This document shows, piece by piece, positions 1-30,392 of a stretch of DNA of 30,392 nt (position 1 is the first letter of the stretch; each line of letters opens with the position of its first letter). A model generated the notes under the pieces. It was not told the DNA's origin. It did no database searches and saw nothing but the letters and a program-made list of their open reading frames with translations. Source of the DNA: a virus; the IMG/VR virus record IMGVR_UViG_3300033571_025982, positions 1 through 30,392 of that record. One strand, 5' to 3'. A program made the translations under genes and the position numbers.

Positions 1-8
1 AACAAGGC

Positions 9-1061
9 ATGGCTGACTTACATGCCGGCAAAGACACGCCGCAGGCCAAGGCTTTTCAGGCCGAGGTGGACAAGGCCGGCAACGCCTACATCCGTGAAGA
101 GTTTGCGAAGTTGCGGCAGCAGAATCCCGGCGCTGGCCCGCAAGAGCAGGGCGGCATGTTGCAGAGTGTCATGCAGGGTTATCAAAACATGCCCGAGCCG
201 ATGAAGTGGATGATGGGGATTGGCTTGGGTGGCGGTCTTCTGGGCATACTCGGCAGTATGTTCGGTGGTGGCGGGGGAATGGGAATGCTTGGCTTGCTGG
301 GCCTTGGCGCCGCAGGTCTGGCTGGCGCTGGTGGCGGTATGTTTGGTCAGGGCGCGCAGAACTTCATGGCTGACGCTGTAAGTGGCATCGGCAAGTCGAT
401 GGGCATGGTGCCTGAAAAACTGACAGACCAGCAGAAGCAAATTTTGCTAGCAAAAGACCCGGTTGCGCAAATTAAAGGCGGCGGCGGGTGGGCGACGGTG
501 CCGTCGCGCGAAGGTGCGGCCAAGCAAGTTGCAGCGGGCAGAGAGCAACTTGGTCAAATTCAAATGTTGAATAGCATGGGCGGTATGACGCCGCGGATGC
601 TGGAGAATATGGGTTTGTCCCCCGAAGAAGCGCAACTGGCCGCAAAGAACGTTGGCACATTGAGTTCGCAATACGCCGACCAAGATAGCGCGCTTAACCA
701 GCACCTGCGAACGGGTGAAGAGTATTCAAAACCGACATGGACTAATTGGGCTAAAGAAATGGGTTCCGGGTTGTTAGGTATGCGACAAAAAACGTCGGTC
801 GAGCACGGCTACAATCTTGCACACCAGTGGGCGAAAGAAGCCCGCTGCTGGAAGGGCTATGAACCCGCGCCGGGCAAAGCGCCGTACAGCGAAAACTCGT
901 GCCGCCCGATTGGCAGCAAGAAGAAAAAAAAGAAGACCGAGAAGACGGCTGAAGAAGTCGCCGACGAATGGCTGAAAAAGTATCGCGCCCGCGGCCAAAA
1001 AGGTCGCTGGGTTAACACCCGCCGAGGTAACAAAGCCGAACTTAAAGTATCGCACAACTAG
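9..1061 (+). CDS. Gly-rich putative virion/membrane-associated protein
   Basis: I do not recognise the family. The 350-aa product has a charged N-terminal helix (about residues 1-45), then a very Gly/Met/Ala-rich hydrophobic block (about 65-125) that could span or insert into a membrane. A mixed region and a basic C-terminus follow, with six consecutive Lys near residue 303 and a final Arg/Lys-rich tail. The reading frame is open to the window edge, so translation could begin upstream. The ATG at 9 has only a poorly spaced AAGG before it. The hydrophobic Gly-rich plus charged layout resembles three other proteins here (11491, 17827, 18706), suggesting a shared virion or membrane role by inference. 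A run of eight A bases encodes the Lys stretch. No catalytic motif is visible. Confidence 0.75.
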   Translation: MADLHAGKDTPQAKAFQAEVDKAGNAYIREEFAKLRQQNPGAGPQEQGGMLQSVMQGYQNMPEPMKWMMGIGLGGGLLGILGSMFGGGGGMGMLGLLGLGAAGLAGAGGGMFGQGAQNFMADAVSGIGKSMGMVPEKLTDQQKQILLAKDPVAQIKGGGGWATVPSREGAAKQVAAGREQLGQIQMLNSMGGMTPRMLENMGLSPEEAQLAAKNVGTLSSQYADQDSALNQHLRTGEEYSKPTWTNWAKEMGSGLLGMRQKTSVEHGYNLAHQWAKEARCWKGYEPAPGKAPYSENSCRPIGSKKKKKKTEKTAEEVADEWLKKYRARGQKGRWVNTRRGNKAELKVSHN

Positions 1062-1099
1062 CACCCGTTCGGCCCCAACCGAAAAGCACTCAAGTGCCG

Positions 1100-1128
1100 T
1101 TTACAGGTGCGGAAAGACCCGCTAAAGT
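1100..1128 (+). promoter_or_regulatory. Putative sigma70-type promoter
   Basis: TTTACA (1100-1105) and TAAAGT (1123-1128) are separated by exactly 17 bases. They match the bacterial -35 (5 of 6) and -10 (4 of 6) consensus. The site lies in the 93-base gap upstream of the glycosyltransferase gene, one of the few real gaps on the left side. It would drive the accessory operon that follows. Confidence 0.5.
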
Positions 1129-1154
1129 AGTGGCTCCCCGACAGGAGTCATCAC

Positions 1155-2054
1155 TTGAAGCGGGTCTTGTTTTTTATCGAGAACAACTGGGTCTTCGGCA
1201 AGATATTCAACGAACTGGCAAAGAACCTGTATCCGGAGGTGGATTGTGACATATTCGACTGGGGGAAAGTCCAAGAACGCGAAAACACAGACCGGATGCA
1301 GCAGAAGTACGATCTATTCTTCTCCACACCCGTGGGATGTTTCTTCCTTCACGACACATACGGCATCCCACTTGAAAAATGCTACGGCCATGTCCACCTC
1401 GACTTCGACATCGTGGACGCACTCCGTCGATTTCCAGCGGGCTATTTCGAACGACTGCGGGGATACGCCGTCGTCTCCGAGCCGCTGAGGGCTGTATCGT
1501 TTTCGCACGGGATCAAACGCGTCCCGACGTTTTTACGCGTCGGCGTCAATTGCGCAAATTACCAGCGCGAGCGGCCCACTCAAATATCTAAACTGGGCTA
1601 CTTCGGCCGCTGGCACCGCAAGGACGGCGAGTTCGATATCAAGCGCGGATATCTGGCGAAGAGCGTCGCCGAGAACACCGGCTTAACGCTCTGGAACCGC
1701 GAAAACGTGCCTTTTTTCGTGGCTGATCGGCTGTATCACGAAGTCGATCTTGTCATGTTTTGCTCGCTAGTCGAAGGCAACCCGTACGTGGCCATTGAAG
1801 CCGCCGCGGCTGGGATACCAACACTGGGCACGCCCGTCGGTATCTTTCCTGAAATAGCCAACTCAGGCGCCGGCATTATGTTACCGATGGAAGAAGATGC
1901 TTTCATTGCTAGCGCTAGCAATACAATTCGGACTTTACAAAACGAGCCGGAGTTGTACGCTCATATGTGTCAGGCCGCCTTGGAGGTCGGCAAGACATTC
2001 GATTGGTCAGTCATCAAGCGCGCGTGGATTCAAGAACTCCAACGCGCTGGCTGA
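1155..2054 (+). CDS. GT4-type glycosyltransferase (GT-B fold)
   Basis: Probably transfers a sugar from an activated nucleotide sugar in the cytoplasm; acceptor and donor cannot be told. The C-terminal half carries the retaining GT4 signature: an E-x7-E motif in VEGNPYVAIEAAAAG, followed by a P-x-L-G-T-P-V-G segment, the usual nucleotide-sugar site. The N-terminus begins with a Rossmann-like strand (KRVLFFIENNW). At 299 aa it is shorter than many GT4 enzymes (about 350-400) but has both lobes. The start is TTG: AGGAG at 1143-1147 lies 7 bases upstream and no better-placed ATG exists. It is the first gene after the promoter at 1100. With the FkbM methyltransferase at 3488 it suggests glycan modification of host surface or virion. 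Confidence 0.85.
   Translation: MKRVLFFIENNWVFGKIFNELAKNLYPEVDCDIFDWGKVQERENTDRMQQKYDLFFSTPVGCFFLHDTYGIPLEKCYGHVHLDFDIVDALRRFPAGYFERLRGYAVVSEPLRAVSFSHGIKRVPTFLRVGVNCANYQRERPTQISKLGYFGRWHRKDGEFDIKRGYLAKSVAENTGLTLWNRENVPFFVADRLYHEVDLVMFCSLVEGNPYVAIEAAAAGIPTLGTPVGIFPEIANSGAGIMLPMEEDAFIASASNTIRTLQNEPELYAHMCQAALEVGKTFDWSVIKRAWIQELQRAG
1905..1922. repeat. 18-bp perfect palindrome inside the glycosyltransferase gene
   Basis: ATTGCTAGC followed directly by GCTAGCAAT reads the same on both strands. It encodes an Ile-Ala-Ser-Ala-Ser-Asn stretch near the C-terminus, so part of the symmetry could come from repeated Ala-Ser codons. It contains two overlapping NheI-like GCTAGC hexamers. Confidence 0.9.
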
Positions 2055-2093
2055 CGCAATCGTGCACGGACGCACGAACGCGAAAGGATTCGC

Positions 2094-2738
2094 ATGCCCA
2101 CCAAGTTCAAATTGTTGGAGATTGTGCCGGCCAAGCGTCAAATAGCCAATGCCCGCGCCCGTGAAAAAGAAATGACAAAGTTGTTCGCGGCGCGCTACGG
2201 CCGGGCGCACTTAAACAACTCGATCACCGAAGGCGAAGGCATGCTCGCGGGACTGGTGGGCGAAGAGTTGTTCCGCGACTATTACGGGTTTCTGCGCTCT
2301 CAAGGCGAATCGATCTTTCACTACGACCTGCTGGACCCGGAAATACTGGGGCGCATCGAAGTAAAAACTAAACGCTGCACCTCCGCGCCGCAGCAGCACT
2401 ACAACTGTTCGATTGCCGCCAGCAACGCCGAGCAGCAGTGCGATTACTACGCGTTCGTGCGTGTTCTCAAAGATTTCTCGAAGGCGTGGCTGCTGGGTTT
2501 AATGCCCAAAGAAGCGTTTTTTGCGCAGGCGTTGTTTTACAAGCGCGGCGACATCGACCCGGCTGGTTTTGGTGGCTGGCGGTTCAAGTGGGATTGTTTC
2601 AATCTCCGCATCGACGATCTGCTGTCAGCCCCCCTAGTCACCGCAGACTTTGACCATTATGATTACCGCCCGGCGCTGCATCCGGACTTTACGCCGGATG
2701 TGATAACCCGAGATGACGAAAAGGAGTTTCAGTCATGA
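2094..2738 (+). CDS. PD-(D/E)XK-type nuclease, predicted
   Basis: Predicted metal-dependent DNA (or RNA) nuclease of the restriction-endonuclease-like fold. A helix with GEELF (E57, E58) is followed by D78/D81 in YDLLDPE and then IEVKTK with E89 and K91. This is the E...D...ExK arrangement of the fold's active site. The rest of the 214-aa protein is not recognised, so the target (branched DNA, host DNA, phage DNA processing) is unknown. ATG 2094 is preceded by AAAGGA. The 3' end overlaps the ferritin-like gene by ATGA, indicating translational coupling. Alternative: a structural protein with a chance ExK; the motif context argues against that. Confidence 0.65.
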   Translation: MPTKFKLLEIVPAKRQIANARAREKEMTKLFAARYGRAHLNNSITEGEGMLAGLVGEELFRDYYGFLRSQGESIFHYDLLDPEILGRIEVKTKRCTSAPQQHYNCSIAASNAEQQCDYYAFVRVLKDFSKAWLLGLMPKEAFFAQALFYKRGDIDPAGFGGWRFKWDCFNLRIDDLLSAPLVTADFDHYDYRPALHPDFTPDVITRDDEKEFQS

Positions 2739-3271
2739 GTCACGCAGGCGATCCCGGCCCGGTCGGTGAACCCGGTTTAACGTTGCCGGCATTTCTGGAG
2801 TTGATAAACAACGATCTCCAGAACGAGTGGACCCATCTCAAGTTTTACTTGTACCACTCGGCGGCGATTACCGGCATGCACGCCACAGAATACCGCGAAT
2901 TTTTTACGGACGCAGCGAAAGGCGAGATGCTGCATGTGCAGGCGTTTCTGGACCGGCTATACGGGCTGAACTACCCCAACCCGACGCAGTCATCGGCGTC
3001 GTTTTCGACGTTTAGTAACGCCGAAGACGCGATCACGCACGCGATCGAACTGGAGATGCACGTTGTCGAGAACTACACGAAGCGGCTGCAACAACTCGAT
3101 CAGTTGTCTGCCGCGTTCCCGGTGACGGCGCGCTACCTCACCGTGTTCTATGAAGACCAACTCAAAGACAGTTACGAAGACGCCGAGCGCATGCGCCGCA
3201 TCATGGCGAACGACCTGCGGCAAATGCTGCGGAACACGCGTCACGATCCGTTCAAATTTTTAGGAAAGTGA
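2735..3271 (+). CDS. Ferritin-like four-helix-bundle protein
   Basis: Predicted diiron ferritin-like protein of 178 aa. Helix A carries E31 (QNEWTH), helix B the ExxH pair E64/H67 (GEMLH), helix C E105/E107/E112, and helix D E140 in FYEDQLKD. In bacterioferritin-type sites the last helix normally gives ExxH, but here residue 143 is Leu. The second His ligand therefore seems missing and the metal centre may be altered. Roles known for the fold include iron storage, oxidative-stress protection and diiron oxidation; which applies cannot be decided. The start overlaps the nuclease stop (ATGA), with AAGGAG upstream. The C-terminal tail after about residue 155 is basic. Confidence 0.75.
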   Translation: MSHAGDPGPVGEPGLTLPAFLELINNDLQNEWTHLKFYLYHSAAITGMHATEYREFFTDAAKGEMLHVQAFLDRLYGLNYPNPTQSSASFSTFSNAEDAITHAIELEMHVVENYTKRLQQLDQLSAAFPVTARYLTVFYEDQLKDSYEDAERMRRIMANDLRQMLRNTRHDPFKFLGK

Positions 3272-3276
3272 TCGAG

Positions 3277-3295
3277 AATATACCGTCGGTATATT
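3277..3295. terminator. Inverted repeat/hairpin after the ferritin-like gene
   Basis: Perfect 9-base arms AATATACCG and CGGTATATT around a single T, with a T-rich end (ATATTTT). As RNA it folds with a small loop and could be a weak intrinsic terminator. As DNA it is an operator-like palindrome. It sits 6 bases after the ferritin-like stop and before the tRNA, where a transcript boundary would be sensible. Strand and function are not decided. Confidence 0.45.
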
Positions 3296-3316
3296 TTGCG
3301 CTACGAAAGTAAAGTC

Positions 3317-3409
3317 ATGACGGAGATACTGTGGTGTGTCGCGGCCGTGTTGATGCTGCACCTGCTCACGAGTGACAGCGGCAATACGACAGACACGGGG
3401 CCAAGATGA
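3317..3409 (+). CDS. 30-aa small membrane peptide, hypothetical
   Basis: A short ORF starting MTEILWCVAAVLMLHLL, with a single hydrophobic segment (about residues 4-17) followed by a polar tail. Its TGA ends exactly one base before the tRNA-Asn gene. No strong ribosome-binding site precedes it (only AAAG-type sequence). It is listed because tiny one-helix proteins are a clear theme of this genome and it fills the gap neatly. Confidence 0.35.
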   Translation: MTEILWCVAAVLMLHLLTSDSGNTTDTGPR

Positions 3410-3481
3410 TGCCCGGTAGCACAATGGTAGTGCACGGCACTGTTAATGCTGGGGTTGTAAGTTCGAGTCTTACCCGGGCAG
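3410..3481 (+). tRNA. tRNA-Asn(GUU)
   Basis: A full cloverleaf can be drawn by hand. The acceptor stem is TGCCCGG/CCGGGCA with all 7 pairs. The D-stem is GCAC/GTGC with loop AATGGTA. The anticodon stem is CGGCA/TGCTG (one G-U) with loop CTGTTAA, giving anticodon GTT. The variable loop is GGGTT, and the T-stem GTAAG/CTTAC has loop TTCGAGT. The discriminator base is G at 3481 and CCA is not encoded. It is the only tRNA I found in the window. Phage tRNAs often supplement codon supply or replace cleaved host tRNAs. It sits 6 bases before the FkbM gene, so it may be processed from a longer transcript. Confidence 0.93.
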
Positions 3482-3487
3482 TTTACG

Positions 3488-4030
3488 ATGATTGTTGAAA
3501 TCGGCACCTGCGACTTCGAGACGTCCGCCGGCCTAGCCGACGGTTTGTTTATCGAACCGCTGAAGTATTATTTCGACCGGCTGCCTCCGTGCCGGAAGGA
3601 AAACGTGGCCGTGTCGAACTACACGGGCACGGTCGATATCTATTACGTCGACCCCGACGAGATTGCGCCGCGCAAACTCGACACGTGGCTGCGCGGCTGT
3701 AATTCTGTGGGCAAACCGCACAAGCATCATGCCGGTTTGCCCGCTGAGATTCTGCGCGCGGATACCGTACCGGTCGTCAGGATTAAAGCGCTGCTCGACA
3801 AGCACGGCATCGGCGAGATCGACTATTTAAAGATTGACACCGAAGGCCACGACGCGATTATTTTGAACGACTTTTTAGACACTTGCGCACAACGGCCGCG
3901 TGAGATATTTTTTGAGAATAACGGCCTCGTCCCGCTGCCGGACGCGCAAGCCTTAATGCAACGATTACAACACTGTGGTTACTCAATCCGCCGCGACGAC
4001 GGGGCTTGCTATGCAACGCGAATTGGCTGA
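3488..4030 (+). CDS. FkbM-family methyltransferase
   Basis: Predicted SAM-dependent methyltransferase of the FkbM family, which typically O-methylates sugars or small molecules. The N-terminal VEIGTCDFET corresponds to the SAM-binding glycine motif. EPLKYYFDRLP matches the acidic motif after strand 2. The family hallmark is clear in IDYLKIDTEGHDAIIL (around residues 114-129). At 180 aa it is a single intact domain. The start ATG lies 6 bases after the tRNA with no obvious Shine-Dalgarno in between, so initiation may depend on tRNA processing or be inefficient. With the upstream glycosyltransferase it suggests a glycan-modifying pair. Confidence 0.85.
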   Translation: MIVEIGTCDFETSAGLADGLFIEPLKYYFDRLPPCRKENVAVSNYTGTVDIYYVDPDEIAPRKLDTWLRGCNSVGKPHKHHAGLPAEILRADTVPVVRIKALLDKHGIGEIDYLKIDTEGHDAIILNDFLDTCAQRPREIFFENNGLVPLPDAQALMQRLQHCGYSIRRDDGACYATRIG

Positions 4031-4070
4031 ATTAGCCCAAGTTCTCACCGAAATCGACAGGAGCACTACG

Positions 4071-4280
4071 ATGGACCGCTTTGACCTTGAACAAGCGATT
4101 ATTGCCTGCGGCAACGTCGTCGACGATCTCGATATCGTGCTGGACGCCTTGACCGACGAATCTACGGATCGTGAGCGCGTGGCAAACGCCCTGATCGGCC
4201 TGCGCGAACTGCACGACCTGCGCTGCAAGAAGGCTTTTGATATCTTTTCCGGCATGATCCAAGCCGGCGCGATTGTCTAG
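4071..4280 (+). CDS. Small acidic helical protein, hypothetical
   Basis: A 69-aa product beginning MDRFDLEQAI, all-helical and acidic, with no recognised motif. The frame is open back to 3975, but AGGAG at 4059-4063 lies 7 bases before ATG 4071, which decides the start. Longer versions would overlap the methyltransferase gene. Function unknown. Confidence 0.7.
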   Translation: MDRFDLEQAIIACGNVVDDLDIVLDALTDESTDRERVANALIGLRELHDLRCKKAFDIFSGMIQAGAIV

Positions 4281-4285
4281 GTGGC

Positions 4286-4603
4286 ATGATGCCGCAAACG
4301 TCCCGCGAACTGGAAACAGAAGAACGTGCCCGGCTGGCTATGCTCGACGAGCAGGAGCAGCAGCGCGTTAGCGCGGAATGGTCGCGGCTATGGATACACA
4401 TCGGTGTGCTGTGGTTTGGTGGTTTTACCGCGTGGCACATCTGGCCCTATTTTCTTAATCCTGCAATGTGGCCGAAGACTCAGTACGCGCTGTGGCTAGT
4501 CGCGCATGTAGTCGGTTACGTTGGCGCTGTTCTTGGCGGTTTGCTGGCAATGGCGTTACTCGCCACTGGCGGCAAAATCTTTGAACATGACCGGGATAAT
4601 TAA
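4286..4603 (+). CDS. Two-helix membrane protein, hypothetical
   Basis: A 105-aa protein with a charged N-terminal helix rich in Glu/Arg/Gln (residues 5-30) and two hydrophobic, Trp-rich segments (about 33-52 and 65-90), then a short charged tail. Two ATGs in a row (4286, 4289) follow TAGGTGG; the second has slightly better spacing. Likely inner-membrane. No family recognised; a holin-like role is possible but unsupported. Confidence 0.7.
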   Translation: MMPQTSRELETEERARLAMLDEQEQQRVSAEWSRLWIHIGVLWFGGFTAWHIWPYFLNPAMWPKTQYALWLVAHVVGYVGAVLGGLLAMALLATGGKIFEHDRDN

Positions 4604-4618
4604 ATAGGGAGGACAACT

Positions 4619-5095
4619 GTGGCGTACGCGCGTTTGATGGAACACATCTGGCAGACGATTGAGTCCGTGCAGTACGCCGACGTGAACGGCGACACAGGTA
4701 ACCGCGCCGGTTTACCGTGGTACGAAAGTTCGCATGACTGCTTTATGCAGGATTTGTTCGGCTGGCTCGACGTGCTGACCGAAGAGGTGGGTTTGACGCC
4801 CGTGTACGTCGACACCGACAACGCCACGCCATGGCACGTGCAATTTTCTTTTATGCTTCCGCCGGACGATATGACGTGGGAAGAGATTGAAGAAGAGCCG
4901 AGCATGTTGACCGAAGCCAACGGGTGCCAGCGGCTTTACGTCGACGTCTACCCATACTTCTGTGCGTACGAAGTCGTCGTGCGGCGCAACAAAGTCGAAG
5001 TTGGCGAAGAGGCGGAAGGTGATGAGATATGGGAGATTTCCGACCGATTCGCTGACGCTTTGAACACACACTTTGACGCAGAGGAGCAGTTGTAG
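4619..5095 (+). CDS. Acidic soluble protein, hypothetical
   Basis: A 158-aa acidic protein rich in Asp/Glu, Tyr and Trp, with no membrane segment. The GTG start is well supported by AGGGAGG at 4606-4612, 6 bases upstream. The strand-rich middle (VQFSFMLPPDD, YVDVYPYFCAYEVVV) suggests an alpha/beta fold. I do not recognise the family. The acidity would fit a DNA-mimic or inhibitor protein, but that is only a thought. It lies between two membrane-protein genes in the same operon. Confidence 0.75.
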   Translation: MAYARLMEHIWQTIESVQYADVNGDTGNRAGLPWYESSHDCFMQDLFGWLDVLTEEVGLTPVYVDTDNATPWHVQFSFMLPPDDMTWEEIEEEPSMLTEANGCQRLYVDVYPYFCAYEVVVRRNKVEVGEEAEGDEIWEISDRFADALNTHFDAEEQL

Positions 5096-5097
5096 TC

Positions 5098-5358
5098 ATG
5101 GAAGAATTTAACTGGTCCACAGCGGCGACGGTATTTGTCGTCTATGTCTTTTTTGACATTCTCTATGCGTTGTACGTGCTGTGTGTCAGCCGGCAGCAAG
5201 CGTGGCGTGCCAGCGCCATCAGCGCCGCGCTGTACAGTCTGGGCGCGTACGGCGTGATGAGTTACCTGCACAACCCATGGTACTTGATCCCGTTGGCCTG
5301 CGGCGCGTTTATCGGGACGTATATCGCTGTTAAGTACATGGGCAACTGGCACGCATGA
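5098..5358 (+). CDS. Three-helix membrane protein, hypothetical
   Basis: An 86-aa protein with three hydrophobic segments (about residues 7-28, 38-57, 61-79). The last ends in the Gly-rich FIGTYIAVKYMG. GAGGAG precedes the ATG. Its stop overlaps the deaminase start as ATGA, so the two are translationally coupled. Function unknown. Confidence 0.75.
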   Translation: MEEFNWSTAATVFVVYVFFDILYALYVLCVSRQQAWRASAISAALYSLGAYGVMSYLHNPWYLIPLACGAFIGTYIAVKYMGNWHA

Positions 5359-5840
5359 CGCACGACGCTATCTACCTCCGCGAAGCCTGCAAAGTTGGGC
5401 AGATGGAGAGCCAAGACCCGCACACGCAAAATGGCGCGCTTCTTCGGGCCGCGTCTGGTGAAATCGTTGTGGCCGCGAACCGCCTGCCACCCGAAGTGGT
5501 TGTCAGCGAAGCCCGACTGGCACGCCCGGCGAAGTACCAGTTCGTTGAGCACGCAGAACGGGGCGCAATCTTTGCTGCCGCCAAGGCAGGAATCAGGACG
5601 CACAACGCCACGCTGTACTGCCCGTGGTTTGCCTGCGCCGACTGTGCTCGCGCGATTATTCTGGCGGGCATTACTCGCGTTGTTGGCCACACGGTCCCGC
5701 GGTCGCAAGCCAATGGACGCTGGGCTGAGTCTATTGCTGCGGCAGACCAGATGCTGCGCGAATCCGGCGTGCAGATCGAATTACTAGACGAGCGCCTTGG
5801 CGTGTCTTATACCTTCAACGGCGGCACCATCGAATTTTAG
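5355..5840 (+). CDS. dCMP/cytidine deaminase-like zinc enzyme
   Basis: Predicted zinc deaminase of the CMP/dCMP family, converting dCMP (or a related cytosine compound) to the uracil form to feed dTTP synthesis. The zinc site is complete: H67-A-E69 with E69 as proton shuttle, then C94 and C97 in PWFACADC. The proline-cysteine part has two extra residues compared with the usual PCxxC. At 161 aa it is the usual single-domain length. An N-terminal DPHTQNGALL segment matches the substrate-side loop of the family. It is coupled by ATGA to the preceding membrane protein. Substrate (dCMP, dCTP or nucleoside) is not decided by sequence alone. Confidence 0.85.
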   Translation: MTHDAIYLREACKVGQMESQDPHTQNGALLRAASGEIVVAANRLPPEVVVSEARLARPAKYQFVEHAERGAIFAAAKAGIRTHNATLYCPWFACADCARAIILAGITRVVGHTVPRSQANGRWAESIAAADQMLRESGVQIELLDERLGVSYTFNGGTIEF

Positions 5841-5849
5841 GCCACGCTC

Positions 5850-6110
5850 ATGACACTTCCCAATGAACGCACGCGCGCAGTCGTCAGCGTGCACGACTTT
5901 CTGGTGCGGTTAATCAGCCCGTACAACGAAAACGGCATCAAGCGCATTCCCAAGGCTGTCCGGCGTGAGGCGCTGTGGTTGTTAAAACACTATCCGCGGC
6001 CTTATGATATCTATGCCGCGGCCCAGTGCGCGCCAGACGTATTTGATGCGCAAGAAATTCTGCGGTACGACGAACAACAGCAAGAGCGACTTAAAACGCA
6101 CGAAACTTAA
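5850..6110 (+). CDS. BPSL0761-like small protein
   Basis: An 86-aa protein whose N-terminus MTLPNERTRAV and the later VRREALWLLKHYPRPYDI segment match the pattern I know from the BPSL0761 family, small proteins of unknown function common in Proteobacteria. The identification is from memory of the motif, not from a search. ATG 5850 is closely spaced after the deaminase stop. It is useful mainly as a host hint. Confidence 0.65.
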   Translation: MTLPNERTRAVVSVHDFLVRLISPYNENGIKRIPKAVRREALWLLKHYPRPYDIYAAAQCAPDVFDAQEILRYDEQQQERLKTHET

Positions 6111-6139
6111 GGTATACTTTAGTTTTGCGCGGAGGAGTT

Positions 6140-6499
6140 ATGACTACGTATGCATTCTTTATTGGTGGCATTATCGCTGGCGTTTTTGCTGGTTATCTAT
6201 GTGCGCGCCTTGACTATATTTACGTTCGGCTCCGAGAGTGGCACGAAGGAGCAAGTCAACTCCCCCAAGCCACTGGATTTTTCGCGCAAAGAATGGAACG
6301 AACCGCCAAGCGCCCCGCCAGCGAAACCCAAGCGCAAGCCGTCGCCGAAAAAATCGACATCGACACGCGCACGGTCGTCACAGAAATCAGCACGAAAGAC
6401 ATCCAAAAAGGCTCCGAAGTAGAACTCGGCACGACGACCGCGAAACAAGACAAAATTAACGAGTCGGTTTCTCGGCTGGCACAACTCAAGGGGAAGTGA
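6140..6499 (+). CDS. Membrane-anchored small protein, hypothetical
   Basis: A 119-aa protein with an N-terminal transmembrane helix (about residues 4-24, with GG and AG small-residue motifs), then a polar, Gln/Glu/Thr-rich stretch and a Lys-ending tail. GGAGG at 6131-6135 stands 4 bases before the ATG. Its TGA overlaps the ATG of the next gene (TGATG at 6497-6501), favouring this frame as the real one. A second ORF in the +1 frame (6150-6422) lies inside it. The single N-terminal helix with a polar domain could suit a spanin-like protein, but no firm signature is present. Confidence 0.65.
   Translation: MTTYAFFIGGIIAGVFAGYLCARLDYIYVRLREWHEGASQLPQATGFFAQRMERTAKRPASETQAQAVAEKIDIDTRTVVTEISTKDIQKGSEVELGTTTAKQDKINESVSRLAQLKGK
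6150..6422 (+). CDS. Overlapping +1-frame ORF with signal-anchor and basic tail
   Basis: A 90-aa ORF fully embedded in the 6140 gene. It begins with a strongly hydrophobic segment (MHSLLVALSLAFLLVIYV) and continues into a Pro/Lys/Ser-rich, very basic tail. Codons look as orderly as in the host frame. GGAGGAG at 6131-6137 is 12 bases upstream, which is long. The layout recalls Rz/Rz1 spanin overlaps (+1 frame, Pro-rich partner), but there is no lipobox cysteine. It may equally be a chance shadow of a membrane-protein frame. Confidence 0.3.
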   Translation: MHSLLVALSLAFLLVIYVRALTIFTFGSESGTKEQVNSPKPLDFSRKEWNEPPSAPPAKPKRKPSPKKSTSTRARSSQKSARKTSKKAPK

Positions 6500-6609
6500 T
6501 GAGTTTCTGGGACAAATGGTCGAAAAAGAAAGTCAAAAAAGCCTGTCGCAAACTCAAAGAGCAGGCAAAGTACATTCAGAAACTTGAAAAGAAACTGAAG
6601 CAGAAATGA
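6499..6609 (+). CDS. 36-aa Lys-rich coiled-coil peptide
   Basis: MSFWDKWSKKKVKKAC followed by a short amphipathic, Lys/Leu-rich helix (residues 17-36). It starts in the stop codon of the preceding gene (TGATG) with a GGGGAAG site just upstream. Its own TGA overlaps the ATG of the next gene (ATGA). Both overlaps strongly suggest real translation despite the size. It is highly basic, so it may bind nucleic acid or membrane; unknown. Confidence 0.6.
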   Translation: MSFWDKWSKKKVKKACRKLKEQAKYIQKLEKKLKQK

Positions 6610-6749
6610 GCGTCCCGTTACTGTTCTTTGTCGCGATTATTTACGCGTATGTCGCAGTCGAGCAGGGATACAAAGGCAACACGCCCGGGTTTTTTATCTG
6701 GGCTAGTTATTGCTGCGCCAACGTCGCGCTCATGTGGAACACGAAATAG
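6606..6749 (+). CDS. 47-aa membrane peptide, hypothetical
   Basis: Begins MSVPLLFFVAIIYAYVAVEQ, with one clear hydrophobic helix (residues 3-18), a Gly-rich turn and a second aromatic, weakly hydrophobic segment containing two adjacent cysteines (about residues 29-45). It overlaps the upstream gene by ATGA and ends 9 bases before the actin-like gene. No family recognised. Confidence 0.6.
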   Translation: MSVPLLFFVAIIYAYVAVEQGYKGNTPGFFIWASYCCANVALMWNTK

Positions 6750-6758
6750 GAGAAGAAT

Positions 6759-7793
6759 ATGGCGAAAGGTTTAGACGTCGGTACATCGTTTATCGTCTTG
6801 GCTTCCGACGGTGAAGCCCCGATGAGTTACACGAGCGACGACAAGTTTGGCTACGTGAAGTACACAGACTTCCGTGACGCTTTTTTTGTTATCAAGCCCA
6901 CGACTCCGGTCGCGACGAAGATGATCGAAAAGGGGTTGCAAGGCAAAGTTTTTGTCAAGGACGCCGACGGCGCGTTCATCATTCTCGGCCAAGACGCCAT
7001 CGAGAAGGCGATCGAGCGCAATGACTCTGCCAAGCGCCCGATGTACCGCGGCGTAGTTAGCCCCAAGGAAAAAGAAGCCAAGCGCGTGCTGGCGTACATT
7101 CTTCAGCAGGTGTGCGGCACCGCCAGCGAGCCTGACGAGAAACTGGTGTTCTGCATCCCCGCGCAGCCCGTCGATCAAGAAGACGACGAGTTTGACGTTG
7201 GCTATCACGAAGACGTGGTGAAGACCGTGCTTCATGGCCAAGGCTACAGCGCCCGCGCCATCAACGAGGCTGAAGCGCTGTGCTACTCGGAGTTGGAGAA
7301 CGACGACTACACCGGTGTCGCGCTCTCGTGGGGCGCTGGTATGGTGAACTGCTGCGTCATGCTCAACGGCGAGCCGACTGTCACGTTCTCCACCACCAAG
7401 TCCGGCGACTGGATCGATCGCATGGCGGGCATCGCCACCGGCGAGCCTGACAGCGTTGTGCAGGCCGAGAAAGAGAACGGCGAGTTTGTGATTGGCGAGC
7501 AGAACGACAATCCTGTGCTCGCGGCGGTGAGTGCGTACTACGAACGGCTCATCGACTATACGACGAAGCAACTCGCGAACGCACTGCGCGGGCACAAACT
7601 GCTGCCCAAGTTCAAGAATCCGCTGCTCATCGCCCTCGCCGGCGGCACGACGCAGGCGCAAGGGTTCGTCAAGATGTTCGAGCAAAAAATTGTCGAGAAC
7701 GGTTTCCCGTTGCCGATCAAGGAAGTTCGCCACGCGAGTGACCCGCTTCACGCGGTTGCGCGCGGCTGTCTGATCGCTGCGAAAGTGCTCTGA
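6759..7793 (+). CDS. Actin/Hsp70-fold ATPase-like protein
   Basis: A 344-aa protein with the order of motifs of the actin/Hsp70 ATPase fold. Phosphate-1 is GLDVGTS (residues 4-10). NEAEALCYSEL is the usual motif before the second lobe. A phosphate-2-like WGAGMVNCC follows (191-199). The adenosine motif is ALAGGTTQAQGF (292-303). The family includes filament formers (ParM, MreB, phage actins) and chaperone-like ATPases. The phosphate-2 position usually carries Asp; here the strand reads LSWGAG, so Ser replaces it in my alignment. Possible roles are DNA segregation, positioning of the infection centre, or membrane scaffolding. GGAGAAG upstream supports the ATG. A hairpin follows the gene. Confidence 0.7.
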   Translation: MAKGLDVGTSFIVLASDGEAPMSYTSDDKFGYVKYTDFRDAFFVIKPTTPVATKMIEKGLQGKVFVKDADGAFIILGQDAIEKAIERNDSAKRPMYRGVVSPKEKEAKRVLAYILQQVCGTASEPDEKLVFCIPAQPVDQEDDEFDVGYHEDVVKTVLHGQGYSARAINEAEALCYSELENDDYTGVALSWGAGMVNCCVMLNGEPTVTFSTTKSGDWIDRMAGIATGEPDSVVQAEKENGEFVIGEQNDNPVLAAVSAYYERLIDYTTKQLANALRGHKLLPKFKNPLLIALAGGTTQAQGFVKMFEQKIVENGFPLPIKEVRHASDPLHAVARGCLIAAKVL

Positions 7794-7816
7794 CAAAATT
7801 TTCTAACCGCGTGGAC

Positions 7817-7846
7817 GCGCCCATCTGCCAGTGGTACGATGGGCGT
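7817..7846 (+). terminator. Possible terminator hairpin after actin-like gene
   Basis: CGCCCATC (7818-7825) pairs with GATGGGCG (7838-7845), extended by a G-U pair, with a 12-base loop and a short T-rich 3' side (TTTCCATTT). It lies in the 99-base gap between the actin-like and the phosphodiesterase-fold genes. The U-tract is poor, so termination strength is uncertain. Confidence 0.45.
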
Positions 7847-7892
7847 TTCCATTTATACATCTTGCGTTGACTGTTAAGACAGGGATGTCGCA

Positions 7893-8348
7893 ATGCGTAA
7901 GCAGGCTTTTAGTGGCATTATTATTTCGCATCTGGGGAACACCGACGGCCGCCAGCCTGAACTTGAAAATACGCTCGCGTATGTTCAAAAAGCCCTGAAA
8001 GAAGGCTGGCACGTCTGCATTGATGTGATATTCCACAAAGGTAGTTTTTTACTACCGTTTGACGGCGGGTATAACGTGGCTCCGCCGGCAATGCTGTCTA
8101 AACAGCGCATTTGGTGCCGCGCCCACAACGCCGAAACGATCGACGCGCTCTGCAACATTAATGCGCATTGTTTTCTGAATAGCGATAGTTTTATGTCGCT
8201 GACCAGCGCGCAATTTATCTGGACGTTGCCGCCGCACGAACTTATCGACCGGTCCATTGCGATGCTGCCTGAAACCGCGCCGCCGGACTGGCTCGCCAGC
8301 GCCGAACCAGCCGGCCTATGCAGCGACGAACCGCGACGCTATATCTAA
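7893..8348 (+). CDS. Degenerate GDPD-like (PI-PLC fold) protein
   Basis: A 151-aa protein whose N-terminal half follows the glycerophosphodiester phosphodiesterase pattern. IISHLGNTDGR stands where active enzymes have HRGN. ENTLAYVQKALKEGWHV matches the family's PENT...A...G segment, and VCIDVIF stands where VExD is expected. The middle LLPFDGG stands where an HD is common, and later SAQFIWTLPP recalls short uncharacterised GDPD-like proteins. The expected catalytic Arg, metal-ligand Glu and second His appear as Leu, Cys and Phe. It is therefore probably an altered or inactive enzyme, perhaps a lipid or phosphate binder. The ATG follows an AGGGA site. Family assignment is from remembered motifs. 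Confidence 0.6.
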   Translation: MRKQAFSGIIISHLGNTDGRQPELENTLAYVQKALKEGWHVCIDVIFHKGSFLLPFDGGYNVAPPAMLSKQRIWCRAHNAETIDALCNINAHCFLNSDSFMSLTSAQFIWTLPPHELIDRSIAMLPETAPPDWLASAEPAGLCSDEPRRYI

Positions 8349-8599
8349 TAGCCGCAGTTTTTTGTTCTTTGGCAAATTATGGCGGAAATCGCAGCGGCAT
8401 TTCCGTCGCCGCACTGCGATTTTGTAAAATTGGTGTGTACCGTAAGTTGGCCGTGGTGGTCGGTCGGTTAGGGTTGCGGCCAATGCAGGGATGCAGCGAG
8501 CGCAACATGGTTTCGTGGTCAGGTTTAGTCGTGAACACGATCGGAGGCGCGGCAAATACCACACAGGGCGAAATTTCTTGCCCTCGAAAGTTGCCGTGA
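8318..8599 (+). CDS. Possible small exported protein, doubtful
   Basis: A 93-aa ORF overlapping the end of the preceding gene by 31 bases. It starts with a signal-peptide-like stretch (LYLIAAVFC at residues 8-16) and then has a mixed, Cys- and Arg-containing region. No Shine-Dalgarno is visible and no family is recognised. It is the only ORF filling the 357-base gap between 8349 and 8705. It could be a real but poorly initiated gene, or an untranslated leader. Confidence 0.3.
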   Translation: MQRRTATLYLIAAVFCSLANYGGNRSGISVAALRFCKIGVYRKLAVVVGRLGLRPMQGCSERNMVSWSGLVVNTIGGAANTTQGEISCPRKLP

Positions 8600-8651
8600 A
8601 GCCCTGATTTCGGTCAGGGTCGGACCCGCGGAAAGGGGATCGCGGGGGCTT
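8599..8651 (+). ncRNA. Candidate structured RNA (cloverleaf-like fold)
   Basis: Perfect complementary segments are nested in 53 bases. An outer stem AAGCCC/GGGCTT (8599-8604 with 8646-8651) can enclose three small hairpins: TGA/TCA with loop TTTCGG, GGGT/ACCC with loop CGG (8617-8627), and GCG/CGC with loop GAAAGGGGAT. Alternatively two strong hairpins form: CCCTGA/TCAGGG (8602-8619) and CCCGCG/CGCGGG (8625-8646). The mutually exclusive pairings would fit a switching leader or attenuator. It lies 54 bases upstream of the holin-like gene. It is not a tRNA: there are no anticodon or T-loop sequences. Fold drawn by eye. Confidence 0.35.
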
Positions 8652-8705
8652 GCGGTACACACCATATTTCACACGTAAGTCGGCCTACGCACATTAGTTA
8701 AAAAC

Positions 8706-9086
8706 ATGTTCGACGAGACTATTGTGTCTTTATCCGTATTTGCCGCGGCTTTTGGCGTATCAGCGTTTGCCGGCTTGGCGACGCTTTTGCGTTTTAGCCG
8801 CAAACTTTCTAAACTAGCCATTGTCAGCGCTATGCTTAATTCGGGCTTTCTGGGCCTCGCCATTTCGCTGATTTGGTATCAAAACTACCGAGAAGCCGCC
8901 AACGTTCACGGATTAATAGGAATTTGCGTGCTGGCAGGCATGGGCGGGTCAACGATCACAGACGTTTTGATCTCGCTTCTGGCCGGCGCTGGTATTAAAG
9001 TCATCATCAATCACGAAAGGGACCGTGATGAACTCCACTGCCCTCACGACAATGCCAACAACGATGATCGACCAACACATTCGTAA
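8706..9086 (+). CDS. Three-helix membrane protein, holin candidate
   Basis: A 126-aa protein with three hydrophobic segments (about residues 5-27, 38-58, 70-97), the last Gly/Ala-rich, and a hydrophilic His/Asp/Asn-rich tail. Size, number of helices and charged C-terminus fit class-I-type phage holins, and the next gene encodes a one-helix membrane protein that overlaps its 3' end. The holin idea rests on topology and context; no endolysin domain is adjacent. It is the first gene after the structured region at 8599-8651. Confidence 0.6.
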   Translation: MFDETIVSLSVFAAAFGVSAFAGLATLLRFSRKLSKLAIVSAMLNSGFLGLAISLIWYQNYREAANVHGLIGICVLAGMGGSTITDVLISLLAGAGIKVIINHERDRDELHCPHDNANNDDRPTHS

Positions 9087-9225
9087 TCAGATGAGCCTCA
9101 TGGCGTGGGTGATGACTTTTCTATGCGGCTGGGTGATGTTTTTGTCAGCCCATGTTCACGGCGCAGAACACACCCGGCAGAGTATTGAAAAAACTGCCGC
9201 CACAGCCGTCATGACCCGTCAGTAA
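9028..9225 (+). CDS. Single-helix membrane protein, hypothetical
   Basis: A 65-aa product overlapping the holin-like gene by 59 bases in another frame. One hydrophobic, Trp/Met-rich segment (AWVMTFLCGWVMFLSA) is flanked by polar ends. AAAGGGA lies upstream of ATG 9028; an inner ATG at 9091 is an alternative start giving 44 aa. It may partner the overlapping membrane protein, for example as an antiholin or second holin (inference). Confidence 0.55.
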   Translation: MNSTALTTMPTTMIDQHIRNQMSLMAWVMTFLCGWVMFLSAHVHGAEHTRQSIEKTAATAVMTRQ

Positions 9226-9241
9226 TCGTTACGGGTTTGCC

Positions 9242-11209
9242 ATGGACGGCTTTTCTATTCTTGACGGTTCATGGCGCGAGCCGCTGAACTCCCAACGCGA
9301 ATACAGCATCGGCAACGCTGTCGGCTGGCTTGCGCGTAATGAAAAACAAGCCGCCACCAGCCACGCCCTCGCCGGCCGGCTGTATGTCGCCAAAAGCGGC
9401 TGGCTTCTTCTCTCCGTCCCGAACGCGCTTGTCCGGGGCATCTACGACGCGATGACTGCCCCCGGGGCCGAACTTCCGCTGGCAGGCACCATGAACGTGC
9501 CCAACGTAGCCAGCGACGTCTTGAACGCGCATATCTCCGTCATGACTGCCGATGAAGTCAAAAAGATCGGCCCGGAGAATATCAACGAACGCGGGCACAT
9601 GGTTGGCTACTCCCTCGGCCACCTGAAAGAGATCACCCCCCGGAATGTCGACGGCGTCAGCAAGTTATGGGCGCTGCAAGTCTCGTCGCCCATGTTGTCG
9701 GCTATTCGCAAGAGTTACGGGTTGCAGCCGTTCGTAAATGGCCACCCGTTCCACATTACTGTTGCCGTGCGCCGGAAAAGCGTGTTGCAGGCCAATAGTG
9801 TGCGCAAAGCCGCCGCCGCTAAAAGCCCGCAGCCCCGTGTGCGCGTCGTCGTGCCGTACAAAGACCAGTATTTGATGGAAACGCTCAATAACTCGAAGTG
9901 GCCGGAAAACATCGGCAAACGGCGATTTATCGGTGGCGGTATCGAAACGGGCGAAACACCAGAACAGGCTGCTGCGCGTGAGTTATTCGAAGAACTCGGC
10001 GTGAAAATCAAACCAACCGCTTTCCGCGCTTTAGGTAACGATCCGCGCGAAGGATGGCAGCACGAGCATTATCTGGAACTGCCCAAGCACAAACTCAAAC
10101 CCGGAAACTTTAACGCTAGTGTTGGTTCTGACGCTGTGGTCACGCTTTCGCATGGACTGCCCGAAGGCGCCGACTATATGGGGCCAGACATTAAAGCATT
10201 ATTGGCGCCGGCGTTAAAGAAAGCCGCAAAATTTGCCCGTACGGGAACAAAACTTTCCCGCTCGGGACAAAAAGACCTGTTACCGGGTGGAAAAGCCGAC
10301 AATGTTCCCGATCGGGAAATTTCTCAGAAAGCATTAGCCGCAGGAGCGCAGCATGAGCACGAACACACAAACAATGGTCAAGTCGCCAAAGAAATTGCCA
10401 AAGATCATCTGCAAGAAGACGCGTCCTACTACAAAAAAGTAGAAGCGATTGAAAAAGCAGCCAACAATCCTGCACTTCCGCCAGTTCCCAAACCGCCAAA
10501 GCCGCCAGAACTAGCCGAAGACCTGACTGCGCCGCCCGAAATGCCTCCGCCGGTAACAAACGACGTGGCTTTCGGTGTTGTTCCTCCGCCCGCACTTCCG
10601 CCGTCAGGGCAGCAGTTACCGAACCCCCAGCAGCCAGACGAGCAAGAAGAGCAAAAGAAGCAGGCGGAATCCCAAGCGCGCATTCTCGACGAACTCCGCG
10701 CGGCTAAAGACCATTCAGATAACAAAAGGTACGCGCACAAAACTGAAATCTTGCGGCGGCTCATGGCTAAAGCGCCTAAAGACTGGCACGTAGACGACCC
10801 GAAGCCGTACCACAAGGGAATTACGCACAAGCCGACGAAGTTCCGGTTCCACGTCGAGCCAACCGCGATCCCTGAGTCTGTCAAAGCCGCATATCGTCAG
10901 CCCCGGAGCGCATATGCCACCGCGCTATACAACTCTTACGGGTTAAACCGGCCGCTGACATACAACTACGACAAAACAGTGGCCGAAAACATCCAAGAGC
11001 AGTTAATGCAGGTGAAACAGCGCGGCGACTTCATGCGCAACGCCAAAATCAACCAGCAGCGCTACATGGCGACACTTGATCCCAACTACCGGTATCAACT
11101 GGCCATGAAAGCCATGAACAATGAAATGGAAGAAGAGCCGATGGTCGACCAAGTCATTGGACGCTACGGCGATAGTTTCATGAACACAGTGTTTGGGAGG
11201 CCGAAATGA
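9242..11209 (+). CDS. 2H phosphoesterase-like + Nudix hydrolase fusion with Pro-rich tail
   Basis: A 655-aa multidomain protein. The N-terminal domain has two H-x-[ST] motifs, HIS at 97-99 and HIT at 171-173, spaced as in 2H phosphoesterases, which act on cyclic phosphates of nucleotides or RNA ends. Next is a textbook Nudix box from G232 to V254 (E238, then RELFEELGV with E247, E250, E251), which hydrolyses nucleoside diphosphate-X compounds. A charged, His/Lys-rich stretch and a Pro-rich linker (about 410-475) lead to a C-terminal domain with KTEILRRLMAKAPKDWHVDD and THKPTKFRFHVEP, which looks conserved but is unknown to me. It could process NAD/ADP-ribose or cyclic-nucleotide derivatives. 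The Pro-rich tail and neighbouring putative virion genes leave open a virion-bound enzyme. It overlaps the next gene by ATGA. Confidence 0.75.
   Translation: MDGFSILDGSWREPLNSQREYSIGNAVGWLARNEKQAATSHALAGRLYVAKSGWLLLSVPNALVRGIYDAMTAPGAELPLAGTMNVPNVASDVLNAHISVMTADEVKKIGPENINERGHMVGYSLGHLKEITPRNVDGVSKLWALQVSSPMLSAIRKSYGLQPFVNGHPFHITVAVRRKSVLQANSVRKAAAAKSPQPRVRVVVPYKDQYLMETLNNSKWPENIGKRRFIGGGIETGETPEQAAARELFEELGVKIKPTAFRALGNDPREGWQHEHYLELPKHKLKPGNFNASVGSDAVVTLSHGLPEGADYMGPDIKALLAPALKKAAKFARTGTKLSRSGQKDLLPGGKADNVPDREISQKALAAGAQHEHEHTNNGQVAKEIAKDHLQEDASYYKKVEAIEKAANNPALPPVPKPPKPPELAEDLTAPPEMPPPVTNDVAFGVVPPPALPPSGQQLPNPQQPDEQEEQKKQAESQARILDELRAAKDHSDNKRYAHKTEILRRLMAKAPKDWHVDDPKPYHKGITHKPTKFRFHVEPTAIPESVKAAYRQPRSAYATALYNSYGLNRPLTYNYDKTVAENIQEQLMQVKQRGDFMRNAKINQQRYMATLDPNYRYQLAMKAMNNEMEEEPMVDQVIGRYGDSFMNTVFGRPK
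10236..10318. repeat. Three related palindromic sites inside the Nudix-fusion gene
   Basis: CCCGTACGGG (10236-10245), CCCGCTCGGG (10257-10266) and CCCGATCGGG (10307-10316) share a CCCG-NN-CGGG core. They also share flanks resembling TT-core-A-A-A. The third extends to a perfect 14-bp palindrome, TTCCCGATCGGGAA (10305-10318). Spacing is 21 and 50 bases between starts, about two and five helical turns. They lie in the coding region just after the Nudix domain. Confidence 0.7.
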
Positions 11210-11475
11210 GTTGGATTGACGGCTGGTTAAAACCCAAAAAGACCGACCCGCAGCCTGTAATCCCGCCAATTCCCGATGATAGTCCGAATCGTACGCCGTG
11301 GATGCGTGTGTGGTTAACGCTGCGTCAGGTAAACTTAAAGGAACTCTGGCCGGTATTCGTGAGCGTCCCGGCAATTGTTTTTTTTGCTATCAGCGGCTTT
11401 ATCGCGTGGCTGTATCTTTTGCTGCGCGGCACTGTGCGGTTTATTAAAGGCATATTCGGCTTCCGGTCGAAATAG
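11206..11475 (+). CDS. C-terminally anchored small membrane protein
   Basis: An 89-aa protein with a Pro-rich polar N-terminus (residues 1-35) and one long hydrophobic segment (about 48-73), ending in basic residues. It is coupled to the upstream fusion gene by ATGA with GGAGG nearby. The positive C-terminus suggests the N-terminus may lie outside, but orientation is uncertain. No family recognised. Confidence 0.7.
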   Translation: MSWIDGWLKPKKTDPQPVIPPIPDDSPNRTPWMRVWLTLRQVNLKELWPVFVSVPAIVFFAISGFIAWLYLLLRGTVRFIKGIFGFRSK

Positions 11476-11490
11476 CGAGGATACGGGATA

Positions 11491-12819
11491 ATGATCGACA
11501 TCTCTGTATGGCAAGCCGTTCCTGCGCGCGTAGCAGAACTTTTACCGCGCGCGATGGAGATTGCTCACGCCTACACCAAGATCGCGGCTATGACCGGTGA
11601 TTTAGCCGGCAGCACGGCTACATGGCTAGTCGACGAAGACGTTCTGGTCTGCTATCGCCCGAACGTCACGCGCACCGTCAAATTAGGCCACCTCGATAAC
11701 GGGCAGTGCTTTCGGTTGCGCGACATCAACGAGAAGCCCGATCTTGAAAAAGAAATCATCATCAAGAAAGCCGCGATTCCGGGCCTTAGCCATGTGTGGG
11801 ACTTTTCGAACAAAGCCCTGCTCGGCCCAACACCGCTCTCGAACGCGATTGTGTCCGGCCTGATGCTCGGCGGCCTCGGCTACGGTGCGGGCACGCTGGC
11901 TGAAAACCTGTTTCCAGAGCGGTACGTCTCTCGCGGCAAGTTGCGCAAGAATCTCGGCCTGCTCGGCCTTGGTGCCGGCGCTGGTTTAGGCGCTATGAAC
12001 GCTTACGCCAACGGCCGGCGCACTGGCAAGGGTTTCTGGTCGGGGCTTATCACCCGCAACGACGCCGACGTCTCGAAATACACGCCCGCCGCGCGTCTTG
12101 CTGCGAAAGGCCAGCCGCTTAACGGCATGTTCACCGCGCCAGCGAACAGACCCAACGCGCCGATGTTTGATGTCGATAACCTGTCAAAAGGCGACCGCAA
12201 AGCATTTACCAACGGCGTGATGACAGACGATCAAACGCTCCTTGGCGGTATTCAAGTCGCAAATTTTAATCGGCCGCAAGAGTTGTTACCGGCGCAGCGC
12301 GAGCACGTTGACCGGGTTCGTCAGCACTGGGTCGGTATGGGCGAAGCCGATCCCGCCGTAGGTATCCCGGGCTATGACCCTCTTCCGGCGGCGGTTAAGA
12401 AAAGCAGCGCCGAACAAGTAAAACAAAGTTTCCAGCAGTTTCCGTCGCAGTTACGGCAGCCCAGCCTGTTTGCGCCTGTCGTAAACGTGCCGCAGTTTAA
12501 TCAGGCTGCGTGGGGCGACGTACAGCGCGGCATGTATACCAATAACTTTCAGAACTACACGCCGCCCCAGTTTGCTGCTGCCACGACAGGTTTAATGACC
12601 GGCATCAGCACTGCGCATAACTCCCCGATTATTCGCCCTGTAGACGTAATCCGCGGTATCGCATCTGCCGGTGTCGGTTTAGCCACGGCAAACATGGCTG
12701 GCCGGGCTTTATCTGCGCTAGCCGGTTTAACACCTGCCGGACAGGAAAAGTTACAAGACATGGGGTTGTGGGGCGGAATGATGCATGCTATCGTACCTTC
12801 AATGTTTGGTAATCGTTAA
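11491..12819 (+). CDS. Gly/Ala-rich putative virion protein
   Basis: A 442-aa protein. The N-terminal about 90 residues form an alpha/beta region (VDEDVLVCYRPNVTRTV, then a cluster of acidic and basic residues). A KKAAIPG sequence precedes a hydrophobic Gly-rich block (about 110-175). A long polar, Pro/Asn/Gln-rich middle follows, and another Gly/Ala-rich hydrophobic segment near the C-terminus (about 385-420). No enzyme motif is visible. Two membrane-insertable blocks separated by a disordered region suit a virion or injected inner protein, but this is inference. GAGG lies about 12 bases before the ATG. It resembles the layout of the proteins at 9, 17827 and 18706. Confidence 0.75.
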   Translation: MIDISVWQAVPARVAELLPRAMEIAHAYTKIAAMTGDLAGSTATWLVDEDVLVCYRPNVTRTVKLGHLDNGQCFRLRDINEKPDLEKEIIIKKAAIPGLSHVWDFSNKALLGPTPLSNAIVSGLMLGGLGYGAGTLAENLFPERYVSRGKLRKNLGLLGLGAGAGLGAMNAYANGRRTGKGFWSGLITRNDADVSKYTPAARLAAKGQPLNGMFTAPANRPNAPMFDVDNLSKGDRKAFTNGVMTDDQTLLGGIQVANFNRPQELLPAQREHVDRVRQHWVGMGEADPAVGIPGYDPLPAAVKKSSAEQVKQSFQQFPSQLRQPSLFAPVVNVPQFNQAAWGDVQRGMYTNNFQNYTPPQFAAATTGLMTGISTAHNSPIIRPVDVIRGIASAGVGLATANMAGRALSALAGLTPAGQEKLQDMGLWGGMMHAIVPSMFGNR

Positions 12820-12829
12820 AGGAGGCTTT

Positions 12830-13204
12830 ATGTCGACACCGAAAAAGAGTGTAAACACGGTGCGCGAAGAGTTGCGCACGTTTGGCGAAGCGGTCGAGGG
12901 CACGGCGTTGGAAGGTCTTGATAAGTGGCTGACGCCCGAGTTCTGGACCATGGCTATTACAGCCGCGAGTAACCTGATTGCCGTGCTGGCGCTGGTTGGC
13001 TGGCTGGACCACTCGCAAGTTGAAAACGTAACGAAGGCCGTCACTGCCCTGCTCGGCGCGTCGCAGGTTATTCTCGTGAACGGCTTGCTGGTCTGGAAGT
13101 TTTTGACCGGCCGGCAAGAAGTGCGCAAGCAGATTGTTGCGGCCAAGTTGCGTATGGCTGAAGACGTGACGTTTGCCCGCATTCAGGCCTTACAGGCGAG
13201 GTGA
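12830..13204 (+). CDS. Two-helix membrane protein, holin-like
   Basis: A 124-aa protein. AAAGGAGG (12818-12825) 4 bases before ATG 12830 fixes the start although the frame is open to 12785. A charged N-terminus is followed by two hydrophobic helices (about residues 37-58 and 67-89) and a basic C-terminal helix rich in Arg/Lys. Small two-helix phage proteins with this topology are often holins. The proximity of a peptidoglycan-binding-like protease and several exported proteins supports an envelope role. No firm family hit from memory. Confidence 0.65.
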   Translation: MSTPKKSVNTVREELRTFGEAVEGTALEGLDKWLTPEFWTMAITAASNLIAVLALVGWLDHSQVENVTKAVTALLGASQVILVNGLLVWKFLTGRQEVRKQIVAAKLRMAEDVTFARIQALQAR

Positions 13205-13207
13205 CCC

Positions 13208-13621
13208 ATGACCGAAGGCGCTCTGGCTGATCGGATCAAGTCGTCGCCAAACTTGTCAGCGTTGCACGATGATATCGCCAAGGAATTGGCGTTTCATTCT
13301 GAGCAAAATGTGCAGTTTGACCCGATTACGATCATCATGATCATTTCGATCATCGTGCAAGTAATCATTCACTGCCGCAACAAGCGAGATGACGAGCAGA
13401 TTGCGCAGGACATCCGCGATATCCGCACGCTGCCCCCGCGGCAACTTATGCGGCTTCGTCGTCGGCTGAATAAGTTATGGCGTGAGCGGTGCGGCGGCGA
13501 TCAGGCCAGCCCAACCGCGGTGAATCCATTAGTAACGGCATTGTACGAGGTGAGCGAACGGGCAGACGCGGAGACAATTCAAGAATTGCTCCGACTCGCC
13601 CGCGAGCAAGAAAACGGGTGA
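13208..13621 (+). CDS. Single-helix membrane protein with helical cytoplasmic domain
   Basis: A 137-aa protein. A polar N-terminus comes first, then a very Ile-rich helix at about residues 38-56 (ITIIMIISIIVQVII). An Arg/Leu-rich, likely coiled-coil domain (75-95) and an acidic helical end follow. It starts 4 bases after the preceding stop and ends just before the metalloprotease gene, so the three are probably co-translated. Function unknown; it could act as a membrane partner for neighbouring gene products. Confidence 0.65.
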   Translation: MTEGALADRIKSSPNLSALHDDIAKELAFHSEQNVQFDPITIIMIISIIVQVIIHCRNKRDDEQIAQDIRDIRTLPPRQLMRLRRRLNKLWRERCGGDQASPTAVNPLVTALYEVSERADAETIQELLRLAREQENG

Positions 13622-13624
13622 TGT

Positions 13625-14452
13625 ATGGCACGGAAGCCAAAGAAGCCTACGGCGGATAACAATGTAATTCCGCCGCAGGAAGCGCTTAAGTATCTTTTCA
13701 ACCTCGGTTATTTCGAGGGGAAATCGTGGTCTAAAGTCAAAACGATCCGCGGCAAGGAACTAGAGAAGGCAATCTGCGCCTATCAAAAGTTCAACGGCAT
13801 CGACGAGTGCGGCTGCATTGACGACGTCACCGCGCACCGGTTGAACCGCCGCCGCTGTGGCCTGCCGGACTTCGGCATCACCGACCCGAACGGCGAGCCG
13901 TGCAAGTGGCCGATGCCGAAGATCACGTACTATCACGACGTCAAGATGCCCGGCATCACGGAAGAGCAGGTGCGTGACGCGTATGACGTCGCGTTCAGTC
14001 AGTGGGCTGAAGTATGCAACATCGAGCCGACACGCGTGGACGGCTACGAGCGCGCCAATATTTACGCCAAGTCTGGCAGCGGCAAGAAATACAACCTCGA
14101 CAACCGCGGCGGGACATTAGCGTGGAGCGAGTTGCCGTGTGGCGTGGCGCACAACGTGCAACTAGAGCAAATGTACGACGAAGCGGAGCCGTGGTCGTTT
14201 AACATGGCTGTCGCCGTCATTTGCCACGAACTTGGCCACGCGCTCGGCTTGCCGCATTTAAACAACGGCAACCTGATGGCGCCCTACTATGACCCCAACG
14301 TCACGTCGCCACAAAAGGGCGATATTGAAGAAATCGTAAAGTTATACGGTAAGCGCACGAAGAAGTACCCGATTACAAAAGATGCCGCCCTAAAAGTTGG
14401 CGGCACCATTGTCATTAACGGGCGGCCTTATGTGCTGGTACCCAAAACTTGA
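13625..14452 (+). CDS. Matrixin (MMP-like, M10A) zinc metalloprotease with cysteine-switch prodomain
   Basis: A 275-aa protein with the full domain order of a matrix metalloproteinase zymogen. Residues about 17-74 resemble the PGBD/MMP prodomain (helical, with AYQKFNGIDECGCIDDVT). Next is RRCGLPD at 76-82, the counterpart of the PRCGxPD cysteine switch (C78), in which Cys caps the catalytic zinc. The catalytic domain follows from about residue 95. The zinc site is HELGHALGLPH (H201, E202, H205, H211). The Met-turn is NLMAPYY with M218. A short C-terminal strand region (255-273) replaces hemopexin. No signal peptide is visible, so export would need a holin, virion injection or lysis. Neighbours are membrane proteins and a papain-like peptidase. 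Targets could be host envelope proteins or phage precursors (inference). Confidence 0.93.
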   Translation: MARKPKKPTADNNVIPPQEALKYLFNLGYFEGKSWSKVKTIRGKELEKAICAYQKFNGIDECGCIDDVTAHRLNRRRCGLPDFGITDPNGEPCKWPMPKITYYHDVKMPGITEEQVRDAYDVAFSQWAEVCNIEPTRVDGYERANIYAKSGSGKKYNLDNRGGTLAWSELPCGVAHNVQLEQMYDEAEPWSFNMAVAVICHELGHALGLPHLNNGNLMAPYYDPNVTSPQKGDIEEIVKLYGKRTKKYPITKDAALKVGGTIVINGRPYVLVPKT

Positions 14453-14484
14453 TAAAATCACTGGATATCTTTAAGGAGAAAACC

Positions 14485-14769
14485 ATGACTCAGTTTCAAA
14501 TGCTTGCGCTTGGTGTATTCGTCGGTGTTGTCGCCGTGGCTTACCGCAAGGAACTGTTGGCGTTATTGAAGAGTTTGCTGAAGCGTGGCGGCGTTGAAAC
14601 CCCCGCCGCGGCGCCTAAGTCGATTGCCGTAACAATCGTTGACGACCTGATCTCGGTCACCGAACTGCGCGATAAGTTGGCGTCCGAAGGTTGCCAGCAG
14701 GGCGTCGAAGCGTGCACCAGTCTTCTGCGTGTCATTGTTGAGCACACCCCGCCGGCCAAGAACGTCTGA
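14485..14769 (+). CDS. Membrane-anchored small protein, hypothetical
   Basis: A 94-aa protein. AAGGAGA (14473-14479) before ATG 14485 decides the start. An N-terminal hydrophobic helix (about residues 5-20) is followed by a basic stretch, a Pro/Ala linker and a small helical domain with two cysteines (C70 and C77 region). An extended -10-like TG-A-TAAAAT occurs at 14450-14458, overlapping the preceding stop, but no -35 is seen. Function unknown. Confidence 0.65.
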   Translation: MTQFQMLALGVFVGVVAVAYRKELLALLKSLLKRGGVETPAAAPKSIAVTIVDDLISVTELRDKLASEGCQQGVEACTSLLRVIVEHTPPAKNV

Positions 14770-14793
14770 TAAACCAGATTTGGAGTATTTCCC

Positions 14794-15228
14794 ATGAAGA
14801 AATTAGTTTGGGTTGCTGGCCTCGTGCTGTTGGTGGCGCTGTTTTTTCCGAACGGCATCAGCCTGCCGACTCCGAAGCCGGTTCCCGCACCCGTCGATGT
14901 CGAGACAGACGCCACCATCGTTAAAATCTTGGCCGAAGCCACGCCGGAAGACAAAGCGCACATTGCTGGTGTATACGACGCGATGGCGACCGTGCTGCGC
15001 CGCGATAACGGCGTCCGAATCAAGACGACAGAGCGTTGGTCTGACTATCAGGCCAACACGCTGCAACTCGCTATGGAAACTCCCGGCAAGTACGAAGGCC
15101 TCGACGTCGCGATTGAAGACGTGTTCAAGAAGACGGTCGGCACCGATGACGTGCTGCCGAATAATCCTGAAACACAGCAGCGTCTCGTCAAAGCCTGCGA
15201 AGTTGTTGCAGCCTCGGCGCGTAAGTAA
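14794..15228 (+). CDS. Exported or membrane-anchored protein, hypothetical
   Basis: A 144-aa protein with a typical signal sequence or anchor: MKK start, hydrophobic core (residues 5-18), then Pro-rich segment (PTPKPVPAPVD) as a linker. The remainder is an acidic/helical domain with a Trp/Tyr patch (ERWSDYQANTLQL). There is no lipobox Cys, so a type I signal or uncleaved anchor is more likely. Its position between the metalloprotease and the papain-like peptidase suggests a periplasmic or envelope partner. No family recognised. Confidence 0.65.
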   Translation: MKKLVWVAGLVLLVALFFPNGISLPTPKPVPAPVDVETDATIVKILAEATPEDKAHIAGVYDAMATVLRRDNGVRIKTTERWSDYQANTLQLAMETPGKYEGLDVAIEDVFKKTVGTDDVLPNNPETQQRLVKACEVVAASARK

Positions 15229-15335
15229 TACCGCTATCACGGAGTCGCGTCATGCCCGCATCGTGCACGATTACTGCTGTCATCGTCGGCGCGTGGCTCC
15301 TGTTTCTTTTTTTTGTTATCATAAGAGACGTGTTG

Positions 15336-15359
15336 ACGCGGCGCCCAAAAACGCCGCGT
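15336..15359 (+). terminator. Strong hairpin followed by T-rich stretch
   Basis: ACGCGGCG (15336-15343) and CGCCGCGT (15352-15359) form an 8-bp GC-rich stem with loop CCCAAAAA, followed by TTTGTCTGTTT. This is intrinsic-terminator-like. It stands 17 bases before a strong AAAGGAGAG ribosome site, so it could equally be a 5' stabilising hairpin of the next mRNA. An open reading frame from 15252 runs through it. Confidence 0.5.
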
Positions 15360-15389
15360 TTGTCTGTTTATGAGCAAAGGAGAGAATCT

Positions 15390-15743
15390 ATGACTGACGT
15401 TTTAACTTACGCTGTTTCCGCTGCTCCCGTCGTCGATGGCGACGTTGTATCACGCGAACTCAGCGTGGTTATCAACGGGGTGGAGCAACCTGTTGCTTCG
15501 TTCCCGGGTTACGCAGTTGATCTCGGCGTCCTAGAGGCGCCGCAGAATGCTGAGGTTGTTTTACGGCTCGTCGACGTAGACGACGCCGGCAACCGATCTG
15601 AACCCGCTGAGATGATGTTTGTGGCCGTCGATACCCTGCCGCCCGCTGCTCCGGGTGCGCTGGGCGTGTCGCTGGTCAGCGAAACCACCGTCTCGGACGA
15701 GGCTCCGGAGGGCGGAACTGACGAAGACGTTACTAACGCGTAA
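15390..15743 (+). CDS. Ig/fibronectin-like small protein (decoration or structural candidate)
   Basis: A 117-aa product with a beta-sandwich look: alternating hydrophobic residues, VVLRLVDVDDAGNRSEP (typical of FN3/Ig-like repeats), a Pro-rich end (DTLPPAAPGALG) and an acidic tail. AAAGGAGAG (15376-15384) gives a strong start at ATG 15390. The frame is also open from ATG 15252, which has GGAG at 15241-15244, 7 bases upstream. That would add 46 residues with a hydrophobic anchor (VIVGAWLLFLFFVII). Hairpins lie on both sides of the gene. It may be an abundant, separately expressed virion or surface protein (inference). No exact family known. Confidence 0.65.
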   Translation: MTDVLTYAVSAAPVVDGDVVSRELSVVINGVEQPVASFPGYAVDLGVLEAPQNAEVVLRLVDVDDAGNRSEPAEMMFVAVDTLPPAAPGALGVSLVSETTVSDEAPEGGTDEDVTNA

Positions 15744-15763
15744 CGTTTAACACACCGGTTGGT

Positions 15764-15791
15764 GCCCCGCCGTCCTGACGGGCGGCGGGGC
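15764..15791 (+). terminator. GC-rich hairpin downstream of the Ig-like gene
   Basis: GCCCCGCC (15764-15771) pairs with GGCGGGGC (15784-15791), with a 12-base loop that can pair partly inside. No T-tract follows (the downstream sequence is CTAACCCTAACACC). It could be a transcript-end stabiliser or a weak terminator between the Ig-like gene and the peptidase. Confidence 0.55.
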
Positions 15792-15814
15792 CTAACCCTA
15801 ACACCTACAAAGCC

Positions 15815-16840
15815 ATGGCCGACACCGAACAATTTTTTGACAACGTATACGACGTAGTTGACGCTTACGAGAAGGGTTTCGTCGGCGCGTACTCCGATCC
15901 CGAAGAGCGTGCGAAACTGTGGGAAGAAGTTGCGGCCGCGGGCGGTATCCCGAATGGCGCGATGGCGTGCCAGTCGTACGGCCTTGAAGAGACTGGCAAA
16001 AATAAGTTAAGCCTCGCGTTCATGGAAATTCTGGCGCTGTATCCTGACTGTCTCCCGGGCGGAGCGCAGGGCCGCGGCGACTGTGTCAGTTGGAGTACAC
16101 GAAACGCGTGCCTTGGCACCATGTGCTGCGAAATTACAAGCGGCAAGCCCGACGAAGTTTCCGGGCGGCTTGAAGGCGCGCCGGAAGTGAGCGACACAGC
16201 GCGTTTAAACGGCGTCATCGCTACTGAAGCGTTTTACAATTGGCGCCGGCACGGCGGGGACGGATGGAGTTGCGATTCCGCCGCGCGTGTAGCCTTGCGC
16301 GAGTCTGGTCTGTGGCTCCGCAAGAAGTACGACGAAATCAACGTCGATTTCACGCAATATTCCGCCCGCAACGCCGGCATCTATGGTTCCAAAACGCCGC
16401 CTGAGTCGTGGCTGGAGATCGGCAAAGACCACTTGGTACGCACTGCGACCGACGTCGAAGATTACGAACAACTTCGCGACCTGATTGCCAACGGTTATTG
16501 CATTAGTTCATGCGGCTCGGAAGGATTTTCAAGTGATAGGGATGAGCATGGCGTGTCAGCCAGACGTGGGTCTTGGGCGCACGCCCTCGCCTATCTGGCC
16601 GTGGACGATCGCGACGTAATTAAGACGCTGTATAAAGAACCGCTGGTGTTGGTCCAAAATTCGTGGGGCGCGTGGAATGACGGACCTCGCCGCATTCTGG
16701 GCACGAACATCGATATCCCAATCGGCTCGTTCTGGGCACGTTGGTCCGATATCAAGAACCGCTCCATGATCGCTTTCTCGGGCGTCAACGGCTGGCCGCC
16801 CAAGAAACTCAAGTCATATGGTGCATTAGGTAACATTTAG
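15815..16840 (+). CDS. Papain-like (C1-type) cysteine peptidase
   Basis: A 341-aa protein with the three papain landmarks in order. The Gln/Cys region is GGAQGRGDCVSW (Q85 oxyanion, C90 nucleophile). His is H256 in GSWAHALAYLAVDD. Asn is N282 in LVQNSWGAWNDG, the papain QNSWG motif. The middle GGDGWSCDSAARVALRESG fits the family's substrate-groove region. The N-terminal about 80 residues could be a pro-region or targeting segment. No signal peptide and no clear Shine-Dalgarno are seen; ATG 15815 follows a GC hairpin. With the metalloprotease 1.4 kb upstream this gives two unrelated proteases in one module. Roles could be host-protein cleavage or virion maturation; not decided. Confidence 0.85.
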   Translation: MADTEQFFDNVYDVVDAYEKGFVGAYSDPEERAKLWEEVAAAGGIPNGAMACQSYGLEETGKNKLSLAFMEILALYPDCLPGGAQGRGDCVSWSTRNACLGTMCCEITSGKPDEVSGRLEGAPEVSDTARLNGVIATEAFYNWRRHGGDGWSCDSAARVALRESGLWLRKKYDEINVDFTQYSARNAGIYGSKTPPESWLEIGKDHLVRTATDVEDYEQLRDLIANGYCISSCGSEGFSSDRDEHGVSARRGSWAHALAYLAVDDRDVIKTLYKEPLVLVQNSWGAWNDGPRRILGTNIDIPIGSFWARWSDIKNRSMIAFSGVNGWPPKKLKSYGALGNI

Positions 16841-16842
16841 CG

Positions 16843-16862
16843 ACATATCGGTTTTGATATGT
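16843..16862. repeat. Inverted repeat after the papain-like gene
   Basis: ACATATC and GATATGT flank GGTTTT in the 89-base gap downstream of the peptidase. The hairpin has 7 pairs, mostly A-T, with no T-tract after it. TTGATA (16854-16859) with a weak TAAGAA 17 bases later could be a promoter overlapping the repeat, which would make the repeat operator-like; weak evidence. Confidence 0.5.
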
Positions 16863-16929
16863 TACGCGGAACGACATAAGAAATTTGTGTTCAACCGCTC
16901 AAACCTTCAAAATATTAAAGGGTACAAGC

Positions 16930-17211
16930 ATGCCTAACTGGTTAACGGCGCTTATCGCGTTCGTGCTCGGTCTTTTTTCGCCGGGGCTGTATCATGACAA
17001 CGCCGCGCCTCAAAAAGACTATATCGCTCTGGTCGCTTCAGAGGCTGCTTATTCTGCTCTTATTCCTGAAGCAGCGCCCGTAAAGCCCAAAGTCCCCACA
17101 AAGGACTGCACGACCTGCAAGGGCACTGGGCGAGTCAGGACGGGCGATGATCATGGCTGGACCAAGTGCCCCGACTGCGATCCCACGCTCGGGCAGACTA
17201 TTTCGCGATAA
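16930..17211 (+). CDS. Membrane-anchored single DnaJ-type zinc-finger protein
   Basis: A 93-aa protein with an N-terminal hydrophobic segment (residues 4-20) and a C-terminal half of the DnaJ cysteine-rich motif: C60-x2-C63-x-G-x-G, then C80-x2-C83. This probably binds one zinc ion. The linker is Pro/Lys-rich. ATG 16930 is chosen over the upstream TTG at 16885 because AAAGGG precedes it. J-domain residues are absent, so it is not a DnaJ co-chaperone. Such single fingers occur as small metal-binding or redox-sensing modules. Function unknown. Confidence 0.65.
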   Translation: MPNWLTALIAFVLGLFSPGLYHDNAAPQKDYIALVASEAAYSALIPEAAPVKPKVPTKDCTTCKGTGRVRTGDDHGWTKCPDCDPTLGQTISR

Positions 17212-17262
17212 TTGCCTGTGGCGCAATAATCCCGAACTAGATTACCGTTGCCGAAACGCGTA

Positions 17263-17337
17263 ATGTCAGATATACAAGACGTTACGGAGGCTGACGTTCG
17301 ATATAGGCGACATAAGGTGCAAGGATGCCCGATCTGA
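17263..17337 (+). CDS. 24-aa peptide ORF, doubtful
   Basis: MSDIQDVTEADVRYRRHK continues to a Cys-Pro-Ile end. It overlaps the start of the next gene by 13 bases in another frame. No ribosome site is visible. It is the only ORF in the 113-base gap 17212-17324 and may act, if translated, as a leader peptide coupled to the next gene. Confidence 0.2.
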   Translation: MSDIQDVTEADVRYRRHKVQGCPI

Positions 17338-17825
17338 AAAAAGTCACAGGGAAGTGCTACAGGTTCCGCGGCCTCAAGTTTTACGCGGAAAACGGATTTG
17401 TCTGTTTGCACGACGAGGACACGGGCGAGTTCTACGTCCTGACTCGTAAAGAATTCCTGCTGCGTGCACAGGCCCTTTCCGACGAAGCCGCCCGTCTGCG
17501 CCACGTCGCCGCCGAAAACCCGTCTAAGGCGTCGTGGTTGTCTGCTGACCGCTCTGACCTGATTCGCGCTATTGAAGAAATGATTGCCTGCACGAACGAG
17601 GCTAAGGAGCAAGGCGACCGCTCGGACCCGGAAGTCGATGCGTGGTTCATGAAGCACCGCCCGAACCGCAAGAGCCGGATTTCGTTGGCGTCGGGGGCTA
17701 ATTTTACGACTTCACTTCCCGGCGCGCTTCCTTTAGGCCGAGATACTGGAAAATACGTCGCTCCAGACTTTACAATGGGGGCTACGCCGAATACCCCCAA
17801 AAAGTTAATTCTGCCGGGAGAGTGA
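17325..17825 (+). CDS. Hypothetical soluble protein
   Basis: A 166-aa protein. The N-terminal part is strand-rich and basic/aromatic (CYRFRGLKFYAENGFVCLHDED). The middle is helical with many Ala/Glu (about 50-100), and the C-terminus is Gly/Pro/Ser-rich and likely disordered. AAGGTG precedes ATG 17325. It ends one base before the next start, so it belongs to the same transcript as the following Gly-rich proteins. No family recognised. Confidence 0.7.
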   Translation: MPDLKKVTGKCYRFRGLKFYAENGFVCLHDEDTGEFYVLTRKEFLLRAQALSDEAARLRHVAAENPSKASWLSADRSDLIRAIEEMIACTNEAKEQGDRSDPEVDAWFMKHRPNRKSRISLASGANFTTSLPGALPLGRDTGKYVAPDFTMGATPNTPKKLILPGE

Positions 17826-17826
17826 C

Positions 17827-18333
17827 ATGGATTTTGATAGCATTGACGAAAAGACGGCCTTCAAGATGGGTTTCGCCGCCCGATGCTTTGAAATGGGCCT
17901 TGAACCCGAACAGGTGAAGGAAGCGTTTGAAAAAAGCGCACTTCTTCCCACATTTCTCGGCGGCACAGGCACTGGATTGTTAGCGCGTTTTGCCCCGGCC
18001 CTCGCCGCCCGCCTTGCGCCAATTGCTGCCCGCACAGGCGCCGCAACAAAGACCGTAGGCACCGCGGGCATTCTTGCTAGTCCTTTCTTGCTTAACGGCG
18101 GCCTTTCAGCGGCTAAAGACCTCGGCCTTGCTGGTATTGGCATTGGCGGAGCAGCGGGCCTTCTGGGTGGCGCCGCGCTCGGTTACGGCAAAGCCAAGTT
18201 AGACGAAGAACCGATTGACGAAGACGAGATTAAATCAAAAGAATTATCGGATACATACAAGGTCTACTCTGATCGACTCAAGGCCCAGAAAGCCTACAAG
18301 AAGTATCGGCAGGCTCGTGAAACCTCGCGCTAA
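17827..18333 (+). CDS. Gly/Ala-rich putative membrane-inserting virion protein
   Basis: A 168-aa protein. An N-terminal helical head (residues 1-36) ends in EAFEKSALLP. Then come two long hydrophobic Gly/Ala-rich segments (about 40-85 and 90-120) and a charged coiled tail (125-168). GGGAGAG lies just before the ATG. The FEKSA-hydrophobic-P motif recurs in the protein at 24182. Layout resembles other Gly-rich proteins of this genome. It may be a virion protein inserted into the host membrane during injection (inference); no enzyme motif. Confidence 0.7.
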   Translation: MDFDSIDEKTAFKMGFAARCFEMGLEPEQVKEAFEKSALLPTFLGGTGTGLLARFAPALAARLAPIAARTGAATKTVGTAGILASPFLLNGGLSAAKDLGLAGIGIGGAAGLLGGAALGYGKAKLDEEPIDEDEIKSKELSDTYKVYSDRLKAQKAYKKYRQARETSR

Positions 18334-18345
18334 CGAAAGGCTCCT

Positions 18346-18693
18346 GTGAGTACAAGGAAGTATTTTCAAGAGGTAGCCGGGGGTCAGCACGGGAATCATC
18401 GGTTGTATTGGCCGGGAACACCTGAAGGTTTTCCTGTCATTGCGCCGCCCGGAACTGCCCCAAACTTAAAAGACGGCGAACTGGAAAACATTGATTTCCG
18501 GCTCGACTTCAAGTCTAGGATGTTCGAATTGTGGGATGAGCAGCAAAAGGCCGAATTTGACGACATCAATGATAAAATGGTCAACGGCTGGTATATGGCG
18601 CAAAAACGTTCCGATCACTGGGACGAAGAACACAAACATTACAGAGTCTGGCTGGAGTGGTGCCAAGTTTACGGCATGATTCCGCCCAAATAA
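18346..18693 (+). CDS. Hypothetical aromatic-rich protein
   Basis: A 115-aa protein rich in Trp, Tyr, Asp and Glu, with no membrane segment. The N-terminal third has His/Gly/Pro loops (GGQHGNHRLYWPGTPEG); the C-terminal half is helical (KAEFDDINDKMVNGWYMA). The GTG start at 18346 is supported by AAAGG 5 bases upstream. It sits between two Gly-rich genes, likely part of the same virion module. Not recognised. Confidence 0.7.
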   Translation: MSTRKYFQEVAGGQHGNHRLYWPGTPEGFPVIAPPGTAPNLKDGELENIDFRLDFKSRMFELWDEQQKAEFDDINDKMVNGWYMAQKRSDHWDEEHKHYRVWLEWCQVYGMIPPK

Positions 18694-18705
18694 CGGCAGG
18701 CGACT

Positions 18706-19734
18706 ATGGGCTACGCAGAAGACGGCAAAGAAATCTTTAACAATGTCCTGTTAGGCACCGGCGTCGGGGCTTCGGCCACCGGGCTGTACTACTTGGCCAA
18801 GAAACTGCGGAAGCGCTTTGAAGATCAGTTGGCGCGCAGCAAGCCCGTAACGCCCGACTACAATGACGTCGCGCTTGATACGCCTGAATTACTGCCGGCT
18901 CCTGAGCAAAAGAAATTGGCTTTTGACGCGTATACGGTTGCGGCGCCGGCTGTTGGCGGCGCGGCTGGTGCGATCTTGGCGTCTGCGTTGTCGGACGAGA
19001 AGACGAAGAAGCGGAATGCGTTGCTGGGCGGGCTTGCAGGTGCTGGCGTGGGCGCGGGTTTAAACACCAAGCCTGTTCACGAGTTTTTGGGCAAGAACAC
19101 GCCGCGCTCGTATCTCCCGTTTTTGGAGCCGATCTTAGGTAAGCCGCTTTTTAATCGCGGTTCTGGATATACCGGCTGGAACGCGATGATGAACGCTGGC
19201 GGCGCTGGTCTCGGCGTGCTGGGCGGAAAGACGCTTTACGATATGGCCGCTGAGCCGTACGCCGAAGCCGAGAAGAAAAAAGAACAATATGACAACGTTG
19301 AGTCCGCTCGCCGGCAGTATTTTGATGAGTTGCTGAAGGACGACGACAAAGATAGCAAAAAAGAGAAGAAGTCCTCGGTTACCGACATGCTCGATCAAGC
19401 CTATGACGTGTATACCGAAAAGAAAGCCGACTGGTCGGATTATCTCCGCTACGTTGATCCGTCTCGTTTGCCTATCCTTAAGTCCATTTTTCACGACTTG
19501 CCCAACATGTACGGCGTGGCAGCCGCTGGCGCGACGCTCGGCGGCGGCCTGATCGGCGGCAAATACATGTATGACAAGACCATGGCCGCGTCCTCAGCGA
19601 AGAATCTGGCCAAGGCTCTGGCGGCCAAGGATCGCATGAAAGACACAATGCCAGTCTGGATTGATCCGCAGGAATTAGCGCAGGTCAAAGACGTGGCTGC
19701 CACGAAAGAACCGCATGACGACCAAGGGGTGTGA
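18706..19734 (+). CDS. Gly/Ala-rich putative membrane-associated virion protein
   Basis: A 342-aa protein with alternating charged and Gly/Ala-rich hydrophobic blocks: about 10-28, 75-115, 150-175 and 265-285. A Lys/Asp/Glu-rich, probably coiled-coil region (190-235) lies between them. Several segments could insert in a membrane. No catalytic motif is visible. Its TGA overlaps the region of the RNA-polymerase start, so the polymerase is made from the same message. The layout matches the proteins at 11491 and 17827, suggesting an injected or internal virion protein (inference). Confidence 0.7.
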   Translation: MGYAEDGKEIFNNVLLGTGVGASATGLYYLAKKLRKRFEDQLARSKPVTPDYNDVALDTPELLPAPEQKKLAFDAYTVAAPAVGGAAGAILASALSDEKTKKRNALLGGLAGAGVGAGLNTKPVHEFLGKNTPRSYLPFLEPILGKPLFNRGSGYTGWNAMMNAGGAGLGVLGGKTLYDMAAEPYAEAEKKKEQYDNVESARRQYFDELLKDDDKDSKKEKKSSVTDMLDQAYDVYTEKKADWSDYLRYVDPSRLPILKSIFHDLPNMYGVAAAGATLGGGLIGGKYMYDKTMAASSAKNLAKALAAKDRMKDTMPVWIDPQELAQVKDVAATKEPHDDQGV

Positions 19735-19736
19735 CC

Positions 19737-22700
19737 ATGTCCGACCCCTTGCCGCCGCTGAAACCGCAGACAGTTCCGGCTCTTCCGCCTCTTGCTCCTC
19801 CGCAGCAACAGACCCGCGCATTCGGCGATATTAACGCCCTGCGCGATAACATCTTTAACGAGGCGCTGCGTTCTGCGTCAGGCATTGAGCCGATCCAGAA
19901 CGATCTTTACACCCTTAAACTCACGAACGTGGGTTACGCGGGGCCTGAGCGCTATTCGCGTAAAGATCAAAAGAAGGCTGTATTAACTCGCGGCACACTT
20001 GCCCGAAAGTTAACGGGCACGTGGACTTTAATAGAAAATGGCTCGGAAAAGCCTGTCGCTTCGCGACAGGCTACGATAGCAAATGTGCCATATCTGACCG
20101 ACTCAGGTACGTTTGTAAACAAAGGTGTCGAATACACGCTGGCACATCAACTGCGACTCAGGCCGGGCGTGTTCACGCGCGAGAAAGATAACGGCGAACT
20201 GGAATCGCACGTTAACACGCTGCCCGGCAAAGGCCGCTCGCACCGTTATTACATGGACCCCAAAACCGGCGAGTTTCAAATCCAGATCGGGCAGGCTAAG
20301 ATTCCGCTCATGCCGCTGCTGAAGACACTCGGCGTGCAAGAAAAGCAGATACGGGAAGCGTGGGGCAACGAGATCGCCGCCGTAAACATGCAGAAAGGCG
20401 ACGCCGGCACGCTGGATAAACTTTACAGCCGGCTCGTATTTAAGCCAGACCCGGCAGCGGACCAGTTAGCCAAGATCAAGGCTATCGCCGCGGAGTTTGC
20501 CAAGACGGAGTTGGACGAAGAGGTTACGAAGCGCACGTTGGGCACGCCGTACAAGAATCTGACGCCAGACGCCATTCTGGACATCACCAAAAAACTTATC
20601 GCGGTCAATCGCAAGGAAGCCGAAAGCGACGACCGCGATAGCATGACGTTCCAGCAAGTCTTTGGCCCGGAAGATTTGATATCGGAACGGTTCGTGAAAG
20701 ACAAGTCGGCCCTGCGGCAGTTGCTCTGGAAAGCCACCGCGAAGAAGACGCTGGACCACATCCCCAGCGGCATCTTTAACAAGTCGATCACCGCGGCGCT
20801 CATTGGCTCGGGATTGGGGTCGAGCCTCGAAGAAATCAACCCGGCTGAAATTTTTGACCACCAGACGCGCGTGACCCGGCTCGGCGAAGGCGGCATCGGC
20901 TCGCTGGACGCCGTGCCGGCGGAGTCGCGCAGCGTGCAGCCCAGCCACTTCGGCTTTATCGACTATCTCCGCACGCCGGAGTCTGGCAAGGTGGGCGTAG
21001 ACATGCGCTTCGCTGCCGGGGCGCGCAAGTTGGGCAACAACCTGCACACGTTTGTGGTGCCCGTCAAGAACGCCAACACCGGCGAGACGGAGTACAAGAC
21101 GCCGCAAGAACTGGCGGACATGCCGCTCATGTTCCCGGGCGAGGACAAGTCGGACCTGCCGATGGTCGCGGCGCTTGTAAACGGCAAGATTAAGTACGTG
21201 CCGCGCAAAGACGCGCAGTACACCGTTCCGAACATGGACAACACGTTTTCGTCGCTGACCAACATGGTGCCGATGAAAAGCATGGTAAAAGGCCAGCGCG
21301 TCATCATGGGTAGCCGTATGTTTACGCAGGCGCTCCCGCTCGAAAACGCTGAGTCGCCGTTCGTGCAATCCGCCAAGTTCGACGGTGACGGAAGCGTTTC
21401 GCACGAAGACGAGATGGGCGAAAAGTTAGGCGCAATTAAATCCCAAGTCGGCGGGCAAGTTGTCGCAGTCACGCCAGACGAGATGATCATTCGCGACAAG
21501 GACGGCCAGAAGCACACGATCGACTTATACAACGACATGCCGTTCAATCGGAAGACGTTCTGGACGCAGACGCCGACGGTAAAGCCCGGCGATGTCGTGA
21601 AGCCCGGCCAACTGATCGCTACCAGTAACTTTACTGATAAAGGCGGCGCGGCTGCGCTGGGTTTAAATTTGCGCGTGGGCTATACGCCGTTCCGCGGGCG
21701 CAACTACGAAGACGCCGTTGTGATATCTGAATCGGCTGCCAAGAAACTCACCAGCCAGCACATGTATCAGCACGAAGCCGAGTGGGATGACAACACCCAC
21801 GTCGGCAAGAAGGCTTTCGTCAGTTTGTTTCCCAGCGAGTACGACAAAAAGATGCTGGAGAACTTTGACGATAACGGCGCAATCAAAAAAGGCACGATCG
21901 TCAATTTTGGCGACCCGCTGGTGCTCGTCGCCAAGAAGCGCGATCAGGTTTACGGCAAAGTACACCGCGGCCGGGCGGGCGCGTTCGCGAACGAGACGAT
22001 GACGTGGGAGCATCACTCGCCGGGCGTCGTGACTGACGTGGAGCACACCAAGAAGGGCGTGTCCGTCGTCGTGAAGTCGAAGTCGCAGATGGAGGTCGGC
22101 GACAAGATTACCGGCCGCTTCGGCGACAAGGGCGTTGTGTCGGAGATTGTTCCTGACAATCAGATGCCGCAAGACGGGCAAGGCCGGCCGCTCGAAATTC
22201 TTGTCAGCCCGCTCGGCTTAATTAATCGCGTAAACCCTGCGCAGATCATCGAAGCCGCGTTGGGCAAAGTTTCTGAAAAGACTGGCCAGCCGTTCAAGAT
22301 CAAAGACTTCGATAACGATAACGATCTGGTCGAGATGGCCGCCGCGGAGTTGGCCAAGCACGGGCTGACAGACACTGAAGACCTGATTGACCCAGAAACT
22401 GGCCGCAAGATTCGTGGCGTGCTGACCGGCAACCGTTTCTTTATGAAACTGCACCACACGGCTGAGTCTAAAGGTCAGGGGCGGTCGATCGGCGGGTATA
22501 CGGCTGAAGGCACGCCCGCCAAGGGCGGCAGCGAAGGCGCTAAGCGCGTCGGCATGCTGGAACTGGGCGCGCTTTTGTCTCACGGCGCCGGCAAGGTTGT
22601 GCGCGACGCCAAGATGGTACGCGGCCAAGCCAACCCCGAATACTGGACGCAGTTCATGGCCGGGTATGACCCGCCGCTGCCGAAGGTGCCGCACGTGTAC

Positions 22701-24161
22701 GAGAAGTTTGTCAATCAACTTCGCGGCGCTGGCGTAAACGCTGTGCGCACCGGCTCGAAGACGCACATCATGGCGTTGACTGACAAGAACGTCGAAGAGT
22801 TAGCCGGCGATCGCGAGATTCAGAACGCCGAGACCGTCGACTGGAAGGGCAACCTGAAGCCGGTTAAAGGCGGGCTGTTCGACGAGACGCTGACTGGCGG
22901 TCACAACGGCAATCGTTGGTCAAAAATAACATTACACGAGCCGATGCCGAACCCGATCATGGAAGAGCCGATTCGGCGAACGCTAGGCTTGACCGAAAAG
23001 AAGTTCCGCGCCGTGCTCGCCGGTCAAGAGAAGTTGGGCAACAAGACCGGACCAACAGCGATTCACGAAGCGTTAAAGTCTGTGAACCTTCCGCGCGCAA
23101 TCGAGCAAGCGCGCGCAGACATCAAATCTGGTCGCAAGACGTTGCGCGACGCGGCCGTGCGCCGGCTCGCGTTTTTGAAGGGCGCAGAAGCCACTGGCGT
23201 CCATCCGAAAGACTGGATGCAAACCAAGGTCGGCGTGCTGCCGCCAGCGTTCCGCCCAGTCTCGACGATGGGCGCGAAGAAGATGCAACTTATCGACGAC
23301 GCTAACTATCTGTACAAAGAACTGCTTGAGTCGAACAACGTGCTGAAGGAAGCCTCTGGCCTGCTTTCCGACGTCGGCGGCGAGCGGTTGTCGTTATACG
23401 ACTCGATGAAGGCGGTGTCCGGCCTTGGCGATCCGCAACACCCGAAGAACGTCGAACGGAACGTGCGCGGTTTCTTGTCAAAGATATTTGGTGACAGTCC
23501 GAAGTTTGGCACGATGCAGCGCAAACTGCTGTCGAGCACTGTGGACCTTGTCGGCCGGGCCGTAATCTCGCCCAACCCGGACCTCGACATGGACGAGGTA
23601 GCCCTGCCAGAAGACAAAGCGTGGGACATTTACAAGCCGTTTGTCGTCCGCGGGCTGATCAGGCGCGGCATGCCGCGAATGAACGCGATGCGGGCAGTCG
23701 AAGAGCGCAACAAAGAAGCGTTTGCCGAATTAAACACGCAAATGAACGCGAAGCCCATCGTCATTAACCGCGCGCCCGTTCTACACCGGTACGGCGTTAT
23801 GGCGTTTTATCCGCGGTTAACAAAAAACAAGGTCATGGAAGTAAACCCGGTTATCACAAAAGGCTTCGGGGCCGATTTCGACGGCGACGCGATGCAGTAC
23901 CACGTGCCCAGCACCGAAGAAGCCGCCAAGGAAGCCGTCGAAAAGATGCTGCCCAGCAAAAACCTTTTCGCAGCGTCTAACTTCAAAGCCCATTATGTAC
24001 CAAACAAAGACTACCAGACTGGTGTATACTTAGCCTCAAGCAAGGTTAACAACAAATCTAAGCCGCGCGTTTACCGCACGAAAAAAGACGCCCTCGCCGC
24101 CTACCGACGGGGCGATATCGACGTGGACACGCCGGTACACATTGTGGAAGATAAGGCCTGA
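19737..24161 (+). CDS. RNA polymerase beta subunit fused to N-terminal half of beta-prime
   Basis: A 1474-aa large subunit of a cellular-type RNA polymerase. The beta part (about 1-1020) has the fork/rifampicin-pocket region (N368-P-A-E-I-F-D-H375 to LGEGG), NYEDAVVISE (656-665) and GDKITGRFGDKG (788-799, with active-site lysines K790 and K798). It ends with the clamp-entry helix GMLELGALLSHGAG. The beta-prime part (about 1030-1474) starts with GGLFDETLTGG, carries NRAPVLHR (1344-1351) and the catalytic DFDGD (D1380, D1382, D1384 for Mg), and stops soon after. The N-terminal zinc-binding domain of beta-prime is replaced by a short link (GGHNGNRWSKITLHEP). I find no cysteine in the whole chain. 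ATG 19737 has AAGGGG 7 bases upstream; the GTG at 19731 is not needed. The rest of beta-prime is encoded from 25137. It probably transcribes phage genes. Confidence 0.95.
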   Translation: MSDPLPPLKPQTVPALPPLAPPQQQTRAFGDINALRDNIFNEALRSASGIEPIQNDLYTLKLTNVGYAGPERYSRKDQKKAVLTRGTLARKLTGTWTLIENGSEKPVASRQATIANVPYLTDSGTFVNKGVEYTLAHQLRLRPGVFTREKDNGELESHVNTLPGKGRSHRYYMDPKTGEFQIQIGQAKIPLMPLLKTLGVQEKQIREAWGNEIAAVNMQKGDAGTLDKLYSRLVFKPDPAADQLAKIKAIAAEFAKTELDEEVTKRTLGTPYKNLTPDAILDITKKLIAVNRKEAESDDRDSMTFQQVFGPEDLISERFVKDKSALRQLLWKATAKKTLDHIPSGIFNKSITAALIGSGLGSSLEEINPAEIFDHQTRVTRLGEGGIGSLDAVPAESRSVQPSHFGFIDYLRTPESGKVGVDMRFAAGARKLGNNLHTFVVPVKNANTGETEYKTPQELADMPLMFPGEDKSDLPMVAALVNGKIKYVPRKDAQYTVPNMDNTFSSLTNMVPMKSMVKGQRVIMGSRMFTQALPLENAESPFVQSAKFDGDGSVSHEDEMGEKLGAIKSQVGGQVVAVTPDEMIIRDKDGQKHTIDLYNDMPFNRKTFWTQTPTVKPGDVVKPGQLIATSNFTDKGGAAALGLNLRVGYTPFRGRNYEDAVVISESAAKKLTSQHMYQHEAEWDDNTHVGKKAFVSLFPSEYDKKMLENFDDNGAIKKGTIVNFGDPLVLVAKKRDQVYGKVHRGRAGAFANETMTWEHHSPGVVTDVEHTKKGVSVVVKSKSQMEVGDKITGRFGDKGVVSEIVPDNQMPQDGQGRPLEILVSPLGLINRVNPAQIIEAALGKVSEKTGQPFKIKDFDNDNDLVEMAAAELAKHGLTDTEDLIDPETGRKIRGVLTGNRFFMKLHHTAESKGQGRSIGGYTAEGTPAKGGSEGAKRVGMLELGALLSHGAGKVVRDAKMVRGQANPEYWTQFMAGYDPPLPKVPHVYEKFVNQLRGAGVNAVRTGSKTHIMALTDKNVEELAGDREIQNAETVDWKGNLKPVKGGLFDETLTGGHNGNRWSKITLHEPMPNPIMEEPIRRTLGLTEKKFRAVLAGQEKLGNKTGPTAIHEALKSVNLPRAIEQARADIKSGRKTLRDAAVRRLAFLKGAEATGVHPKDWMQTKVGVLPPAFRPVSTMGAKKMQLIDDANYLYKELLESNNVLKEASGLLSDVGGERLSLYDSMKAVSGLGDPQHPKNVERNVRGFLSKIFGDSPKFGTMQRKLLSSTVDLVGRAVISPNPDLDMDEVALPEDKAWDIYKPFVVRGLIRRGMPRMNAMRAVEERNKEAFAELNTQMNAKPIVINRAPVLHRYGVMAFYPRLTKNKVMEVNPVITKGFGADFDGDAMQYHVPSTEEAAKEAVEKMLPSKNLFAASNFKAHYVPNKDYQTGVYLASSKVNNKSKPRVYRTKKDALAAYRRGDIDVDTPVHIVEDKA
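20050..20072. repeat. Long perfect inverted repeat within the polymerase gene
   Basis: AGCCTGTCGC and GCGACAGGCT are separated by TTC: a 10-bp GC-rich stem with a 3-base loop about 315 bases into the gene, encoding part of an E-K-P-V-A-S-R-Q-A segment. No T-tract follows. As RNA it is very stable and could act on elongation, RNA processing or translation; as DNA it could be a binding site. Confidence 0.85.
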
Positions 24162-24181
24162 TTGTTTACATGGAGGTAAAT

Positions 24182-24925
24182 ATGTCCTACACGGTAAATC
24201 CGGAACTGCTGGCGCTTGCGAGCCGCCGGGTATTTGAAAAGTCGGCGGTTGTGCCGCCGCAGGGCGGCCAAATGGGCGCTGATCAGTCCCAGCAGGTCGG
24301 CATGCCTCCCATGACTCCTGACGCGCTTGGCGCGCAACAGCCCGTTGATCCGGCGCAGGCTGCCGCCGCCGCGGGTGGTGGCGCTCCTCCGGCTGCCGCT
24401 CCTCCGGGCATGATGGACCCGTCGATGCTTGGCGCGCTTCCGCCGGCTACTCCGCAAGCCGCCGGTCCTGCCGGCGCCGGTGCTGGTCAGAAGTTAAAGC
24501 CAGAACAAATGATGCAGATGCTTGACTACCGGCTGTACAACATGCAGCAGCAACTCACCGCGATCATGAACGCGATGGGCGTGCAGGTTGCGCCTGAGTC
24601 GCTTGTACTTCCTCCCGGCACAACCGGCGCCCCGCCGGCCGAAACCGCGCTCCCCGGTGGTCCGATGGCGCCGCCTCCGGCCCCGGCAGGCGGTCCTCAA
24701 GCGCCGGGCGGCCCGCTGCCTCCCGGAGGTCCGCTGCCTCCCGGCGCGCCGCCGGCTGATCCGGCTGCTGCTGGCAAGCAGGCGAACTGGTGGGAGCGCG
24801 TCGAGCAGCACGCTGTTTCGCGTGTTGGTCAGCCCGTTGCCGCTGAGATTTTGAACATTGATCTTCAAGCAAAAGTCAGCGCAGCGAAAGCGTTGCACCG
24901 GAGTTTGACGGACAATGCTCGTTAA
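24182..24925 (+). CDS. Pro/Gly/Ala-rich protein between the two polymerase genes
   Basis: A 247-aa protein. GGAGG (24172-24176) before ATG 24182 fixes the start; an ATG at 24170 overlaps the ribosome site. It begins with a short helix ending FEKSAVVPP. Long low-complexity Pro/Gly/Ala stretches follow, including tandem G-P-L-P-P-G units at about 180-190. One amphipathic Met/Gln-rich helix lies in the middle (about 103-128: PEQMMQMLDYRLYNMQQQL). A C-terminal helical segment (205-247) ends it. It has no RNA-polymerase motif, so it interrupts the beta-prime coding order. Likely disordered with helical binding elements, perhaps a scaffold or virion linker (inference). Confidence 0.75.
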   Translation: MSYTVNPELLALASRRVFEKSAVVPPQGGQMGADQSQQVGMPPMTPDALGAQQPVDPAQAAAAAGGGAPPAAAPPGMMDPSMLGALPPATPQAAGPAGAGAGQKLKPEQMMQMLDYRLYNMQQQLTAIMNAMGVQVAPESLVLPPGTTGAPPAETALPGGPMAPPPAPAGGPQAPGGPLPPGGPLPPGAPPADPAAAGKQANWWERVEQHAVSRVGQPVAAEILNIDLQAKVSAAKALHRSLTDNAR

Positions 24926-25130
24926 AACGCAGCACAACTTAATTCCTGCCGACCAAAAAGCCCATAGCGTCGTGATCGAAGACGATTTGGGTAATCCAAT
25001 TTTTGTCGCTACGCACCTTGTAGACGGCATTTTGTACTCGGCAGTTGGGGATAGTGATTTCAAAACCGTACTCAACATGGTCGGCCTCAACAACGCGCCG
25101 ACCGTACGAGAACTTGTTCCGCCGAAATGA
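24915..25130 (+). CDS. Small beta-rich protein between polymerase genes, hypothetical
   Basis: A 71-aa protein overlapping the preceding gene by 11 bases. It is strand-rich (SVVIEDDLGNPIFVATHLVDG) with a Pro/Lys end, and ends 6 bases before the GTG of the beta-prime C-terminal gene. No cysteine or known motif. Its position invites a role as an omega-like or assembly factor of the polymerase, but nothing in the sequence shows that. Confidence 0.65.
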   Translation: MLVKTQHNLIPADQKAHSVVIEDDLGNPIFVATHLVDGILYSAVGDSDFKTVLNMVGLNNAPTVRELVPPK

Positions 25131-25136
25131 CTTGCC

Positions 25137-27077
25137 GTGTTAAAAACTACCCTTGGCCAGTTAATGATCAACGAAGCCCTTCCGGACGACATGCGTGATT
25201 ACGAACGCGTGTTGGACAAGAAGGCTATGGGCGCGTTGGCCACCGATCTAGCAAAAAAATACCCTGACCGGTACCGCGAGGTGATGAAGAAGATTCACGA
25301 TGTTTCCCGCGACGTGGCGTACACCACGGGTGGGTTGTCGATGGGGCTGAAAGACATTCGGCCGACGTTTGCGAGCCGCCACGCGCAAATCAAAGTCCGC
25401 AAAGAACTGCGTCAAATTCTTGCGGACACTAACCTCTCGGACAAAGAGCGCGAGTTAAAAATTCTGAAACTTGCGGCTGAAACGCAGCAGAAACTTGTTG
25501 AAGACGTGTTTAACGAGGCTCGCGACGCCAACAACCCGCTTGCGCACCAAGTGCTGGCCGGCGCCACGGGCAACAAGTTTATGTTGAACTCGCTGATTGG
25601 CGCTGACATGCAATATGTCGACCATCGTGATAACCCAATCCCGCTGCCGGTGCTGCGGAGTTACAGTCGCGGCTTGACGCCGGCTGAATACTTCGCGGCA
25701 TCGTTCGGTACGCGTAAGGGCGTGATTGACGTGAAGACCGCCACCGCTGACGCCGGTTTTTATGGCAAGCAACTTACGCAGATGGCGCACCGCCTCCTTG
25801 TCACCGCGGATGACGACGATGACGAAGCGCGGCTGGTAACGGCGCACAACCGCGGCCTGCCGTCCGACGTTGACGACCCGGATAACGAAGGGTCGTTTTT
25901 GGCGCGACCTGTCGGCCCGTACAAGCGCAACACGGTACTCACGCCCAAAATTCTCAAAGACATCAAGGCGATGGGCGTTAAAGATATTTTAGTGCGCAGT
26001 CCGCTGGTCGGCGGTCCGGAGGATGGCGGCGTATACGCGAAAGACGTCGGCTATCGCGAAAAGGGCCGCGTGCCACCCGTTGGTGATTACGTCGGCATTG
26101 CGGCTGCGCAAGCGCTGTCTGAGCCGGTGTCGCAGTCGCAGTTGTCGTCGAAGCACTCGGGTGGCGTAGGCGGGGCAAAGTCGATTGGCGGCTTCAAGGC
26201 TATTAACGCGCTTGTGCAAGTTCCACGACGTTACCCCGACGGCGCTACGCACACGCAGCGCGAAGGCCGCGTGCAAGAAATTCGCCCAGCCGCGCAGGGC
26301 GGCTTTTACGTCACCGTTGACGGTGAAGATCACTACGTCCCGGCAGACCGACAAGTGAGCGTCAAGAAAGGCGACGCACTGGAAGCCGGCGACGTACTGT
26401 CAGACGGCATGCCCAACCCCGCCGAGATTGTTAAACACAAAGGCGTCGGTGAAGGGCGTAAGTACTTCGTGCAAGCCATGCGGCAAGTGCTTGGTAATTC
26501 CGGCATCACAGCCCACCGGCGTAACATCGAACTAGTGGCGCGCGGGCTGATCAACCACGTCAGGCTGAACGACGAATACGGCGACTACGCCCCAGACGAC
26601 GTTATTCCATATTCAATGCTGGAACGGTCGTGGAAGCCGCGTTCGGGCGCTGTGGCATCTGCGCCGAATACGCTTATGAATCATTATCTGGAAGAACCGG
26701 TCTTGCACTATTCGATCGGCACAAAAATAACTAAAAGCGTCGCGGACAACTTGAAAAAGTACGGCATAAACAATATTCAGGCCCATAAAGAGCCGCCGCC
26801 CTTCGAGTCCGAGATGGTGCGCGGCATGGCCAACATTTCAAACGATCCTGACTGGATGACGCGTATGCTGGGGTCGTATCAAGAACGTGGATTTTTAAAC
26901 AGTGTTCACCGCGGGTTGAAGAGCGATACCGAAGGTAGCAGTTACGTGCCTGCGCTCGCGCGGGGCGAGCAATTTGGCGTTTCTGGCGCGACAAGTGGGT
27001 GGAAAACTGAATCTAACCCCCAAAAAGCCTTTCAAACCCCCGCAAGTCCGCTAGGCTCCGAGCCAAGAACACTGTAA
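25137..27077 (+). CDS. RNA polymerase beta-prime subunit, C-terminal half
   Basis: A 646-aa protein continuing beta-prime where the fused protein at 19737 stops. The start TTLGQLMINEALPDD matches the TTxGR...P-G-L-P segment that follows the catalytic domain in bacterial beta-prime. The bridge helix region is AEYFAASFGTRKGVIDVKTATADAG (residues about 183-207; usual pattern F-x-x-x-H-G-A-R-K-G). The trigger-loop region is YVGIAAAQALSEP (318-330), then SQLSSKHSGGVGG (334-346). The usual Q-L-T-M-R-T-F-H is changed here. A long insertion follows and then the C-terminal clamp region (VARGLINHVRL). No cysteine is present, so the second zinc site is also lost. GTG start 25137 has no clear ribosome site; coupling from the upstream gene is likely. 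The last about 30 residues are Pro/Ser/Thr-rich. Confidence 0.93.
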   Translation: MLKTTLGQLMINEALPDDMRDYERVLDKKAMGALATDLAKKYPDRYREVMKKIHDVSRDVAYTTGGLSMGLKDIRPTFASRHAQIKVRKELRQILADTNLSDKERELKILKLAAETQQKLVEDVFNEARDANNPLAHQVLAGATGNKFMLNSLIGADMQYVDHRDNPIPLPVLRSYSRGLTPAEYFAASFGTRKGVIDVKTATADAGFYGKQLTQMAHRLLVTADDDDDEARLVTAHNRGLPSDVDDPDNEGSFLARPVGPYKRNTVLTPKILKDIKAMGVKDILVRSPLVGGPEDGGVYAKDVGYREKGRVPPVGDYVGIAAAQALSEPVSQSQLSSKHSGGVGGAKSIGGFKAINALVQVPRRYPDGATHTQREGRVQEIRPAAQGGFYVTVDGEDHYVPADRQVSVKKGDALEAGDVLSDGMPNPAEIVKHKGVGEGRKYFVQAMRQVLGNSGITAHRRNIELVARGLINHVRLNDEYGDYAPDDVIPYSMLERSWKPRSGAVASAPNTLMNHYLEEPVLHYSIGTKITKSVADNLKKYGINNIQAHKEPPPFESEMVRGMANISNDPDWMTRMLGSYQERGFLNSVHRGLKSDTEGSSYVPALARGEQFGVSGATSGWKTESNPQKAFQTPASPLGSEPRTL

Positions 27078-27124
27078 ATTAGTAGAGTTGTTAGTTTATT
27101 GTCTGCCGCATGGAGGTGGCGCCT

Positions 27125-29527
27125 GTGTACAACAAAAAGACTAAAGAAGCATCGTGGAAGCATTGGTTAAACGTCGTCCGGTCCTATGACCGTACCCAGA
27201 CCAAGGTTGCCGAAATCGGCGGCCGAGGCGACGACATGGCGTTTGAGCAGGCGTTTTCAAACCTCGCTCACGCCTATCTCCGCGATGGCGCGCCCAAGTT
27301 AATGGATCACGAGATCGGGTTCCAACTCCTCGACCGAAACCGAGAAAACACCAAGGCTGTTGGCGTTTTTGCGTTTAAGGTTGGGTCGATGTGGTTGTAC
27401 GCGCCCGTATTCTTCCTCAACGGCGACCTCAAGGGGCACGAACTCCTGTATATCAAGAATCAGGACATGTTCGTGCCGCTCAAGGAAAACTGGGTCAATT
27501 ACCTCATTAATCGCAAGCCCAGCATTCTCGGCAGCGGTATCGACAAGAACCTGACGCAGTTTGGCCAGCGCCAACCCGATTTTACGCAGTTGTCACGGTC
27601 TCCGGCCAAGTTCGGTTCGGCGCAGCCCACGCTCAAGGAAATGATGACCGCCGTGCTGCCGACACTGGCGAAGACGGCAACCATGAACACCAAATTGGCT
27701 TTTGAAGAGTTGGGCCACAAGTTAAATCTCAAGGCGTTTCTGAAGCAAGCCGGCATGGAGACTATTGCCGCGCTTGTTAAAACCTGCCAGTTTGCACCAC
27801 ACCTCGCCGAGGCGATCGACGAGTTTCACGGTTTAGATATTATTAGCGAGGCAATCGGTACGGCGAAGGCCCGTGAGGCCGCCGCGAACCACAAGGTCGC
27901 GAGCGTGTTGTCCGAAGCGCCCGAAAAACCCAAGGCTATGGCCACGCTGAAGGTCATCACGTACGACGCGACGATGCAGACGGCGCTCCCGCCGGGCTAC
28001 ACCGAAGAGGACCAAGAAAAGTTGCTGCGCGACGGGATTCTGATCAAAGACATCCGCGACCGCGACAACGTGTCTGTCCCCTACAACATTCAGGTCGAGA
28101 AGAAGTTATTCAATCCGACCGAAAGCGGCCTGTACATGGTGCTCGTCAAGCCGGGCGACGTGGAAAAGTGCTATATCGCTGTCTACCCGATGGGGCCGAG
28201 CAAGCGCAGCGACTTTGTCACCGTCGTCCGCACGGAAGGCAAGCCGGAGTGGATCAACACCCGCGCCGACCACGTGTTCTGTCTGAGCCGTGTTGAAGGC
28301 GACGAGTTTGATTCGTGGTACAACGGCCTTTCCGACGCCAACAGTGTGTCGAAGAGCGGCCGTTACATGGCGATTCACAAGAACGGCGACACGACTGTCC
28401 CGTTCCGCGTTATTCGCGAATACGGCGAGACTGAGTTTGGCGGCAACGCTTACGAAGTCCACATGGAAGACCATTCCAAATTCCCGCCCAAGGGTTCAAT
28501 CTCTCCCTGCTGCTACACCGACCCGCTGAACTACGACAAGTACCGCGACGGCGTGCGCATTCACCTGAACGGAAAGGGAGGCTCGAAACTTCGCTTCAGC
28601 ATGGGCGACATCTTTGTGCCCGAAGGGTACAAGTTGTTGAAGTGCGCGCCGGGCGAAGACGACGCCGAAACGGCTGACGGGCAAGACGCTTGCGGCTGCG
28701 GCGAAAGCGCCAATCCGCCGCTGATGCCGGGCAACCTTGCTGACGCGCAACTCTCGCTGATGCAGAAACTCGGCAGCGTGACGATTTATCACAACGGCAC
28801 GGCAGTCGAGATTCACAGTCCGAAGAAGCAACTCATTGAAAAAGAGTTGTCGGAAAAGAATGCTTTGGCGTCGCTTGTTGCACGTCATGGCCTGCGTGAA
28901 GACGCAGCCCGCACGTTACTGGCCAACGCCAAAGCCCGCCGCAAGTTTGCGTGCCACATCAAGTACGCCGACCCGTACGGCAGCCCGATGATGATTAACA
29001 ACGCGCCCAGCGCGCCGGCTGATCCCGGCCCGGTCATGGGCGGCGAAACCATTATGGGCACCAGCGTTCCGACACAACTCGGCATCGACGTCGGCGCGCC
29101 GGTTCCCGGCATGTCCGCAAGCCAGACTGACCGCAGCGTTTACAATCCGAACACGCAATTGGATCAGAAGTCGATCCAGCACGTGCTCGGTGCGGCGCAG
29201 AGCGGTCAGCGCGAGGTATTCGACACCGCCATGATCGGCACGATGTTGCGCGCCGTGCGCGACGATGGTCTCGTTGACCGGTACATGGGCGAACTGACCA
29301 AGGGCCTCGACAAGTTGGGCCGCATCCTGTTCATGTTCTACTGGCACGGCGACCGGTTTGCCGATCGTTACGGCAAAGCCGACATGCCGGAACTGGAAGA
29401 CTCGCTCCGCAACGCGTTTGAAATGTTGGGCGACGTAATTCTGTTCCTCAAGCAAAAGACAATTGAACCGTATCCGGAAGAGGAAGCGCAAGACGTTGAT
29501 CTCGCCGCTACCGCTGGAGCCTCGTAA
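27125..29527 (+). CDS. Large conserved-looking phage protein, probable virion component
   Basis: An 800-aa protein. GTG 27125 is chosen over ATG 27110 because GGAGGT (27112-27117) sits 7 bases before it. The N-terminal region has FEQAFSNLAHAYLRDGAPKL, LDRNRENTKAVGVF and FFLNGDLKGHELLY, which look like a conserved structural domain I recall only vaguely from large-phage genomes. The middle carries alpha/beta segments with two adjacent Cys (462-463) and a C507, C523, C525 cluster around an acidic loop. The C-terminus (about 640-800) is helical and acidic. There are no clear enzyme motifs. Its position between the polymerase and tail-fibre-like genes suggests a virion role, possibly portal or internal protein; undecided. 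Confidence 0.7.
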   Translation: MYNKKTKEASWKHWLNVVRSYDRTQTKVAEIGGRGDDMAFEQAFSNLAHAYLRDGAPKLMDHEIGFQLLDRNRENTKAVGVFAFKVGSMWLYAPVFFLNGDLKGHELLYIKNQDMFVPLKENWVNYLINRKPSILGSGIDKNLTQFGQRQPDFTQLSRSPAKFGSAQPTLKEMMTAVLPTLAKTATMNTKLAFEELGHKLNLKAFLKQAGMETIAALVKTCQFAPHLAEAIDEFHGLDIISEAIGTAKAREAAANHKVASVLSEAPEKPKAMATLKVITYDATMQTALPPGYTEEDQEKLLRDGILIKDIRDRDNVSVPYNIQVEKKLFNPTESGLYMVLVKPGDVEKCYIAVYPMGPSKRSDFVTVVRTEGKPEWINTRADHVFCLSRVEGDEFDSWYNGLSDANSVSKSGRYMAIHKNGDTTVPFRVIREYGETEFGGNAYEVHMEDHSKFPPKGSISPCCYTDPLNYDKYRDGVRIHLNGKGGSKLRFSMGDIFVPEGYKLLKCAPGEDDAETADGQDACGCGESANPPLMPGNLADAQLSLMQKLGSVTIYHNGTAVEIHSPKKQLIEKELSEKNALASLVARHGLREDAARTLLANAKARRKFACHIKYADPYGSPMMINNAPSAPADPGPVMGGETIMGTSVPTQLGIDVGAPVPGMSASQTDRSVYNPNTQLDQKSIQHVLGAAQSGQREVFDTAMIGTMLRAVRDDGLVDRYMGELTKGLDKLGRILFMFYWHGDRFADRYGKADMPELEDSLRNAFEMLGDVILFLKQKTIEPYPEEEAQDVDLAATAGAS

Positions 29528-29538
29528 TAGGTGAAAAT

Positions 29539-29958
29539 ATGGCAAGTACGATTTGGTCTGGAACGACATCTTTCACGGCTGTTAGCGGGCAAGAAACCGT
29601 AATCCCGGTGCGCGCGCCGCACCGCGGTATTTTGCGCGGCTATTCGCTTGTGCAGGTAACCGGCGACGACGACAAGTTCGACGCCGACTTGTACTCTAGC
29701 AACCAAGAAACAGAGCCGAACGCGTCACTGCCGGCTGAGGCATTTCACGTGTTAAGCCTCGCCGATTTCGCCGACGTAGTCGTTGACCCTGACGTTGTGG
29801 CAATCGCTGAAAATACTAACGTCAATGTGGCGTACTTAAACCGCGACGGAACACCGTCTGTGCCGCAGCGTTTTTTATATCTGTGGATTAAACCGAACGG
29901 CTCGGGAAGCAAAAATTTTGTGCTGACGGTTACTGTTGAGACGCCGATGCTGCGGTAA
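29539..29958 (+). CDS. Beta-rich putative virion protein
   Basis: A 139-aa protein with alternating strands and little helix: TIWSGTTSFTAVSGQETVIPV, RGYSLVQVTGDDDKFDADLY, then FVLTVTVETP at the end. No cysteine. It looks like a small jelly-roll or decoration/fibre-attachment protein. AGGTGA precedes the ATG. It is followed by a tail-fibre-like protein. Exact family unknown. Confidence 0.65.
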   Translation: MASTIWSGTTSFTAVSGQETVIPVRAPHRGILRGYSLVQVTGDDDKFDADLYSSNQETEPNASLPAEAFHVLSLADFADVVVDPDVVAIAENTNVNVAYLNRDGTPSVPQRFLYLWIKPNGSGSKNFVLTVTVETPMLR

Positions 29959-29976
29959 CTTTAACAAGGTGCAACG

Positions 29977-30309
29977 ATGTCTGAAGAAACCCCAGACCCG
30001 ACACGTGTGTTCCGGGCGCTTCACTTTCCGAACCGTCGCCGCGAGGTTGTCAGCGAAGTAGACCCGACGCCAATTAACGTGCAGCCGGGCGAGATACTGT
30101 ACGACGTAGAAGAAAACAAACTGTACGCCGGTCTTGAAGACACAACTGCTGTGCAGGTTGGCGGCGCGGATAACAACTACGTAGAGAGCGACATTACTGG
30201 ACTTACAGGCGGGACAGTTCTTACAAACATCGTCAAAATTACTCAAGCCGGGTACAACGCGCTGGCGACTAAAGACCCGGCAACTGTGTACTACATTGTT
30301 GCCGAGTAA
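29977..30309 (+). CDS. Tail-fibre/adhesin N-terminal-like protein
   Basis: A 110-aa protein. PGEILYDVEENKLYAG is a strand-turn pattern common at the start of phage fibres. The end, QAGYNALATKDPATVYYIVA, matches the Y-x-x-L-x-x-x-D-P-x-T-x-Y-x-I pattern I know from phage tail-fibre and receptor-binding proteins. AAGGTG lies before the ATG. It is a short module, possibly one of several adhesin or fibre parts. Confidence 0.6.
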   Translation: MSEETPDPTRVFRALHFPNRRREVVSEVDPTPINVQPGEILYDVEENKLYAGLEDTTAVQVGGADNNYVESDITGLTGGTVLTNIVKITQAGYNALATKDPATVYYIVAE

Positions 30310-30314
30310 TCGCT

Positions 30315-30392
30315 ATGCCAAGAGTAGACAGCGATACATACATAGGCAGCGCTAATATCACGTCTATCAAAATAGGCGATGACGATGTTGAA
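30315..30392 (+). CDS. Start of a fibre/structural protein, cut by the window end
   Basis: Only the first 26 residues are present, starting MPRVDSDTYIGSANITSI and continuing KIGDDDVE. The Y-I-G-S...I-K-I-G-D pattern occurs at the N-termini of phage structural or fibre proteins (from memory). The frame is open to the last base. No strong ribosome site precedes it; it starts 6 bases after the previous stop. Confidence 0.5.
   Translation, partial: MPRVDSDTYIGSANITSIKIGDDDVE

Follow-up and report, generated by a model that had tools for sequence, protein, structure and literature searches.

A cellular-type RNA polymerase encoded in two chains

We found that the window, that is, the whole 30,392-nucleotide stretch of viral DNA that was analysed, probably encodes one two-chain RNA polymerase (RNAP) of the cellular type, made of a beta subunit fused to the N-terminal part of beta' (beta-beta'N) and a separate C-terminal part (beta'C), cut at a natural seam and likely packaged in the virion. 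The fused subunit is a single plus-strand open reading frame (19731..24161; 1476 aa) identified from the ORF list and Pfam; its GTG start at 19731 falls within the last bases of the gene upstream, and an ATG at 19737 is an alternative start. A preliminary description of this DNA had read beta motifs running on into beta' motifs in this ORF and had proposed an HMM search, which agreed with that reading: the Pfam families follow one another in the order Rpb2_2, Rpb2_3, Rpb2_6, Rpb1_1 and Rpb1_2, and Rpb1_5 lies in the second ORF. The beta part (19731..22772, plus strand, about residues 1-1014, with the boundary placed by us at ALTDKN) matched Rpb2_6 (PF00562) at E 2e-49 and Rpb2_2 weakly at 0.042. 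The beta' N-terminal part (22773..24158, plus strand, about residues 1015-1476, ending ..DTPVHIVEDKA) matched Rpb1_2 (PF00623) at E 7e-24 and Rpb1_1 at 2e-4, under its curated cut-off. The motifs NYEDAVVISE, GDKITGRFGDKG, NRAPVLHR and GADFDGD begin at residues 658, 790, 1346 and 1380, respectively. Both double-psi beta-barrels are present in the fused chain, that of beta with its two conserved lysines (PF00562 and alignment) and that of beta' with DxDxD (PF00623 and the DFDGD motif at 23874..23888, plus strand, residues 1382-1386). In the alignment of fused-chain relatives, K792 (GDK), K800 (GDKG) and all three aspartates of DFDGD were invariant in 38/38 rows.

The beta'C subunit is its own plus-strand ORF after a gap (25137..27077; 646 aa), as had been described; it begins (M)LKTTLGQ and matched Rpb1_5 (PF04998) at E 4e-22. 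The bridge helix region lies at 25680..25787 (plus strand; model helix 182-217, with KGVIDVKTATADAGF), and the trigger helices and loop at 26091..26219 (plus strand; model helices 319-340 and 347-361; EPVSQSQLSSKHSGG), where K339 and H340 are invariant in 42/42 rows of the beta'C alignment. The Pfam match, the model helices and H340 thus place the bridge helix and trigger loop on this chain, while an M-R pair of the aligned bacterial chain is missing from the phage trigger loop. PDB and Pfam sequence matches were strong along both chains.

Chain 1 carries both barrels, together with the aspartates that bind Mg and the two lysines of beta. Chain 2 contributes the jaw and the C-terminal clamp in addition to the bridge helix and trigger loop; the two chains are predicted to assemble into an active enzyme. 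The earlier suggestion that two polypeptides are needed for the active site holds in that beta'C completes the active centre, but since both barrels lie on the fused chain, beta'C supplies none of them. AlphaFold models of the single chains were of only moderate confidence (pLDDT 73.8 and pTM 0.58 for beta'C; 66.4 and 0.41 for an 1168-aa fused core). Foldseek searches with these models matched RNAP beta' and beta chains at TM-scores of 0.34-0.45 of the query and with large rmsd, and the 50 matches listed for the fused core were all beta chains; given these low scores, large deviations and beta-only matches, the models do not support a two-barrel assembly.

The break is conserved among relatives

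The split layout is genuine and conserved in dozens of contigs as well as in cultured phages. We scanned 79 records and identified the two halves of beta' in separate ORFs in all 74 in which both were visible; where beta was also visible, beta and beta'N shared one ORF (72/72), though in L093, L105 and L108 beta itself is interrupted. The isolates Arash, D69 and D181 are among the scanned records with the split layout, and the fused and cut RNAP belongs to a group of mostly uncultured phages. The 79 records were collected on their similarity to proteins of the window and are not independent; they include the window, L017 (a contig of 198 kb from the same phage, with 100% identity) and near-duplicates, and clustering at 92% identity gave 38 fused-chain and 41 beta'C representatives. 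The sizes given for the family are minima: of 168 related loci, the best 80 were kept.

The cut falls between ..VHIVE and (M)LKTTLGQ (about 550-572 of E. coli beta'), with the strand that follows the beta' barrel on one side and the TTxGR strand on the other, in line with the earlier placement of the split between the catalytic domain and a TTxGR-like segment. The beta'N part ends 0-6 residues past the last aligned residue (74 contigs counted), and a start codon stands at beta'C residue 1 or the residue before it in 70/72 contigs, which is too tight for a split intein and suggests that the second gene is translated on its own. In only 40/72 contigs does a loose ribosome-binding motif stand ahead of beta'C, and none was evident at 25137. 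Full intein-like inserts occur in these RNAP genes of relatives.

A frameshift can mimic a split, and contig L093 looks damaged, with beta and beta'C each in two ORFs. However, that a frameshift, misassembly or sequencing error broke one gene is practically out of the question: an error at 24161, named earlier as a possible refutation, is ruled out by the separate ORFs in all 74 records, independently sequenced isolates among them. Moreover, homologues of both small gap genes lie together in the gap in 52/74 records, and in Arash the gap holds genes on both strands and each half is an annotated gene with unique peptides of its own. We also consider it very improbable that the halves are rejoined after expression into one chain through a gap intron or a split intein, in spite of the group I introns (L108, L204) and the intein-like inserts in relatives' RNAP genes and the existence of uncut one-chain forms. 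An Rfam search of 23900-25400 gave no match up to E = 1, which speaks against an intron in the gap, while the same library did detect group I introns in L108 and L204, two out of four relatives that were searched. A split intein was rejected on the beta'N tail, too short for an intein fragment, and on the start codon of beta'C at the seam in 70/72 contigs. The varying gap length (638 to 5255 nt among scanned records) and the Arash gap genes on both strands likewise argue against rejoining.

Comparison with known RNA polymerases

The same layout of fused beta-beta'N and separate beta'C genes was found in Salmonella phage Arash (Gp206 and Gp216) and in the cultured Vibrio phages D69 and D181; in cultured Vibrio phage D148 both chains are known from tblastn matches only. 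Arash differs from the window in that 4.7 kb, with genes on both strands, separate its beta'C from the fused gene, and in having a sigma factor. The Arash paper labels the genes beta and beta', and the words 'fused', 'fusion' and 'split' are absent from it (PMC10585845); its 'beta' label conceals half of beta'. A literature search found no description of an architecture with fused beta-beta'N and separate beta'C.

The arrangement proved distinct from both the phiKZ type and the full fusion, in line with the preliminary description, because beta is intact and fused and beta'C stands apart. The description of it as unusual stands to that extent, but the arrangement is not peculiar to this phage, being conserved, with uncut and three-piece relatives. 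The phiKZ/AR9-type enzymes resemble those of this family in lacking alpha and omega and in having beta' cut after the DPBB-A barrel, and a virion form of them is known. Their beta, however, is itself split and stands apart from beta'; each such phage has two enzymes, and no sigma is recognisable (PMC7598289). The intact, fused beta of the window's family excludes a phiKZ-type identity. A bacterial rpoB-rpoC full fusion was rejected, as the window's beta chain does not carry the whole of beta'. In the cyanobacterial RNAP (gamma and beta'), beta' is also cut soon after the catalytic barrel, whereas beta is separate. On the phage beta'C, the start of the cyanobacterial beta' chain corresponds to about position 12-19 (residue 10 of 8gzg_Z is aligned with position 22), and gamma extends about 70 residues beyond the phage beta'N end, so that the cyanobacterial TTxGR presumably stays on gamma. 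Since the phage beta'C opens with TTLGQ, a cyanobacterial-type cut downstream of TTxGR was rejected; the two cuts are close, not identical. The single-chain RNAPs of phi14:2 (gp66, crAss-like) and P23-45 (gp64/gp96) also carry both barrels in one chain, and the gp96 enzyme is packaged; they form a second clade with little similarity to cellular RNAP outside DxDxD (PMC10770324). A crAss-like/YonO identity was rejected on the window's RNAP Pfam matches (E 2e-49 and 7e-24).

The mReC phages of Weinheimer and Aylward 2020 (PMC7481178) resemble this family in being tailed and in having a readily alignable cellular-type RNAP whose genes lie near structural genes; that paper uses 'fused' or 'fusion' for crAssphage only and 'split' never. 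They were selected by an NADxDGD motif in beta', and their eight capsid proteins all matched PF07068 (PMC7481178). The window has GADFDGD, and PF07068 was found in 0/18 records of its family (12 split, 6 full fusion), both of which speak against an mReC identity. The residue before ADxDGD at window-branch loci, not de-duplicated, was G in 136, N in 30 and A in 4 of at least 170 motif matches, and some relatives, carrying N, would pass the mReC motif criterion. We identified PF07068 in one of two separate-subunit records, the other being a 29-kb fragment, and the separate-subunit contigs that fit the mReC criteria (which are not the published mReC sequences) formed another clade in the beta plus beta'N tree.

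Alpha, omega and sigma

Searches for alpha (PF01193) and omega (PF01192) gave a hit in 0/13 and 0/13 records, respectively, while the same searches were positive in 13/14 and 14/14 control genomes. As neither subunit was found in these phages, the covalent fusion of beta to beta' may stand in for the assembly work of bacterial alpha and omega. One beta gene was identified by PF00562 in each of the 13 records, although a far-diverged second set could escape this search; in G010 the one beta gene is interrupted, in three pieces. A sigma70 region-2 match was present in only 1/11 records of the window's branch, and Arash has a sigma factor. The Arash branch would use a phage sigma; in the window's branch this part would fall to a sigma of the host or to a factor that escaped recognition.

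Virion packaging

Virions of Arash contain both RNAP chains in abundance: the fused Gp206 gave 3516 spectra, the highest of all proteins listed, and the beta'C Gp216 gave 1210, the fifth most detected, next to 467 for sigma Gp10 and 1148 for helicase Gp217 (PMC10585845). We calculated 2.31 spectra per residue for Gp206, 2.00 for Gp216, 2.00 for sigma Gp10 and 2.43 for Gp217, with 4.34 for the capsid, 1.78 for Gp4, 1.51 for the portal and 1.43 for the tail; these crude values are matched by those of further virion proteins and are no proof of 1:1 complexes. Identity between Arash and the window is 32% for chain 1 and 25% for chain 2. The window's enzyme has 0 cysteines in 2122 residues, where the composition of the remaining genes of the window would predict 23.9, and cysteine is nearly absent throughout the fused/split family, whereas five separate-subunit phage RNAPs have 30-35 each. 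Based on the Arash virion content and the 13 records with neither alpha nor omega, the enzyme looks like a virion RNA polymerase, a role that would extend by analogy to the window's own phage. It would most likely be produced late, from within the block of structural genes, then packaged, injected and used to transcribe early phage genes. The virion-packaged role was absent from the preliminary description.

That the RNAP is instead not a virion enzyme but one produced once infection has begun, to serve middle or late genes, with its presence in Arash particles due to contamination, we regard as unlikely. The Arash authors themselves noted that enzymes were possibly carried over from infected cells, and the 116 proteins detected in the particles include ribonucleotide reductase and primase (PMC10585845); furthermore, each record has one beta gene, whereas phiKZ-type phages have virion and non-virion enzymes. 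Against contamination stand the top spectral count of Gp206, the similar counts per residue of Gp206, Gp216 and sigma Gp10, the position of the Arash RNAP genes next to the portal and other virion genes, and the scarcity of cysteine in this family but not in the five separate-subunit enzymes.

One-chain and three-piece relatives

The family is modular, and the split is one of its states. Full fusions, with beta and the whole of beta' in one chain, were found in 17 contigs of relatives, the window not among them; the linker across the seam is 1-5 residues in 16/17 and 17 residues in L320. A three-piece form was also found among relatives, and a 2531-aa one-chain protein used as query matched its own contig only. 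Given a cut at a natural seam and so short a linker in most uncut relatives, the two chains could fold and dock as one.

We built a concatenated tree from 59 of 198 loci that passed a 55% domain-coverage filter, after identity clustering, and a bootstrapped tree from 30 of those 59; the filter dropped the separate-subunit contigs, which were placed in a tree of beta plus beta'N only (29 of 47 kept). The best concatenated trees united all split forms (100/100 support; FastTree SH 1.0), which argues against an ancestral split state with the one-chain forms as re-fusions, and so does the uncut beta' of bacteria in the outgroup records used. We view such re-fusion as possible but doubtful. In AU tests on the concatenation, full fusions grouped with one split group were allowed (p 0.088 and 0.099; 0.51 and 0.24 with a wider outgroup), and the beta plus beta'N data alone slightly preferred such a tree; with beta'C data, Arash plus full fusion was rejected with the small outgroup (p 0.001), the wide outgroup giving p 0.54. 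For the rooting of the family, the AU test with a small outgroup leaned to one split, and twelve bacterial outgroups did not.

We propose tentatively, as a reading close to evenly balanced, that these phages form a separate lineage in which beta and beta' became fused (about 2,100 residues), were re-cut at domain seams once or twice, and are carried in the virion at high copy as a roughly 1:1:1 holoenzyme. One cut would have given the two-piece form and a second cut in one branch the three-piece form, and the virion holoenzyme would consist of beta-beta'N, beta'C and sigma, free of alpha and omega. If so, the family would provide a natural series of permitted joins and cuts in a cellular-type RNAP. 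The same enzyme occurs in it as a single chain, as two and as three, with seams in common, and cultured isolates are included. This touches the open questions of how RNAP can be divided with assembly retained and of what alpha and omega are for. The family also offers a candidate virion polymerase readily alignable to bacterial RNAP, and if packaging is general in the family, phages that inject a near-bacterial RNAP would be commoner than recognised.

Neighbouring genes

The gap at 24162-25136 holds two plus-strand ORFs, 24170-24925 and 24915-25130. The former (24170..24925) encodes a 251-aa Pro/Ala-rich protein with a conserved motif of about 33 residues (112-144) and has a homologue between the RNAP genes in 53/74 records; the latter (24915..25130) encodes a 71-aa protein with a homologue there in 54/74. 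Upstream, a 342-aa gene (18706..19734, plus strand) overlaps the RNAP start and is no conserved part of the locus, with a similar ORF in only 9/79 records. PF07068 and PF07230 gave no match in the 18 family records, so capsid and portal were not recognised by those models, and PHROGs added little for the flanking genes. A 655-aa gene at 9242 had a NUDIX match and weak portal matches. Downstream of beta'C, a conserved 805-aa gene (27110..29527, plus strand) has a homologue within 300 nt of beta'C in 56/74 records; its product weakly matched Arash gp218 (E 2e-4, about 90 residues), which was detected in virions (PMC10585845).

A β-β′ fusion chain and a separate second half of β′

It had been proposed that this phage encodes an RNA polymerase (RNAP) in which β is fused to half of β′, with the rest of β′ as a separate gene, and the order of Pfam matches on ORFs 19731-24161 and 25137-27077 bears this out. 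We found that ORF 19731-24161 of the window, an IMG/VR virus record of 30,392 bases, reads without interruption from β into β′ over 1476 residues, with RNA_pol_Rpb2_2 (weak), Rpb2_3, Rpb2_6, Rpb1_1 (below the cut-off) and Rpb1_2 following one another along the chain, and that Rpb1_5 was matched on ORF 25137-27077. In a PDB sequence search, residues within about 77-1023 of the fused chain (β-β′N) matched bacterial β and residues within about 1079-1472 matched bacterial β′, while the profile of the second chain (β′C) matched E. coli β′ from residue 572 on. DFDGD and the β lysines of GDK and GDKG were invariant in 38 aligned rows (the F of DFDGD nearly so), as were trigger-loop K339 and H340 in 42 aligned β′C rows.

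Structure models were built for β′C (pLDDT 73.8) and for a 1168-residue fused core (66.4). The Foldseek matches listed were bacterial β′ chains for β′C (best E 2e-23) and β chains for the fused core (best E 2e-39), with TM scores by query length of 0.34-0.45, which supports the predicted folds of the RNAP parts. The single-chain models and Foldseek gave no support for assembly of the chains.

The split layout is conserved

Two locus searches with the window's proteins found 35 and 69 related loci, and tblastn against a phage collection identified matches in two separate genes of Salmonella phage Arash and Vibrio phages D69, D181 and D148. The layout was scanned in 79 different records: the window itself, 75 contigs from IMG/VR, and phages Arash, D69 and D181. 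They are not independent, as the window's own phage occurs twice (contig L017) beside near-duplicates; at 92% identity the ORFs gave 38 and 41 representatives. The β′ halves lay in separate ORFs in 74/74 records with both halves visible, and β and β′N shared one ORF in all 72 in which β was visible too, β itself being interrupted in three of these (L093, L105 and L108, the D181 record). This conserved layout rules out a sequencing error as the cause of the break; the window RNAP is a real, conserved two-chain enzyme.

The distance between the RNAP genes ranged from 638 to 5255 nt, and in 52 of 74 records the gap contained a homologue of window ORF 24170-24925 as well as one of 24915-25130; the gap genes of Arash are on both strands. 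In the product of 24170-24925, possibly a small RNAP partner, a motif of about 33 residues (112-144) is kept between Pro/Ala-rich tails. We also observed that one β′C ORF (L083, 9914-14104; 1397 aa) continues into AAA-kinase, acylphosphatase-like and DUF5661 matches. Two family members, L366 and L367 (47% and 45% identical), lie on contigs grouped into a Thermoguttaceae MAG and a Methylococcales MAG, respectively, a weak hint of hosts; their β′C lies outside the stretch examined.

Position of the cut and inserted elements

In most of the window branch, β′N ends with ..TPVHIVE plus a few residues and β′C starts with (M)LKTTLGQ. The β′N terminus lay 0-6 residues past the last aligned residue in 74 contigs, and in 70/72 β′C had its start codon at the first position or immediately ahead of it, leaving no room for a split intein. 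An Rfam search of 23900-25400, up to E = 1, gave no match. Among four relatives searched, the same library found group I introns in D181 (6431-6711 and 2634-2841) and L204 (11536-11817), and none in L105 and L206. A group I intron interrupts the β part of the fused gene in both D181 and L204, the second D181 intron lies upstream, and homing endonuclease genes adjoin the D181 introns.

Intein-like insertions of about 330-390 aa (785 aa for two in tandem), with an N-terminal Cys and a C-terminal ..SN/S or ..GN/S, were seen in L087 (1365-4499), L092 (7826-10915), L097 (2-3553 and 5519-12280), β of L023/L032 and L076/L101, and L341. They sit at conserved RNAP sites, namely the trigger loop (AQAL/SEP, SSKH/SGG), the start of the bridge helix, and LRTPE/SGK and HHTAE/SKG in β, and all three insert-bearing proteins scanned matched LAGLIDADG_3.

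In E. coli β′ numbering, corrected for 14 residues preceding the annotated start, β′N ends at about 550 and β′C starts at about 572. The corresponding cyanobacterial chain starts at about β′C position 12-19 (residue 10 of 8gzg_Z is position 22 and residue 5 of 8h3v_B position 23), so cyanobacterial β′ is cut slightly beyond the phage cut, probably after TTxGR as judged from the alignment. The phiKZ-type cut, compared here by description alone, coincides with the cyanobacterial one according to the review PMC7598289.

One-, two- and three-piece forms

A scan for NADFDGDQM-coding DNA gave at least 120 stretches. Profile searches of these and of later loci identified 20 loci on 17 contigs in which β, β′N and β′C form a single ORF, of 2062-2199 aa from stop to stop in complete forms without large inserts. 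In all but one of the 17 contigs the linker joining the halves has 1-5 residues; the exception is L320, a divergent partial, with 17. Moreover, ten Arash-branch loci (L205, L206, L208-L210, L213, L215-L217 and L220) carry three pieces, comprising β with the first ~90 β′N positions, the remaining β′N, and β′C, the last being absent from the locus in 4/10. The interest of these forms is that one-, two- and three-chain states have the same seams in common.

The outgroup of the trees comprised four bacteria plus an unannotated record. All split forms were monophyletic (FastTree SH 1.0, 59 loci; IQ-TREE 100/100, 30 loci), the full fusions formed a group with weak support (0.87; 61.7/79), and the three-piece forms nested inside the Arash branch. 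The β-β′ fusion is common to all branches. The cut may postdate the fusion as a single event, may have arisen two times at one seam, or may predate the fusion: AU tests on the concatenation rejected neither of the other two rootings (p 0.088 and 0.099), β′C alone rejected one alternative (p 0.001), β+β′N preferred, without significance, the rooting that β′C rejects, and no rooting was excluded with twelve bacterial outgroups.

Further contigs encode separate β′ (~905 aa) and β (~1010 aa). In L233, L252, L284, L301 and others the short β′ precedes β, the reverse of the bacterial order; these are perhaps mReC. Seven separate-subunit contigs have two RNAP sets (L229+L255, L240+L271, L245+L328, L266+L337, L301+L315, L306+L324, L333+L340), each with one short type (β′ ~900 aa) and one long (β′ ~1000, β up to ~1390 aa), resembling a virion and non-virion pair. 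Three phage-collection records look like host DNA, given ribosomal protein genes beside rpoB/rpoC (L360) and ordinary bacterial-type β and β′ ORFs (L359, L362).

The mReC capsid family PF07068 was absent from 18 records of the split and full-fusion family, whereas one of two separate-subunit records had it. A text search of the mReC paper found 'fused' or 'fusion' for crAssphage only and 'split' nowhere (PMC7481178). In the portions of open-licence literature consulted, we found no account of β fused to half of β′ in a phage, and one may exist elsewhere. A passage of PMC10770324 mentions, unnamed, cellular-clade derivatives with fused DPBB domains, which could include enzymes like the window RNAP.

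Other subunits and virion evidence

Every one of 13 records has one β gene; alpha (PF01193) and omega (PF01192) were each found in 0/13, in records that may be incomplete. Sigma70 region 2 was detected in 1/11 window-branch, 4/4 Arash-branch, 1/6 full-fusion and 0/2 separate-subunit records, with the same proviso.

The two-chain RNAP is probably carried in the virion. Gp206, labelled β in PMC10585845 and by sequence β-β′N, is reported there as the most detected protein of Arash particles, at 3516 spectra and 128 unique peptides. β′ Gp216 gave 1210 spectra, sigma Gp10 467 and helicase Gp217 1148; the authors list 116 proteins and allow for carry-over. Spectra per length were 2.31, 2.00, 2.00 and 2.43 for Gp206, Gp216, Gp10 and Gp217, compared with 4.34 for the capsid, 1.78 for Gp4, 1.51 for the portal and 1.43 for a tail protein. 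These crude counts fit near-equal amounts but do not set the RNAP-related proteins apart.

The window RNAP has no cysteine in 2122 residues, where 23.9 would be expected at the 1.1% frequency of the remaining window genes (81 of 7186 residues). Similarly, each of 38 fused-core rows has 0-1 Cys and 40 of 42 β′C rows none, the two from Arash and D69 having four. Seven one-chain loci have 4-13 Cys and four from the Arash branch 5-7; the counts were 30-35 in five separate-subunit phage RNAPs and 16-26 in four bacterial β+β′ pairs. The near-absence of Cys is consistent with a protein that resides in, and then leaves, the virion. Several window genes adjoining the RNAP genes also lack Cys. A tRNA-Asn (GTT) gene lies at 3410-3481.
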